From assembly GCA_019112625.1 (NCBI GenBank), contig DXIW01000041.1, positions 1 through 64,000 on the forward strand: a stretch of 64,000 nt of DNA. The letters are read 5' to 3'. The notes under the pieces were generated by a model that worked only from the letters and a program-made list of their open reading frames with translations, searched no databases and was not told where the DNA came from. A program made the position numbers and the translations under genes. This DNA comes from Candidatus Acutalibacter stercorigallinarum (GTDB lineage: Bacteria > Bacillota > Clostridia > Oscillospirales > Acutalibacteraceae). Of this stretch, positions 1 through 64,000 are shown one piece after another; within the stretch, counting starts at the first letter, position 1, and each line of letters opens with the position of its first letter.

Positions 1-288
1 AAAATCATCACTGCTGTACACAATGTCGATGATATAAGCTTCGTTGCCGTCGGGATAGACATGGTACAGGTCCGGCCCGGAGTAAACGCCAAAAAGTTTT
101 AGTGAATGAACGGTAAGGCCGGTTTCCTCCAGAACTTCTCGTTTGGCAGCTTCCTCCACGATTTCCCCTAATTCCACCTGGCCCCCAGGATAGCCCCAAC
201 ACTTATTGTCGTTCCGCTGCTGAAGCAACACTTGGTTACCTCGATAGATGATAATGCTTGCCCCTGTAAGCTGAAATTTTTTTCCCAC
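1..288 (-). CDS. Nudix hydrolase, 3' end cut by window edge; probable GTG start
   Basis: Minus-strand translation VGKKFQLTGASIIIYRGNQVLLQQRNDNKCWGYPGGQVELGEIVEEAAKREVLEETGL contains a Nudix box (GX5EX7REUXEEXGU); not in the ORF track because of GTG start/truncation. Confidence 0.85.
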   Translation of the reverse strand, partial: MGKKFQLTGASIIIYRGNQVLLQQRNDNKCWGYPGGQVELGEIVEEAAKREVLEETGLTVHSLKLFGVYSGPDLYHVYPDGNEAYIIDIVYSSDDF

Positions 289-313
289 CCAGTTAAGATA
301 CCTCCCGCAAAAA

Positions 314-1366
314 TTAGTTCAAAACAATCTCTTTGTGCTGCTCGGCAGAGTCGTAGATGGCCTGCATCATCTCGGCGGTGATGATCACCGTGTCGATGTG
401 GGAGGGCAGCTTCTCGCCGGTCTTGATGCAGCGGATGAAGGCGTCGATCTCGTTCTGGAAGTGGTCGCGGGTCTGGAACTTGGGCGTGGTGGACACCAGC
501 GCGCCGTTCTCCGTGGTGTACAGGGTGAAGTCGGCGCCGTACTGCAGGCGGATGCCGCCCTTATCGCCCATGAAGTCGATGTAGCGGTCCTCTTCCCCGA
601 TGTTCTGGGCCCAGGCGCCGTTGACGGTGATGACGGGGCCGGAGGTGCGGATGAGGGCGGTGACGGAGTCGTCCACGTCGTAGGTGCCATCGTACTTGGG
701 CGGGCCGGCCCACATGTTGGTGTAGACGTAGTTTTCCATGTCCTTGCCCAGCTTGCAGAAGGTCTCGCCGGTCACGGTCTTGACCGCGGGGTCGCCGCAG
801 CAGTACATGACGATGTCCAGGTAGTGGACGCCCCAGTCGATGAGGGCACCGCCGCCGGCGATCGCCTTGGTGGTAAAGGCGCCGCCCAGGCCGGGGATGG
901 ACCGGTGGGCCCGGAAGCTGACATACACGTGGTGGATGTTCCCCAGCTTGCCCTGGTCGATGTACTCCTTGATGCGGTTCACGCCGTCGTTAAAGCGGTT
1001 GACCACGCCGATGTTCAGCACCTTGCCGGTCTCGTGCTGGACTTTCTGCATCTCCAGCGCCTCGGCGTAGGTGCGGGCGGCGGGCTTCTCGCACAGCACG
1101 TTCTTCCCGGCCCGCAGGGCGTCGATGGCGATGACCGGGTGGACATTGTTGGGGGTGCACACGGACACGGCCTCCACCTCGGGGTCCTTCAGCACGTCGT
1201 GGTAGTCCACCACGGCGGTGCCGCAGCCGTACTTTTTCACGGCGTTCTCCGCGCGCTCGGGGATGATGTCGCAGAAATATTTGATCTCTGCTTCCGGGTT
1301 GTTCAGGTAGGACGGGATGTGGGCCGCATTGGCGATGGTGCCGCAGCCGATGACAGCTACTTTCAT
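314..1366 (-). CDS. Gfo/Idh/MocA family oxidoreductase
   Basis: N-terminal Rossmann VIGCGTIANAAHIPSY, CEKPAA motif, full-length 350 aa. Confidence 0.92.
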   Translation of the reverse strand: MKVAVIGCGTIANAAHIPSYLNNPEAEIKYFCDIIPERAENAVKKYGCGTAVVDYHDVLKDPEVEAVSVCTPNNVHPVIAIDALRAGKNVLCEKPAARTYAEALEMQKVQHETGKVLNIGVVNRFNDGVNRIKEYIDQGKLGNIHHVYVSFRAHRSIPGLGGAFTTKAIAGGGALIDWGVHYLDIVMYCCGDPAVKTVTGETFCKLGKDMENYVYTNMWAGPPKYDGTYDVDDSVTALIRTSGPVITVNGAWAQNIGEEDRYIDFMGDKGGIRLQYGADFTLYTTENGALVSTTPKFQTRDHFQNEIDAFIRCIKTGEKLPSHIDTVIITAEMMQAIYDSAEQHKEIVLN

Positions 1367-1556
1367 TCCAATACACTCCTTTATGTTTTAGAAAGCCGGG
1401 GCTTTCCATTTCTTTAAGGTGATTATACCCCATTTCTCCCCGTTTGGAAAGGGGTTTCGAAAAAATCGAAGTGACTGCTTTTTTCGGAGAGGCCGATGTG
1501 GTATAATTGTGGTAGAAATCGCGCAGGCCCGCAGCGGGCCGGAGGAGGAACAACCT

Positions 1557-2267
1557 ATGAACGAGACTATGGAAGTGTTGATGAAACGGAAATCCGTGCG
1601 GGTGTTCGAGCAGAAGGACATCCCCGCCGAGGTGAAGGAGGCCATCCTGGGGGCGGCCATGCGGGCCCCCACCGCGGGAAACTCCATGCTCTACTCCATC
1701 CTGGACATCACCGACCAGGCCCTGAAGGACAAGCTGGCGGAGACCTGCGACCACCAGCCCTTTATCGCCGCGGCCCCCATGGTGTGGGTATTTCTGGCGG
1801 ACTACCGCCGCTGGGTGCGGAAATTCCAGCAGGCCGGGTGCGAGAACGTGCCCGCCCCCCGGCTCAGCGACCTGATTCTGGCCACCAACGACACGGTGAT
1901 CGCCGCCCACGCCGCCTGCGTGGCCGCCGAGAGCCTGGGGGTGGGCTCCTGCTACATCGGGGACATCATTGAGAATTGGGAGGAGCACCAGAAGATGTTC
2001 CGCCTGCCCCAGTATGTGGCCCCGGTGTCCATGCTGGTGTTCGGCTACCCCACCCAGCAGCAGAAGGACCGGCCCCAGACCAGCCGCTTCCCCAAGAGCA
2101 TGATCGTGATGGAGAACGGCTACCACGACCTGACCGAGGAGGAGCTGCGGGACTACTACCCCGATGACAAGGCCCGGGCCTTCTGCAACCGGAAGTATGT
2201 TTCGGACTTTGCCTGGGAGATGGACCGCTCTACCAAAGAAATCCTGAAAAACTGGGAGGGGAAATAA
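1557..2267 (+). CDS. Nitroreductase family protein
   Basis: MKRKSVRVFEQKDIPAEVKEAILGAAMRAPTAGN; RBS GGAGGAGG before ATG at 1557. Confidence 0.88.
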   Translation: MNETMEVLMKRKSVRVFEQKDIPAEVKEAILGAAMRAPTAGNSMLYSILDITDQALKDKLAETCDHQPFIAAAPMVWVFLADYRRWVRKFQQAGCENVPAPRLSDLILATNDTVIAAHAACVAAESLGVGSCYIGDIIENWEEHQKMFRLPQYVAPVSMLVFGYPTQQQKDRPQTSRFPKSMIVMENGYHDLTEEELRDYYPDDKARAFCNRKYVSDFAWEMDRSTKEILKNWEGK

Positions 2268-2287
2268 GGTTTTCCTCCCCCGCCCCC

Positions 2288-2344
2288 TTGACAATCTTTG
2301 TCTTGGGGGCTATAATTTAGCTATACTAATTAGCAACGCTAAAT
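2288..2344 (+). promoter_or_regulatory. Sigma-A type promoter (TTGACA-17-TATAAT) with inverted repeat ATTTAGC-N16-GCTAAAT, probable PadR operator
   Basis: TTGACA 2288-2293, TATAAT 2311-2316, repeat arms 2315-2321 and 2338-2344, directly upstream of padR-like gene. Confidence 0.7.
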
Positions 2345-2365
2345 AGTGATGGAAAGGAGGAAGCT

Positions 2366-2722
2366 ATGGAGGACCGGTACGTGCGGCAGTTCAAAAAAGG
2401 GGCGCTGGAGATGATCCTGCTGTGCCTCATCGCCCAGGGGGAGACCTACGGGTACGAGCTGCTCACCCGGCTGAACCTGCAGGGGGGCAGCGTGCTGGGC
2501 TACGCCAGGGAGGGCACCATCTACCCCATCCTCTACCGGCTGCAGGAGCAGGGGCTGTTACAGATCCGCCTGGCCCCCTCCCCGGCCAACGGGGGGATGA
2601 AGAAGTACTACTCCCTGACGGAACAGGGCCGCGAAGCCCTGGGGGAGCTCACCGATTTTTGGGAAAAGTACGTCCGCTGCGTGGACGGCTTTCTCGGCCA
2701 AGCAAAGGAGGAGACGGTATGA
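2366..2722 (+). CDS. PadR family transcriptional regulator
   Basis: FKKGALEMILLCLIAQGETYGYELLTRL...GTIYPILYRLQEQGLL winged helix. Confidence 0.93.
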   Translation: MEDRYVRQFKKGALEMILLCLIAQGETYGYELLTRLNLQGGSVLGYAREGTIYPILYRLQEQGLLQIRLAPSPANGGMKKYYSLTEQGREALGELTDFWEKYVRCVDGFLGQAKEETV

Positions 2723-3162
2723 AAGAGGAATACATCCGCAGGGTAAAAGGGCACCTTCCCCTGCCCCGGCAGCAGAAGCGGGAGGTGCTGCGGGACCTGG
2801 AGGAGATCTTCGCCTCCGCCGGGGAGCACGGGGAGAGCGAGGCCCAGGTGCTGGACCGGCTGGGCAGCCCGGAGGAGTACGCCAAAGAGGTGCTGGCCCA
2901 GACAGGCTTCGCGCCCAGGCCGGGGAAAGCCGCCCTGGGGCTGGCCCTCTCCGCCCTGGTGTGCGGGGTGTGTTTGGCCCTGTTTGTCTGGAGCCAGAGC
3001 GGCCGCCTGCCGGAGGACGCCATCGGCGGGGCGGTGGGCAGCACGGGTATCCAGGTGGCGGGCGGCGTGGACCTCTCCCCTCTGCTGCTGGTAGCGGCGG
3101 CCGTGGGGCTGGTGGGGGCGGTGCTCTTTGCTTTCTGGCTGCTTCGAAAAAGAAAGGGGTAA
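2719..3162 (+). CDS. HAAS/DUF1700-type membrane protein, PadR partner
   Basis: MKEEYIRRVKGHLPLPRQQKREVLRDLEEIFASAGEHGESEAQVLDRLGSPEEYAKEVL, TM helices after; ATGA overlap with padR. Confidence 0.8.
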   Translation: MKEEYIRRVKGHLPLPRQQKREVLRDLEEIFASAGEHGESEAQVLDRLGSPEEYAKEVLAQTGFAPRPGKAALGLALSALVCGVCLALFVWSQSGRLPEDAIGGAVGSTGIQVAGGVDLSPLLLVAAAVGLVGAVLFAFWLLRKRKG

Positions 3163-3165
3163 CAG

Positions 3166-3585
3166 ATGAAAAGAAGACAGGGAGCCACGTGCCTTTTGGC
3201 AGCACTGCTGGCCGTCCTCTGCGCGGGGTGCGGGAGCCGCCTTTCCCTGGAGGACCACACCTGGGCCATGACCGTGGTGTTCGACAAAGACGTCCAGGTG
3301 GTGGCCTGCGCCCCCGGCCAGAAGGACCTGTATCCCCATGCGGAAGCAATAGAGCTCACTTTTACCGCCGAAAACGGCAGACTGACATGCAGCCGGGAAA
3401 ACATCACCGGCACCTACCGGCAGACGGAGGCCAACCTGGACGGCAGCCTCTACGAGCTGTATGTGGAGGACTGGGGCCAGGGCTTTGGCGGCTGCGCCTA
3501 TACGAAGCACGCCACGGGGGAAACCGTTCCCACCTTCGCGGTGCAGTTTCCGGAACGATATTCCCTCTATTTCACCGGCGAATAG
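3166..3585 (+). CDS. Putative lipoprotein, unknown function
   Basis: Signal peptide with lipobox LCAGC; follows the PadR/HAAS genes closely. Confidence 0.7.
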   Translation: MKRRQGATCLLAALLAVLCAGCGSRLSLEDHTWAMTVVFDKDVQVVACAPGQKDLYPHAEAIELTFTAENGRLTCSRENITGTYRQTEANLDGSLYELYVEDWGQGFGGCAYTKHATGETVPTFAVQFPERYSLYFTGE

Positions 3586-3596
3586 ACCGGCATGAC

Positions 3597-3632
3597 AAAA
3601 GCCCCGGAGGGTCTCCCCTCCAGGGCTTTTTG
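3597..3632 (+). terminator. Intrinsic terminator
   Basis: AGCCCCGGAGGG-TCTC-CCCTCCAGGGCT followed by TTTTTG. Confidence 0.8.
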
Positions 3633-3640
3633 TCTGGGAT

Positions 3641-3988
3641 GTGTGACCAGGCCTGTAAGCCGGGTTCTGTCGTGGACAGTCATCTATCTTGGCCGGACGT
3701 TGCCGTCCGGCTCACGCCACCTCCACGGGACGCGCGGGCCGCGCTGTGTGTCCCTCCACGGTGTTGCTTCGGATAGGGTTTACAGGGCCACGGGGTCTCC
3801 CCCGCGCCGGTGAGCTCTTACCTCGCCTTTCCATCCTTACCGGGCAAGCCCGGCGGTATCTCTCTGTTGCACTTTCCCTGGGGTCGCCCCCGGCGGCGGT
3901 TAGCCGTTATCCTCGCCCTCTGAAGCCCGGACTTTCCTCAGACGGGGGGTTTCCCCCTTCGCCCGCGACTGTCCAGCCTGCTCACACG
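3641..3988 (-). ncRNA. rnpB: RNase P RNA, bacterial class A
   Basis: Minus strand begins GAGCAGGCTGGACAGTCGCGGGCG and ends CCCGGCTTACAGGCCTGGTCACA; conserved P4/P5-like blocks such as GAGGAAAGTCCGGGCT. Confidence 0.95.
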
Positions 3989-3994
3989 ACTTTT

Positions 3995-4023
3995 ATTGTA
4001 CGGGGAGTTTGTCTCCCTGTCAA
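3995..4023 (-). promoter_or_regulatory. rnpB promoter TTGACA-17-TACAAT
   Basis: Minus strand TTGACAGGGAGACAAACTCCCCGTACAAT just upstream of rnpB, overlapping the pncB stop codon. Confidence 0.8.
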
Positions 4024-5480
4024 TAATTTTTTTCCGAGAGCAGCCGGTTCTTCTCGTCCCACAGCCGCTGGGACAGGTCCACATAGTAGGCGTGGGGGTT
4101 CTCGAACCGGGTGACCTCCTCCCACAGGGTGTCCACCTGGGCGGCGCAGTAGGCCTTCACCGCGCTGAGGGCCCGGGGCTGGTACACGCACTCCCCGGCC
4201 CGGAACAGCTGGACCTGCAGGGGCACGGCGTGGAAGTTCTCCACAGTCTTGCGCTTCCAGGTGTGGTTGGGGTCGAAAATGGTGTAGGGCTGCTCGTCGT
4301 CGATAACCTCGTCGTGCATGGTGATCACGTCGGCGATGGCCTTGTCCGTCTCCCGGTCGAAGAGGCGCCACAGGCTTTTGAAGCAGGGGGTGGTGATCTT
4401 GGTCACGTTCTCGCTGATCTTGATCTTGGGGATAACGGCGCCGTCGGGCTTCTCCACGGCGGCCAGCTTGTAGACGCCGCCGAACACCGGCTCGGAGGAG
4501 GAGGTGATGAGCCGCTCCCCCACGCCGAAGGAGTCCACCTTGGCCCCCTGCATGAGCATGTCCCGGATGATGTACTCGTCCAGGGAGTTGGAGGCGCAGA
4601 TGGGGCAGTCCTCGAACCCGGCGTCGTCCAGCATCTTCCGGGCCTTGCGGGAGAGGTAGGTGATGTCGCCGCTGTCGATGCGGATGCCGCCGGGCCGCAG
4701 GCCCTGGGGCACCAGCACCTCGTTGAACACCTTGATGGCGTTGGGCACGCCGGACTTCAGCACATTATAGGTATCCACCAGGAGCACGCAGTTTTTGGGA
4801 TAGGCGGCGGCGTAGGCCCGAAAGGCCTCGTACTCGCTGTCGAAGAGCTGCACCCAGCTGTGGGCCATGGTGCCCAGGGCGGGCACGCCGAACATCCGGT
4901 CGCTGAGGGTGCAGGCCGTACCGGCGCAGCCCCCGATGTAGGCCGCCCGGGCGCCGTACACCGCCCCGTCGAAACCCTGGGCCCGGCGGGAGCCGAATTC
5001 CATCACCGCACGGCCCTGGGCCGCCCGGACGATGCGGTTGGTCTTGGTGGCGATGAGGCTCTGGTGGTTGATGCACAAAAGCACCATGGTCTCGATAAAC
5101 TGGGCCTGGATGGCGGGCCCCCGCACGGTGACGATGGGCTCCCCGGGGAAGATGGGGGTGCCCTCGGGCACGGCCCACACGTCGCAGGCAAAGGTGAAGT
5201 GCCGCAGGTAGTCCAGAAACTCCTCCTGGAAGATGTGCTTGGAGCGCAGGTATTCCAGGTCTTCCTCGGTAAAGTGCAGGTTCTTCAGGTAGTCCACCAG
5301 CTGCTCCACCCCGGCCATGATGGCGAAGCCGCCGTTGTCCGGCACCTTCCGGAAGAACATGTCGAAGTAGCAGATGGTGTCGGCGTAGCCGTTTACCAGG
5401 TAGCCGTTGGCCATGGTCAGCTCGTAGAAATCGGTGAGCATGGTCAGGTTGAACTGCGGGTCGTAAAAATTCTTGCTCAT
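4020..5480 (-). CDS. pncB: Nicotinate phosphoribosyltransferase
   Basis: FYDPQFNLTMLTDFYELTMANGYL and GGIRIDSGDITYLSRKARKMLDDAGF; start reset to ATG 5480 (MSKNFYDPQF). Confidence 0.93.
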   Translation of the reverse strand: MSKNFYDPQFNLTMLTDFYELTMANGYLVNGYADTICYFDMFFRKVPDNGGFAIMAGVEQLVDYLKNLHFTEEDLEYLRSKHIFQEEFLDYLRHFTFACDVWAVPEGTPIFPGEPIVTVRGPAIQAQFIETMVLLCINHQSLIATKTNRIVRAAQGRAVMEFGSRRAQGFDGAVYGARAAYIGGCAGTACTLSDRMFGVPALGTMAHSWVQLFDSEYEAFRAYAAAYPKNCVLLVDTYNVLKSGVPNAIKVFNEVLVPQGLRPGGIRIDSGDITYLSRKARKMLDDAGFEDCPICASNSLDEYIIRDMLMQGAKVDSFGVGERLITSSSEPVFGGVYKLAAVEKPDGAVIPKIKISENVTKITTPCFKSLWRLFDRETDKAIADVITMHDEVIDDEQPYTIFDPNHTWKRKTVENFHAVPLQVQLFRAGECVYQPRALSAVKAYCAAQVDTLWEEVTRFENPHAYYVDLSQRLWDEKNRLLSEKNY

Positions 5481-5676
5481 GTCCTCTCGCCCCTGTCTCC
5501 CGGGTCTTTTTTCCGGGCACATTTTGTTTATTATATCATATCCCGCGGAAAAGTACAGGGGGAGGGCCCGGTTCTTTCCTGATTTTCCTATTTTTTGCCG
5601 GTTGTTCATACAAGTGTGAAATCACCAAATTTTCCCGAATTTTTTAATTTTAGTCCCCTATTATTCTATAAACGCA

Positions 5677-5705
5677 TTGATTTTCCGAATTTTGTCCATT
5701 ATAAT
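5677..5705 (+). promoter_or_regulatory. Promoter TTGATT-17-TATAAT
   Basis: AT-rich island upstream of the XRE-type gene. Confidence 0.55.
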
Positions 5706-5764
5706 GGAGAGAAACCTGGGGGTCCAGGTAAAATTACGCTTCTATGACGTATGGAGAGAGGACC

Positions 5765-6019
5765 ATGAGACTGAGAAGCCAGCCCCTTGGGAACAAAAAC
5801 TTAATCGGTGCCCGGGTGGAGGCTGCTCGAAAAAGCCAAGGCATGAAACAGAAGGAGCTGCTGGCCCAGCTGCAGGTCCGGGGCGTGGACCTAAACGCCT
5901 CCGGCCTGTCCAAGCTGGAAGGGCAGATCCGCTTTGTCACGGATTTTGAGCTGCTGGCCCTTTCCGACATTCTCAATGTGTCGGTCAGCTGGCTGCTGAC
6001 CGGGGAGGAAAAGAAATGA
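5765..6019 (+). CDS. Small XRE-family helix-turn-helix protein
   Basis: ARVEAARKSQGMKQKELLAQLQVRGVDLNASGLSKLEGQIRFVTDFELLALSDILNVSVSWLL. Confidence 0.85.
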   Translation: MRLRSQPLGNKNLIGARVEAARKSQGMKQKELLAQLQVRGVDLNASGLSKLEGQIRFVTDFELLALSDILNVSVSWLLTGEEKK

Positions 6020-6086
6020 TTGGCATCCCCTTTCGCAGCCGGCCCATGGGCGCCAAAACAATGCTCTGCGGAAGGCAGGGTCTCGA

Positions 6087-6125
6087 AAATCCCTCAGCTT
6101 GGAAAGAAGCTGAGGGATTTTCGTA
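6087..6125. terminator. Near-perfect long hairpin, likely bidirectional terminator
   Basis: CGAAAATCCCTCAGCTT-GGAAAG-AAGCTGAGGGATTTTCG. Confidence 0.6.
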
Positions 6126-6185
6126 TATTCCGGCGGGAACGCTGCATAGTAAAAAGAGCGATGACCACCGAGGGGGCCTGCCACT

Positions 6186-7280
6186 ATGCTGCGAAATGGG
6201 GAGCTGAAGCGCCTGCGGCCACTGCTGCTGTTCTTTTTGGGGTATACCCTGCTGTTTTTGGCGTGGGTAAAGACGTTTTTCTACACCCTGCCCCTGCTGC
6301 TGGGGCTGCTGGTGGCCGGGGCGGTGCAGCCGGTGATCCGGTTCCTGGACGAAAAGTGGCGCTGGCACCACACGGCCTCCACCCTGGCGGCCACAGGGGC
6401 GGCTCTGGGACTGCTGCTGGCGGGGGTGATCTTCCTGGGGGCGGCAGCCGTCCGGGAGACCGCCGGGTTCCTCTCCAGGGTGGCCCAGGGGGACCTGCCC
6501 GATTTCTCCCCGCCTGTCACCCGGTTTTTGCAGGGGGTGCGGGACTTCCTCCAGGAGCTGGACCTGGACCTGCTCCTTCAAAATCGGGAGAAGATCCTGG
6601 AGTGGGTGCAGGGCAGCCTGGGGCTGGTCCTCTCCTGCCTGAGCGCAGTGCTGGGGGTGCTCACCTCCCTGCCCACCTTACTAACCCTGGTGCTGGTGAC
6701 AGGCTGCGCGGCCTTTTTCTTCGCCCGGGACATGTGGAAGCTGAAGGCCGGGCTGCGGGGATTGTGCAGCGACAGGGCCGCTGGCTGCCTGAAAAGCGCG
6801 GCCCGCAGCTCCACCGGCGCCGGGCGGCGGTGCTTGCTGTCCTACCTGCTGCTCACGTTCATCACCTTCTGCCAGGCCTGTATCATTCTCGCCATCTTGG
6901 ACGTGGACTACCCCTTCACCATCAGCCTGGTCACCGCGGCGGCAGATGTGCTGCCGGTGCTGGGGCCGGGGCTGGTCTTTGCCCCGCTGGCGGTGTACCA
7001 GCTGCTGTTGGGAGAGTACGCCAAGGCATTGGGGCTGCTCATCGGCTGGGGGGTCATCACCCTGGTCCGGCAGGTGGCCGAGCCCCGGCTGGTGGCAGCC
7101 ACCGTAAAGGTCCACCCCTTGACGATGCTGGCGGGGGTGTACTTCTCTCTGGTGGCGGGCAGCCTGTGGGTGCTCCTGTACGTGCTGGGGCTGTGCCAGC
7201 TCTACGCCGCCTTCCGGGAGAATGGGGCCCTCCCCTCCCTGCTGCCGCCGGCGGAGGACACAAAAGCCCGGGACTTGTAA
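6186..7280 (+). CDS. AI-2E/YtvI-type multi-spanning membrane protein
   Basis: LGLLVAGAVQPVIRFLDEKWRW...LLPVLGPGLVFAPLAVYQLL-type PerM/AI-2E features, 364 aa. Confidence 0.8.
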   Translation: MLRNGELKRLRPLLLFFLGYTLLFLAWVKTFFYTLPLLLGLLVAGAVQPVIRFLDEKWRWHHTASTLAATGAALGLLLAGVIFLGAAAVRETAGFLSRVAQGDLPDFSPPVTRFLQGVRDFLQELDLDLLLQNREKILEWVQGSLGLVLSCLSAVLGVLTSLPTLLTLVLVTGCAAFFFARDMWKLKAGLRGLCSDRAAGCLKSAARSSTGAGRRCLLSYLLLTFITFCQACIILAILDVDYPFTISLVTAAADVLPVLGPGLVFAPLAVYQLLLGEYAKALGLLIGWGVITLVRQVAEPRLVAATVKVHPLTMLAGVYFSLVAGSLWVLLYVLGLCQLYAAFRENGALPSLLPPAEDTKARDL

Positions 7281-7301
7281 AAAGTCCCGGGCTTTTTCGC
7301 A
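7262..7301. terminator. Intrinsic terminator between convergent genes
   Basis: AAAAGCCCGGGACTT-GTAAA-AAGTCCCGGGCTTTTT. Confidence 0.85.
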
Positions 7302-7313
7302 GGGTGATATTAT

Positions 7314-8597
7314 TTAGAACCGCTCGGAGAGCAGCTTCTCCGAGGCCGCCAGGGTGACGCAGATGCACAGCAGGTGCATGGCCTGGCTCAGCTCCTCCTC
7401 CGGGGGGAAGGAGGGGGCGATACGGATGTTGCTGTCGTTGGGGTCGGCGCCGTAGGGGAAGGTGGCCCCCGCATCGGTGAGGACCACGCCGGCGTTGCGG
7501 CACAGCTCTACCACCCGCTTGGCGCAGCCGTTCATCACGTCCAGGTTTACGAAGTAACCGCCGTTGGGATGGCTCCACCGGGCCACGCCCAGGTCCCCCA
7601 GCTCCCGCTCCAGGGCCTCCTCCACAATGCGGAATTTGGGCTCCAGGATCTTCCGATGGCCCTGCATCAGGGAGTAGACGCCATCCAGGTCGTGTAAAAA
7701 CAGGATGTGCCGCAGCTGGTTGAGCTTATCCGGGCCGATGGTCTGGGTGGTGAAGCGCTTCTTCAGGTCCACGATGTTCCGGGCGCTGGCCCCCAGGGCG
7801 GCCACGCCGGCGCCGGGGAAGGAGATCTTCGAGGTGGAGGCGAAGAACAGCACGTTGTCCTCGGTGCCCTGCTTCAGGCACTCCTCGTACAGGTTCAGCA
7901 GGGTGTCGGGGGTGTCGGTCAGGTCGTGGACGCAGTAGGCGTTGTCCCACATGATGCGGAAGTCCTTGGCCGCGGGCTTCAGGGCGGCAAAGCGCCGCAC
8001 CGTCTCGTCGGAATAGGTGACCCCGGTGGGGTTGGAGTACTTGGGCACACACCAGCAGCCCTTGATGCTCTCGTCCTTCTCCACCAGCCGCTCGATCAGG
8101 TCCATGTCGGGGCCGGTTTTGAGCATGGGCACGGGGATCATCTCCACGCCGAAGTACTCGGTGACGGCGAAATGCCGGTCGTAGCCGGGCACCGGGCACA
8201 GGAATTTCACATGCTCCTGCTTGCCCCAGGGCTTGCAGCCCCCGAAGCCGTGGGTCATCCCCTGGGAGATGCAGTCGAACATCATCTGCAGGCTGGAGTT
8301 GTTCCCCAGGATGATCAGGTCAGCGGGCAGGCCCATCATGCCGCTGAAAATCTCCCGCATTTCCGGCAGGCCGTTCCAGATACCGTAGTTGCGGCTGTCG
8401 TCGCCATTGGAGTTGGCAAACTCGCTGCGGGCCTTAAGCGCCTCCAGCACCCCCAAAGCCAGGTCCAGCTGCTTCGCGCAGGGCTTGCCCCGGGCCATAT
8501 TCAGGCTGACATGCAGGGCCTTGAAATCCTCGTACTGGCTTGCGGCCTCCTGGTTTACCCGCCGCAGCTCCGCCTTATCCATCGCCGCCAGTTTCAT
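7314..8597 (-). CDS. Class I/II (PLP) aminotransferase
   Basis: YSNPTGVTYSDETVRRFA, FASTSKISFPGAGVAALGAS (PLP Lys motif); start ATG 8597. Confidence 0.88.
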   Translation of the reverse strand: MKLAAMDKAELRRVNQEAASQYEDFKALHVSLNMARGKPCAKQLDLALGVLEALKARSEFANSNGDDSRNYGIWNGLPEMREIFSGMMGLPADLIILGNNSSLQMMFDCISQGMTHGFGGCKPWGKQEHVKFLCPVPGYDRHFAVTEYFGVEMIPVPMLKTGPDMDLIERLVEKDESIKGCWCVPKYSNPTGVTYSDETVRRFAALKPAAKDFRIMWDNAYCVHDLTDTPDTLLNLYEECLKQGTEDNVLFFASTSKISFPGAGVAALGASARNIVDLKKRFTTQTIGPDKLNQLRHILFLHDLDGVYSLMQGHRKILEPKFRIVEEALERELGDLGVARWSHPNGGYFVNLDVMNGCAKRVVELCRNAGVVLTDAGATFPYGADPNDSNIRIAPSFPPEEELSQAMHLLCICVTLAASEKLLSERF

Positions 8598-8937
8598 CAC
8601 AACAGCTCCTCTATCCCCTTTGTTTTGCATGGGTGCAAAGCGAAGAGGTTCATTTTAGAAAGTCAAACTTCTTGTATTTTACTCTATCGAAGAAAAAAAT
8701 GCAAGTTCATTTTCGCAATCCTGCATTTTTTATGTTTTACACGATTCCCAATTTTGCGGGCGGGCTTTTCTGTGCAACCTTATGAAGCTGCAAAAAACCC
8801 GGAAATTTCCCAGGAAAATGGGGCCGCGGGATTTGTATTTTTCCCGGGGATATGGTATACTGGGCACAGCGCGGCCGGGTCTTTCCTGGCTGCACTCATT
8901 TTTGCAGATACTATCAAAATCGGGAATGGAGGACATT

Positions 8938-10344
8938 ATGGGCGGATTTTTTGGAGTAGCTTCCCAAGACGACTGCTTGCTGGACCTGTTCTTCGGCACG
9001 GACTATCACTCCCACCTGGGCACGCGCCGGGCGGGCATGGCGGTGTACGACCCAGAAAAAGGGTTCGACCGGGCCATCCACAATATCGAGAACTCCCCGT
9101 TTCGCACCAAATTCGACAAGGATGTCAGCGAGATGAAGGGCCGGCTGGGCATCGGCTGCATTTCAGACTATGAGCCCCAGCCCCTGATCGTGCGCTCCCA
9201 CCACGGCACCTATGCCATCGTCACCGTGGGGCGCATCAACAACGCCGAGGAGATCGTCAAGTCCCTGTTCGAGTCCGGCCACTCCCACTTTCTGGAGATG
9301 AGCGGCGGGGACATCAACGCCACGGAGCTGGTGGCCGCGGTCATCAACCAGAAGGACGACCTGCTGGAGGGCATCCGCTACGCCCAGGAGACCATCGACG
9401 GCTCTATGACCATGCTGCTCCTCACCCCCCAGGGCATTTACGCCGCCCGGGACAAGCTGGGCCGCACCCCGGTGTCCATCGGCCAGAAGCCCGGCGCCCA
9501 CTGTGTGGCCTTCGAGGGCTTCGCCTACCTGAACCTGGGCTATACCATGGAGCGGGAGCTGGGCCCCGGCGAGGTGGCCCTCGTCACCCCCGAGGGAGTG
9601 GAGACGCTGGCCGCCCCCGGGGACAAGATGAAGATCTGCACCTTCCTGTGGGTGTACTACGGCTATCCCTCCTCCTCCTATGAGGGCGTCAGCGTGGAGG
9701 AGATGCGCTACCGCTGCGGCGCCAAAATGGCCCAGCGGGACGACGTGAAAGTGGACACTGTCGCCGGCGTGCCCGACTCGGGCCTGGCCCACGCCATCGG
9801 CTACGCCAACGCCTCGGGCATCCCCTTCTCCCGGCCTCTCATCAAATATACGCCCACCTGGCCCCGGTCTTTCATGCCCACCATGCAGAGCCAGCGGGAT
9901 ATGATCGCCAAAATGAAGCTCATCCCCATCCACGAGCTCATCCGGGACCGCAGCCTGCTGCTCATCGACGACTCCATCGTCCGGGGCACCCAGCTGCGGG
10001 AGACCACCGACTTCCTGTTCAAAAGCGGGGCCAAGGAGGTCCACGTGCGGCCCGCCTGCCCGCCCCTGCTGTACAGCTGCAAGTACCTGAACTTCTCCCG
10101 GTCCACCACCTCCATGGACCTGATCACCCGGCGGGTCATCCGGGAGATGGAGGGCACCTCCCATCCCAAAAACTTGGAGCGCTATGCCGACCCGGAGACC
10201 TGCGAGTACCAGAAGATGGTGGAGACCATCGGCCACCAGCGGAACTTTACCACCCTGCGCTACCACCGGCTGGACGACCTGATGGACTCGGTGGGCATCG
10301 ACAAGTGCAAGCTGTGCACCTACTGCTGGAACGGCAAAGAGTGA
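8938..10344 (+). CDS. PurF-like (amidophosphoribosyltransferase family) protein lacking the N-terminal catalytic Cys
   Basis: MGGFFGVASQDDC N-terminus; PRPP loop SLLLIDDSIVRGTQ; C-terminal CKLCTYCWNGKE; RBS GGAGG before ATG 8938. Confidence 0.88.
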   Translation: MGGFFGVASQDDCLLDLFFGTDYHSHLGTRRAGMAVYDPEKGFDRAIHNIENSPFRTKFDKDVSEMKGRLGIGCISDYEPQPLIVRSHHGTYAIVTVGRINNAEEIVKSLFESGHSHFLEMSGGDINATELVAAVINQKDDLLEGIRYAQETIDGSMTMLLLTPQGIYAARDKLGRTPVSIGQKPGAHCVAFEGFAYLNLGYTMERELGPGEVALVTPEGVETLAAPGDKMKICTFLWVYYGYPSSSYEGVSVEEMRYRCGAKMAQRDDVKVDTVAGVPDSGLAHAIGYANASGIPFSRPLIKYTPTWPRSFMPTMQSQRDMIAKMKLIPIHELIRDRSLLLIDDSIVRGTQLRETTDFLFKSGAKEVHVRPACPPLLYSCKYLNFSRSTTSMDLITRRVIREMEGTSHPKNLERYADPETCEYQKMVETIGHQRNFTTLRYHRLDDLMDSVGIDKCKLCTYCWNGKE

Positions 10345-10365
10345 TATTCCCTATAAAAAGCACAG

Positions 10366-10402
10366 AAAAGGGCTACCACGGTTTTCGCGGCAGCCCTTTT
10401 TT
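10366..10402 (+). terminator. Intrinsic terminator
   Basis: AAAAGGGCT ... AGCCCTTTTTT. Confidence 0.65.
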
Positions 10403-10416
10403 GCCTATGGGAACAT

Positions 10417-10683
10417 TTACACGGCGTCGTACTGCTCTTTCAGCCAGGCCTGGGCCTGGAGCAGGCCCTCCTCGCTTAAGGGGAATTGGGCCTCCTGCTT
10501 CTCCCCCGCCCGCTCGAAGCACAGGTCCTCCCGCCAGGTGAAGGCCTCCAGGCGGGCCTCCTCGGCGTTGGGCCGCACCAGGTACCGGAGCATGGCCCCG
10601 GTGGCCGGGTCCTTGGTGCGGCTGCCGGTGAAGGTGTTGCCCTCGGTGAAAAATGTCAGCTTCTGGATCTCCATCTCTTCCAT
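10417..10683 (-). CDS. Small conserved-looking hypothetical protein (88 aa)
   Basis: MEEMEIQKLTFFTEGNTFTGSRTKDPATGAMLRYLVRP; same strand as the downstream VanZ/RDD gene. Confidence 0.6.
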   Translation of the reverse strand: MEEMEIQKLTFFTEGNTFTGSRTKDPATGAMLRYLVRPNAEEARLEAFTWREDLCFERAGEKQEAQFPLSEEGLLQAQAWLKEQYDAV

Positions 10684-10701
10684 TTTCGTTACCTCCTTTT
10701 C

Positions 10702-11817
10702 TCACTTGCTCGCCGCTGCTTTTTCCTGCACGGTGCTCTTCAGCCGGGTGCCGGAGAGCCTGCCGTAGAGGAAGTCCCGCTGCGCCCCGGCCGAGCGGTT
10801 CACGGCTGCCTCCAGCAGCAGGGCGCAGAGCCCCGCGAAGAGCCACACCGCCACCAAAAACGCCCCCACCAAGGAGGAGTCCAGGGGCAGCTGCCGGAAC
10901 AGCCACGCCACGCCCCAAAAGGCATAGCAGAACAGCTCCAGCAGGGCGTAGCGCAGCAGGTTGCGCCACAGCAGCACCCGGCTCCCGTCCCGGTTCACCA
11001 CGCAGAATTTGGTGAGCCGCTTGCCCAGGCTCTTGCCCCCGCAGGCCCACTGGAACAGCCCGAAATACAGCAGGTAGGCCACAGGGAAGGCAAAGGGCAG
11101 CCGGAAGATACTGAGCAGCCCGTAGAGGAGGGATACAAAGAACATGTCCACCAGCAGGGCAAAGCACCGCCGGGGGAAGGTGACCCGCTCCCCCTTCTCG
11201 TAGGACTTCTCGTCGATCCGATCGCGGTCCGGCAGGATACGCCACAGCCAGCCGGTGACCAGGTAGCCCGCCAGGCCGCCCAGGGTGTTGCAGAGCAGGT
11301 CGTCCACATCGAACAGGCGGTAGGCCCGGGGATAAAAGCCGTAGAGGCCCGACAGCTGGGTCAGCTCGAAAAACAGGCTGAGGCAGAAGCTGGCGATGCC
11401 GGTGAACAGGGCCTTTCGCCGGAAATAGTACCGCAGGTAAAACCCCAGGGGGAACAGCAGGGCGAAATTGAACACGAACTGCAGGGTGAAGGTGCTGGTC
11501 AGCGCCGGCAGGTAGGTGGAGGGGTCAGTGAGGACGAAGTCCGTCTCCCTGGACAGGTCCCGGAAAAAACTGAAGGGGATGAGCTGCACCGAGGGGCCGG
11601 TGAGCTTGGCCACCTCGTCCCAGTCCGGCAGGGGGAGGATCACCAGGCAGTAGGCGCACAGCAGGTAGAGGGCAAAGGAATAGGCCAGGAAAAAACGCAG
11701 GAAGGTGACGCTGCCGAACTTCCGGTAGTGGTGGAGGAGGAAGGGCAGGGTAATCACCGCCGCCACCAGGGGGAAATAGAGGAGCGCCGAGCGGATTACG
11801 CCCACATAAAAACCCAT
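10702..11817 (-). CDS. VanZ-like/RDD fusion membrane protein
   Basis: N-terminal VanZ-like helices, C-terminal RDD-type segment RCFALLVDMFFVSLLYGLL...GGKSLGKRLTKFCVVNRDG. Confidence 0.8.
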   Translation of the reverse strand: MGFYVGVIRSALLYFPLVAAVITLPFLLHHYRKFGSVTFLRFFLAYSFALYLLCAYCLVILPLPDWDEVAKLTGPSVQLIPFSFFRDLSRETDFVLTDPSTYLPALTSTFTLQFVFNFALLFPLGFYLRYYFRRKALFTGIASFCLSLFFELTQLSGLYGFYPRAYRLFDVDDLLCNTLGGLAGYLVTGWLWRILPDRDRIDEKSYEKGERVTFPRRCFALLVDMFFVSLLYGLLSIFRLPFAFPVAYLLYFGLFQWACGGKSLGKRLTKFCVVNRDGSRVLLWRNLLRYALLELFCYAFWGVAWLFRQLPLDSSLVGAFLVAVWLFAGLCALLLEAAVNRSAGAQRDFLYGRLSGTRLKSTVQEKAAASK

Positions 11818-11824
11818 GGTAAAG

Positions 11825-12568
11825 TCATCCCCTTTCCGTGTTCCTTCCGTACAGGAAGGCTCTCCCCCGCTTTCCCACCTGGCGGATGGCCCCGGCCTCT
11901 CGGAGGGTCCCCAGGGCGAAGGAGGCCTTTTTGGGGGAGAGCTTCCCCGCCTTGGCGAACTCCTTGGCGGTGAACTCCTCCGGCAGCCCGGCGGGCAGCA
12001 GCAGCCGGTAGTCCGATAAGGAGCGGACCCACAGCTCCCCCAGCAGGGCCAGGGGCAAGCGCTCGTACCGGGTGGAGCCCCGCTTGCCGTTGTTGCCCCA
12101 GCCGTTTTGCAGGCGGTACTCCTCCACCTCCAGGAACACCAGGCACAGCCGGAGGTTCTCGTGGCCCAGCCAGGGCTTGATTTTGGAGAGCTCCGGCAGC
12201 ACCTCGCAGGCCTGGGCCTGCTTGGGGCTTTTCCGCCGGGGGGTGATGGAGCCGTCCTCCCCCAGCCACACCAGCCATTTCAGGGCCGGGATGGGGTACA
12301 CCACCGTCACCGGGCCCAGGGGGAGGAAGTGCTCCAGCTTCCCACGCAGCCGGGAAAAGTCCCGGGTCTGGACCTCGGTGATGCCCCCGGGGCCCCGGAT
12401 GTCCGCCACAAAGCGCCCCACCGGGACCTCGGTCTCGTCCCCAGGGCAGCGGAAATACTCCTTCAGCGCCGCGTGGAGGGACCGCTCCCCCAGGGTGCCG
12501 ATGCCCTGCCGGGCCCGGTCCCCGGTGAGGGCCGCCTCGCAGGCGGCGGCAAAACGCGCCGGGTCCAT
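11825..12568 (-). CDS. Predicted PD-(D/E)XK-like nuclease fold with C-terminal winged helix
   Basis: GTLGERSLHAALKEYF...EVPVGRFVADIRGPGGITEVQTRDFSRLRGKL; C-terminal EFTAKEFAKAGKLSPKKASFALGTLREAGAIRQVGKRGRAFLY; ATGA overlap with upstream gene. Confidence 0.65.
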   Translation of the reverse strand: MDPARFAAACEAALTGDRARQGIGTLGERSLHAALKEYFRCPGDETEVPVGRFVADIRGPGGITEVQTRDFSRLRGKLEHFLPLGPVTVVYPIPALKWLVWLGEDGSITPRRKSPKQAQACEVLPELSKIKPWLGHENLRLCLVFLEVEEYRLQNGWGNNGKRGSTRYERLPLALLGELWVRSLSDYRLLLPAGLPEEFTAKEFAKAGKLSPKKASFALGTLREAGAIRQVGKRGRAFLYGRNTERG

Positions 12569-13383
12569 CAGTCCAGCTGGAACAGCCGGGCGAAATTGTC
12601 GTAGAGCATGGCCTGGTTCTCCTCCTGGGAGAAGCCCAGGGCAAAGAAGCGCTCCAGCTCCTCCTTGGGGTCCCACATGGGGAAGTCGGTGCCGAACATG
12701 GTGTGGTCCACCCCGAAGTGGGCGATGTTCTCCTTGGCTTCCTCCGGGCTTACCTTGAACAGGGAGCTGGAGGTGTCGATGTACACGTTGGTGCCGGAGA
12801 GCTCCCGGCGGGCCTCCTCCCACTCGCTGTAGCCCCCCAGGTGGGCGGCGATGCAGGTAAAGTCAGGCAGCTTGTCGATGACGTTCATCAGCCGGTGGGG
12901 GGAGGAGAAGTCCGTGCGGCTGTCCCCGGTGTGGAACAGCACCGGCAGCCCCCGGCGGTGGGCCTCTTTGTACACGTCCAGCATTTTGGGGTCGTCGATC
13001 ATAAACTCCTGGAAGTCCGGGTGCAGCTTGATGCCCCGCAGCCCCCGGGCCTGGATGTCGTCCATTTCCCCGGAAATGTCGGTGATGTCCTGGTGCCAGG
13101 CCCCCAGGCCGATGAACTGGGGGTACTTTTCGCACTTCTCCTGGATAAACTGGTTGATGGAGCGGACCTGCTCCACCTTGGTGGCCACGGAGCACACCAA
13201 AAACCGGTCGATGCCGGCTTCCCCGCCCCGCTGGGCCAACACGTGGGGCAGCCCCACGTTGTGCATGGGGATGTGGTAGAAGTCCCCCACCGAGGCGGTG
13301 GCTTTCTCCGCGATCTTCCCGGGGTAGATGTGGGCGTGGGCGTCGGCGGCCCGATAGGTCACGCCGTTGTGCTGTACGGGCAT
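12568..13383 (-). CDS. Amidohydrolase family (TIM-barrel metal-dependent hydrolase)
   Basis: AADAHAHIYP, GIKLHPDFQEF, FGTDFPMWDPKEEL. Confidence 0.88.
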   Translation of the reverse strand: MPVQHNGVTYRAADAHAHIYPGKIAEKATASVGDFYHIPMHNVGLPHVLAQRGGEAGIDRFLVCSVATKVEQVRSINQFIQEKCEKYPQFIGLGAWHQDITDISGEMDDIQARGLRGIKLHPDFQEFMIDDPKMLDVYKEAHRRGLPVLFHTGDSRTDFSSPHRLMNVIDKLPDFTCIAAHLGGYSEWEEARRELSGTNVYIDTSSSLFKVSPEEAKENIAHFGVDHTMFGTDFPMWDPKEELERFFALGFSQEENQAMLYDNFARLFQLD

Positions 13384-13387
13384 AGGG

Positions 13388-14041
13388 TCATTCCCTTCCT
13401 TTCTCTGTTTGTACCTGCTGCCGGGCCCGCTCCCGCTGGGAGTAGACGCAGCCGCAGTAATCCTGGCGGTAGAGGCCGAACTGATGGGACAGCTCCACCG
13501 AACGCTTATAGCCGTCTTTTTTCTTAAAATCCGAGGGCAGGTGCTTTACCCCGAACTCCTCCCCCACCTCCTCGCCGATCCGGTTCAGGGCCGGGGCGTT
13601 TTTTAAGGGACTGATGGACAGGGTGGTGGTAAAGTAGTCGAAGCCGCCCTCCCCCGCGGCCCGGGCGGCCTCCCGCAGGCGCAGGCGGTAGCATTTTATG
13701 CACCGGGCGCCGCCCTCCGGGGCGTCCTCCAGACCCTGGGCCATGGCTTCGAAGGCCTCGCCGTCATAGGCGCAGGGCAAAAAGGAGACCGGATTCGGCA
13801 GGTCCATCTCCGCCACCAGCCGCCGCAGCTCCGCCTCCCGCTTCTGGTACTCCGCAAAGGGGGCGATGTTGGGGTTGTAATACAGCAGGGTAATGGCAAA
13901 ATAGGGGGAGAGCCGCTCCAGCACCGCGCTGGAACAGGGGGCGCAGCAGGCGTGGAGCAGCAGTGTGGGCGGGGGCCCCTCTTTTGGCAGCCTGCCGATG
14001 AGACGTTCCTGCTCTTTGGAAAAATTGCGCTGCGGTGTCAT
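13388..14041 (-). CDS. queH: Epoxyqueuosine reductase QueH
   Basis: LLLHACCAPCSSAVLERL, YYNPNIAPFAEYQKREAEL; start ATG 14041. Confidence 0.92.
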   Translation of the reverse strand: MTPQRNFSKEQERLIGRLPKEGPPPTLLLHACCAPCSSAVLERLSPYFAITLLYYNPNIAPFAEYQKREAELRRLVAEMDLPNPVSFLPCAYDGEAFEAMAQGLEDAPEGGARCIKCYRLRLREAARAAGEGGFDYFTTTLSISPLKNAPALNRIGEEVGEEFGVKHLPSDFKKKDGYKRSVELSHQFGLYRQDYCGCVYSQRERARQQVQTEKGRE

Positions 14042-14129
14042 GGTCTCTCCCCTTTCGGTCAGAATCGTGGGGATTTTTGAAAAATCCCTACCAAGTGTAG
14101 CACAGCCTGGGGCCGATTGCAAGCCTCCC

Positions 14130-14918
14130 CTACGCCAGCCCCAGCTGCCGGAGGGCCTGGCCCACCCCATCGTGGGCGTTGTCCGCCGTGTGATGGGGGA
14201 AGCGCTCCAGCAGCTCTTTGGGGGCGTTGCCCATAAGGAAACCCTGGCCCACGGCCTGCAGCATCTCCATGTCGTTGTAGTTGTCCCCGAAGGCGGCGGC
14301 CTCCTCTGGGAGGATGCCGTAATGGGCGCAGGCCTGCCGCACCCCCCAGGCCTTGGTGACGCCCCCGGCCATGACCTCCAGCAGGGTGTCCGCCGAGCGC
14401 ACGATGGAATACCCCGGGAAGGCCGCCACCATCTGCCGCTCCAGCCGGCGGATGTCCGCCGGCTCCCCCATGCACAGCAGCTTGTGGACCTCCTCCCCGG
14501 TCAGGTCCTCCAGCCAGCCCTGCCGGGCCTGGGCGTGTACCACGGCCTCCTCCCCGGCCACCCGGGGGTCGGAGCGGTCCCGGGCCAGCCACTGGTCGAA
14601 GGCGTAGATACACACGGTGACCGGCCAGCCTTCGAGATAGTCCAGAAGGCGGCGGGCCTCCCCCTTGGGAAAGCCCCGGTGGAACAAGGTGCGCCCCGCC
14701 GCGTCCCGCATCAGCCCGCCGCTGAAGGAGATGACCCCGCACCGCAGGCCCAGGTCCTCCAGGAGGGGGGCCACCGCCGTAGGACCCCGGGCAGTGACGA
14801 TGACGAAGGGCACGCCCCGGGCCTCCAGGCCCAGGACAGCCTGCCGGGTCTGGGGCAGCAGCCGGTGGCAGGGGTCCAGCAGAGTGCCGTCGATGTCGCT
14901 GAAAACGATCTTCACCAT
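14130..14918 (-). CDS. Cof-type HAD hydrolase
   Basis: KIVFSDIDGTLLDP...VTKAWGVRQ...AFGDNYNDMEML. Confidence 0.92.
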   Translation of the reverse strand: MVKIVFSDIDGTLLDPCHRLLPQTRQAVLGLEARGVPFVIVTARGPTAVAPLLEDLGLRCGVISFSGGLMRDAAGRTLFHRGFPKGEARRLLDYLEGWPVTVCIYAFDQWLARDRSDPRVAGEEAVVHAQARQGWLEDLTGEEVHKLLCMGEPADIRRLERQMVAAFPGYSIVRSADTLLEVMAGGVTKAWGVRQACAHYGILPEEAAAFGDNYNDMEMLQAVGQGFLMGNAPKELLERFPHHTADNAHDGVGQALRQLGLA

Positions 14919-15083
14919 AGTGGGTCCGCCTTTCGGAAAAAAGTTGATACCTGGGGGTTATGCTTTCATTATACTACAGCCCAGAGGGTTTTTCCAGGGC
15001 GGCGGCAGTTTCCGGTTGACACCGGTGGGCGGAATGGGGTATCATAAACGCAGTACGCACAGAATGGTTAGGGAGGGTCGGGG

Positions 15084-15578
15084 ATGGACATCTCGTTTTT
15101 GTGGTCCAACGATCTCATCAACGTCAGCGTGATCGCCTGGGTCAGCGCCCAGCTCATCAAGGCGGTGGTGGACACCGTAAAGCACAAGCAGTTCGACCGC
15201 CACCGGCTGGCGGGGGCAGGAGGCATGCCCAGCTCCCACTCGGCGGTGACCTGCGCCGTGCTGCTCACCTCCTACTACCTGTACGGCTTCAACTCCTCCA
15301 CCTTTGCCTTGGCCTTCGTGGTGGCCCTCATCGTCATGTACGACGCCACCGGCGTGCGCTGGGCGGCGGGGCTCCACGCCCGGGCCATCAACCAGCTGGT
15401 GGAGTACCTGAACAACAGCGAGGACCAGGAGAACAAAAACGCCCTGGCCGAGCTCATCCCCCGCCTGAACGAGTCCTTGGGCCACCGGGTCATCGAGGTG
15501 ATCTGCGGGGCGCTTTTAGGCTTTGCCATCGCCTTTATCGCCCACCTCATCCGCCAGGGCGGGGTGTTCCTGTTCTGA
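15084..15578 (+). CDS. Divergent PAP2 family protein (YuiD/DUF212)
   Basis: GGMPSSHSAVTCAVLL, YDATGVRWAAGLHA. Confidence 0.9.
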   Translation: MDISFLWSNDLINVSVIAWVSAQLIKAVVDTVKHKQFDRHRLAGAGGMPSSHSAVTCAVLLTSYYLYGFNSSTFALAFVVALIVMYDATGVRWAAGLHARAINQLVEYLNNSEDQENKNALAELIPRLNESLGHRVIEVICGALLGFAIAFIAHLIRQGGVFLF

Positions 15579-15593
15579 AATCGCTTCCTTTGG

Positions 15594-15628
15594 CCTGGGC
15601 AGGCATTCTGCCCGGGCTTTTTTGCGGC
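15594..15628 (+). terminator. Intrinsic terminator
   Basis: GCCTGGGCAG-GCATT-CTGCCCGGGC-TTTTTT. Confidence 0.85.
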
Positions 15629-15671
15629 TGTTTTCCGGCGGAGAGCCTTGTGCTCCCGCTGCTTTTGTGCT

Positions 15672-15724
15672 ATAATATTAAAGTTTTGACTGCGACTTGT
15701 AAAGCGAGGGAATTTCCCATGTAG
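15672..15724 (+). promoter_or_regulatory. prfC leader: TATAAT -10 and AUG-UAG start-stop minimal ORF with SD-like GAGGG
   Basis: TATAAT at about 15671-15676; GCGAGGGAATTTCCC ATG TAG with ATG 15719-15721 and TAG 15722-15724. Confidence 0.5.
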
Positions 15725-15776
15725 TACCGTAAGTCACCCCGGAACGATTTTTCTCTTGAGAAAGGATGACTCTATC

Positions 15777-17372
15777 TTGCCAGAACTACAAAACGAAATC
15801 CAGCGCCGGCGGACCTTTGCCATCATCTCCCACCCCGACGCCGGTAAGACCACTTTGACGGAAAAGCTGCTGCTCTACGGCGGGGCCATCAACCTGGCGG
15901 GCATGGTAAAGGGCAAGCGCAACTCCCGCCACGCCGTGTCCGACTGGATGGAGATCGAGAAGCAGCGGGGCATCTCCGTCACCTCCTCTGTCATGCAGTT
16001 CCAATACGACGGCTACTGCATCAACATTCTGGACACCCCCGGCCACCAGGACTTCTCCGAGGACACCTACCGCACCCTGATGGCGGCGGACTCGGCGGTG
16101 ATGGTCATCGACGCCAGCAAGGGCGTGGAGGCCCAGACCCGGAAGCTGTTCAAAGTCTGCGTTATGCGGGACATCCCCATCTTCACCTTCATCAACAAGA
16201 TGGACCGGGACTCCCAGAGCCCCTACGACCTGCTGGACGAGATCGAGAAGGAGCTGGGCATCGGCACCTACCCCATGAATTGGCCCATCGGCTCGGGCAT
16301 CGACTTTAAGGGCGTGTACGACCGGGAGCGGGACAAGGTGCTCATTTTCGAGCCGGAGGGGGAAAACGCCGGCCGCAAGGAGGTAAAGGAGCAGGATTTC
16401 TCCTTAGACGACCCGGCTCTGAAGGACTGGACCGGCCCCTACCTCTACGACACTTTGAAGGACGACGTGGAGCTGCTGGACGGGGCGGGGTACGAGTTTG
16501 ACCTGGACAAGGTGCGCCACGGCAAGCTCTCCCCTGTGTTTTTCGGCTCGGCGCTCACCAACTTCGGCGTGGAGCCTTTTTTGGAGAGCTTTCTGCGCCT
16601 GACCACCCCGCCCCTGCCCCGGAACACTGCCCAGGGCACGGTGGACCCCTTTGACCCCAACTTCTCCGCCTTTGTGTTCAAGATCCAGGCCAACATGAAC
16701 AAGGCCCACCGGGACCGCATCGCCTTTATCCGCATCTGCTCGGGGAAATTCGAGAAGGGCATGGAGGTGGAGCACGTCCAGGGCGGGCGGAAGATGAAGC
16801 TGGCCCAGCCCCAGCAGCTCATGGCCCAGAGCCGGGAGATCATCGAGGAGGCCTACGCCGGGGACATCATCGGCGTGTTCGACCCGGGCGTGTTCTCCAT
16901 CGGGGACACCATCTGCGCGCCGGGGAAGAAAGTGGTGTTCGAGGGCATCCCCACCTTTGCCCCGGAGCTATTCAGCCGGGTGCAGCAGAAGGACACCATG
17001 AAGCGCAAGCAGTTTGTAAAGGGCGCCACCCAGATCGCCCAGGAGGGCGCCATCCAGATCTTCCAGGAGATCGACTCCGGCATGGAGGAGATCATTGTGG
17101 GGGTGGTGGGCAGCCTGCAGTTTGACGTGTTCCAGTACCGGATGGAGAACGAGTACAACGTGGACATCTCCATGTCCACCCTGCCCTACTCCTTTATCCG
17201 GTGGATCGACAACGAGGAGATCGACCTGAAAAAGCTGAACCTGACCTCCGACACCAAAAAGGTACAGGACACCAAGGGCCGCTACCTGCTGCTCTTTGCC
17301 AACCAGTGGAGCATCAACTGGGCCTTGGAGCACAATGAGGGCCTGCTGCTCTCGGAATTCAGCAAAAACTGA
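15777..17372 (+). CDS. prfC: Peptide chain release factor 3 (TTG start at 15777 preferred; in-frame TTG also at 15756)
   Basis: ELQNEIQRRRTFAIISHPDAGKTTLTEKLLLYGGAI...GKRNSRHAVSDWMEIEKQRGISVTSSVMQF. Confidence 0.95.
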   Translation: MPELQNEIQRRRTFAIISHPDAGKTTLTEKLLLYGGAINLAGMVKGKRNSRHAVSDWMEIEKQRGISVTSSVMQFQYDGYCINILDTPGHQDFSEDTYRTLMAADSAVMVIDASKGVEAQTRKLFKVCVMRDIPIFTFINKMDRDSQSPYDLLDEIEKELGIGTYPMNWPIGSGIDFKGVYDRERDKVLIFEPEGENAGRKEVKEQDFSLDDPALKDWTGPYLYDTLKDDVELLDGAGYEFDLDKVRHGKLSPVFFGSALTNFGVEPFLESFLRLTTPPLPRNTAQGTVDPFDPNFSAFVFKIQANMNKAHRDRIAFIRICSGKFEKGMEVEHVQGGRKMKLAQPQQLMAQSREIIEEAYAGDIIGVFDPGVFSIGDTICAPGKKVVFEGIPTFAPELFSRVQQKDTMKRKQFVKGATQIAQEGAIQIFQEIDSGMEEIIVGVVGSLQFDVFQYRMENEYNVDISMSTLPYSFIRWIDNEEIDLKKLNLTSDTKKVQDTKGRYLLLFANQWSINWALEHNEGLLLSEFSKN

Positions 17373-17374
17373 CA

Positions 17375-17407
17375 GGAAAAAGAGCCGGCGTGCGCCGGCT
17401 CTTTTTC
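17375..17407. terminator. Intrinsic bidirectional terminator
   Basis: AAAAAGAGCCGGCG-TG-CGCCGGCTCTTTTT. Confidence 0.85.
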
Positions 17408-17421
17408 CTGTGCTTTTATTT

Positions 17422-17679
17422 TTACTGGCTCTGGAAGTCCCGCAGGGCGTCCCGGGCTTTTTCCAGGTCGGACTTTTTGACGTAGAGGTAGTACAGCGAG
17501 GCGGGGGTGGCGGGTTTCCCCGCGTTGCGCATCCAGGCGCTGGAGCCACCCGGTATGGTGGCAAAGGTCTTATACCGGATGTTCTCCCCTTTCAGGGCGG
17601 CTATGGCCTGTACGTGCTTGTCGGCGTCCGCGGTGGACTGCAGCTCGGCCCACCGGCGTAAGAGAAACGATAATGGCAT
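17422..17679 (-). CDS. Small protein, tandem paralogue 1 (YYLYVKKSDLEKAR family)
   Basis: MPLSFLLRRWAELQ...PASLYYLYVKKSDLEKARDALRDFQ. Confidence 0.6.
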   Translation of the reverse strand: MPLSFLLRRWAELQSTADADKHVQAIAALKGENIRYKTFATIPGGSSAWMRNAGKPATPASLYYLYVKKSDLEKARDALRDFQSQ

Positions 17680-17690
17680 ACAATAGCACC

Positions 17691-17921
17691 TCACTTGTCA
17701 TAGACTCCCGCCGTCCGCAGAGCGTGACGGGCCCGCTCCAGGTCGGCCTTTTTTACGTAGAGGTAGTACAGAACAGAGGCGCCGGGCCGCTCCCCCGCCG
17801 CGCCCACTGTGCCCGCGCGCCGGGTGTTGTGGCCCATGGCCTGGGTCTTTTCCTGGAACGGGATGCCTTCCCCCTCCAGGGTTGAGAGGGCCTGGTAGTG
17901 CTGTGTCCCGTCGGTGGTCAC
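17691..17921 (-). CDS. Small protein, tandem paralogue 2; possible 5' decay
   Basis: ASVLYYLYVKKADLERARHALRTAG similar to the neighbouring gene; only a GTG start in frame, upstream homology in another frame. Confidence 0.5.
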   Translation of the reverse strand: MTTDGTQHYQALSTLEGEGIPFQEKTQAMGHNTRRAGTVGAAGERPGASVLYYLYVKKADLERARHALRTAGVYDK

Positions 17922-18060
17922 CGCCAGCTCCTCCCAGGGTGAAAAAAGGGCAGAGAAAGACGTATGGCCTCACCTCCTCGCCGGTGTGGAAACGGCCCTT
18001 GGGGCCGATGGATACAAAAAGGGCCGTGGCAGCCGCAGCCGCGCACAGCCCCTCTGTTTT

Positions 18061-18627
18061 TTACAGGATGATCTCGCCGTCTACCGTGCCGGGCAGGGCG
18101 GCGGCGTTGGACTCGTCGGTATCCACATGCATGGCCAGGGCGTACTTGGGGCTCACGCGGCACACCACGTCCCCGAAGATGAGGGCGCGGCCGTTGTAGT
18201 CCACCTTTACGGACACGATCTGCTTGTCCACCACACCGGCCTCCTTGGCCTCGTCGGGGTTGAAGTGAATGTGGCGCTTGGCGGCGATGACGCCTTTCTC
18301 GATGGTGACCTCGCCGGCAGGGCCCCGCAGGGTGCAGCCGGGGGTGCCCTCCAGGTCGCCGGACTCCCGGATGGGGGCGGTGACGCCCAGCTTGCGGGCG
18401 TCGGTGAGGGAGATCTCCACCTGGGTCTCGGGGCGGGTGGGGCCTAAGATGGACATGGACATAGAGCCCTTGGGGCCTACCACCTCTACCTTCTCGGTGC
18501 AGGCGAACTGCCCGGGCTGGGAGAGGTCTTTTTTATTGGTAAGGGTCGCGCCCTTGCCGAACAGGGTCTCCAGGTCGGCGTCGGACACATGGACGTGATG
18601 GGCGGAAGTTTCTACCATAACTTTCAT
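18061..18627 (-). CDS. pduL: Phosphate propanoyltransferase/phosphotransacylase PduL
   Basis: VETSAHHVHVSDADLETLFGKG...LGPTRPETQVEISLTDARKLGV...AAKRHIHFNPDEA. Confidence 0.93.
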   Translation of the reverse strand: MKVMVETSAHHVHVSDADLETLFGKGATLTNKKDLSQPGQFACTEKVEVVGPKGSMSMSILGPTRPETQVEISLTDARKLGVTAPIRESGDLEGTPGCTLRGPAGEVTIEKGVIAAKRHIHFNPDEAKEAGVVDKQIVSVKVDYNGRALIFGDVVCRVSPKYALAMHVDTDESNAAALPGTVDGEIIL

Positions 18628-18761
18628 ACAGAGTTCCTCCTTTGGACATTTCCTTGTTTCTATTGTACTACGAGATGGGAAAAAATTCAACAAATAAATG
18701 GGATTTGCCTCTCCCCTTTTCTTGTGCTACAATAGGGGAAAACCACCTGGGAGGGGTACCT

Positions 18762-19343
18762 GTGTACAAAAATTGGAACGACCTGGAAAACGCCTGCCTC
18801 AGCTGCCAGAACTGCGGCCTGTGCCAGGGGCGGCACCACGTGGTGTTTGGCGCCGGGCCCAGGGAGGCCCAGGTGATGTTCGTGGGCGAGGGCCCCGGGG
18901 AAAACGAGGACCTGCAGGGGGAGCCCTTCGTGGGCCGGGGCGGCCAGTTTCTGGACAAGCTCCTGGCCGCGGTGGACCTGGACCGGCACACCAACATCTA
19001 CATCACCAACATGGTGAAGTGCCGCCCGCCCCAGAACCGGGACCCCCAGCCCCAGGAGCAGGAGGCCTGCCTCCCCTGGCTGCGGAACCAATTCGCCCTG
19101 CTGCGGCCGAAAATCCTGGTGTGCCTGGGGCGCATCGCCGCCATGAAGCTCATCAAGCCGGACATCAAGATCACCCGGGAGCACGGGGTCTTTTTCGAAA
19201 AGGGCGGCATCCTGATGATGGCCACCCTCCACCCCGCCGCCCTGCTGCGCAGCCCCGGGCAGAAGCCCGCGGCCTTTGAGGACTATCTGAAGCTGCGGGA
19301 GAAGATCGACGAGCTGGGCTGCGACATCGCAAAGCAAAGCTGA
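18762..19343 (+). CDS. Uracil-DNA glycosylase, Fe-S family 4/5 type
   Basis: CLSCQNCGLCQGRHHVVFGAG...MFVGEGPGENEDLQGEPFVGRGGQFLDKLL...TNMVKCRPPQNRDP; GTG start 18762. Confidence 0.92.
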   Translation: MYKNWNDLENACLSCQNCGLCQGRHHVVFGAGPREAQVMFVGEGPGENEDLQGEPFVGRGGQFLDKLLAAVDLDRHTNIYITNMVKCRPPQNRDPQPQEQEACLPWLRNQFALLRPKILVCLGRIAAMKLIKPDIKITREHGVFFEKGGILMMATLHPAALLRSPGQKPAAFEDYLKLREKIDELGCDIAKQS

Positions 19344-19363
19344 CACGCCAAGGAGGGAGAACC

Positions 19364-20128
19364 ATGAAGTACCGTATCCGCGCGCTGGGAAAATACCAGA
19401 AGGCCGTGCTGGCCGCAGCCGTCCTGCTGGTCCTGGTGTTTTCCGCGCTCTACCCCGTCACCATGGGGCGGGAGGGGTACCTCTACCGGGGGGCGCTCCT
19501 CACCCCCGGCCAGGAGGAGGGCGGCACCGTCTACACGGGGACCGTCAACTGGGAGGAGGCCCGGTTCACCGTGGCCCCGGACAAGGCGGTGACCTTCCAG
19601 TACGGGGAGACCGTCTACGGCCCCTACACCGCCACTGAGGACCCCAGCGCCGTTCCAAAAGACGCGGGTATAAGCGGCCTCACCGGCGTGGAGCTCCGGA
19701 AGGGCGAAGAGGTGATCTTCCGGGGCGGCGTGATACAGCAGGGAGACACCCTGTGGCTCTACCACGAAAACGGCGATCTGGAGAACGGGGGCATCACCAT
19801 CACCACCAGCGCCGGGGTGACCTTGGACGAGAACGGGAACGTGGTGGACCCCAACGAGCCCTCCCCCTCCACCATTTTGGAGCTCATGGGCGGTCCGGCG
19901 CTCACCCACAAGGGGGACTGGCTCCCCTATCTGCTGGGGGTATTCCTGTGCGCGGTCACCGCGGTGACCATCCTCTTTGCCGACGAGCTGTTCCGCTTCC
20001 AGCTCTCCTTCCGGATATTGCAGGCGGAGGACGCCGAGCCCACGGACCTGGAGCTCTTCGGGCGGTATGTGGCCTGGACGGTGCTGCTCATCGCGGCGCT
20101 GGTAATCTTCGCGCTGGGGCTGCAATAA
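19364..20128 (+). CDS. Hypothetical membrane protein
   Basis: N-terminal TM, two C-terminal TMs; good RBS GGAGGG. Confidence 0.7.
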   Translation: MKYRIRALGKYQKAVLAAAVLLVLVFSALYPVTMGREGYLYRGALLTPGQEEGGTVYTGTVNWEEARFTVAPDKAVTFQYGETVYGPYTATEDPSAVPKDAGISGLTGVELRKGEEVIFRGGVIQQGDTLWLYHENGDLENGGITITTSAGVTLDENGNVVDPNEPSPSTILELMGGPALTHKGDWLPYLLGVFLCAVTAVTILFADELFRFQLSFRILQAEDAEPTDLELFGRYVAWTVLLIAALVIFALGLQ

Positions 20129-20141
20129 GATAAAATCACAG

Positions 20142-20176
20142 CAAAAGGGAGAGCCCGGAGGCTCTCCCTTTTCTTT
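20142..20176 (+). terminator. Intrinsic terminator
   Basis: GGGAGAGCC-CGGA-GGCTCTCCC-TTTTCTTTT. Confidence 0.8.
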
Positions 20177-20784
20177 TACCGGGTGAGGACTTTTTTGTGG
20201 TAGCCCTTCTGCCCGCAGTAGGGGCAGCGCATCTTCCGGCTGCGGCCCAGGTGCGGGGCCATGACCACCGCTCTCTTTGTGGGCACATAGGCCTTCCCGC
20301 AGTGGGGGCACTGGTAGTACCCGGCGTCGTGCTCGATGCACAGGGCAAAGCCGATGGCCACCGCCACGATAACCGCCCCGGCGGCGATGAGCCCGATGCG
20401 CCAGGGCAGGGCCTCTGCCGCCAGGCAGCCGGCGAGGATGAGAATCACCCCCGCCGCCGTGCCCAAACAGCCGATGACCGTCTCCAGCCGGAGGAGCACC
20501 CGGTTGTTCTCCTCCTCCTGGCGGCGGAGCTCCAGCAGGTTCTGTTCCGCTTTGGCTTTGTAGTTTTCCATGATGACCTCTTCCCCGGTCAGGAGCTCGT
20601 TGACGGTGATGCCCAGCAGCTGGCACAGGGGGAGCATCAGCGCGGCGTCTGGCAGGCAGATGCCCCGCTCCCACTTGGAGACCGCCCGGTCGGTGACCCC
20701 CAAACGCTCCCCCAGGGCGGCCTGGGTAAGGCCCGCCTCCTTGCGCCGCCTGGCAATAAATTTTCCTGTCTTTTCCTGGTCCAT
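20176..20784 (-). CDS. XRE-family regulator with TM and C-terminal zinc-ribbon-like CxxC pairs
   Basis: IARRRKEAGLTQAALGERLGVTDRAVSKWERG; YQCPHCGKAY...MRCPYCGQKG. Confidence 0.85.
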   Translation of the reverse strand: MDQEKTGKFIARRRKEAGLTQAALGERLGVTDRAVSKWERGICLPDAALMLPLCQLLGITVNELLTGEEVIMENYKAKAEQNLLELRRQEEENNRVLLRLETVIGCLGTAAGVILILAGCLAAEALPWRIGLIAAGAVIVAVAIGFALCIEHDAGYYQCPHCGKAYVPTKRAVVMAPHLGRSRKMRCPYCGQKGYHKKVLTR

Positions 20785-20861
20785 GGGGAACCTCCTTTCT
20801 GTGACCAGCCTACCACTTGGGGGGACTTTTGGCCACATACCAGGGGTTGAGTGGCGAAAAA

Positions 20862-20886
20862 AGGGCCGCCGCGGGCCCTTTTCTTC
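20862..20886 (-). terminator. Intrinsic terminator/hairpin
   Basis: AAAAGGGCC-GCCGC-GGGCCCTTTT. Confidence 0.6.
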
Positions 20887-20889
20887 CTT

Positions 20890-21975
20890 TTATTCCTCTT
20901 TGGGGGTCGCTTCCAGGGCTTCCCGGAGTTTTTTCTTCCGGTACCACAGCTGGTCGATGACCACCAGCAGCGCCCCGCCGATGACAATCAGGTAGTAGGT
21001 GAAAAACCGCCATACCATCACCGCGGCGTAGAGGTCGTTATTTACAAAGTAGTTGCGGAAAAAGGTGGAGAAGCCGATCTCCTGGGCGCCGGAGGCCCCG
21101 GGCATGGGCATAAAGGACACGGAGACCTGGAGCAGGCTCTGCACCGCCAACACCTCGGCGTAGCTCACGTCGTGGTAGCCGAAGGCCCGGAAGATAAAGT
21201 AAATGACGCTCATCTGCAGGATAAACTGGGGGATGGAGCCTAAAATCCCCAGGACGATATACTTCGTCTTGGCGTTGAAGTCGTCGGAGTAGGTAGAGAA
21301 GTCCGCCTCAAACTTGTCGATGGCCGCCTGGGCGTGGAAGCGCTTCTCCAGCTTGGGGAACCGCCGGGTAAACCACTTTGCGCAGCGGCACAACGCGTGG
21401 AGCACGGGCTTATAGAACACCGCCCGGAAAAACACGATGGAGCCCCCGTTGATGATAAGTCCCAGGATGATAAGAGGGATGATGCCCGGGTTCTCCGCCT
21501 GGAGCTTGGGCAGCATGTAGACAAAGGACACCACCGAGCACAGCACAAAGGCGCACTGGAAGCAAAAAAACTTGATGAGCAGCACCGCAGTGGACACCCC
21601 GGCGGGGATCTTATCCCGCAGCAGGTAGGCGGCCTGCATGGGCTGGCCCCCGGTGGAGCTGGGGGTGATATAGGAGTAGTAGAGCCCCAGCAGGCCGATC
21701 TTCTGGCCGGTCCAGAATTTCATGGGGATCTTCTGGCTGCGCATGAGCAGGCGGATGAGCTCCCCCTCGAACAGCAGGTACACCAGCATCACCACAATAG
21801 CGATGGTCAAAAAGCCCGGGGTCAGGTTGGAGATGGTCTGGAACACGTTGCCAAACTCCTGGTTGAACAGCCCGAACAGCAGCACCGCCACAATGGTGGC
21901 GCCGATATAGATCCAGCTCCAGGGGATCTTCCGCTTTTTCCCCTGGGCCTCCCCTTTCTTCTCTTCCAATTCCAT
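20890..21975 (-). CDS. Lysylphosphatidylglycerol synthase TM region/UPF0104-like flippase family
   Basis: GLYYSYITPSSTGGQPMQAAYLLRDKIP...FMPMPGASGAQEIGF. Confidence 0.88.
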   Translation of the reverse strand: MELEEKKGEAQGKKRKIPWSWIYIGATIVAVLLFGLFNQEFGNVFQTISNLTPGFLTIAIVVMLVYLLFEGELIRLLMRSQKIPMKFWTGQKIGLLGLYYSYITPSSTGGQPMQAAYLLRDKIPAGVSTAVLLIKFFCFQCAFVLCSVVSFVYMLPKLQAENPGIIPLIILGLIINGGSIVFFRAVFYKPVLHALCRCAKWFTRRFPKLEKRFHAQAAIDKFEADFSTYSDDFNAKTKYIVLGILGSIPQFILQMSVIYFIFRAFGYHDVSYAEVLAVQSLLQVSVSFMPMPGASGAQEIGFSTFFRNYFVNNDLYAAVMVWRFFTYYLIVIGGALLVVIDQLWYRKKKLREALEATPKEE

Positions 21976-22160
21976 AACTCACCGCCGTTCTTTAGACTCA
22001 AGTAACCCGATTATACCAGGTTTGGGTCCCAAATGCAATCGATACCGCCTTACAGTTCCCTTACGATACCAGGGGAGTCTCAACTTTTTCCCTGCTCCCC
22101 AGCGCTTGCGCATTTGCCCTTATCTGGTATAATAGGTGGGAAAGCGGAGGTGTTCCTTCT

Positions 22161-24659
22161 ATGGCAGAAAATACGGCCGCGCCCCAGGCCATCCAGATCC
22201 GGGGCGCCAGGGTGCACAACTTAAAAAATATCGATGTGGACATCCCCCTGAACCGGGTGGTGGGCATCGCCGGGGTGTCCGGCTCGGGGAAGTCCTCCCT
22301 GGCGTTGGGGGTGCTCTACGCCGAAGGGTCCCGGCGGTATCTGGAGTCCCTCTCCACCTACACCCGCCGGCGCATGACCCAGGCCGCCAAGGCGGAGGTG
22401 GACGAGCTCCTCTACGTCCCCGCCTCCCTGGCGCTGCACCAGCGGCCCGGTGTACCGGGCATCCGCAGCACCTTCGGCACAGGGACAGAGCTCCTCAATT
22501 CCCTGCGGCTGATGTTCTCCCGGCTGGCGGAGCACCGCTGCCCCAACGGCCACTATGTGCCCCCCTCCCTGGGGGTGGCGGCGGGGCAGAGCCTCACCTG
22601 CCCGGTGTGCGGGGAGGAATTTTACGCCCCCAGCGCCGAGGAGCTGGCCTTCAACTCCCAGGGGGCCTGCCCCACCTGCGGGGGCACGGGCATCGTCCGC
22701 ACCGTGGACCTGGCCACCCTGGTGCCGGACGAGAGCCTGTCCATCGACGAAGGGGCGGTGGCCCCCTGGAAGACCCTGATGTGGTCGCTGATGACCGACG
22801 TGTGCCGTGCTATGGGGGTGCGCACCAACGTACCCTTCCGGGACCTTACGGAGCGGGAAAAAGATATCGTATACCACGGCCCGGCGGAGAAGAAGCACAT
22901 CTTCTACAAGGCGAAAAATTCCAACGACGCGGCGGAGCTGGACTTCACCTACTACAACGCGGTGTACACCGTGGAGAACGCCCTCTCCAAGGTGAAGGAC
23001 GAGAAGGGCATGAAGCGGGTGGAGAAGTTCCTAAAGGAAGACTGCTGCCCCGACTGCGGCGGCACCAGGCTCTGCCAGGCTGCCCGGGCCCCAAAGCTCC
23101 GGGGCATCGGCCTGGACGAGGCATGCCGGATGACCCTCTCCCAGCTGGCCCGGTGGGTACAGGGTGTGCCCGCCTCCCTGCCGGAGGAGATGCGCCCCAT
23201 GGCGGAGAGCATCTGCCAGTCCTTCCAGCTGGCGGCCCGGCGGCTGATGGAGCTGGGCCTGGGGTACCTGACATTGGACCGGGCGGCCGCCACCCTCTCC
23301 ACCGGGGAGCGCCAGCGGATGCAGCTGGCCCGGGCGGTGCGCAACCGCACCACCGGGGTGCTCTACGTGCTGGACGAGCCCTCCATCGGCCTGCACCCCC
23401 AGAACATCACAGGCCTTACCCGGGTGATGGAGGACCTGGTGGCCGACGGGAACTCGGTGCTGCTGGTGGACCACGACACCCAGATCCTAAAGGAGGCGGA
23501 CTGGCTCATCGAGATGGGGCCCCAGGCCGGGGCCCAGGGCGGGCAGGTCATCGCCCAGGGGACCACGGAAGCGGTGGCCGGCGACCCGGCCTCCCAAATC
23601 GGGCCCTTCCTCTCCGGGAAAGCCCAGGTGCAGGTGCGCACCCCTGCCCCAAAGGAGGAGCTGTTCCAGGAGGGGGCCATCACCCTTGCCACCGGGGCCA
23701 TCCACACGGTAAAGCCCCTGTCGGTGACGATCCCCAAGGGGAAGCTCACCGTGGTCACCGGGGTGTCGGGCTCGGGCAAGACCACCCTGGTACTGGAGAG
23801 CCTGATCCCCGGCCTGCAGGCGGCCATCGCCGGGCACAAGCTGCCGGAGCACGTCACCGCCGTGGAAGCTCCGGGCATCCGGCAGGTGAAGCTCATCGAC
23901 GCCACCCCCATCGGCATCAACGTGCGCTCCACCGTGGCCACATACGCCAATATCCACGATGAGTTGCGGAAGCTCTTCGCCCGCGGCAAGGAGGCCAAAG
24001 CCCTGGGCTACAAGGCCGGGGACTTCTCCTACAACACAGGGAAGCTGCGGTGCCCGGTGTGCGACGGCACCGGCACCATCAGCCTGGACGTGCAGTTTTT
24101 GCCGGACGTGGAGATCCCCTGCCCCCAGTGCCGGGGCTCCCGCTACAGTAAGGACGCGGGCCGGGCCCTGCTGCACACCAAGGCGGGCAAGGCCTATTCC
24201 CTGCCCCAGCTTATGGCCATGGACGTGTCCCAGGCTCTGGAAGCCTGTAAGGACCATGCCCTGGTGCGCCAGCGCCTGCAGGTATTGTCCGACCTGGGCC
24301 TGGGGTACCTGACCCTGGGGGAGGCCACCCCCTCCCTCTCCGGGGGCGAGGCCCAGCGGCTGAAGCTGGCCAGCGAGATGGGCCGGGGCCAATCCGACGC
24401 TGTCTTTGTGTTCGACGAGCCCACCATCGGCCTGCACCCCTTAGATGTGCGCACCCTGCTGCGGGTGTTCCAGACCCTCATCGCCCAGGGGGCCACGGTG
24501 GTGGTCATCGAGCACGATTTAGACGTGATGCGCAACGCCGACTACCTCATCGACATGGGCCCCGGCGGCGGCGCGGAGGGCGGCCGGGTGGTGGCGGCCG
24601 GGACCCTGGCGGACATCGCCGGGTGTGAGGAGAGCGCCACCGGGAAGTTTTTGCGGTAA
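22161..24659 (+). CDS. UvrA-like excinuclease ABC ATPase, short class without UvrB-binding region
   Basis: VVGIAGVSGSGKSSLALGVLYAEGSRRYLESLSTYTRRR, two ABC signature segments (LSTGERQRMQLAR, LSGGEAQRLKLASE), 832 aa. Confidence 0.92.
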   Translation: MAENTAAPQAIQIRGARVHNLKNIDVDIPLNRVVGIAGVSGSGKSSLALGVLYAEGSRRYLESLSTYTRRRMTQAAKAEVDELLYVPASLALHQRPGVPGIRSTFGTGTELLNSLRLMFSRLAEHRCPNGHYVPPSLGVAAGQSLTCPVCGEEFYAPSAEELAFNSQGACPTCGGTGIVRTVDLATLVPDESLSIDEGAVAPWKTLMWSLMTDVCRAMGVRTNVPFRDLTEREKDIVYHGPAEKKHIFYKAKNSNDAAELDFTYYNAVYTVENALSKVKDEKGMKRVEKFLKEDCCPDCGGTRLCQAARAPKLRGIGLDEACRMTLSQLARWVQGVPASLPEEMRPMAESICQSFQLAARRLMELGLGYLTLDRAAATLSTGERQRMQLARAVRNRTTGVLYVLDEPSIGLHPQNITGLTRVMEDLVADGNSVLLVDHDTQILKEADWLIEMGPQAGAQGGQVIAQGTTEAVAGDPASQIGPFLSGKAQVQVRTPAPKEELFQEGAITLATGAIHTVKPLSVTIPKGKLTVVTGVSGSGKTTLVLESLIPGLQAAIAGHKLPEHVTAVEAPGIRQVKLIDATPIGINVRSTVATYANIHDELRKLFARGKEAKALGYKAGDFSYNTGKLRCPVCDGTGTISLDVQFLPDVEIPCPQCRGSRYSKDAGRALLHTKAGKAYSLPQLMAMDVSQALEACKDHALVRQRLQVLSDLGLGYLTLGEATPSLSGGEAQRLKLASEMGRGQSDAVFVFDEPTIGLHPLDVRTLLRVFQTLIAQGATVVVIEHDLDVMRNADYLIDMGPGGGAEGGRVVAAGTLADIAGCEESATGKFLR

Positions 24660-24665
24660 CAGAAA

Positions 24666-24704
24666 AGGAAGCCTTTCCCAGCGGGGAGAGGCTTCCTTGT
24701 TTTT
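24666..24704. terminator. Intrinsic terminator between convergent genes
   Basis: GGAAGCCTTTCCC-AGC-GGGGAGAGGCTTCC-TTGTTTTTT. Confidence 0.8.
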
Positions 24705-24718
24705 TGTGACGCTAAGGC

Positions 24719-25690
24719 TTAGAACCAGCGGGCGTCGCTCATCTTGTCCTCGAAGGTGATGGCGCGCTTCAAAACATCGCAAGCCTTTACCAGGCCCTCG
24801 TTCTTGCTCATCAGGCTGTCCTCATGCTCGATGGAGAGCACGTAGTCGTAGCCCACCAGGCGCAGCTGGGAGACGAAATCCTTCCAGAACAGCTCGTCGT
24901 GGCCGTAGCCGATGGAGCGGAAGATCCAGGAGCGGTGGATCTCGTCGCCGTAGGGACGGTAATCCAGGGTGCCGTCGATGGGGCCGTTGATGGGGTCGAT
25001 CTTGGTGTCCTTGGCATGGACATGGAAGATGGCGTCGCCGCCCAGGGCACGGATGACCTTGATGGGGTCCATGCCCTGCCAGATCAGGTGGCTGGGGTCC
25101 AGGTTGGCGCCGATCTCGGGGCCGACAGCCTCCCGGAGCTTCTTCAGGGTGTAAGTGTTGTACACGCAGAAGCCCTGGTGCATCTCAAGGGCGATCTTGT
25201 TCACGCCGTGGGCCTTGGCGAAGGCCACGAAATCCTTCCAGTAGGGGATGAGGATCTCGTTCCACTGCCACTCTACCACCTCGCAGAACTCGTTGGGCCA
25301 AGCGCAGACCACCCAGTTGGGGTTCTTGCTCTCGGGGCAGTCGCCGGGGCAGCCGGAGAAGCAGTTGATCTGGTGGATGCCCAGCTTCTCGGCCATGAGC
25401 ACGGCGTTGTGCATGTCGTCGTCAAACTGCTTGGCGATCTCCTTGTTGGGATGGACCGGGTTGCCGTGGCAGCTCAGGGCGCTGATCTCCAGGCCGGACT
25501 CCTCGATGGTTTTCACAAACTCGTTGAACTTCGCCTCGTCGTGGAGCAGCACGCCGGGGTCGCAGTGGTCCTTGCCAGGATACCCGCCGCAGCCGATCTC
25601 CACCATCTGGGCGCCCAGGGACTTGAAGTAGGCCAGGGCCTCCTTGAGGGGGGTCTCGCCGATGACGTTGGTAAGCACGCCAAGTTTCAT
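24719..25690 (-). CDS. Sugar phosphate isomerase/epimerase (xylose-isomerase-like TIM barrel)
   Basis: SLGAQMVEIGCGGYPGKDHCDP...IGANLDPSHLIWQGMDP...IFHVHAKDTKID. Confidence 0.92.
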   Translation of the reverse strand: MKLGVLTNVIGETPLKEALAYFKSLGAQMVEIGCGGYPGKDHCDPGVLLHDEAKFNEFVKTIEESGLEISALSCHGNPVHPNKEIAKQFDDDMHNAVLMAEKLGIHQINCFSGCPGDCPESKNPNWVVCAWPNEFCEVVEWQWNEILIPYWKDFVAFAKAHGVNKIALEMHQGFCVYNTYTLKKLREAVGPEIGANLDPSHLIWQGMDPIKVIRALGGDAIFHVHAKDTKIDPINGPIDGTLDYRPYGDEIHRSWIFRSIGYGHDELFWKDFVSQLRLVGYDYVLSIEHEDSLMSKNEGLVKACDVLKRAITFEDKMSDARWF

Positions 25691-25914
25691 AATGGAAGCA
25701 CTCCTTTATGTTTGATTCTGTATCGGCTCCGGCAAAAAAGCGGGCAGCCGGCCGATCCCATTTGTACTTATTATATAGAAACCCGGGAGAAATTTCAATG
25801 GGGGTTACGAAATTTTCCCGGCTCTTTTCAAAATTTTCCGGGAGGGCTTCCCATTTCCCCGGTTTTCCGCTATAATGCACCTTGCAAGTCAAGAAAAGCG
25901 AGGGAAAGAACGCC

Positions 25915-27159
25915 ATGCAGCCAAATTACAACAAGACCCGGCGGGCCTGTTACCGGGGCTATATCGTCCAGGGGGTCATCAACAACCTGAGCCCCCTGTT
26001 CTTCGTCATCTTCCAGCGGGACTACCAGGTCACCTACGGGATGCTCTCCTCCCTGATTCTCTTCAACTTCGTCACCCAGATTCTGGTGGACGTGCTGTGC
26101 GTGAAATTCGTGGACCGCATCGGCTACCGGGCCGCCGGGGTGACCGCCCACCTGTTCAGCACGGTGGGGCTGCTGCTTCTGGGGCTGCTGCCCCGGTCCC
26201 TGCCCTCCCCCTTCGCGGGGTTGGCCATCGCCACGGTGGTCTGCGCCATTGGGGGCGGCATTGTGGAGGTCATCGTCAGCCCCATTGTGGACTCCCTCCC
26301 CAGCGAGGCCAAGGACGCCAAAATGAGCCTTCTGCACTCCTTTTACTCCTGGGGGCAGGTGGGGGTGGTGCTCCTCACCACCCTGGCGGTGCGCCTGCTG
26401 GGCGAGGACCTGTGGTGGGTGCTCCCCCTGGCGTGGGCGGTGCTGCCCGCCTTCAACACCGTCGCCTTTCTCCGGGTGCCCCTGCGGCCCACTGTCTCCC
26501 AGGAGGAGAAGATTCCCCTGGCCGCCCTGGCCAAGTCCAAGGCGTTTTTGCTGGCCATGGTGCTCATGCTCTGCGCCGGGGCCTCGGAGCTCTCCATGAG
26601 CCAGTGGAGCTCCCTGTTCGCCGAGCAGGCCCTGGGCCTGCCCAAGGTGGTGGGGGACCTGCTGGGGCCCGCCCTGTTCGCCGTGTTTATGGGCCTGGGC
26701 CGCACCGCCTACGGCCTGTGGGGGCCGAAGCTCAACCTGTACCACGCCCTGCTCCTCACCGGCGGGCTGTGCGTGTTCTGCTACCTGGGGGCCTCCCTGT
26801 TCCCGGCGCCCCTGGTGTCCCTGTTCTGCTGCGCTTTGTGCGGCTTTTCCGTCAGCCTGATGTGGCCCGGGGTGCTCAGCTCCACCTCCGCCTCCTTCCC
26901 CAAGGGGGGCACCGCCATGTTCGGGGTGCTGGCCGTGTGCGGGGACATGGGCTGCTCCGTGGGGCCGGCCCTCACCGGCGCGGTCAGCCAGGTGGTGACC
27001 TCCTCCTCCCTGTTTTCCGGCCTCTCCCCTGCCCAGCTGGACCAGCTGGGCCTGAAGATCGGCATGCTCTCGGCGGTGGTGTTCCCCCTGGTGCTGGTGG
27101 TGTGTTTGGTCATCTCCCGTCGCATCGAAAACAAGGGCAAACTCCCCGCCGCCAAATAA
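25915..27159 (+). CDS. MFS transporter
   Basis: 12-TM pattern; start ATG 25915 MQPNYNKTRRACYRGYIVQGVINNLSPLFF. Confidence 0.85.
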   Translation: MQPNYNKTRRACYRGYIVQGVINNLSPLFFVIFQRDYQVTYGMLSSLILFNFVTQILVDVLCVKFVDRIGYRAAGVTAHLFSTVGLLLLGLLPRSLPSPFAGLAIATVVCAIGGGIVEVIVSPIVDSLPSEAKDAKMSLLHSFYSWGQVGVVLLTTLAVRLLGEDLWWVLPLAWAVLPAFNTVAFLRVPLRPTVSQEEKIPLAALAKSKAFLLAMVLMLCAGASELSMSQWSSLFAEQALGLPKVVGDLLGPALFAVFMGLGRTAYGLWGPKLNLYHALLLTGGLCVFCYLGASLFPAPLVSLFCCALCGFSVSLMWPGVLSSTSASFPKGGTAMFGVLAVCGDMGCSVGPALTGAVSQVVTSSSLFSGLSPAQLDQLGLKIGMLSAVVFPLVLVVCLVISRRIENKGKLPAAK

Positions 27160-27173
27160 CCCCCCGGCATGAC

Positions 27174-27210
27174 AAAACCAGCCCCGGCAACCGCCAGGGC
27201 TGGTTTTTTT
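27174..27210. terminator. Intrinsic terminator
   Basis: AAACCAGCCC ... GGGCTGGTTTTTTT. Confidence 0.85.
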
Positions 27211-27219
27211 GCGTTTCTT

Positions 27220-28800
27220 TCAATCCAGGGTCTCCTCCCTGGACTGCGCCCCGGTGAGGAGCAGCAGGTATTCCATAGAGTCCTCCAGCGCCTTCCAGCT
27301 GGCGGCCACCACGTCCCCGGAGACGCCCACGGTGGTGTAGCTCTCCGCCCCGCAGGTGGAGGTGATGAGCACCCGCACCCGGGCGGCGGTGGCGCTTTTG
27401 CTGTCCAGCACCCGGACCTTGTAGTCCGTAAGCTTTACCTGGGACAGCACCGGGTAGAAGATCTCCAGTGCCTTCCGCAGGGCCTGGTCCAGGGCGTTGA
27501 CCGGGCCGTTGCCCTCCCCGGCCATCAGGCGGGTCTCGCCGCCCACCCGTACCTTCACCGTGGCGCTGGCGCCCCGGTCCTGGCCGTCGCTGTAGTCGGT
27601 GTAGATGTGGTAATACAGCAGCTGGAAGAAGGGCGAGAAGGGCCGCAGCCGTTTCCGCGCCAGCAGCTCGAAGGAGGCGTCGGCCCCCTCGAACTGGTAG
27701 CCCTGGGCCTCCAGGCGCTTCAGGTCCTCCAGCACAGCCTTGGCCTCCTGGGAGTCCAGCCGCAGCAGGGGGAAGGCCCTGCGCAGCCGCTCCAGCACCA
27801 CCGCCCGGCCGCTGATCTCCGAGGCGGGGAACCGCCGGGTATTGCCCACCAGGTAGGGGTCCACGTGCTCGAAGGACCGGGGGACCTTCAGCACCCCATC
27901 GGCGTGCATGCCGGCCTTGTGGGCGAAGGCGTTGTCCCCCACGTAGGGCATGTTGTCCGGCAGGTCCAGGTTGGCGATGGAGGCCATCTCCTTGGCCCCG
28001 TGGGACAACAGCTGCAGCCGCTCCTGGGGGATGCAGGGGATGCCCAGCTTCACCTGTAAATCGGGGATGATGGCGGAGAGGTTGGCGTTGCCGCAGCGCT
28101 CCCCGAAGCCCAGCAGGGTGCCCTGGACCTGGCTGGCCCCGGCCAGCACCCCCACCACGCTGTTGGCCACGGCCATGCCGCAGTCGTCGTGGAAGTGGAC
28201 GGCCACCGGCAGGTCAAAGCGCCCGGCCACCTCTGTTACAATCTGGGACACCTCCTGGGGGAAGGCGCCGCCGTTGGTGTCGCACAGGCAGAGCATGTCC
28301 GCCCCGCCCCGGGCGGCGGCCTCCAGGGCCTGCAGGGCGAAGTCCCGGTCGTCCTTCCAGCCGTCGAAGAAGTGCTCCCCGTCGAAGATGACCTCCTTGC
28401 CCCGCTCCTTCAAAAAGCGGCAGCTCTCCTCGATCATCCGGAAGTTTTCCTCGTAGGTGGTCTCCAGCACGCAGTCCACGTGGAATTTCCAGCACTTGCC
28501 GAACACGGCGCAGCAGGGGGTGCCCGCCGTCGCCAGGGACTGGAGGTTGCCGTCCTCCTCCGGCGGGATGTTCTTGCGGCGGGTGCTGCCAAAGGCCACC
28601 AGCCTGGCGTGGGACAGGGGCAGCTCCCGGGCCCGGGCGAAAAACTCAGCGTCCTTGGGGTTGGAGCCCGGGTTCCCGGCCTCGATATAGGCCACGCCCA
28701 GCTGGTCCAAGAGCCGCACCGCCGCCAGCTTGTCCTCCACCGAAAAGGCGATGCCCGTGCCCTGGGCCCCGTCCCGCAGGGTGGAGTCCAGGATGGTCAC
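27220..28800 (-). CDS. cimA: Citramalate synthase (alpha-IPM synthase family)
   Basis: ILDSTLRDGAQGTGIAFSVEDKLAAVRLLDQLGVAYIEAGNPGSNPKD; HFHDDCGMAVANS; GTG start overlapping the upstream stop (GTGA). Confidence 0.92.
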   Translation of the reverse strand: MTILDSTLRDGAQGTGIAFSVEDKLAAVRLLDQLGVAYIEAGNPGSNPKDAEFFARARELPLSHARLVAFGSTRRKNIPPEEDGNLQSLATAGTPCCAVFGKCWKFHVDCVLETTYEENFRMIEESCRFLKERGKEVIFDGEHFFDGWKDDRDFALQALEAAARGGADMLCLCDTNGGAFPQEVSQIVTEVAGRFDLPVAVHFHDDCGMAVANSVVGVLAGASQVQGTLLGFGERCGNANLSAIIPDLQVKLGIPCIPQERLQLLSHGAKEMASIANLDLPDNMPYVGDNAFAHKAGMHADGVLKVPRSFEHVDPYLVGNTRRFPASEISGRAVVLERLRRAFPLLRLDSQEAKAVLEDLKRLEAQGYQFEGADASFELLARKRLRPFSPFFQLLYYHIYTDYSDGQDRGASATVKVRVGGETRLMAGEGNGPVNALDQALRKALEIFYPVLSQVKLTDYKVRVLDSKSATAARVRVLITSTCGAESYTTVGVSGDVVAASWKALEDSMEYLLLLTGAQSREETLD

Positions 28801-29612
28801 TCCGTCTCCAGCTCTCCTGCCTCTACCTGGCTGATCAGATCGTCCACCCATTCCGGTACCTCCTCTTCTACCAGCTTCTCATCGTTTTTCAGCCTGTCGA
28901 ACAGCGCCATGCTGTCCTCATAGTAGGCCATGTCCTCCTCGCTCCGCTCGATGGAGGAGCCCTCCGCCGCCCGCAGGGAAACCCGCAGCATCTCAAACAG
29001 GGTCTGGTAGTCTTCCGCGGTCCAGGAGTCGTTCTCCGCCGCGGTGGGGGTGAATTCGGCAAAGGCCTTCACGTCCTCCCAGGGGATCATGGCGTTCTCG
29101 TAGTCCGTGGCGCCCGCAGGCATGGTGGCGCCGTCGTTGTATTGGAAAAACCCTTCGAAGTTGTTCTCCAGTAGCTGGAAGGAGGTCTCATCGTGGAGAT
29201 AGATCATGCTGGCGTTGGTGGAGGCGTCGGCGGTGAATTTCACCATGGAGGCCTCCAGCATCTGGTAGTCGGTCTCGTTGGCGGAGATCACGTAATTCAC
29301 CACCGAGACCTGGACCCGGCCGTCGCCGTTGCGGTCGTCGGCATAGGGGGTGATGCAGTCCCGCAGCTGCTGCAGGCCGCTCTCCGGCATGGTGTAGGAG
29401 GTCATCAGGGCGATGGTGTAGTCGGGCTTGACCTGGCTGGCCACGGAATAGATGATGCTGCCCACCAGCAGGGCCACCAGCACCACGCCCAGCAGGATGA
29501 ATTTGTTGTAGTACCACCAGTTCTGCCGCTTCTGCTTGGGCGACATGGGAGCTTGGGCGTCTGGGTGGATGGTCTCCTCCCCGGCGTTTACTAGGTATCC
29601 TTCTCTGGCCAT
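28797..29612 (-). CDS. Hypothetical single-TM extracytoplasmic protein
   Basis: FILLGVVLVALLVGSIIYSVASQ TM anchor, 271 aa, coupled to cimA. Confidence 0.75.
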   Translation of the reverse strand: MAREGYLVNAGEETIHPDAQAPMSPKQKRQNWWYYNKFILLGVVLVALLVGSIIYSVASQVKPDYTIALMTSYTMPESGLQQLRDCITPYADDRNGDGRVQVSVVNYVISANETDYQMLEASMVKFTADASTNASMIYLHDETSFQLLENNFEGFFQYNDGATMPAGATDYENAMIPWEDVKAFAEFTPTAAENDSWTAEDYQTLFEMLRVSLRAAEGSSIERSEEDMAYYEDSMALFDRLKNDEKLVEEEVPEWVDDLISQVEAGELETE

Positions 29613-29754
29613 TGGTATCTCCTCCCGGAAATCAGTGAATCTCTCTCAGAATCGTATCCGCCCCGTTTCGCAGGCCGGGGAACGGACGGGTACTATTGTA
29701 GCACATCCCCGCCCCCACTTGGTGAACAAATGGTAAATCCGGGCGGGAATGGGC

Positions 29755-29792
29755 GCGAAAAGGCCGGCCCCCGGTGGGGAGCCGGCCCGCAG
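29755..29792 (-). terminator. Intrinsic terminator ending the PiT-DUF47-TrkH-TrkA operon
   Basis: Minus strand GGGCCGGCTCCCC-ACC-GGGGGCCGGCC-TTTT. Confidence 0.75.
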
Positions 29793-29795
29793 GTG

Positions 29796-30464
29796 TCACT
29801 GCATGTCATTCTCGAACCGCTCGATGCTGCTGGTGTTCCCCACCACGCACACCACGTCCCCCGCCTGGAAGCGGTAGTCCACGGGGAAATCCACCCGGGT
29901 GTGGTGGCCCCGCTCGATGGCGATGATGTTGATGCCGTACTTCCGGCGGATGTTGGACTCCACAACGCTGGTGCCGATGAGGTCGCCGGTCACCTCGATG
30001 CGCCGCACCTCCACGTTGCCCTGGAGGGTGACGGAATCCAGGAAGTTGTTGTACAGCAGGCCCTTGCCCAGGCGGATGGCCATATCACGCTCGGGATACA
30101 CCACCTTGGCCCCCAGGCGCTTTAAGGCCTCCCCGTGGGTGATGCTGCTGGCCTTGGCGATGACGTTGGGCACCTTCATGTTCAGCACGGTGATGGTGGT
30201 GAGCACGCTCACGTCCACCTTCTCCGCGATGCAGATGATGACCGTGTCGCAGTTCTGCACGCCGGTCTCCTCCAGGGACTCCATATCCAGGGAATCCACC
30301 ACCATGGCCAGGTCGGTGAATTTCCGGGCCTCCCGGACCCGGGACTCGTCCCGGTCGATGGCGATGACCTCCCGGTCGGCGGAGGAGAGGCTCTCCACCA
30401 AAGCCAGGCCGAAGCGGCCCAGGCCGATGACGCCAAAGCTGGCGGATTCGTCTTTTCGTTTCAT
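29796..30464 (-). CDS. TrkA/KtrA-type potassium uptake regulatory subunit
   Basis: FGVIGLGRFGLALVESLSSADREVIAIDRDESRVREA RCK-N, RCK-C after. Confidence 0.93.
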   Translation of the reverse strand: MKRKDESASFGVIGLGRFGLALVESLSSADREVIAIDRDESRVREARKFTDLAMVVDSLDMESLEETGVQNCDTVIICIAEKVDVSVLTTITVLNMKVPNVIAKASSITHGEALKRLGAKVVYPERDMAIRLGKGLLYNNFLDSVTLQGNVEVRRIEVTGDLIGTSVVESNIRRKYGINIIAIERGHHTRVDFPVDYRFQAGDVVCVVGNTSSIERFENDMQ

Positions 30465-30500
30465 TTCGCGATACCTTTCCTTTCTCAGATCAAAAATGGC

Positions 30501-31829
30501 TTACCCGATGGTGAGGGACTCCTCGGTGTAGCGGGCCGTGGGGGCCGGGCGCTCAATCCAGATGGACAGCAGGGTGAAGGTGCCCACCCGGCCGGCGAAC
30601 ATGGTGATGATGAGCACCAGCTTGGCCACCCACCCCAATGCCGGGGTGATGCCCGTGGAGAGGCCCACGGTGCCGAAGGCGGAGACCTCCTCGAACAGCA
30701 GCTGGAGGAAGGTGTACTCCGGCTCTAAAATGCACAGGAAGAAGGTGCAGGCGCACACCAAAAGCAGAGACAGCATGGTGATGAGGAACGCCTTGGCCAA
30801 AGCCTCCATGGGGATGCTCCGCCGGAAGGCGCCGATGTGCCGCTTGGTGAAGAGGCTGCGCACCTCCTGCATCAGCACGAAGAAGGTGGTGGTCTTGATG
30901 CCACCGCCGGTGGACCCGGGGGACGCGCCGATGAACATGAGGAGGGTGAGCACGAAGAGCCCGGCGTCGGTAAAGTCGCCGATGGCGTAGGTGGAAAAGC
31001 CCGCGGTACGGGCGGAAACACTGTGGAAGAAAGCCCCCAGCCAGGTGATGTCCTCGGTGGCCTTCAGCAGCAGGGTGCCCAGCAGGAGCAGCACCCCGGT
31101 GGTGGTGACCACCACCTTGGTGTGGAAGGTGAATTTCTTAAAGCGGAATTTCTTGCTCCACACGTCCAGAATCACCAGGAAGCCGATGCCCCCGAAGATG
31201 ATGAGGCCGCAGGTGGTCAGGTTCAGCAGCACGTCGCTCTGGTAGGGGATCAGGTTCCGCAGGCCGCCCAGAATGTCGAAGCCCGAGTTGTTGAAGGCCG
31301 CGATGGAGTGGAACACGCTGACCCCCAGGGCCTTGGGCAGGGGGAAATCCTGGGAGAACACGATGAAGCTGAGGGCGGCGCCCACCAGCTCGAACCCCAG
31401 GGTGAGGAGCAGCACGCTCTTCACCAGCCGGACCATGCCCTTGGCGCCCTCTACGTTCAGGGCCTCCTTCACCAGCACGCGGCTGCGCATGCCCACCTTT
31501 TTCCCGGCGGCCAGAATCAGGCCCACGCCGATGGAGGTGACCCCCAGGCCGCCCACCTGGATGAGGACCGCCACCACCACCTGGCCGAACACGGTGAAGT
31601 GGTCCGCCACGTCGATGGCGATCAGGCCGGTGACGCACACGGCGCTGGTGGAGGTGAACAGGGCGTCGATAAAGCTCACCGTGGCGTCGTCACGAACGGA
31701 GATGGGCAAAAGCAGCAGCCCAGTGCCCAGAAAGATCACCAAGGCAAAGCCCACGACGATGAGCCGGCCCGGCGGCTGCCGTTTGATGGATAGCAGAAAC
31801 TGTTTCATATCTGTCTGTGCCCCGGCCAA
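30501..31829 (-). CDS. TrkH/KtrB-type potassium transporter subunit
   Basis: TSTSAVCVTGLIAIDVADHFTVFGQ, GASPGSTGGGIKTTTFF. Confidence 0.94.
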   Translation of the reverse strand: MAGAQTDMKQFLLSIKRQPPGRLIVVGFALVIFLGTGLLLLPISVRDDATVSFIDALFTSTSAVCVTGLIAIDVADHFTVFGQVVVAVLIQVGGLGVTSIGVGLILAAGKKVGMRSRVLVKEALNVEGAKGMVRLVKSVLLLTLGFELVGAALSFIVFSQDFPLPKALGVSVFHSIAAFNNSGFDILGGLRNLIPYQSDVLLNLTTCGLIIFGGIGFLVILDVWSKKFRFKKFTFHTKVVVTTTGVLLLLGTLLLKATEDITWLGAFFHSVSARTAGFSTYAIGDFTDAGLFVLTLLMFIGASPGSTGGGIKTTTFFVLMQEVRSLFTKRHIGAFRRSIPMEALAKAFLITMLSLLLVCACTFFLCILEPEYTFLQLLFEEVSAFGTVGLSTGITPALGWVAKLVLIITMFAGRVGTFTLLSIWIERPAPTARYTEESLTIG

Positions 31830-31887
31830 AGCCGGCGGGGCGACCTTCCTTTCTTTTCGAAAAACGGGAGACGGACGGGGGACAGCC

Positions 31888-32511
31888 TCAGCTGTTCTTC
31901 ATCATCACGCTCTCCACCATGTCGGCGATGTGCTCGCAGGCGTCGGCGCACTTCTCCAGGTAGATGTAGATCTCCCGCCAGGCGATGACCTCCAGGGGGT
32001 CCTTGCAGGTGTCGTGGAGGCGGAACATGCAGTCGATGAACAGCTTATCCGCCGACTCCTCCAGGGTGTTGATGCTGACGATGGAATCGTGGATGAGCTT
32101 GGAGCGCTTGAAGTCGGCAAACTCGTTCATCAGCTTCCCCACCTCCTGGCAGCAGCGGATGACAATGTCCGCCATCTCCAGGGCGTCGGGGCGGATGGCG
32201 GTGACCCGGTTGTAGTACAGCCGGATGAACACGTCCTCCAGCTTGTCGGTGAGGTCGTCCAGGTTCTGGCTCAGCTGCAGGATGTCCTCCCGCTCGATGG
32301 GGGTGATGAAGGCCTTCACCAGGGTGTTGAGGAGCTCGTGCTTCTTCAGGTCCGCGGCGTGCTCCACCTTGTGGATCTCTTCCATCTGGGAGATCAGGGC
32401 CTGCTGGTCGAAGTTGGCCATGGCCTTCTTCAGCAGCTGGGCCGCCTGGCAGGAACACTCCGCGCAGGCGATGAAGTTCTGGAAATAGTAGGAGTCTTGC
32501 TTCTTCGACAT
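31888..32511 (-). CDS. DUF47 (PhoU-like) family protein
   Basis: QMEEIHKVEHAADLKKHELLNTLVKAFITPIEREDILQLSQNLDDLTDKLEDV. Confidence 0.92.
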   Translation of the reverse strand: MSKKQDSYYFQNFIACAECSCQAAQLLKKAMANFDQQALISQMEEIHKVEHAADLKKHELLNTLVKAFITPIEREDILQLSQNLDDLTDKLEDVFIRLYYNRVTAIRPDALEMADIVIRCCQEVGKLMNEFADFKRSKLIHDSIVSINTLEESADKLFIDCMFRLHDTCKDPLEVIAWREIYIYLEKCADACEHIADMVESVMMKNS

Positions 32512-32602
32512 AAGGTTCGTCCTTCCTTTCCGCGGGTCTCGGGCCCGCCTTGCCCTTGGGGCATTTTACGAAACAAACTTGGTGGAAACGGAAAAATCGC
32601 CG

Positions 32603-33649
32603 TTAAAAGAGGAACAAGAAGAGCTTTGCCATGACAAAACTGATGAGCCCGCAGCCCGGGAAGGTGAAAATCCAGGTGAGGACCATCTCCCGCACCACCC
32701 CCAGGTTGATGGAGGAGAGCCGGCGCACCGCCCCCACGCCCATAATGGCGCTGGTCTTGGTGTGGGTGGTGGACACCGGGATGCCGAACAGGCTGGAGTA
32801 CAGCAGGCAGAAGGCCGCCGCCAGGTCCGCGGAGAAGCCCTGGTATTTCTCCAGCTTCACCATGTCCATGCCCACGGACTTGATGATCTTCTCGCCGCCC
32901 ACGCTGGTGCCGGCCGCCATGACCACGCTGCACAGCAGCATGAGCCACACGGGGATGGTGGCGCCCACCACGTCCTCCTGGCCATTGGCGAAAGCCATGC
33001 CCAAAAACAGCACGCCGATGAATTTCTGGCCGTCCTGGGCGCCGTGCATAAAGCTCATGGCCGCGGCGCCGAAGATCTGGGCCCCCTGGAAAAACTTGTT
33101 GGTGTGGCGGCGGTCCATGCGGGCGCAGATGACGCTGACCAGCTTGCACACCACCCAGCCGGTGCCAAAGCCCAGGGCCAGGGAGAGCACCAGGCCGTAG
33201 AGGACCTTGGCCCACTCGTCCATGTTCACGCCCCCCACGCCGTTGTGGATGGCGATGGCCGCGCCGGTCAGGCCGGCGATGAGGCTGTGGCTCTCGCTGG
33301 TGGGGATGCCAAAATAAGAAGCGCCTACGCTGTAGACAACAATGGAAAACAAAGCGGCGCACAAGGCGATGAGCGCCTCGCGGGTGTTGCCGCCGAAGTT
33401 TACCATATTGCTGATGGTAGACGCTACGGAGCTGTTGATCTGGGTCATAATGAACACGCCCAAAAAGTTGAACAGGGCGCTCATCCAAATAGCGCTGCGC
33501 ACCCCCATGCACCGTGTGGTCACACAGGTGGCGATGGCGTTGGGGGCGTCGGTCCAGCCGTTGACGAAGATGACTCCCAGTGTGAGGAGCACCGTGATGA
33601 GCAGCACCGGGCTTGACACCGCCTGCTGCAAGAAGGTAAGCAAATCCAT
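32603..33649 (-). CDS. PiT family inorganic phosphate transporter
   Basis: VNGWTDAPNAIATCVTTRCM...GIPTSESHSLIAGL...FGIPVSTTHTKTSAIMGVG. Confidence 0.94.
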   Translation of the reverse strand: MDLLTFLQQAVSSPVLLITVLLTLGVIFVNGWTDAPNAIATCVTTRCMGVRSAIWMSALFNFLGVFIMTQINSSVASTISNMVNFGGNTREALIALCAALFSIVVYSVGASYFGIPTSESHSLIAGLTGAAIAIHNGVGGVNMDEWAKVLYGLVLSLALGFGTGWVVCKLVSVICARMDRRHTNKFFQGAQIFGAAAMSFMHGAQDGQKFIGVLFLGMAFANGQEDVVGATIPVWLMLLCSVVMAAGTSVGGEKIIKSVGMDMVKLEKYQGFSADLAAAFCLLYSSLFGIPVSTTHTKTSAIMGVGAVRRLSSINLGVVREMVLTWIFTFPGCGLISFVMAKLFLFLF

Positions 33650-33679
33650 AATAACCCCTGCTCTATCATATTTTCCGAT

Positions 33680-33844
33680 AAAAAACGGGCCAGCACGACC
33701 CGATGGAGGCGCTGTCCCGTATCGCGGCACATGTTCGCGCCTTACAAAGACCAGCACTGGGATAAATAGAGGCGCGGCCCGCTCCCCTGGGAGGAATCTC
33801 CCGGGCGAGCCTCCCCCTATGACAGACTCCACCGCTTATTCCAG
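33680..33844 (-). ncRNA. Candidate riboswitch/attenuator leader, copy A (PiT-DUF47-TrkH-TrkA operon)
   Basis: Conserved CUGGAAUAAGCGGUGGAGUCUGUCAUAGGGG...CCUCUAUUUAUCCCAG (33757-33844) followed by terminator CGGGUC-GUGCU-GGCCCG-UUUUUU (33680-33702). Confidence 0.75.
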
Positions 33845-33851
33845 TAAAGCC

Positions 33852-33880
33852 AGTATAAAGTTTATGCAAAGAGAAGTCAA
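33852..33880 (-). promoter_or_regulatory. Promoter TTGACT-17-TATACT for leader A
   Basis: Minus strand TTGACTTCTCTTTGCATAAACTTTATACT. Confidence 0.85.
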
Positions 33881-33955
33881 GGGGAGGGCCGTAAATTGTC
33901 GAAATCCATAGTTACCACCGGCGCATTTTTCCACAATTTATAGCAAGTTGCAACC

Positions 33956-34015
33956 TTGACTTTTTCCCCGAAAAGCCTTATACTTCCCTCTGGAGATTTT
34001 GGTACGAATCCGTAC
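33956..34015 (+). promoter_or_regulatory. marR promoter TTGACT-17-TATACT plus operator-like palindrome GTACG-AATC-CGTAC
   Basis: TTGACT 33956-33961, TATACT 33979-33984, palindrome 34002-34015. Confidence 0.7.
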
Positions 34016-34068
34016 TAGGAAATCACAGGCATCCCCCCTATTTTCGCAAAAAGAAAGCAGGTACGACT

Positions 34069-34533
34069 ATGGACGCAAATGACGAGGCCATCTACCGCCT
34101 TGTGACAGCCACCAACCAGCTGGATGGCAGCTACTACCTCTATGCCCGGCGGCTGGGGGCCAAGGAGAACGCCCTGGCCCTCCTCTACGCCCTCAGCGAT
34201 GGGGAGCCCCACTCCCAGAAACAGGTGAGCCAGGAGTGGCTCATCCCCAAGACCACCGTGAATACTATAGTAAAGGAATGGGAGCAGCAAGGTTACGCTT
34301 CTCTGGGAGAGGGGCGGGGCCGGGAGAAGGCCATCGAGCTCACCCCGGCGGGGCACGCCTATGCCGCCAGCCTGCTGGACCCGGTGTGGGCCGCGGAGCG
34401 GGCCGCCATGGCCGCCACCCTGGAGCTCTTCCCCGCCCAATTTGTAGACGCCTTCGCGTTTTTTACCGCCCGCCTTGCCCAGGAGCTGCAAAAGCGGGCC
34501 CCCGCCCCCGGCGGGAGAAAGGAGGAGGACTGA
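34069..34533 (+). CDS. MarR family regulator
   Basis: Winged-helix DGEPHSQKQVSQEWLIPKTTVNTIVKEWEQQGYASLGEGRGREKAIELTPAG. Confidence 0.9.
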   Translation: MDANDEAIYRLVTATNQLDGSYYLYARRLGAKENALALLYALSDGEPHSQKQVSQEWLIPKTTVNTIVKEWEQQGYASLGEGRGREKAIELTPAGHAYAASLLDPVWAAERAAMAATLELFPAQFVDAFAFFTARLAQELQKRAPAPGGRKEED

Positions 34534-34535
34534 GT

Positions 34536-35930
34536 TTGGATTCCAAGACCCTGTTTGCCAAAACGCCGCCGGTGAAGCTGTTTTTCATCGCAGCCATGCC
34601 CGGCGCGGTGAGCATGCTGGCCTCGGCCCTGTACGGCCTGCTGGACGGCCTGTTTGTGGGGCAGTTCGTGGGCAGCACCGCCTTTGCGGCCCTGAACCTG
34701 GCCATGCCCTTCGTCATCATCAACTTCTCCCTGGCGGACCTGATCGGCGTGGGCTCGGCGGTGCCCATCTCCATCGCCCTGGGCCGCAAGGACGACCAGG
34801 AGGCCAACAACATCTTCACCTGCGCCTGCCTGCTCATTGTGGGCACCGGCGCGGCCATCGGCGCGGTGCTGTACCTGGCCGCCCCGGCCCTCATCGCCAT
34901 GATGGGCGCCGAGGGAGACTTCGCCGCCCAGGCGGTGCAGTACCTGAGGGTGTACTGCATCGCCTCCCCGGTGACCACCATGGTCTTTGCCGCCGACAAC
35001 TTCCTGCGCATCTGCGGGTACATCCGGGGCAGCATGGCCCTGAACATCTTCATGTCCGCCTTCAGCGCCGGGCTGGAGTTCCTGTTTTTGGGAGTGTTCC
35101 GATGGGGCATCTGGGCGGCGGCCCTGGCCACCTGCGGCAGCATGTTCGTCTGCGCTCTGCTGGCCCTCATCCCCTTCTTCCGGGGCAGGGCCCAGCTGCG
35201 GTTCTGCCGGCCCCGGTTCCGGGCCGCCATGCTGCGGCAGATCGTGGCCTGCGGGGCGCCCAACTTTCTCAACAACCTGGCCGGGCGCATCACCTCCATC
35301 CTGATGAACGCCCTGCTGGTGCGCCTGGGCGGCGAGAACGCCGTGTCCATCTACGGCATCCTCATGTATGTGGACGGCTTCATCCAGCCCCTGCTCTACG
35401 GCATGTGCGACTCCCTGCAGCCCGCGGTGGGCTTTAACTGGGGCGCCGGGAAATACTCCCGGGTACGGGCCATCGAGAAGTGCTGCTTTACCGCCAGCGC
35501 TATGGTCTCCGCCCTGTCCATCGGGGTGATTTTGTTGCTCCCCGCCCAGATCACCCGCATCTTCGTGGCCTCCCCCTCCCCGGAGGTGCTGGCCGCCTCG
35601 GTGGGGGCGCTGCAGCTGTTCGCCCTCACCTATATCACCCGGTGGTTCTCCTTCGCCACCCAGAGCTATATGCTGGCCGTGGAGAAGCCCCTCCCCGCCT
35701 CCCTCATCTCCGTGGCCACGGCCCTGGTGTTCCCGGTGGTGCTCATCGCCGCCCTGTGGCCCTTGGGGCTTACGGGCATCTGGCTCAACTTTGCGGGCAC
35801 GGCCCTGCTGGCGGCGGTCCTGTCCCTGGTCATCCTGGTGAAGATGCGGCCCCAGCTCTCCCGGCCGGATGTTCCGGCCCCGGATGTTCCGGCCCCGGAC
35901 ATTCCGGCCCCGGAGCCCCAGGAGCCCTGA
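34536..35930 (+). CDS. MATE family efflux transporter (TTG start)
   Basis: LFFIAAMPGAVSMLASALYGLLDGLFVGQFVG...PLLYGMCDSLQPAVGFNWGAG; RBS GGAGGAGG. Confidence 0.92.
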   Translation: MDSKTLFAKTPPVKLFFIAAMPGAVSMLASALYGLLDGLFVGQFVGSTAFAALNLAMPFVIINFSLADLIGVGSAVPISIALGRKDDQEANNIFTCACLLIVGTGAAIGAVLYLAAPALIAMMGAEGDFAAQAVQYLRVYCIASPVTTMVFAADNFLRICGYIRGSMALNIFMSAFSAGLEFLFLGVFRWGIWAAALATCGSMFVCALLALIPFFRGRAQLRFCRPRFRAAMLRQIVACGAPNFLNNLAGRITSILMNALLVRLGGENAVSIYGILMYVDGFIQPLLYGMCDSLQPAVGFNWGAGKYSRVRAIEKCCFTASAMVSALSIGVILLLPAQITRIFVASPSPEVLAASVGALQLFALTYITRWFSFATQSYMLAVEKPLPASLISVATALVFPVVLIAALWPLGLTGIWLNFAGTALLAAVLSLVILVKMRPQLSRPDVPAPDVPAPDIPAPEPQEP

Positions 35931-35976
35931 CCTTCCCGCTTCCTATAGAAAAACCAACTGTTTTTTCCCGTTCTCC

Positions 35977-36005
35977 TTGACATTTCTCCCCGCCCCGACT
36001 ATACT
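35977..36005 (+). promoter_or_regulatory. Promoter TTGACA-17-TATACT for leader B
   Basis: TTGACATTTCTCCCCGCCCCGACTATACT. Confidence 0.88.
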
Positions 36006-36011
36006 TAACAT

Positions 36012-36276
36012 GGGATAAGTGGTGGAGTCTGTCATAGAGGGCGGCACCCTTCCCCAGGGACCGGGGCCAAAAGCCGCGGCTCCTGGGTCATCCTTTCTGC
36101 CAGGCTGGCGTTCTTGCCCTGCAAGGCCCGGCGGGAGGAGGGACGGCTGCCGGGCCTCTATTTATTCCCAAGGTATTTGCGCACAGAAGCAGCAGGGCTT
36201 TTGGCAGGAAAGCGCCCTGTTTGCGGAAAAGCAAAGGGCAGACCCCTTTTTGGGGTTTGCCTTTCTCTGTTTTTTG
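36012..36276 (+). ncRNA. Candidate riboswitch/attenuator leader, copy B (hppA)
   Basis: GGGAUAAGUGGUGGAGUCUGUCAUAGAGG...CCUCUAUUUAUUCCC (36012-36169); terminator GGCAGACCCC-UUUUU-GGGGUUUGCC-UUUCUCUGUUUUUU (36237-36276). Confidence 0.75.
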
Positions 36277-36365
36277 GCGCGCAGGTGCTGTGTCCGGGCT
36301 TTCGGCGGGCTCCTTTCACACTTTTCCGGAGGATCGTAACTATTGAAAAGTGAGGAAGTGTTTTC

Positions 36366-38444
36366 GTGGAAAGTCAGCTCAATCTGTTTTACGGCCTTTC
36401 TTTCCTCATCGTGGCGCTGGCCTTCGCCTTCGCCGTGTACCTGTACCTGTGGGTGAAGAAGCAAAAGACCGTAAACGGCAAGATCCAGGAGGTGTCCCAG
36501 CTCATCAAAGAGGGGGCCAACACCTTCATGCGCCGGGAGTACATCGTCCTGGCCAAGTTCGCCGCCGTGGCCGCCGTGGTCATCCTCATCCTGCTGCCCT
36601 CCCCCATCTGGCAGGGCAGCCCGGTGGATAACATCTCCATGGCTTTGGCCTACATCGCCGGCACGGTCCTGTCCGCCGTGGCCGGGAAGATCGGCATTCT
36701 GGTAGCCACCCTCTCCAACGCCCGCACCGCCGAGGCCGCCCAGAAGGGCATCAAGCCCGCGTTTCTCATCGGCTTCCGGGGCGGCGCTGTCATGGGTCTG
36801 CTGGTGGTGGGCTTCTCCCTGCTGGGCGTGGCCGCCGTACTGCTGGCCACCGGCGACTCCAGCATCCTGCTGGGCTTCTCCTTCGGCGCCAGCTCCCTGG
36901 CCCTGTTCGCCAAGGCGGGCGGCGGTATCTTCACCAAGACCGCCGATGTCTCCGCCGACCTCACCGGCAAGGTGGAGCTGGGCATCCCGGAGGACGACCC
37001 CCGCAACCCCGCGGTCATCGCCGATAACGTGGGCGACAACGTGGGCGACGTGGCCGGCATGGGCGCCGACCTGTTCGACTCCAACGTGGCCGCCATGGCC
37101 TCGGCCCTGGTCATCGCCCAGTCTCTAAGCGGCACGGGCTTCAGCAACGTGAGCATGGTGTTCTGCTACGCCATCCTGGGGCTGTTCGCCTCCATCATCG
37201 GCATCGCCACCGCCCGGGTGGGCAAAAAGGGCCCCACCAGCGCACTGAACTCCTCCACTTATGTGACCACCGCTGTGTTCCTGGTGCTCACTGCCCTGTC
37301 CAACCTGGTGTTCGAGGGCTTCTCCTGGCGCATCTGGGGCGCGGCTGCCGTGGGCCTGCTGGTAGGCGTCATCATCGGCATCACCACCGACTACTTCACC
37401 GACGACTCCAAGTCCCCGGTGAAGAAGGTGGCCAAGGCCTCCGGCTCCGGCCCGGCCTTCACGGTGCTGTCCGGCATCTCCTACGGCTTCATCTCCGCCC
37501 TGCCCGCCATGGTGGGCATCGCCATCTCCGCCCTGGTGGCCTATAAGCTCTGCGAGCCCATGGGCGATGGCTACGCCATCTTCGGCATCTCCATGGCCGC
37601 TGTGGGCATGCTCTCCATCGTGGGCATGATCATCTCCAACGACGCCTACGGCCCCATTGTGGACAACGCCCGGGGCCTGGCGGAAATGGGCGGCCTGGGT
37701 GAGGAGACCATCCGCACCGCCGACGAGCTGGACAGCGCCGGCAACACGGTAAAGGCTGTGACCAAGGGCTTCTCCATCAGCGCCGCGGGCCTGACTGTCA
37801 TCTCCCTGCTGGGCGCCTTTATGAGCGAGGCCAACGACGCCCTTGTCGCCGCCGGGAAGGCGGTTATCTCCGGGTTCGACATTATGAACCCCACCGTGTT
37901 CTTCGGCATCCTCATCGGCGCCTCCATCCCCGCGGTGTTCTCCGCCATGCTCATTCTGGGCGTGGATAAGAACGCCCAGCGCATGGTGGCCGAGATCCAT
38001 CGCCAGTTCAGCGAGATCGCAGGCCTGCGGGAGGGCAAGGTGAAGCCCGAGTACGACAAGTGCATCGACATCGCCACCTCCGGCGCCATCCATGAGCTGA
38101 TCCCCGCCGGCCTGATGACCATTGTAGCCACCCTGATCGTGGGCTTTATCGGCGGGCCCTCCGCCATCGGCGGGTTCCTGCTGGGCAACATCGTCAGCGG
38201 GCTGCTCATCGCCCTGTTCATGTCCAACGCCGGCGGCCTGTGGGACAACTGTAAGAAGTACATCGAGGCCGGGGCCGAGGGCGGCAAGAACAGCAAGGCC
38301 CACAAGGCCGCCGTCATCGGCGACACCGTGGGCGACCCCTTCAAGGACACGGCCGGCCCCTCCATCAACACCCAGATCACTGTGGTGTCCCTGGTGGCTT
38401 CCCTGACCTCGTCCCTGTTCGTCTGGTTCTCGATTTTCCACTGA
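36366..38444 (+). CDS. hppA: Membrane-bound ion-translocating pyrophosphatase
   Basis: TADVSADLTGKVELGIPEDDPRNPAVIADNVGDNVGDVAGMGADLFDS; GTG start with RBS GTGAGGA. Confidence 0.95.
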   Translation: MESQLNLFYGLSFLIVALAFAFAVYLYLWVKKQKTVNGKIQEVSQLIKEGANTFMRREYIVLAKFAAVAAVVILILLPSPIWQGSPVDNISMALAYIAGTVLSAVAGKIGILVATLSNARTAEAAQKGIKPAFLIGFRGGAVMGLLVVGFSLLGVAAVLLATGDSSILLGFSFGASSLALFAKAGGGIFTKTADVSADLTGKVELGIPEDDPRNPAVIADNVGDNVGDVAGMGADLFDSNVAAMASALVIAQSLSGTGFSNVSMVFCYAILGLFASIIGIATARVGKKGPTSALNSSTYVTTAVFLVLTALSNLVFEGFSWRIWGAAAVGLLVGVIIGITTDYFTDDSKSPVKKVAKASGSGPAFTVLSGISYGFISALPAMVGIAISALVAYKLCEPMGDGYAIFGISMAAVGMLSIVGMIISNDAYGPIVDNARGLAEMGGLGEETIRTADELDSAGNTVKAVTKGFSISAAGLTVISLLGAFMSEANDALVAAGKAVISGFDIMNPTVFFGILIGASIPAVFSAMLILGVDKNAQRMVAEIHRQFSEIAGLREGKVKPEYDKCIDIATSGAIHELIPAGLMTIVATLIVGFIGGPSAIGGFLLGNIVSGLLIALFMSNAGGLWDNCKKYIEAGAEGGKNSKAHKAAVIGDTVGDPFKDTAGPSINTQITVVSLVASLTSSLFVWFSIFH

Positions 38445-38445
38445 T

Positions 38446-38545
38446 CCCGCCCCCGGCGGGACGCCCCCGCGCCAGAGGGGGAACCTGTTTCGGCCGACCC
38501 GGCAGCCCACCCGGCTGCCGTTGGCGGGGCCGCGCAAGCGGTCCC
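38446..38545 (+). repeat. Cluster of GC-rich hairpins in the hppA-permease intergenic region
   Basis: CCCGCC/GGCGGG, CGGCAGCC/GGCTGCCG, GGGGCCGC-GCAA-GCGGTCCC. Confidence 0.5.
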
Positions 38546-38575
38546 AAATATTGAGGAAGGTAGGAAAAAAAGAAA

Positions 38576-39952
38576 ATGGAAAAGTTCTTTAAGCTCAAAG
38601 AGAACGGCACCACCTTCAGCCGCGAGATCGTTGCGGGCCTTACCACGTTCTTCGCCATGGCCTACATCATCGTGGTGAACCCCAACACCTTAAGCGGCCG
38701 CGCCGGCGGCCTGGAGGAGGAGCTGATGCCCTGGGGCGCCGTGTTCCTGGCCACCATCATCGCCTCCATCATCGGCACCCTGGTGATGGGCCTGGTGGCA
38801 AACGTGCCCTACGCACAGGCTCCCGGCATGGGCCTGAACGCGTTCTTCGTGTACACCGTGTGCCTGGGCCTGGGCTTTAGCTGGCAGCAGACCCTGTCCA
38901 TGGTGTTCATCTGCGGCCTGATCAACATTCTCATCACCGTGACCAAGATCCGCAAGTTCATCATCAAGTCCATCCCCCGCAGTCTGCAGAACGCCATTGG
39001 CGGCGGCATCGGCATCTTCGTGGCCTACATTGGCTTTTTGAACGTGGGCTTCGTAAACTTCGGCTCCGGCGTGCCCGCCATGGCCACCCTGAACACCCCC
39101 GTTCTGTGGCTGTTCATCATCGGCCTGGTGATCACCATCGTGCTGCTGGTGCTCAACGTAAAGGGCGCCATCCTCATCGGCATTGTGGCCACCGCCATCA
39201 TCGGCATCCCCATGGGGGTCACCTCCCTGGGCGACTCCATCAGCTTTACCGAGGCCTGCCAGCAGCTGCCCACCACCTTCTGCGCCATCTTCACCAGCGA
39301 GGGCCTGCCCGCCCTGTTCTCTGACGCGGCCAAGATCCCCCTGGTGCTGATCACCATCTTCGCCTTCAGCATCTCCGACACCTTCGACACCATCGGCACC
39401 TTCATCGGCACCGGCCGGCGCACTGGCATCTTCTCCGATGAGGACGAGAAGGCCATGGAGAGCCAGGCCGGCTTCCACTCCAAGATGGATAAGGCCCTGT
39501 TCGCCGACGCCACCGCCACTTCCATCGGCGCCATCTTCGGTACCTCCAACACCACCACCTTCGTGGAGAGCGCCGCCGGCATCGGCGCTGGCGGCCGCAC
39601 CGGCCTGACCAGCGTGGTGGTCGCCATCTGCTTCGCCCTCAGCGCCTTCCTGGCCACCTTCGTCAGCGCCATCCCCTCCGCCGCCACGGCTCCCGCCCTG
39701 GTGCTGGTGGGTGTGATGATGACCTCCTCCTTTAAGGAGATCCAGTGGGACGATTTGGCCGAGGCCATCCCCGCCTTCTTCGCGGGTATCTTCATGGCCC
39801 TGTGCTACAGCATCTCCTACGGCATCGCCATGGGCTTCATCACCTACTGCATCGTGAAGGTGTGCAAGGGCAAGGCCAAGGAGGTCCATCCCATCCTGTG
39901 GGTGGTCACCGCCCTGTTCGTGCTGAACTTCATCCTGCTGGCCATCATCTGA
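38576..39952 (+). CDS. NCS2/AzgA-type purine permease
   Basis: REIVAGLTTFFAMAYIIVVNPNTLS...APGMGLNAFFVYTVC...TSNTTTFVESAAGIGAGGRTGLTS. Confidence 0.93.
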   Translation: MEKFFKLKENGTTFSREIVAGLTTFFAMAYIIVVNPNTLSGRAGGLEEELMPWGAVFLATIIASIIGTLVMGLVANVPYAQAPGMGLNAFFVYTVCLGLGFSWQQTLSMVFICGLINILITVTKIRKFIIKSIPRSLQNAIGGGIGIFVAYIGFLNVGFVNFGSGVPAMATLNTPVLWLFIIGLVITIVLLVLNVKGAILIGIVATAIIGIPMGVTSLGDSISFTEACQQLPTTFCAIFTSEGLPALFSDAAKIPLVLITIFAFSISDTFDTIGTFIGTGRRTGIFSDEDEKAMESQAGFHSKMDKALFADATATSIGAIFGTSNTTTFVESAAGIGAGGRTGLTSVVVAICFALSAFLATFVSAIPSAATAPALVLVGVMMTSSFKEIQWDDLAEAIPAFFAGIFMALCYSISYGIAMGFITYCIVKVCKGKAKEVHPILWVVTALFVLNFILLAII

Positions 39953-40086
39953 GCCGCAGCACAGCGCAAGACCTACGCATCAAAAATAACGAAAAACATT
40001 TTACTCAGCGCCGCGGCGGGGACGGGTCTCCCCTGTCCCCCGCCCTCCGCTGACACCGTTTAACGTAAAGAAGGAGAGAAATTTTT

Positions 40087-41469
40087 GTGGACGGCCTACC
40101 TGCCCAAATATTACTGCAGATTGTCTTTATCTTACTCAACGCATTTTTCGCTGGCTCTGAGATCGCATTTCTGTCCCTCAACCAGATCAAACTGAGCAAA
40201 CAGGCGGAGGAAGGCGACAAAGCCGCCGCCCGGCTCCTGGTCCTGGTAGAGAACCCCAACCGCTTCCTGTCCGCCATCCAGGTGGCCATCACCCTGTCCG
40301 GCTTCCTGGGCGCGGCCTTCGGTACCGAGAACTTCTCCGGCTACCTGGCCGACTTCATGGTGGATGTGGGGCTGCCCCTCTCCCCCAGCGTGGCTGGGGT
40401 CATCGCCATGGTGGTAGTCACCATCATCATCTCGTTCTTCTCCATCGCCTTCGGCGAAATGGTGCCCAAGCGCATCGCCATGCAAAAGCCCGACATGTGG
40501 GCCCGCATGGCCCTGGGCACCGTAAAGGCCATCAGCCTGGTATTCGCCCCCATGATGTGGCTTCTGGACGTGACCACCAACGGCACCCTGAAGCTGCTGG
40601 GCATGAAAACCAAGGCCGATGACGGCGCCGCCAGCGAGGAGGACATCCGCCTGATGGTGGAGAACAGCGGCGAGCAGGGCGCCATCGCCCAGGAGGAGCA
40701 GCAGTGGATTGAGAACGTGTTCGACTTCGGCGACATGGTGGCCAGCGACGTGATGACCCCCGAGCCGGATGTGACTGCGTTCAGCATCGACGAGACCCCG
40801 GAGAACATCATCCAGGCCATCCAGGAGACCGGCCTCAGCCGCTATCCTGTGTACGAGGAAGATATCAACGACATCTGCGGTGTCCTCAACGCCAGGGACT
40901 TCCTGCTGAACCTGCAGGCGAAGAACCCCAAGCCCATCAAGGGCCTGCTGCGCCGTGCCTATTTCGTGCCCGAAAGCGTGCACGCCGACCAGCTGTTCAA
41001 GGACATGCAGTCCCAGAAGCACCACTTCGCCATTGTGGTGGACGAGTACGGCGGCACCGCCGGCGTCGTCACCATGGAGGACCTGCTTGAGGAGATCGTG
41101 GGCAATATTTACGACGAGTTCGACCCTGAGGAGCCCCAGCCCATCGTCCAGGTGAAAGAAGGCCTGTGGCGGGTGCAGGGCAGCGCCAGGGTAGAGGAGC
41201 TGGCTGACGTGGCCGACATCACCATCCCCGAGGACGCGGACTACGACACCCTGGGCGGCATGGTGATGAGCTGCCTGTCTACCATCCCCGAGGACGGCTC
41301 CAAGCTGACGGTGGAAACCAACGGCTTGCGCATCCGGGTGGAGATGGTGGAGGACCGCAAGGTCATCTGGGCCTATGTGCAGAAGCTCCCTCCCGAGGAG
41401 CCCCAGGACAAGGACAGCCAGAAGAAGGAGGGCTCGAAAAAGGAGTCCTCCGACGACAAGGAAGATTGA
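40087..41469 (+). CDS. Hemolysin/CorC-like CNNM transporter family (DUF21 + CBS + CorC)
   Basis: NAFFAGSEIAFLSLNQIKL; VMTPEPDVTAFSIDETPENIIQAIQETGLSRYPVYEEDI; DEYGGTAGVVTMEDLLEEIVG. Confidence 0.93.
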   Translation: MDGLPAQILLQIVFILLNAFFAGSEIAFLSLNQIKLSKQAEEGDKAAARLLVLVENPNRFLSAIQVAITLSGFLGAAFGTENFSGYLADFMVDVGLPLSPSVAGVIAMVVVTIIISFFSIAFGEMVPKRIAMQKPDMWARMALGTVKAISLVFAPMMWLLDVTTNGTLKLLGMKTKADDGAASEEDIRLMVENSGEQGAIAQEEQQWIENVFDFGDMVASDVMTPEPDVTAFSIDETPENIIQAIQETGLSRYPVYEEDINDICGVLNARDFLLNLQAKNPKPIKGLLRRAYFVPESVHADQLFKDMQSQKHHFAIVVDEYGGTAGVVTMEDLLEEIVGNIYDEFDPEEPQPIVQVKEGLWRVQGSARVEELADVADITIPEDADYDTLGGMVMSCLSTIPEDGSKLTVETNGLRIRVEMVEDRKVIWAYVQKLPPEEPQDKDSQKKEGSKKESSDDKED

Positions 41470-41533
41470 CCGCCCCAAAAAATCGACCAGGACCGCCGTT
41501 CCCCACCCGGGGCGGCGGCCCTTTTCTTTTCTC

Positions 41534-41662
41534 TTGACAGGGGCCGCGGTTTGTGCTATGGTATAGCAGACAAAATAAATTTTCTGCCGCCGGGCAGTGC
41601 GCGTTGGTTCCGTATCGTTAGGCCTTAGAAGATACGGGCGCCAGCGCTTTTTTGTTGCCCGG
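41534..41662 (+). promoter_or_regulatory. Promoter TTGACA-17-TATGGT and attenuator-like structured leader of a MATE gene
   Basis: Nested stem CCGGGCA/GCGUUGG/CCGUAUC with GAUACGG/CCAGCGC/UGCCCGG; UUUUUU at 41648-41653. Confidence 0.55.
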
Positions 41663-41684
41663 GGCGAGCCTGGAGGAAAACCAC

Positions 41685-43001
41685 ATGCAGCGATCGATCC
41701 TGCGAGGATTCATCACGTACGCGTCCCTCAACGCGGCGGGGATGCTGGGCCTCTCCTGCTACATCCTGGCCGACACATTTTTCGTCTCCCTGGCCCTGGG
41801 GGCCGAGGGCCTGGCCGCTTTGAACCTGGCCATCCCCATCTACAGCTTCTTAAACGGCAGCGGGCTGATGGTGGGCATGGGCGGCGCCACCAAGTACGCC
41901 ATCCAGAAGAGCCAGGGGGACCACGCCGGCGCGGACCGCACCTTCACCCACGCATGCTGCCTGGCGGGGGCGCTGGCCGTCCTCTTCGTGCTGGCGGGGA
42001 TCTTTTTCCCCGGTACTATCGTCGCCCTGTTTGGCGGGGAGGGCGCGGTCTACACCATGTCTCGCACCTACCTGCGAGTGCTCCTGCTCTTCGCCCCGGC
42101 CTTCCTGGCCAACAACCTGCTGCTGTGCTTTGTCCGCAACGACGGCGCGCCCCAGCTCGCCATGGCGGCCATGCTCACCGGCAGCTTCTCCAACGTGGTG
42201 CTGGACTGGGTGTTCCTCTTCCCCTGCGGAATGGGCATTTTCGGCGCGGTCTTTGCCACAGGCCTGGCCCCCCTCATCAGCATCCTGGTGCTCTCCCCCC
42301 ACTTCTTCCGCCGGAAGAACCAGTTCCACCTCACCCGCTGCCCCCTGGAGGGCAAGCGGGCCGCCGGCATCCTGTCCAGCGGGGCGCCCTCCCTGGTCAC
42401 CGAGGTCTCCTCCGGCGTGGTGATGATCGTGTTCAACAGCATCCTCCTGTCCCAGGCGGGGAACGTGGGGGTGGCCGCCTACGGGGTCATCGCCAACCTG
42501 TCCCTGGTGGTGCTCTCCCTCTACACCGGCATCGCCCAGGGCATCCAGCCCATCATCAGTCGCAGCCACGGCGTGGGAGACCGGGCCGCGGTCCGGGCCA
42601 CCCTCCGCTATGCCCTGGTGACGGTCCTGGCCCTGTCCCTCCTGCTCTACACCATCATCTTTTTCGGGGCGTCGCCCATCGCCAGTATCTTCAACAGCGA
42701 GGGCGACCCCGTGCTCCAGCGGATCGCCGCCTGGGGCCTGAAGCTCTATTTCCTGGCCTGCCCCTTCGCGGGGTGCAACATCGTCCTGGCCCAGTACTTC
42801 ACCGCCCGGGAGCAGCCCCGGCCCGCCCAGGCCATCTCCCTTTTGCGGGGATTTTTCCTCATCGTCCCCTTGGCGTTCCTCTTCTCCTGGCTGGGGGGCC
42901 TTGCCGGCACCTGGTGCGCCTTTCCCGCCGCCGAGGCCCTGGTGGCCGCCCTGGGCCTCTGGCTCCTCCTGGCCGGGGCAAAAAAGGAAGGAGCCCTGTG
43001 A
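41685..43001 (+). CDS. MATE family efflux transporter
   Basis: SLNAAGMLGLSCYILADTFFVSLALGAEGLAALNLAIPIYS; ATG 41685. Confidence 0.92.
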   Translation: MQRSILRGFITYASLNAAGMLGLSCYILADTFFVSLALGAEGLAALNLAIPIYSFLNGSGLMVGMGGATKYAIQKSQGDHAGADRTFTHACCLAGALAVLFVLAGIFFPGTIVALFGGEGAVYTMSRTYLRVLLLFAPAFLANNLLLCFVRNDGAPQLAMAAMLTGSFSNVVLDWVFLFPCGMGIFGAVFATGLAPLISILVLSPHFFRRKNQFHLTRCPLEGKRAAGILSSGAPSLVTEVSSGVVMIVFNSILLSQAGNVGVAAYGVIANLSLVVLSLYTGIAQGIQPIISRSHGVGDRAAVRATLRYALVTVLALSLLLYTIIFFGASPIASIFNSEGDPVLQRIAAWGLKLYFLACPFAGCNIVLAQYFTAREQPRPAQAISLLRGFFLIVPLAFLFSWLGGLAGTWCAFPAAEALVAALGLWLLLAGAKKEGAL

Positions 43002-43025
43002 TGGGCTCCTTTTTGCCGGGCAGAT

Positions 43026-44108
43026 TCAGATGATTTCCAGATAATCCTTGTCCCCCAGGGGCGGGAAGGGGGCGGTGGGCAGGGTCTGGTACCAGAAGGC
43101 CACCGAGGCGATGTCGTCCTGCATGGGCAGGTAACGGCCGCCCTCCCGCCAGCCCAGGGCCTGGATGGTCACCCGCAGGTCGCTCTGGAACCGGATGGGG
43201 TCCGCGATGTGGAACCGGTACAGTCCAAAGCGCTTCTGGGCCTTGTAAAGCTTGTCCTGGCCCACGGCGTACAGACCGCCATAGGGGGTGTTGAAGTCCA
43301 CGTAGTTCTGGTGGGTGTGGGGGTCCTCAAAATTGTAGGACCCGCAGAAGTAGTCCTCCGTCCCCGTGCCGCAGATGGTGGGGTACTCGCTGTCACCGTC
43401 CAGGTAGAATTTGATCTCCCCTTCGCCCCACCAGCCGTTGTTGTTCACGCCCCAGGCCATGTAGGTGCCCACATACTGGCCCTGGCCCTTCACCCCGTCC
43501 AGGATGGTATACACCTGCTTGTAGGGCAGGGGGTTCACCCGGCGGAATTGGGCGTGGAAGTAGGCGGCGTCCTCGGGCACCTCCCCCAGGCTGTAGTCCA
43601 CCTGGTAGTAATACACCACTTCCGACTCGGCCCGGTTCTCCAGGGTGATGCGGCACCGCTTGCGGAAGGGCATGGTCCAGTAGCAGTTAAAGGCGCTGCC
43701 GGGGTTGACGCACACCGCCAGGGTGGAGACCTGGAAGTACTCCTGCCAGCCGGCGCAGAAGAAGTCGCCCACCGGGCACTCCACCGAGGGGGCCTCCTGG
43801 CTGTCCCAGTAAAACCGGATGATGGTGTTGCGCCAGCTGCCGGTGGGGGTCATCCAGATGTGCTGGATGGCGCCGGGACCGGTGATGTCCGCCACGGTAA
43901 AGGTCTCCCCCGCGGGGATGCGCACAAAGGGGTTTACTTTCCAGCCCTTGCCCAGGTCCCGGGCCGCGGCCCTGGCGTTGCCGTCCTCCAGCTCGCACAT
44001 GGCCCCGCCCCCCTTGGCCCCGGTGTAGTTCTCCGGGCTGATGGACCGGCTCTGGACGTTGGAGAGCCGGAACAGATTCTCCATGGAATTGGACATGCCG
44101 TGATACAT
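43026..44108 (-). CDS. DUF2961/GH172 family glycoside hydrolase
   Basis: GPGAIQHIWMTPTGSWRNTIIRFYWD, GEGEIKFYLDGDSEYPTICGTGTEDYFCGSYNF. Confidence 0.88.
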   Translation of the reverse strand: MYHGMSNSMENLFRLSNVQSRSISPENYTGAKGGGAMCELEDGNARAAARDLGKGWKVNPFVRIPAGETFTVADITGPGAIQHIWMTPTGSWRNTIIRFYWDSQEAPSVECPVGDFFCAGWQEYFQVSTLAVCVNPGSAFNCYWTMPFRKRCRITLENRAESEVVYYYQVDYSLGEVPEDAAYFHAQFRRVNPLPYKQVYTILDGVKGQGQYVGTYMAWGVNNNGWWGEGEIKFYLDGDSEYPTICGTGTEDYFCGSYNFEDPHTHQNYVDFNTPYGGLYAVGQDKLYKAQKRFGLYRFHIADPIRFQSDLRVTIQALGWREGGRYLPMQDDIASVAFWYQTLPTAPFPPLGDKDYLEII

Positions 44109-44238
44109 AGCGTAATACGCTCCTCCCTGTATGGAATGGTTCTGCTGGTATTATAGCCTGTCCGCTCCCCCTTGCCAAGATGGATTTTTCTCCTGTTTCC
44201 GTAAAATTATTCCACGTTTCGGTTAGAGGCCCAGCTTT

Positions 44239-44673
44239 TTACAGCCGCTTTTTGAAATTGCGCTGCAGCTTGTTCCCGGTGTAGCCCAGGCTTTGGTAAA
44301 AGGCATGTGCGCCTTCCCGCCCCTCCCCGGAGACCAGCCGCACCGCCGCGGCCCCGTCCGCCTTGGCCCAGGTCTCCCCGGCAGCCAGCAGGGCCCGGCC
44401 CACCCCCTGCCGCCGGCAGGCGCTGGCCACCGCGATGCCCAGCACGTTCTTCATGTGGGGGAAATAGAGCACGTCATAGTCCTCCAGGTGAAGGTACCCC
44501 ACCACCTCTCCCCCGCTCTCCGCCACGAAGACCTTGTGGGCGGGGTTTGTAAGACACGCCCGCAGCTTTTCCCGGGTCCTCTCCTCGGGGAAGTCGTACC
44601 CCAGCTCCTCCCGGTTCAGACGGGTGATGGCGGCGCAGTCCGCCAGCCGGGCCTCCCGGATGGTCCACTCCAT
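44239..44673 (-). CDS. GNAT N-acetyltransferase
   Basis: LGIAVASACRRQGVGRALLAAGETWAKADGAAAVRLVSG. Confidence 0.88.
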   Translation of the reverse strand: MEWTIREARLADCAAITRLNREELGYDFPEERTREKLRACLTNPAHKVFVAESGGEVVGYLHLEDYDVLYFPHMKNVLGIAVASACRRQGVGRALLAAGETWAKADGAAAVRLVSGEGREGAHAFYQSLGYTGNKLQRNFKKRL

Positions 44674-44731
44674 ACAAAAGCTCCTTTCACGCAAAAAGGC
44701 CCGGCGTAACGCCAAGCCTTTTCTTCTATGC

Positions 44732-45676
44732 TCACTTACCCAGGACTTTCTTCACTGTGGCCTCGATGTTCTCCGCGCACAGGCCGAATTCCTTCAGCAG
44801 GTCCACCGCGGGACCGGAGTGGCCGAACACGTCGTTTACGCCGATGCGGGTCACCGGGACGGGGCAGCTCTCCGTCACGCAGGCGGCTACCGCCTCCCCC
44901 AGCCCGCCGATGATGTTGTGCTCCTCCACCGTTACGATGCGGCCGGTCTCCTTGGCGGCCTTTCGCACCAGCTCCTCGTCCAGGGGCTTGATGGTGTGCA
45001 TGTCGATGAGCCGGGCGTGGACGCCCTGGGCCGCCAGGGAATCCACGGCCTTCAGGGCCTCGCCCACCATCAGGCCGGTGGCGATGACGGTGATGTCCTC
45101 CCCCTGCCGCAGGGTGATGCCCTTGCCGATCTCGAACTTATAGTCGTCGTTGTTGTTCACGCTCTCCACTGCCAGGCGGCCCAGACGGATATAAACCGGG
45201 CCGTTATGCTGGGCAGCGGCCTTCACCGCGGCCAGCATCTCGTAGTGGTCGGCGGGGTTCAGCACCACCATGCCGGGGATGGTCCGCATAAGGGCGATGT
45301 CCTCGCAGCACTGGTGGGTGGCCCCGTCCTCCCCGGTGGAGATGCCCGCGTGGGAGCCGGCGATCTTCACGTTCAGGTGGGGGTAGCCCACGGAGTTGCG
45401 CACCTGCTCGAAGGCCCGGCCCGCCGAGAACATGGCGAAGGACGCGGCAAAGGGGATCTTCCCGCAGGCAGCCAGGCCCGCGGCGATGCCAATCATATTG
45501 CTCTCGGCGATGCCGCAGTCGATGAAGCGCTCCGGGTATTTCTTCTCGAAGATGCAGGTCTTGGTGGCCTCCGCCAGGTCGGCGTCCAGCACCACGATGT
45601 CGGGGTTCGTCTCAGCCAGCATGGTCAGGGCCTCGCCGAAGCTCTCACGAGTGGCCTTTTTCACCATTTCAGCCAT
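44732..45676 (-). CDS. Transketolase C-terminal subunit
   Basis: FIDCGIAESNMIGIAAGLAACGKIPFAASFAMFS. Confidence 0.93.
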   Translation of the reverse strand: MAEMVKKATRESFGEALTMLAETNPDIVVLDADLAEATKTCIFEKKYPERFIDCGIAESNMIGIAAGLAACGKIPFAASFAMFSAGRAFEQVRNSVGYPHLNVKIAGSHAGISTGEDGATHQCCEDIALMRTIPGMVVLNPADHYEMLAAVKAAAQHNGPVYIRLGRLAVESVNNNDDYKFEIGKGITLRQGEDITVIATGLMVGEALKAVDSLAAQGVHARLIDMHTIKPLDEELVRKAAKETGRIVTVEEHNIIGGLGEAVAACVTESCPVPVTRIGVNDVFGHSGPAVDLLKEFGLCAENIEATVKKVLGK

Positions 45677-46523
45677 TTTCCAGCACCTCCAGGTTCTCTT
45701 CCAGCTCTTTCATGGCGATCTCGTACTCGTCCTTGTTGGGGGCCTTGCCGTGCCAGCCCACCTGGTTTTCCATAAAGGACACGCCCTTGCCCTTTACCGT
45801 TTTCATAATAATGGCGAAGGGCTTCCCCTTGCAGGCCCTGGCCTGCTCCAGGGCGGCCTCGATCTGGTCCAGGTCGTTGCCGTCGATGGTGGTGACCTCA
45901 AAGCCGAAGGCCAAAAACTTCTCGTCGAAGGGCTCGGGCCCGCCCACCTTGCTCACCGGCCCGTCGATCTGCAGGCCGTTGTTGTCCACGATGACGCAGA
46001 GGTTATCCAGGCCGTGGTGCCCGGCGAACATGGCGGCCTCCCACACCTGGCCCTCCTCGCACTCGCCGTCCCCCAGCAGGGTGTAGACGCGGTAGCTCTT
46101 GTGGTCCATCTTCCCCGCCAGGGCCATGCCCACAGCGGCGGAGACGCCCTGGCCCAGGGAGCCGGAGCTCATGTCCACGCCGGGGGTGTGCTTCATGTCC
46201 GGGTGGCCCTGGAGCATGGCGCCGATGTGCCGCAGGCTCTGCAGCTCCTCCATGGGGAAAAAGCCCTTCAGGGCCAGGGCGGCGTAATAGCCGGGGGCGC
46301 AGTGGCCCTTGGAGAGCACAAACCGGTCCCGGTCCGGGTCCTTGGGGTTCTTGGGGTCTACGTTCAGTTCCTTCCCATACAGGTAAGCGAAGAGCTCCGC
46401 CGCGGAGAGGGAGCCTCCCGGGTGGCCGGACTTGGCGTGGAACACGCCTTCGATGATCCCCAGGCGGATCTTGGCCGCCGCGATCTGAAGCTCTTTGCGT
46501 TCTTGCGCGTTCATAGGTTCCAT
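45669..46523 (-). CDS. Transketolase N-terminal subunit (ThDP binding)
   Basis: SGHPGGSLSAAELFAYLY, GDGECEEGQVWEAAMFAGHHGLDNLCVIVDNN. Confidence 0.93.
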   Translation of the reverse strand: MEPMNAQERKELQIAAAKIRLGIIEGVFHAKSGHPGGSLSAAELFAYLYGKELNVDPKNPKDPDRDRFVLSKGHCAPGYYAALALKGFFPMEELQSLRHIGAMLQGHPDMKHTPGVDMSSGSLGQGVSAAVGMALAGKMDHKSYRVYTLLGDGECEEGQVWEAAMFAGHHGLDNLCVIVDNNGLQIDGPVSKVGGPEPFDEKFLAFGFEVTTIDGNDLDQIEAALEQARACKGKPFAIIMKTVKGKGVSFMENQVGWHGKAPNKDEYEIAMKELEENLEVLENG

Positions 46524-46673
46524 TCCTTTCTCTGGGATTTTTGCCTGCCAGTACCTTTCTGTCCTACCAAAGATTTTAGCCTATTTCCGGGAAAAAAGCA
46601 ATCCCAAAAAGCGAGGTTGACCGCCCGGTATTTTTGTGGTATCTTGTGTGCAGAAACCGCAAGGAGGGACACC

Positions 46674-47036
46674 ATGCATTACCCCTGGCTCTACGAGGAA
46701 TTGGCGGCAAAGCCCGCCGCCACCCAGGATTTCAAGGAGGAGTGGCAGTGGACCCGCTTCCAGATCGGCGGGAAGCTGTTCGCCGCCATCTGCAAGGACG
46801 AAACCGGCAGGGACAGCCTGCTCACCCTCAAGCTGCCGCCGGAGGAGAACCGCTTCCTTCGGGAACAGTACGAGGACATCCTCCCCGGCTACTACTGCAA
46901 CAAAGAGCACTGGAGCTCCATCCGACTGGAGGGCGCCGTCCCCGACAACCTGGTGCGGGAGCTCATCGAGACCTCCTACCGGCTGGTGCTCTCCGGGCTT
47001 TCCAAGAAAAAACAGCGGGAGCTGTTGGGGGAGTAA
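46674..47036 (+). CDS. MmcQ/YjbR family protein
   Basis: KEEWQWTRFQIGGKLFAAICKDETGRDSLLTLKLPPEENRFLREQYEDILPGYYCNKEHWSSI. Confidence 0.8.
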   Translation: MHYPWLYEELAAKPAATQDFKEEWQWTRFQIGGKLFAAICKDETGRDSLLTLKLPPEENRFLREQYEDILPGYYCNKEHWSSIRLEGAVPDNLVRELIETSYRLVLSGLSKKKQRELLGE

Positions 47037-47122
47037 CTTCCCCTGTATAAGCGGGCCGGGCGGGGCCAGAATACCGGTAGAGCCCTTTGGGCTCATTCCC
47101 ACGGGAGAAAGGTGGTTCCGCC

Positions 47123-47422
47123 ATGGAGCAGCAACGCAAGGGCAGGATCGGCAGCCTGCCCGCCAACATCAACATTATGAACCCCGTGCCCAACAAAGAT
47201 GCCAAGAGCATCACCGGGCTGGTGCGGAAAAACGGCAGGATCGCAGGCTACGAGCTCTCCGATGGCAGGGTCCTCTCCAAGCAGGAGGGGGTGGCCCTGG
47301 CAAAGCAGGGGGGCATCCGGGGGGTGGCCATCGCCAGCCGCAATGGCGCCGAGTACCTGCGCTCCCTGCCCGACGGGGACGAGTCCGACAACCTGGGGGA
47401 CCTGCCCAGCGCCAGGGACTGA
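47123..47422 (+). CDS. DUF3892-like small protein
   Basis: KDAKSITGLVRKNGRIAGYELSDGRVLSKQEGVALAKQGGIRGVAIASRNGAEYLRSLPD. Confidence 0.75.
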   Translation: MEQQRKGRIGSLPANINIMNPVPNKDAKSITGLVRKNGRIAGYELSDGRVLSKQEGVALAKQGGIRGVAIASRNGAEYLRSLPDGDESDNLGDLPSARD

Positions 47423-47446
47423 CCCAGACCGGGCGCAACCGAAAAC

Positions 47447-47477
47447 GCCTGCCGCGGCTGCGGCAGGCGTTTTTCCT
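47447..47477 (+). terminator. Intrinsic terminator
   Basis: AAAACGCCTGCCGCGG-CTG-CGGCAGGCGTTTTT. Confidence 0.8.
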
Positions 47478-47494
47478 TCCCCTTTCCGGGGCTG

Positions 47495-48166
47495 TTATTT
47501 CTTGCGCACAAAGGCCTTTTTGGGCATGCGGCACACCGGGCAGGTCCAGTCGGCAGGCAGCTCCTCAAAGCCGAAATTGGGGTCGCTGTACACATAGCCG
47601 CACACCGAGCACACAAAGCTCTCACCGCTGCTCTTATCGAAGGTGAGCTCCGGGGGCAGGTAGGTGGGCGACCGCTTGGGGGAGGTGCCCCCCAGCTTCT
47701 CCACATAGTATTCGTAAGTCATGGGCACGCCGATGGCCTCGTCGCTGCCGGCGATGATCTCCCCAATAAACAGCTTTTGAGAGCCGGCGGCCACCACTTC
47801 CTTCACCTTGCACAAAAACCAGCAGCAGGTGTTCTCCTTGATCACCGGCACTCCCTCGATGAGGACCTTGTGCCGCACGTTCTCCAGCTTATCCGCCCGC
47901 CGGCCAGAGACCAGCCCCAGCGCCCCGATCACCGAGGCGGGGGTCTCCTGGGACAGCACGGAGATGGTGAAGATGCCGCTCTTCTCCATGCACTCGCAGC
48001 TGTAATTCTGCTTGCTCATACTCACCGCCACCAAGGGGTTGTCTGCCGGGGTGGCCTTGGTAATCTGCATCACCGTGTTCACGATGCAGGCGCTGGGCTT
48101 TTTCGCGTCCTTCACCCCGATGGCGTACATGCCGTAGGAAAGGGTACTTAAAACCTGGGGTTTCAT
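47495..48166 (-). CDS. Flavin reductase-like domain fused to C-terminal rubredoxin (Hrb-like)
   Basis: [29 protein letters not shown] + [36 protein letters not shown]. Confidence 0.9.
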
Positions 48167-48225
48167 CTCTCTACCTCCGTTATCTGCTGATCTCCCACCG
48201 CTCCATAGATATGGGCCGCGGGGCT

Positions 48226-49491
48226 TTATTTATGCTTGATCTTGTCCCAATAGGCCCGAAAGCCCTGTTCGTTCTTGTTGTCGCCGTACTGGTAGTAGGT
48301 CCTGCCCAGCAGGGCGTCGGGCAGGTACTGCTGGGGCAGCCAGTGGTTGGGCGCGTCGTGGGGATACTGGTAAAACTGGCCTTTTTTCTCCACCTCGGCC
48401 CCGTCGTAGTGCTTGTTCTGCAGGTTCCGGGGGATGCTGCCCGCCTTCCCCGCCCGGATGTCCGCCGCCGCCTTCTCATAGGCCACGTGGGCCGAGTTGG
48501 ACTTGGGCGCGATGCTCACCAGCACCACCGCGTCGGACAGGGGGATGCTGGCCTCGGGCAGGCCCACCATCATGGCCGCGTCCACCGCCCCCTTCACAAT
48601 GGGGATGATCTGGGGCCAGGCCAGGCCCACGTCCTCGCAGGCGCACACCATCAGCCGCCGGCAGGCGGAGGGCAGGTCCCCGGCCTCCAGCAGCCGGGCC
48701 AGGTAGTGCAGGGCCGCGTCCGGGTCCGATCCCCGCATGGACTTCTGGAAGGCGGAGAGGATGTCGTAGTGCTCGTCCCCGCCCCGGTCGTAGCGCATGG
48801 CGCTCTTCTGGGTGAGCTCCCGTGCGCTCTCCAGGGTGATGGAGACCGCCTCTTCCCCCTGGTCGCAGGCCAGGGCGCAGAGCTCGGCGGCGTTCATGGC
48901 CTTGCGCACGTCCCCGCCGCAGGCCGTGGCGATATGGGCCAGCACCCCATCCTCCAGGGCAATCTCCTTCCCCATCTCCTGGGAAAGGATAGAAAAAGCG
49001 CGCTGTACGGCCTTCTCCACCTCCTCCCGCTCCACGGGCTTGAACTCGAACACCGTGGACCGGCTGAGGATGGCGTTGTAGACGTAGAAATAGGGGTTCT
49101 CCGTGGTGGAGGCGATGAGGGTCACCGAGCCGTTCTCGATGAACTCCAAGAGGGTCTGCTGCTGCTTTTTGTTGAAGTACTGGATCTCGTCCAGGTACAG
49201 CAGCACGCCGTTCATACCCTCGAAGGTGCCGGTGCGGCTCACCGCGTCCTTGATGTCCGCCGTGGAGGCCGTGGTGCCGTTGAGCTTCACCAGGCACCGG
49301 TCCGTGTTCCTGGCGATGATGGAGGCCACGGTGGTCTTCCCCACCCCCGATGGGCCGTAAAACACCATGTTGGGGATGTGCCCGGACTGGAGGATGCGGC
49401 GCAGGGCCTTCCCCTCGCCCAAAATATGCTTCTGCCCCACCACCTCCTCCAAGGTGGCGGGACGGACCCGGTCTGCCAAGGGCGCCGCCAA
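48226..49491 (-). CDS. rarA: AAA ATPase RarA/MgsA (replication-associated recombination protein); start uncertain, TTG 49491 preferred
   Basis: [57 protein letters not shown]. Confidence 0.92.
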
Positions 49492-49619
49492 AGGGATCCC
49501 CCCTTCCCCAAAATCTCTGTTTTCTCGTTTTATTGTACCATCTTTTTCCCCAGAACGCAACCTGTTTCTGAGAACAAATGTTTGTTTTTGTGAACTGCCC
49601 TTCCCGCGCTGCCAAAACA

Positions 49620-49662
49620 GAAAAGCGGCCGCCACACCTTTCGGGTGGCGGCCGCCGCAGCA
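49620..49662 (-). terminator. Intrinsic terminator of glyA
   Basis: Minus strand GCGGCCGCCACC-CGAAAGGT-GTGGCGGCCGC-TTTTCTGTTTT. Confidence 0.8.
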
Positions 49663-49674
49663 GGCCTTACGGAC

Positions 49675-50937
49675 TTATTGGTACAAGGGGTATTTCTGGC
49701 AGATGGACTCCACCATGCCCCGCAGCTTCTCCACGTTGCCCTCGAAGCCGTCCTCCATGGCCAGGGCGATGCACGCGGCGATCTGGTCCATGTCCGCCTC
49801 CACCAGGCCCCGGGTGGTGACCGCCGGGGTGCCCAGCCGCAGGCCGCTGGTGGTAAAGGGACTGCGCTTCTCCCCGGGCACGGTGTTCTTGTTGGCGGTG
49901 ATATACACCTCGTCCAGGCGGCGCTCCAGCTCCTTGCCGGTGAGCTCCATGTCCGTCAGGTCCACCAGCATCAGGTGGTTGTCCGTGCCGCCGGAGACCA
50001 GCTTCACCCCACGGTTCAGCAGGCCCTGGGCCAGGGCCTGGGCGTTCTTTACCACCTGCTCCCCGTAGGCCTTGAATTCCGGCCGCAGGGCCTCTCCCAA
50101 ACACACGGCCTTGGCGGCGATGACGTGCATCAGCGGGCCGCCCTGGGTGCCGGGGAAGATGGCCTTGTCGATGGCCTTGGCAAACTCCTCCTTGCAGAGG
50201 ATCATGCCGCCCCGGGGGCCCCGGAGGGTCTTGTGGGTAGTGGTGGTCACCACGTGGGCGTAGGGCACCGGGTTCTGGTGGACCCCGGCGGCCACCAGCC
50301 CGGCGATGTGGGCCATGTCCACCATCAGAAGGGCGCCGCAGGCGTCGGCGATCTCCCGGAACTTCTTGAAGTCGATGGCCCGGGGGTAGGCGCTGGCCCC
50401 GGCCACGATGAGCTTGGGCTTTACCTCCATGGCCTGGGCCAGGAGCTTGTCGTAGTCGATGCGGCCGGTCTCCGGGTCTACCCCGTAGGCCACGAAATTG
50501 TACAGCGCCCCGGACATGTTCACCGGGGAGCCGTGGGTCAGGTGGCCGCCCTCCGCCAGGTTCATGCCCAGCACCGTATCCCCGGGCTGGAGCAGGGCGA
50601 AGTACACCGCCAGGTTGGCCTGGGCTCCGGAGTGGGGCTGCACGTTGGCGTGGTCCGCGCCGAAGAGCTTGCAGGCCCGCTCCCGGGCGATGTCCTCCAC
50701 CACGTCCACGCACTGGCAGCCGCCGTAGTACCGCTTGCCGGGGTAGCCCTCGGCGTACTTGTTGGTGAGCACGCTGCCCATGGCCGCCATCACTGCCGGG
50801 GAGACGATATTCTCCGAGGCGATCAGCTCCAGATTCCGCTGCTGCCGGGCGAACTCCTGGGCCATGGCCTGGCCCACGTCCTGGTCCCGCTCGGTCACGA
50901 ACCCAATGGTATCCATCAAATCGTTGAACATGTGCAA
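49675..50937 (-). CDS. glyA: Serine hydroxymethyltransferase
   Basis: [56 protein letters not shown]. Confidence 0.96.
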
Positions 50938-51118
50938 CTTCCTTCCCTTTGGATTTGGCTGGTCCTGTGCCTGTTTTCTCTATTATACCGGAAAATCCCC
51001 CCGCTGACAATGGAAAAACACAGTTTTTGCGAAGAGGCGCCCTGCCGCCTTGCCAAGGGGCGAAAATGGGAGTAAAATAGGGCTATCCATGACGAAACCC
51101 TAGAAAGGAGCGCCCTCC

Positions 51119-51796
51119 ATGACGAAAAAACAGCTGGCCCTGCAGGCGGTCGAGGCCCTGAAGCGCGAATACCCCGACGCCATCTGTTCCCTGGACTACC
51201 CCGACCCCCTGCAGCTTCTCATCTCCGTGCGGCTCTCGGCCCAGTGCACCGACGCCCGGGTGAACCTGGTGACCCCCGCCCTCTTTGCCCGCTTCCCCAC
51301 CCTGGAGGCCTTCTGTGAGGGCACCGAGGAGGAGATCGGGGAGCTCATCCACTCCTGCGGGTTCTGGCGGGCCAAGGCCAAAGATATTTTGGGGGCCTGC
51401 CGGATGATCAAGGACGAGTTTGGCGGCAAAGTCCCCGACAACATGGAGGACCTGCTGAAGCTGCCCGGGGTGGGCCGCAAGACCGCCAACCTGGTGCTGG
51501 GGGACGTGTACGGCAAGCCCGCCGTGGTGACGGACACCCACTGCATCCGCATCGCGGGGCGGCTGGGGCTTACCGCCAATACCGCCCCGGAAAAGGTGGA
51601 GAAAGACCTGTGGGCCGTGCTGCCCCCGGAGGAATCCAACAACTTCTGCCACAGGCTGGTGCTCCACGGCAGGGCGGTGTGCACCGCCCGCAAGGCCTTC
51701 TGCGAGAACTGCTGCATGGCGGGCTTCTGCAGGAAGGCGGGCGTGGGGCCGAACGGGGAGAAGCTCCTGGGGAAGAAGGGGGCTGGCCGGAAGTGA
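51119..51796 (+). CDS. nth: Endonuclease III
   Basis: LLISVRLSAQCTDARVNLVTPALF; LPGVGRKTANLVLGDVYGKPAVVTDTHCIRIAGRLGL; C-terminal CxxxxxxCxxxxxC Fe-S Cys. Confidence 0.94.
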   Translation: MTKKQLALQAVEALKREYPDAICSLDYPDPLQLLISVRLSAQCTDARVNLVTPALFARFPTLEAFCEGTEEEIGELIHSCGFWRAKAKDILGACRMIKDEFGGKVPDNMEDLLKLPGVGRKTANLVLGDVYGKPAVVTDTHCIRIAGRLGLTANTAPEKVEKDLWAVLPPEESNNFCHRLVLHGRAVCTARKAFCENCCMAGFCRKAGVGPNGEKLLGKKGAGRK

Positions 51797-51801
51797 GGGG
51801 T

Positions 51802-51890
51802 CGGGGCCCCGTCCCCCTGGGCCGCAGGCCCAGGGGCAGGCCCCCGCAAGGGGGCCTGCGGGCCCGCGAAGCGGGGCCGGCGGGGCCCCG
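51802..51890. repeat. Cloverleaf-like palindrome cluster
   Basis: CGGGGCCCCG palindrome at both ends flanking three hairpins with loops GCA, GCAA and GAA. Confidence 0.65.
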
Positions 51891-51895
51891 GAGCG

Positions 51896-51958
51896 CCCGG
51901 AAAAGTCCCAGAAAAGCCCGGAAATCACCCAAAAGAGCCCGGAAAGAGCCGAAATTCC
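51896..51958 (+). promoter_or_regulatory. Phased A-tracts (likely curved DNA) upstream of the DUF362 gene promoter
   Basis: ggAAAAgtcccagAAAAgcccggAAAtcacccAAAAgagcccggAAAgagccgAAAttcc, spacing about 9-12 bp, then TTGACT...TATCAT. Confidence 0.55.
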
Positions 51959-52030
51959 GCCAGGGGCTTGACTTAAACCCCACTTTACCCTGTATCATAG
52001 ACATAAACTCATTTGGGAGGAGCATGACAG

Positions 52031-53137
52031 ATGGAAAAAGCCAAAGTCTACTTTACCGACCTGCGGGCCCGTTTCGACTGCAACCTGCTGCAAAAGCTGC
52101 GCAAGCTGCTGCTGGCCGCGGGCATGGACCAGATCGACTTTCAGAACAAGTACGCCGCCATCAAAATCCACTTCGGCGAGCCGGGGAACCTGGCCTTCCT
52201 GCGGCCCAACTACGCCAAGGTGGTGGCGGACCTGGTGAAGGAGCTGGGGGGCAAGCCCTTCCTCACCGACTGCAACACCCTGTACGTGGGCCGGCGGAAA
52301 AACGCCCTGGACCACCTGGACGCCGCCTATGAAAACGGCTTCTCCCCCTTCTCCACCGGGTGCCACGTGCTCATCGCCGACGGGCTGAAGGGCACCGACG
52401 AGACGCTGGTGCCCATCGACGGGGAGTATGTGAAAGAGGCCAAGATCGGCACGGCCATTATGGACGCGGACGTGTTCATCAGCCTGACCCACTTTAAGGG
52501 CCACGAGGCCACGGGCTTCGGCGGCTGCCTGAAGAACATCGGCATGGGGTGCGGCTCCCGGGCCGGGAAGATGGAGATGCACTCCGCGGGCAAGCCCCAC
52601 ATCGAGCAGGAAAAGTGCGTGGGCTGCGGCTCCTGCCAGAAGGACTGCGCCCACAGCGCCATCACCATCACCGACCGGAAGGCCAGAATCGACCACAGTA
52701 AGTGCGTGGGCTGCGGGCGGTGCATCGGCCGCTGTCCCGTGGACGCGGTGCAGCCCGCCAGCGACGAGGCCAACGATGTGCTGAATTATAAAATCGCCGA
52801 GTACACCTGGGCCGTGGTGAAGGACAAGCCCTGCTTCCACATCTCCCTGGTGATGGACGTGTCCCCCTACTGCGACTGCCACGGGGAGAACGACGTGCCC
52901 ATCGTGCCGGATGTGGGCATGTTCGCCTCCTTCGACCCCATCGCCCTGGACCAGGCCTGCGCTGACGCGGTGAACGCCCAGCCCAGCATGCCGGGCTCGG
53001 TGCTGGACGAGCGGGACCAGTGCCACCACGACCACTTTACCGACACCCACCCGGACACCAACTGGAAGAGCTGCCTGGAGCACGGGGAGAAGCTGGGCCT
53101 GGGCACCCGGGAGTACGAGCTGGTGCGGGTAAAATAA
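52031..53137 (+). CDS. DUF362 domain protein with two 4Fe-4S motifs
   Basis: EKCVGCGSCQKDCAHSAITI and SKCVGCGRCIGRCPVDAV; HFGEPGNLAFLRP. Confidence 0.9.
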   Translation: MEKAKVYFTDLRARFDCNLLQKLRKLLLAAGMDQIDFQNKYAAIKIHFGEPGNLAFLRPNYAKVVADLVKELGGKPFLTDCNTLYVGRRKNALDHLDAAYENGFSPFSTGCHVLIADGLKGTDETLVPIDGEYVKEAKIGTAIMDADVFISLTHFKGHEATGFGGCLKNIGMGCGSRAGKMEMHSAGKPHIEQEKCVGCGSCQKDCAHSAITITDRKARIDHSKCVGCGRCIGRCPVDAVQPASDEANDVLNYKIAEYTWAVVKDKPCFHISLVMDVSPYCDCHGENDVPIVPDVGMFASFDPIALDQACADAVNAQPSMPGSVLDERDQCHHDHFTDTHPDTNWKSCLEHGEKLGLGTREYELVRVK

Positions 53138-53157
53138 GAGGTTTTTCCCCCATCCCG

Positions 53158-53245
53158 TTGACAAAGCAGGAAAAGTGGAAGATAATGGGGGTAAGGATCT
53201 GAGATCATCCCGGGCGGAGGGCTCTCCCTTTGCCCGGGGATTTTT
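53158..53245 (+). promoter_or_regulatory. Promoter TTGACA-17-GATAAT and terminator-like leader hairpin of MalY/PatB gene
   Basis: CCCGGGCGGAGGG-CTCT-CCCTTTGCCCGGG-GA-TTTTT at 53209-53245, ahead of RBS ATGGAGG. Confidence 0.6.
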
Positions 53246-53261
53246 ATGGAGGTCAAAACAC

Positions 53262-54437
53262 ATGCGCTATGATTTTGAGACCCTGGTAGACCGCTCCCAC
53301 TGCGGCTCGGGGAAATGGGACGGCATGAAGGAGAAGAACCCCGACGTGCGTGTGGGCATCGTGCCCCTCTCTGTGGCGGACATGGAGTTCAAGAACCCAC
53401 CTGAGGTGGTGGAGGGCCTGAAGGCCTATCTGGACACCCATATCCTGGGGTACACCAGCCCCACGGAGGAGTACAAGGCTGCCGTGTGCCAGTGGATGAA
53501 GGACCAGCACAGCTGGGACATCCAGCCCGAGTGGATCTGCTGCACCCACGGCGTGGTCACCGCCCTGTTCATGCTGGTGAGCGCCCTCACCCAGCCCGGG
53601 GACGGGGTCATCATCCTCACCCCGGTGTACTACCCCTTCTACATGGCCACCAAGGCCAATGGCCGCAAGGTAAAAGGCTGCCCCCTGGTCTACCGGGACA
53701 ACACCTACACCATCGATTTTGACCTGCTTGATAAGATCGCCGCCGAGGACGACAGCAAGCTGATGATCTTCTGCAGCCCCCACAACCCGGTGGGCCGGGT
53801 GTGGACCCCGGAGGAGCTGAAGCGGGTGGCGGAGATCTGCCAGAAGCACGGGGTGAAGGTCATCAGCGACGAGATCCACTTCGACCTGGTGATGCCCGGC
53901 CACAAGCACACGGTGTTCTCCACCGTGGCCCCGGACCCGGAGGACATCATCGTCTGCACCGCCCCCAGCAAGACCTTTAACCTGGCGGCCATGCAGACCT
54001 CCAATATCATCATCCCCAAGGCGGAGGACCGGGAGAAATTCGCCGCCGTGCGGGGCGCCTATGCCGACCACGACCCCAGCGCCCTGGGCCTGGAGGCCTG
54101 CCGTTTGGCCTACACCCACTGCAAGCCCTGGATGGAGGAGATGCTCCAGGTCATCGCCGGGAATTACGAGTTTGCCAAGGCGTTCATCCAGGAGCGGCTG
54201 CCGGAGATCAAGGTGGTGCCCCTGGAGGGTACCTACCTGCTGTGGCTGGACTGCACCGCCCTGGGCAAGACCGCCGAGGAGCTGGAGGAGCTGATGGTGC
54301 AGAAGGCCCAGCTCTTCCTGGACGAGGGCTACCTATTCGGAGACGAGGGCAAGGGCTTTGAGCGGGTGAACCTGGCCTGCCCCCAGTGGGTGCTGAAGGA
54401 CGCCCTGGAGCGGCTGGAGAAAGCTGTGCGCTCTTAA
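53262..54437 (+). CDS. MalY/PatB-type PLP-dependent C-S lyase/aminotransferase
   Basis: SVADMEFKNPPEVVEGLKAYLDTHILGYTSPTEEYKAAVCQWM; TAPSKTFNLAAMQTSNIIIP. Confidence 0.92.
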   Translation: MRYDFETLVDRSHCGSGKWDGMKEKNPDVRVGIVPLSVADMEFKNPPEVVEGLKAYLDTHILGYTSPTEEYKAAVCQWMKDQHSWDIQPEWICCTHGVVTALFMLVSALTQPGDGVIILTPVYYPFYMATKANGRKVKGCPLVYRDNTYTIDFDLLDKIAAEDDSKLMIFCSPHNPVGRVWTPEELKRVAEICQKHGVKVISDEIHFDLVMPGHKHTVFSTVAPDPEDIIVCTAPSKTFNLAAMQTSNIIIPKAEDREKFAAVRGAYADHDPSALGLEACRLAYTHCKPWMEEMLQVIAGNYEFAKAFIQERLPEIKVVPLEGTYLLWLDCTALGKTAEELEELMVQKAQLFLDEGYLFGDEGKGFERVNLACPQWVLKDALERLEKAVRS

Positions 54438-54457
54438 AAATCAAAAACACAAAAGCA

Positions 54458-54490
54458 AAGGGCCGGAGCGGTGTGCTCCGGCCCTTTCTC
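54458..54490. terminator. Intrinsic terminator
   Basis: AAAGGGCCGGAGC-GGTGT-GCTCCGGCCCTTT. Confidence 0.8.
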
Positions 54491-54497
54491 TATCTCG

Positions 54498-55115
54498 CTA
54501 TAGGCCCAGGGCTTTCCGGGCCAGGGAGTCCGCCAGGTCGTTGCAGGCGTTGCCGGAGTGGCCCTTCACCTTGACGAAGGTGAGCTTCAGGTCCCGGGCG
54601 GCCTCCCGGCACAGGGCGGCATAGGCCTGGGTGCCGGGCTTATTGGCCTTCCACAGGCCTTGGGCCCACTTGGCCACGCCCTCGTAGTCGTGGTGAATCT
54701 CCAGGGCGGGGATGCCCGCTTTGCGGCAGTAGTCGATCACCGTCACCGCGCCCATGATCTCCCCGGCCACGTTGCGCATGTCCGCCAGGGCGGGGTCGCT
54801 GTACTTTTGAGAGAAGTATTTGGTCTCGCCGCCGTAGAAGAGCACCGCCCCGCAGGCGAATTCCTTGGTGGCGTCGTGGTAGCTGCCGTCCACATAAGCC
54901 ACGGCCACGCCCTCCCGCTGGGAGGGCTGGGGGGCGTCCTCCTCGGCGTGGGACTCCCCTGCCCGCTGGAGGAAGGTCTCCGCCTCCGCCCGGGTGGCAA
55001 AGCCCTTGAAGAGCACCCCGGGGGCGCCCTTTACCTGGGCCTCGCACTCCGCCCAGCTCTGGTAGATGCCGTCGCCGCTTTTGCCGTTTTTGACCGCGTA
55101 GAATTTTTTGGCCAT
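54498..55115 (-). CDS. Ribonuclease H with N-terminal viroplasmin-like (RHBD) domain
   Basis: KKFYAVKNGKSGDGIYQSWAECEAQVKGAPGVLFKGFATRAEAETFL; VAYVDGSYHDATKEFACGAVLF. Confidence 0.92.
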   Translation of the reverse strand: MAKKFYAVKNGKSGDGIYQSWAECEAQVKGAPGVLFKGFATRAEAETFLQRAGESHAEEDAPQPSQREGVAVAYVDGSYHDATKEFACGAVLFYGGETKYFSQKYSDPALADMRNVAGEIMGAVTVIDYCRKAGIPALEIHHDYEGVAKWAQGLWKANKPGTQAYAALCREAARDLKLTFVKVKGHSGNACNDLADSLARKALGL

Positions 55116-55118
55116 GGC

Positions 55119-56051
55119 TCAGCCCTCGAACAGCGGGGTGGAGAGGTAGCGGTCGCCGGTGTCGGGCAGGAGGACCACCAGGGTTTTGCCCTGGTTTTCC
55201 GGGGCGGACAGGAGGCGCTCCCCGGCGGCCAGGGCCGCCCCGGAGGAGATGCCCACCAAGATGCCCTCGGTTTTGGCGAAGCGCCGGGCGGCGCTGTAGG
55301 CCTCCTCCTCGGTGACGGTGACCACCTGGTCGTAGACGGTGGTGTCCAGGGCCTTGGGCACGAAGCCGGCGCCGATGCCCTGGAGGCCGTGGGGGCCGCT
55401 TTTGCCCTGGGAGAGCACCGGGGAGCCAGCGGGCTCCATGGCCACCACCTGGATGGCGGGGTCCCGCTCTTTCAGGTAGCGGCCCACCCCGGTGAGGGTG
55501 CCGCCGGTGCCCACCCCGGCCAGGAAGATGTCCAGACTTCCCCCGCACTGGTCCCAGATCTCCGGGCCGGTGGTGCGGTAGTGGGCGGCGGGGTTGGCGG
55601 GGTTCTCGAACTGGCCGGCCAAAAAGCTCTCCGGGTTCTCCCGGCAGAGCTCCTCCGCCTTTTCGATGGAGCCGGCCATGCCCTTCTCCCCGGGGGTGAG
55701 GACGATTTTCGCGCCGTAGGCCGCCAGCAGGGCGCGGCGCTCCACGCTCATGGTGTCGGGCATGGTGAGCACCACCCGGTAGCCCCGGGCCGCGGCGATG
55801 GCCGCCAGGCCGATGCCCGTGTTGCCGGAGGTGGGCTCGACAATGAGGCCGCCGGGGGCCAGCCTGCCGCTTCGCTCCGCGTCGTCAATCATGGACAGGG
55901 CGGCCCGGTCCTTCACGCTGCCGGCGGGGTTCAGGTACTCCAGCTTGGCCAGCAGCCGTCCCCCCCGCTCCCGGGGAAAGAACCGGCCGGCCTCCAGCAG
56001 GGGGGTGGCCCCGATCAGCTCTGTCATGTCTCTGGCGATGTGCTCCCGCAT
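55119..56051 (-). CDS. cysK: Cysteine synthase
   Basis: LEYLNPAGSVKDRAALSMIDDAE; VEPTSGNTGIGLAAIAAARGYRVVLTMPDTMSVERR. Confidence 0.93.
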   Translation of the reverse strand: MREHIARDMTELIGATPLLEAGRFFPRERGGRLLAKLEYLNPAGSVKDRAALSMIDDAERSGRLAPGGLIVEPTSGNTGIGLAAIAAARGYRVVLTMPDTMSVERRALLAAYGAKIVLTPGEKGMAGSIEKAEELCRENPESFLAGQFENPANPAAHYRTTGPEIWDQCGGSLDIFLAGVGTGGTLTGVGRYLKERDPAIQVVAMEPAGSPVLSQGKSGPHGLQGIGAGFVPKALDTTVYDQVVTVTEEEAYSAARRFAKTEGILVGISSGAALAAGERLLSAPENQGKTLVVLLPDTGDRYLSTPLFEG

Positions 56052-56381
56052 GAAAACTCACTCCTTAGCCGAAAACTTACCCCCAGTATACCCCATCCCG
56101 GGGCGCGATGCAAGCGGGAGAGGGAAAGCTACCGCCGGGAGGCGGGGCAAAACGGCGTCCCGGGCCAGGGAAAAGCGAGGCCTCCCCTGGTTTTGTCCCC
56201 CCTCCCCCGGTGCTTTGGTCTCCCCTGGGAGCACCGGCGGGCGGAAAGGGGGCTTTTGTCACCTGTTTTTCCAAGATTTTCCCGGAAAAAGGGGGATTTC
56301 CTGTTGCAGGGAATACCCAAATACGGTATAATAGAGCAGAATGCATACTACATTATGATTTTTGAGGAGCGCTCGCAGCTT

Positions 56382-57836
56382 ATGAAACATAAATCCAAGA
56401 AAAAACCGGTGGTCATCGTGCTTGTTAGCCTTGCGGTGCTGGCGGCCGCGGCGGCCTGTGTGTGGTTCCTTTGGCTGAAGGACTACCTGGCCGCGTCCAG
56501 CGCGCCGCCGGTGTATGTAAACTCGGTTGCATCCATCACCGGCATGGACATGGGCACCAACCCCCGGTACGCCGGTGTGGTGGAGCCCCAGCAGACTTAC
56601 GACGTGACCAAGGACGAGAGCAAGACCGTGGCCGAGGTGCTGGTGGCCGAGGGGGACCAGGTGCAGCCCGGCACCCCCCTGTTCCGCTATGACACGGAGG
56701 AGATGCAGCTCACCCTGGAGCAGGCGGAGCTGGACCTGGAGGGCATCTCCAACCAGATCAGCACCCTGAAGAACCAGCTGAGCGACCTGGAGAAGGAAAA
56801 GAAAAAAGCCAGCAAGGACGAGCAGTACTCCTACACGGTGCAGATCCAGTCGGTGGAGCTGCAGATCAAGAACGAGGAGTACAACAGCACGGTGAAGAAG
56901 AGCGAGATCGACAAGCTGAAGTCCTCCCTGGAGAACGCCGAGGTCTACTCGGAGGTGGAGGGCGTGGTGAAAGAGGTGAACGTAAACGGCGGCACCGACA
57001 TCACCGGCCGGCCCCTGCCCTTTATCAGTATCCTGTCCTCTGGGCAGTTCCGGGTAAAGGGCACCATCAGCGAGCTGAACCTGGGCAGCCTGTACCAGGG
57101 CCAGGCGGTGATTGTCCACTCCCGGGTGGACGAGTCCCAAACCTGGACCGGCCTGGTGGACACCATTGAGATGGAGCCCACCGACGACCAGAACAACAGC
57201 ATGTACTATGTGTCCGGGGACGCGGGCCAGCGGAGCTCCCGGTACAACTTCTATGTGACATTGGACTCCCTGGAGGGGCTGATTTTAGGGCAGCACGTGT
57301 ACATCGAGCCCGATCTGGGCCCCGCTGCCCAGCGGGAGGGCCTGTGGCTGCCCGCGGCCTATATTGACCACGACGAGGTGGGCAGCTTTGTGTGGGCCGC
57401 CGACGAGAACGACAGGCTGGAGATCCGCTCCCTGACCCTGGGGGATTACGACGCGGAGAACGACATGTACCAGATCACCTCTGGCCTGACCGCCCAGGAC
57501 CGCATCGCCTACCCCAGCGAGGAGCTGGTGGAGGGCGGGCCTGTCACCAGTGACGAGAGCCTGGCCGCCGGGCCGGTGCAGGACCCGGCCTTCCCCGAGG
57601 ACGGCACCGTCGTGGACGATGGGATGCTCTACGGGGAGGAGGGCATGGACGGCTCCGCCTACCTGGAGGACGGCGCCTACGACGATACTTACGGCAATAC
57701 GGATGACGATACCTACGACGATACCTACGACGACACCGAGGCGGGGGACGCCGAGCTGGACGGCGGCGTGACCGTGGAGGCCCGGGATGCCGGGGCTGCC
57801 TTCGACCTGGTCCAGGACTCGGAGGGCGCGGCATGA
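56382..57836 (+). CDS. HlyD/MacA-like membrane fusion protein 1
   Basis: TM anchor, AEVLVAEGDQVQPGTPLFRYD lipoyl half, coiled coil, AEVYSEVEGVVKEVN; start ATG 56382. Confidence 0.88.
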   Translation: MKHKSKKKPVVIVLVSLAVLAAAAACVWFLWLKDYLAASSAPPVYVNSVASITGMDMGTNPRYAGVVEPQQTYDVTKDESKTVAEVLVAEGDQVQPGTPLFRYDTEEMQLTLEQAELDLEGISNQISTLKNQLSDLEKEKKKASKDEQYSYTVQIQSVELQIKNEEYNSTVKKSEIDKLKSSLENAEVYSEVEGVVKEVNVNGGTDITGRPLPFISILSSGQFRVKGTISELNLGSLYQGQAVIVHSRVDESQTWTGLVDTIEMEPTDDQNNSMYYVSGDAGQRSSRYNFYVTLDSLEGLILGQHVYIEPDLGPAAQREGLWLPAAYIDHDEVGSFVWAADENDRLEIRSLTLGDYDAENDMYQITSGLTAQDRIAYPSEELVEGGPVTSDESLAAGPVQDPAFPEDGTVVDDGMLYGEEGMDGSAYLEDGAYDDTYGNTDDDTYDDTYDDTEAGDAELDGGVTVEARDAGAAFDLVQDSEGAA

Positions 57837-58936
57837 TCTTAGAACTCAAGGACATCTGCAAGACCTACCTCCAGGGGAAACTGGAGGTGCCGGTGCTCAA
57901 GGACGTGACCCTCTCGGTGGACGAGGGGGAGTACGTGGCCATTATGGGACCCTCCGGCTCGGGTAAGACCACGTTGATGAACATCATCGGCTGCCTGGAC
58001 AGCCCCACCTCTGGCAACTACCTGCTGGAGGGGAAGAACGTGGCGGGCATCAGCGAAAAGAAGATGTCGGATGTGCGGCTGCACAGCATCGGGTTTGTGT
58101 TCCAGAGCTTTTACCTGCTGTCACGGCAGTCGGCGCTTGACAACGTGGCCCTGCCCCTGCTCTACGCCGGGGTGAATCGGAAGGAGCGCAGCGAGATCGC
58201 CCGGAAGGCCCTGGAGCGGGTGGGGCTGGGCGACCGCACCGATTTTAAGCCCACCCAGCTCTCCGGCGGGCAGTGCCAGCGGGTGGCCATCGCCAGGGCC
58301 ATTGTGAACAACCCCAAGATCTTACTGGCGGACGAGCCCACCGGCGCTTTGGACACCAAGTCCGGGGAGCAGATCATGGAGATCTTCCAGAGCCTGAACC
58401 AGGAGGGCGTCACCATTTTGATGATCACCCACGAGCCGGAGATCGCGGCCCACGCCAAGCGGGTGCTGTACATCCGGGACGGGCTGCTCACCGCGGCGCC
58501 CCAGGCCAGCCGTTCCGACGGGCTGCCCGGGGCCAGCGGCAGCGGTGCCTCCCCCGCCCCCCAGGCTGTGGAGGCCCCGGCTGTGGAGGCCCCCGCCAAG
58601 GGGGAGAATGTCCAGAAATCTGACGGCCAGGAACAGGCCGTCCAGGAGATGGCCGCCCAGGGGCGCCCGGCGGCTGGCTTCGCCATGCCCGAGGCCGCTC
58701 CCCTGCCGCCGGCGGTGGCCGTGCGGGAAGTCACCCACCTGGAGGTGGACATGGAGGCCATGCTGGGGCGCAGCAACAAGCGGAAGCCCCGGCACGCCCA
58801 GGCACCGGGCAGGCCCCAGGCGGTCCCCCAGCCCGCAAAACAGCGGCCCCAGCCGGGCCAGTTCGACGCGCCCATCCCCGTGGCCCTGGAGGGGCTGGGG
58901 TTCGGGGCCCTGCGGAAGGGAGGCGCTGAGGGATGA
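57833..58936 (+). CDS. MacB-type ABC transporter ATPase with Ala/Pro-rich C-terminal extension
   Basis: MGPSGSGKTTLMNIIGCLD; LSGGQCQRVAIARAIVNNPKILLADEPTGALD. Confidence 0.93.
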   Translation: MILELKDICKTYLQGKLEVPVLKDVTLSVDEGEYVAIMGPSGSGKTTLMNIIGCLDSPTSGNYLLEGKNVAGISEKKMSDVRLHSIGFVFQSFYLLSRQSALDNVALPLLYAGVNRKERSEIARKALERVGLGDRTDFKPTQLSGGQCQRVAIARAIVNNPKILLADEPTGALDTKSGEQIMEIFQSLNQEGVTILMITHEPEIAAHAKRVLYIRDGLLTAAPQASRSDGLPGASGSGASPAPQAVEAPAVEAPAKGENVQKSDGQEQAVQEMAAQGRPAAGFAMPEAAPLPPAVAVREVTHLEVDMEAMLGRSNKRKPRHAQAPGRPQAVPQPAKQRPQPGQFDAPIPVALEGLGFGALRKGGAEG

Positions 58937-60861
58937 GCATGCAGAAAAAAGCCAAGAAGCGGCTGATTTTAAGCTCGGCGGCCATTGTGCTGGCGGCGGG
59001 GCTGGGTGTGGGCGGCTGGCTGTTCTGGCAGTACCGCAACGACCAAAAGACCGTGGAGGTGCAGCCGGTGTCCTACCTCTCCACCAGCTACTGGGGGGAC
59101 ACGGCCCAATCCTCGGGGACCATTACCAGCGATTACATCCAGGAGCTGTACCCGGACTCCTCCAAGACCATCACCGACGTGTTCGTCACCGAGGGGCAGG
59201 AGGTGAGCATCGGGGACCCGCTGCTCCAGTATGACAAGACCAAGCTGGAGCTGGATGTGGAGGCCAAGGACGTGGCCATCAAGGAGACGGAGCTAAAGAT
59301 CGACAATGCCCAGAACCAGCTGAAAAAGCTGCAGAACACCAAGCCCATCGCCACGCCCAAGCCGGAGAAGGCCACGCCCACCCCCAAGCCCACGAAACCT
59401 ACGCCCACCCCGGAGCCGGAGCCCACTCCCGCGCCTACGCCCACGCCGGAACCCACCACCACCCCGGCTGACGTGACCCTGTACAGCCAGCTGGACGTGG
59501 ACGCCGTGCCCTACGCGGGCAGCGGCACTACCGACGACCCCTATATCTTCCTGTGCACCGACGACTGCACCATGACCAAGGGCTTTTTGTCTCTGCTGTT
59601 CGGTCTGGGTACTGAGACGGAAGGGGATGGCGGCCAGGAAAGCACAGACGGGGAGATCGCCGAGGGGGACGCCACCGGCGAGACCGGAGACGGGGAAACC
59701 ACCGGCGAGGAAACCGGGGACGGCGAGACCGGCGGCCAGGAGGAGGAATCCCAGAGCCAGCTGGCCACCCCCTTCGCCGCGATTTTTGAGGTGCGGGAGG
59801 ACGACTCCAACTACGGGGAGCTCATCGCCTCCTTCAAGCTGGACGGCACCCAGCTCTCCGCCAACTTCCAGAATTTCCCCCAGTTTGACGGCTCCCAGAC
59901 CGTGGAGTCGGTGGCGGAGGCGTTTGAGGCCCGGGCGAAGGCCACCCCCTCCCCCACGCCCAACCCCAACAACTACGACGACATGGGGTACACCTCCAGC
60001 CAGCTGAAGGACCTCATCGCCGAGAAGCGGCAGGAGATCAAGAATTACCAGTACGAATTGAAGCAGAACAAGCTGGACCTGGAAAAGGCCCGGCTGGCGC
60101 TGAAAAATTCCACGGTGCTGAGCACGGTGGACGGGGTGGTGCGCACCCTCACCGACCTGGATACCGCCGCCGCCAGCAACCAGCCCTTTTTGGTGGTCAC
60201 CGGGGCGGAGCAGTACTACGTCACCGGGGTGCTGGGCGAGGGCCTTTTGGGCAGCGTACAGCCCGGGGACACGGTGACGGCCACCTGCTGGGAGAACGGC
60301 ATGACCTACTCTGCCCAGGTGGTGAGCATCTCGGACTACCCCCTGGAGGACGGCGCCAATTACTACTACGGCACCGGCAACCCCAACAGCTCCAGCTATG
60401 AGTTCGTGGCGGTGCTGGGGGCGGAGAACGACACCTCTACCCTTAGAAACGGCATGTATGTGGACCTGACCCTCAGTGTCCAGGAGGGGGTGGAGTCCGA
60501 CGGCGGCCTGTACCTGGACAAGGCCTACCTGCGGGAGGACGAGGGCGGCAGCTACGTGATGAAGGTGAGCCGGGAGAACCGGCTGGAAAAGACATACGTC
60601 TCCACGGGCAAGACCATTTACAGCGGCAGCTATGTGGAGATCCGGTCGGGGCTGGAGGTGGAGGACTACATCGCCTTCCCCTACGGCACCGACGTGAAGG
60701 ACGGGGTCCGGGCGGTGATCCAGGGTACGGAGGAAGTCCCCTACCCGGAGGACGAGCCGGGCTACGGCGTGGCCAGCGGTGAGGAAAGCGCGGCGGCGGA
60801 CGACAGCGCGGACGATGTCATCGCCATGGACGGCGGCGCCGCGGTCTACTACAACTACTAA
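58933..60861 (+). CDS. HlyD/MacA-like membrane fusion protein 2 with large insertion
   Basis: [32 protein letters not shown] and [21 protein letters not shown] separated by a Pro/Thr-rich linker and about 200 aa. Confidence 0.85.
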
Positions 60862-60877
60862 GGGAGGTGGACAGGAC

Positions 60878-62137
60878 ATGATTGAAAATATCCGCCTCTC
60901 CTTTCAAGGCATCTGGTCCCACAAGATGCGGTCGTTCCTCACCATGCTGGGCATCATCATCGGCATCGCGTCCATCATCTCCATTGTGTCCACCATCAAG
61001 GGGACCAACGAGCAGATCAAGCAGAACCTCATCGGCGCGGGGAACAACGTGGTGAAGATCCAGCTGTACCACACGGACTACGACTATGTGTACGACGTGG
61101 GGAACGAGGGGCTGCCCAGCGGGGTGCCGGAGGTCTCCGGCGACACGCTGAGCGCCATTCTGGAGCTGCCCAACGTGGAGGCCGCCGCCCTGTACAACCG
61201 GCGCACCAGCTACAGCAACTCCTTCTACTACGGGAACAACGAGCTCTCCGGCTGCGAGGTGTACGGCATCGACAACACCTACTTTACCACCGCGGGGTAT
61301 GTGCTCCAGCGGGGGCGGACCTTTGTGCCCAAGGATTTTTCGGAGTACCGGCCCATCGCCATTTTGGACAGCGACACGGCGGAGGCATTGTTCCCCGGGG
61401 AGGACCCCATCGGCAAGACCATCGAGTACGACTCCACCGCGCTGGTGGTGGTGGGTGTGGTGGAGCTGAGCAGCCAGTTCGAGCCGGTGATCAACTCCAT
61501 TGACGACTACTACATGTACATGGGCTCCGGCACGGCGGGGAAGGTGTTCCTGCCCAGCGCCATCTGGCCCTCCCTGTTCGCCTACGACGAGCCCCAGGAG
61601 GTGTCGGTGCGGTGCACCCACACCGAGGCCATGTCCACGGTGGGCAAGGCGGTGGCGGACCTGCTCAACGAGAACGTGACCAACGAGACGGTGAAGTACC
61701 AGGGCGAGGACGTGCTGCAGCAGGCCAAGGAGCTGCAGGACCTGTCCAACGCCACCAACCAGCAGCTTATCTGGATCGCCAGCATCTCCCTGCTGGTGGG
61801 GGGCATCGGCGTGATGAACATCATGCTGGTGTCCGTCACCGAGCGGACCCGGGAGATCGGCCTGAAGAAGGCCATTGGGGCCAAGAAGAGCCGCATTTTG
61901 TGGCAGTTTCTCACCGAGGCGGCGGTGCTCACCAGCCTGGGCGGGCTCATCGGGGTGGGGGCGGGCATCGGCCTGGCCCAGCTGGTCTCCCGCTTAACGG
62001 AAGCCCCGGTGGCCATCAGCGTGCCCTTCATCTTTTTGGCGGTGGTGTTCTCCATGGCCATCGGCATCCTGTTTGGGCTGCTGCCCTCGGTGAAGGCGGC
62101 GAATCTGAATCCCATTGACGCCCTGCGCCACGAGTGA
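60878..62137 (+). CDS. MacB-type ABC transporter permease (FtsX-like)
   Basis: [68 protein letters not shown]. Confidence 0.94.
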
Positions 62138-62157
62138 GGGGCTGCGCCCCGGGCAAT

Positions 62158-62329
62158 TCGCGTACTGGGTGCGGTGAAACAGCAGGCATACCGGCACGCG
62201 GTTGGGGTGCGGCGAAACCAGGCCCCCTTTTTGGTGACCCCGGCGGGACGATTCGCGCACGCGCCTTTGGGGTGCGGGGCTCGTTGGAATAGGAAGCCAA
62301 GCGGCCCGCGTTTGGGGTGCGATAGGAAC
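62158..62329. repeat. Four imperfect non-coding repeats around (T)TGGGGTGCGG
   Basis: Copies near 62158, 62195, 62258 and 62302: CGCG..TTGGGGTGCGG.GAAAC-like. Confidence 0.55.
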
Positions 62330-62412
62330 ACCCACTCCGGCCCTGGCTGCGCCAAGGCCACCTCCCCCAGAGGGGGAGGCGAGGGGCTGGGTGTTGTAAA
62401 GTCACAAGAGAA

Positions 62413-62438
62413 AAGCACTCCGTGTGGGGTGCTTTTTT
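62413..62438 (+). terminator. Terminator hairpin just upstream of the ATPase RBS
   Basis: AAAGCACTCC-GTGT-GGGGTGCTTTTTT. Confidence 0.7.
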
Positions 62439-62454
62439 CGCAAGGAGGGATGGT

Positions 62455-63207
62455 ATGTTTCTCAACGCCATTGAGCGGGCGCCGGTGCCCTTTGCCGGGG
62501 CGGACAGCTACCTGGGGGACATTCCCGCCATAGCCGGGCTGGGGCAGTTGGAGCTCCACGCGCCGGTGACGTTTCTGGTGGGGGAAAACGGCAGCGGCAA
62601 GTCCACCTTATTGGAGGCGGTGGCCCTGGCGCTGGGGTTCAACCCCGAGGGGGGTTCGAAGAATTTCAGCTTTTCCACCCGGGACACCCACTCGGGGCTG
62701 CACGGCTGCCTCACTCTGCACCGGGGCCCTTACCGGCCCAAGGACGGGTTTTTCCTGCGGGCGGAGAGCTTTTACAACACCGCCACCGAGGTGGAGGAGC
62801 TGTCCAGGCGGAGCCTCGCCCCGCCGGAAGAATTTTACAGAAACTATGGCGGCAAGTCCCTGCACCACCAGTCCCACGGGGAGAGCTTTTTGAATTTGGT
62901 GCACAGCCGCTTTCACGGCCAGGGCATCTACCTGCTGGACGAGCCCGAGGCGGCCCTCTCCCCTGCCCGGCAGCTGACCTTGCTGTGTGAGCTGCACCGG
63001 CTGGTAGAGGCGGGCTCCCAGCTGCTCATCGCCACCCACTCCCCCATTCTGATGGCCTACCCCGGGGCGGAGATCTTACTGCTGGGGGAAGGGCCCATCC
63101 ATCCGGTGGAATACCGGGAGACGGAGCACTACCAGATCACCAAGAGCTTTTTGGACAGCCCGGAGAGGATGCTGCGCATTTTATTGCAGCAGGACGAGGA
63201 GGAGTAA
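62455..63207 (+). CDS. Predicted ABC-type/AAA ATPase
   Basis: VTFLVGENGSGKSTLLEAVALALGFNPEGG; GIYLLDEPEAALSPARQLTLL; ATHSPILMAYPGAEI. Confidence 0.88.
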   Translation: MFLNAIERAPVPFAGADSYLGDIPAIAGLGQLELHAPVTFLVGENGSGKSTLLEAVALALGFNPEGGSKNFSFSTRDTHSGLHGCLTLHRGPYRPKDGFFLRAESFYNTATEVEELSRRSLAPPEEFYRNYGGKSLHHQSHGESFLNLVHSRFHGQGIYLLDEPEAALSPARQLTLLCELHRLVEAGSQLLIATHSPILMAYPGAEILLLGEGPIHPVEYRETEHYQITKSFLDSPERMLRILLQQDEEE

Positions 63208-63209
63208 CC

Positions 63210-63623
63210 ATGCGGTGGAACGGGGAAGCCGAGAAAATCATGGAGGAACGCTTCGGCGGCGACAACGAGATGGCCCTGGCCACCTGCCGGGACAACATGC
63301 CCAGCGTGCGGACGGTGAACGCCACTTACCTGCAAGGGTGCTTTTACATCATCACCTACGCTCTGTCCCGGAAGATGGAGGACATCCGGGATAACCCCAC
63401 AGTGGCCCTCTCCGGGGAGTGGTTCTCCTGCCACGGCACGGCGGAGAGCCTGGGATGGTTTGGCCGGGAGGAAAACAGGGCCCTGGCCGCCCACCTGCGC
63501 CAAGCCTTCGCCAGCTGGATCGACAACGGCCACAACGACTTTTCCGACGAGAACACCATCATCTTACAGGTGCGTGTGACGGACGCCCTGCTGCTGTCCC
63601 ACGGGCGGCGGTTTGAGAAGTGA
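63210..63623 (+). CDS. Pyridoxamine 5'-phosphate oxidase-like protein
   Basis: MALATCRDNMPSVRTVNATYLQGCFYIITYALSRKMEDIRDNPTVALSGEWF. Confidence 0.85.
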   Translation: MRWNGEAEKIMEERFGGDNEMALATCRDNMPSVRTVNATYLQGCFYIITYALSRKMEDIRDNPTVALSGEWFSCHGTAESLGWFGREENRALAAHLRQAFASWIDNGHNDFSDENTIILQVRVTDALLLSHGRRFEK

Positions 63624-63625
63624 AA

Positions 63626-63656
63626 AAGGGGAGCCGCTGGGCTCCACTCTTTTTTT
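63626..63656 (+). terminator. Intrinsic terminator
   Basis: GGAGCC-GCTG-GGCTCC-ACTCTTTTTTT. Confidence 0.7.
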
Positions 63657-64000
63657 ACTTCATCTGATTCAACTCCATAGCGGTGTAGCTGCCGCCAGCC
63701 ACAAAACCGAAGCGCTGGTAAAACGGGATTGTTTCGGGGTCTGAGGGCATGATTTTGATGTGGAGCATGCGCTTGTATTTCTCCAGGATGCGCTCCATCA
63801 GCTCCCGGCCGATGTGCTGGCCCTGGTAGGCCGGGTCCACCAGCAGGTAGTGGAGGAAGGCCACGGTCTCCCCATCGTCCAGTCCCCGCACCAGGCCGAT
63901 GAGCTTGTCCCCGTCCCAGGCAGAGATGACTTGGCCGGAGTTTTTCATGCCCCGCCTGAGCTGCTCCGGATAGCGGCCCGAGTCCCAGCCCACGGAGAGG
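63655..64000 (-). CDS. GNAT acetyltransferase, 5' end beyond window
   Basis: FLHYLLVDPAYQGQHIGRELMERILEKYKRMLHIKIMPSDPETIPFYQRFGF. Confidence 0.82.
   Translation of the reverse strand, partial: LSVGWDSGRYPEQLRRGMKNSGQVISAWDGDKLIGLVRGLDDGETVAFLHYLLVDPAYQGQHIGRELMERILEKYKRMLHIKIMPSDPETIPFYQRFGFVAGGSYTAMELNQMK

Follow-up and report, generated by a model that had tools for sequence, protein, structure and literature searches.

An uncatalogued riboswitch-candidate leader RNA with a conserved one-sided bulge ahead of hppA and ion-transport genes

The c-di-AMP riboswitch (ydaO-yuaA, RF00379) shuts off K+ transport genes by transcription termination, and T-box leaders carry a one-sided bulge that holds UGG(N) beside a terminator. 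The Na+-I riboswitch (DUF1646 motif) has its conserved nucleotides in two clusters, one at the base of P1 and one in the P2 loop, and activates genes (White et al. 2022, PMC9337991), and the Li+ riboswitches nhaA-I and nhaA-II are activating switches for nhaA genes (PMC9646797). The leader RNA described here resembles each of them in part. Like Na+-I, it is a small leader with a conserved core beside ion-transport genes and has Firmicutes among its hosts, but it contains one 15-nt one-sided bulge instead of two clusters and is predicted to turn genes off rather than on. The Li+ riboswitches are likewise small leaders that sense ions and precede cation transporters; however, they activate nhaA, and no nhaA is among the annotated targets of the new RNA, which has no Rfam match. 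RF00379 also controls K+ transport genes, but it is a 134-position model, whereas the new RNA has about 60 nt and a different core. Its bulge beside a terminator recalls the T-box, but it lacks the specifier hairpin and an Rfam match, and aminoacyl-tRNA or amino-acid genes are not among its targets. None of the 4227 models of Rfam 15, among which we assume the Na+-I model to be, matched the RNA at the gathering threshold or at E values up to 5; specifically, neither Na+-I nor RF00379 matched at the motif copies. The core sequence was not found in the literature searched, which did not include supplementary files and most subscription papers, and the main text of two genome-wide ncRNA surveys, searched by gene name, does not mention these target genes. 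Our best call is a new, uncatalogued class of riboswitch candidates, for which ligand binding, probably of an ion or small molecule, is inferred.

We analysed a 64,000-nt stretch (the window) of contig DXIW01000041.1 from Candidatus Acutalibacter stercorigallinarum, which contains two copies of the RNA (Table 1). A first-pass annotation had described a promoter, the block GGGAUAAGUGGUGGAGUCUGUCAUAGAGG, a closing strand CCUCUAUUUAUUCCC and a terminator for copy B, and all four lie exactly where it had placed them. It had also claimed a block common to both copies, and a sequence search of the assembly confirmed AAGYGGTGGAGTCTGTCATAGRGG in copy A (33837-33814, - strand) and copy B (36017-36040, + strand). 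The genome-wide motif search that it had suggested returned only A and B in the 2.19-Mb assembly, and there was no third site for GGGAUAAGUGGUGGAGUCUGUCAUAGAGG with up to 3 mismatches allowed.

Table 1. Positions of the two RNA copies and adjoining features in the window
Feature	Position	Strand	Basis or remark
Copy B, RNA	36012-36168	+	Leader upstream of hppA
Copy B, sigma-70 promoter TTGACA-17-TATACT	35977-36005	+	Sequence; family-wide placement. TTGACA 35977-35982, 17 nt, TATACT 36000-36005
Copy B, P1 5' strand GGGAUAA	36012-36018	+	Pairs with 36162-36168; GGGATAAGTGGTGG begins at 36012
Copy B, 15-nt one-sided bulge GUGGUGGAGUCUGUC	36019-36033	+	Conservation; terminator-arm complementarity
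Copy B, P2 5' strand AUAGAGG	36034-36040	+	Pairs with 36155-36161
Copy B, long variable arm capping P2	36041-36154	+	Not conserved
Copy B, 3' strands CCUCUAU (P2) and UUAUUCC (P1)	36155-36168	+	Closing side; CCTCTATTTATTCCC at 36155-36169
Copy B, intrinsic terminator	36234-36276	+	5' arm GGCAGACCCC at 36237-36246; stem 36234-36264, folding energy -22.4 kcal/mol
hppA, membrane pyrophosphatase	36366-38444	+	Predicted regulated gene; GNTVKA signature; GTG start at 36366, about 100 nt 3' of the copy B terminator stem
Copy A, RNA	33757-33844	-	Held-out covariance model match
Copy A, P1	33844-33836/33765-33757	-	
Copy A, core	33835-33821	-	
Copy A, P2	33820-33814/33772-33766	-	
Copy A, promoter TTGACT-17-TATACT	33852-33880	-	Sequence
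Copy A, terminator	33680-33719	-	5' side GGGACAGCGCCUCC complementary to core
Operon downstream of copy A: PiT phosphate permease, DUF47/PhoU_div, TrkH, TrkA	29796-33649	-	Pfam, NCBIfam

In other genomes of the order, exact matches to the 17-mer GGTGGAGTCTGTCATAG numbered a dozen, whereas by our estimate about 0.1 would arise by chance in 295 genomes of some 2 Mb each; hence, the shared block is not due to chance. Pattern matches with 2 mismatches were dropped as evidence, since they are largely chance and a reversed control also gives many. A covariance model was built from a seed of 16 sequences, taken from the exact and one-mismatch 17-mer matches in the order, with the window copies held out. 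This model found copy A with 55 bits (E = 1.6e-11) and copy B with 22 bits (E = 0.004), the weak score of B being due to a 114-nt insert in P2. A pattern scan over 84,980 species yielded at least 116 DNA stretches in which the covariance model finds the motif. In all, at least about 120 non-redundant members were recovered, mainly from Oscillospirales (Gemmiger, Agathobaculum, Pseudoflavonifractor, Fournierella, Acutalibacter), with some from Lachnospirales (Blautia, Lachnoclostridium) and Erysipelotrichales (Massilimicrobiota, Faecalitalea, Thomasclavelia, Merdibacter) and one from a Christensenella-like genome, all as read from the record names. The absence of homologues in other genomes, which would have refuted the initial reading, can thus be ruled out, and the number of members, at least about 120, supports the view, along with promoter placement, that A and B represent the same regulatory leader RNA. 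Three weak model matches (L184, L185 and L186, E 0.002-0.02) were dropped, as they lack proper helices or lie inside coding sequence. The distribution is patchy: whole-genome sampling found the motif in 18/200 genomes of the family and 27/394 of the order, and a phylum sample (n = 349) gave only the window's own genome and one weak match. In Faecalitalea cylindroides ATCC 27803 (L141), two divergent copies lie about 150 nt apart, at 1637-1694 (-) and 1848-1903 (+).

The RNA consists of two stacked helices, P1 (7-9 bp) and P2 (about 7 bp), which adjoin directly on the 3' side and are separated on the 5' side by the 15-nt bulge GYGGUGGAGUCUGUC. In an alignment of 77 sequences made with MAFFT and without use of structure, 14 of 16 pairs showed two-sided changes, and the covariation score was 0.487, compared with 0.224±0.010 for shuffled and at most 0.192 for slid controls. 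RNAalifold, unaided, returned the same P1 and P2, and these are the outer and inner helices, respectively, that had been named from the two window copies alone. By covariation, the RNA therefore has the conserved structured 5'-leader domain expected of a riboswitch. One group of hppA leaders carries ACCG/CGGU instead of AUAG/CUAU as inner P2 pairs with the core unchanged; L208, L210, L211, L212 and L213 (at about 1500-1570) represent this natural compensatory variant. The end of P2 is not conserved and ranges from a few nt to more than 110 nt across the family, the arm reaching about 80 nt in members other than copy B. The long middle arm noted earlier for copy B is thus real, being the P2 insert, but falls outside the conserved core. 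The bulge is conserved across members, although this conservation is partly imposed by a search pattern that contains the core; under looser criteria, some members with core changes do appear (L047, L182, L183, L188). A candidate class with such covariation that is missing from Rfam is a rare find in common gut bacteria, its carriers including Gemmiger, Agathobaculum, Blautia, Pseudoflavonifractor and Massilimicrobiota.

Candidatus Acutalibacter pullistercoris (L127/L149, DXDU01000139.1) has kept both copies about 2.1 kb apart in the same divergent PiT/hppA layout. Long aligned blocks nearby are 79-88% identical in DNA to the window, and the P2 arm of its copy B is different and shorter. To judge from these sequences, the core stays conserved as the sequence around it diverges.

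A predicted sigma-70 promoter (TTG[AC][ACT], 15-19 nt, TANNNT) lies just 5' of P1 in 115/119 members but in only 3-4 of 119 control stretches, and its -10 box usually ends 5-16 nt from P1. Hence, the family RNA most likely begins at P1, at about position 36012 for copy B; these starts are predictions without 5'-end mapping. A start downstream of the conserved block would have spoken against the first-pass annotation, and the position of the predicted promoters instead puts the block inside the RNA.

On its 3' side, the core has a segment, GGAGUCUGUC, that is similar to the 3' arm of the downstream terminator. In copy B, 9 of the 10 bulge bases 36024-36033 can pair with GGCAGACCCC, and in copy A the duplex of the core with the terminator sequence GGACAGCGCCUCC has an energy of -16.9 kcal/mol. 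Because core duplex energies stood out only moderately from those of shuffled sequences (42/121 at 5%), we chose 351 unrelated terminators from the same loci as control. The best match between the core and the terminator 5' arm averaged 7.96 of 10 positions for 78 motif-linked terminators and 7.01 for the unrelated ones (p = 2e-12), and RCAGR was present in the arm of 50/78 motif-linked compared with 55/351 unrelated terminators (p = 6e-17). The mutually exclusive pairing expected of a riboswitch coupled to its expression platform is therefore met at p = 2e-12, as a computed and not a measured property. A terminator was missing in 25/121 members in one scan, and a stricter scan placed one in only 78 members. 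Minimum-energy folding of full-length A or B did not show two competing states. Three Blautia hppA leaders (L074, L097, L134) yielded no terminator, and their ribosome site is covered by a hairpin whose 5' strand can pair with the core. Our reading of these three sequences suggests translational control with the same sign as in the terminator layout.

The complementarity of the conserved bulge to the terminator 5' arm predicts an OFF switch, and the terminator and ribosome-site layouts lead to one sign, in which the core is held in a pocket and the gene is off. We propose that the RNA would start at P1 and fold into a P1-P2 rod with the 15-nt bulge as the likely ligand pocket. With abundant ligand, the bulge would be held in the pocket and the downstream terminator would form, turning off hppA (copy B) and PiT-DUF47-TrkH-TrkA (copy A). 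With little ligand available, the bulge segment GGAGUCUGUC would pair with the terminator 5' arm, and transcription would read through. Identifying the block as a one-sided bulge able to pair with the terminator arm adds an inferred polarity, off with ligand, to what had been noted before. The copy B bulge is probably both ligand pocket and antiterminator strand, for which there are no binding data. We consider it likely that copy B belongs to an undescribed class of cis-acting, riboswitch-like leaders with a bulge pocket and an OFF response to ligand. The family, its covarying structure, promoter position, gene association and core-terminator complementarity are computed results; binding of a small ligand and the OFF sign are inferred without ligand, binding or expression data, as is a connection to energy status or to monovalent cations, most likely K+.

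The genes behind the motif form a consistent set of ion-transport and energy genes, as expected for a riboswitch. Among the matches listed for the at least about 120 non-redundant members, the gene that follows encodes a CitMHS/ArsB-like permease (29), PiT (26), a membrane pyrophosphatase (hppA, 22), TrkH (17), pyruvate kinase (7), a CaCA antiporter (2) or a P-type ATPase (2); PutP, NptA and others occur once each. PiT operons often extend to DUF47, TrkH and TrkA, and TrkH is often followed by TrkA. In Erysipelatoclostridium and Thomasclavelia (L092, L158), the motif lies upstream of a gene for a P-type cation ATPase and then TrkA-like genes, an unusual pairing. The idea of an ion-gene regulon, inferred originally from two copies, gains support from these targets, most of which are ion-transport or energy genes, whereas the kind of effector, ligand or protein, lies outside this evidence. 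The subtype of hppA gives an independent clue to the signal. GNT-V-K-A was present in all 21 readable motif-linked genes (the window gene and L217-L245), while of the 28 hppA genes without the motif that we inspected in the order, 21 had the alanine and 7 the lysine form. The lysine of GNTVKA marks K+-independent H+-pumping pyrophosphatases, and the alanine form is K+-dependent (PMC10897367). At orthologous hppA, TrkH and CitMHS-like genes in relatives, we found no known riboswitch in the same place, which leaves no hint to the ligand by replacement, and no diverged motif copies apart from L217, an already known carrier.

The competition between bulge and terminator is silent on the type of effector, and the leader could instead be the site of a trans-acting RNA-binding attenuation or antitermination protein (PyrR- or BglG-like) that controls an ion regulon through the same competition. 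Protein-bound leaders, too, typically take the form of compact hairpins at unlinked genes, with an asymmetric bulge that is conserved. However, no candidate regulator gene recurs beside the motif copies, and the bulge is constant over several orders while the targets differ and only a few per cent of genomes carry it, so that a protein partner would have to travel along; we regard a protein site as unlikely. A riboswitch of opposite sign appears distinctly more improbable. Such a switch would be on with ligand, for example Na+-activated like Na+-I, with the core freed by the ligand or with P1/P2 and the core-terminator pairing coexisting. Several targets are Na+-coupled or cation-extruding (PutP, NptA, CaCA, P-type ATPase, antiporter-like permease), and Na+-I does activate genes (PMC9337991). 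Yet the conserved bulge is itself the antiterminator strand, so a pocket made from it should favour termination, the Blautia ribosome-site layout also gives the OFF sign, and the motif-linked hppA is of the K+-independent H+-pump type and not a Na+ pump. We give least credence of all, and very little, to a constitutive 5' stabilising hairpin or attenuator without effector. No effector has been demonstrated, and P1-P2 might shield the message from its position at the very 5' end, but a structural cap needs no 15-nt sequence-constant bulge, and both the terminator-arm complementarity and the restriction to ion and energy genes would remain unexplained.

For the preferred OFF riboswitch, the set of PiT, Trk, H+-pyrophosphatase, CitMHS-like permease and pyruvate kinase does not indicate a single ligand, and K+ itself, c-di-AMP or an energy or phosphate signal are possible. 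Pyruvate kinase requires K+. A K+-linked signal fits the targets and the sign best, without determining the ligand: a signal of K+ sufficiency is compatible with the predicted shut-off of Trk uptake, pyruvate kinase, the K+-independent H+-pyrophosphatase and coupled carriers. The more specific idea that this is the first K+-sensing riboswitch, through which sufficient K+ shuts off TrkH/TrkA, the K+-independent H+-pyrophosphatase, pyruvate kinase and coupled ion carriers, is tentative and, though possible, doubtful. A Na+ ligand with OFF logic was put low, because such a switch would shut off exporters in high Na+. We could not exclude c-di-AMP by a missing cyclase, since the cyclase domain PF02457 is present in 37/38 carrier genomes, which allows c-di-AMP sensing without demonstrating it. 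RF00379 had a match anywhere in only 1/38 carrier genomes; this near absence decides nothing, as it is rare in the whole order (8/197). The target list opens the question of RNA-based sensing of K+ or energy status in these anaerobes to direct tests with a 60-nt RNA.

Between the two RNA copies of the window lie genes for a MarR-type regulator and a MATE transporter (34069-35930, +), neither of which has the motif upstream. The sole above-threshold Rfam match in the window was the bacterial RNase P RNA class A (RF00010) at 3640-3984 (-).
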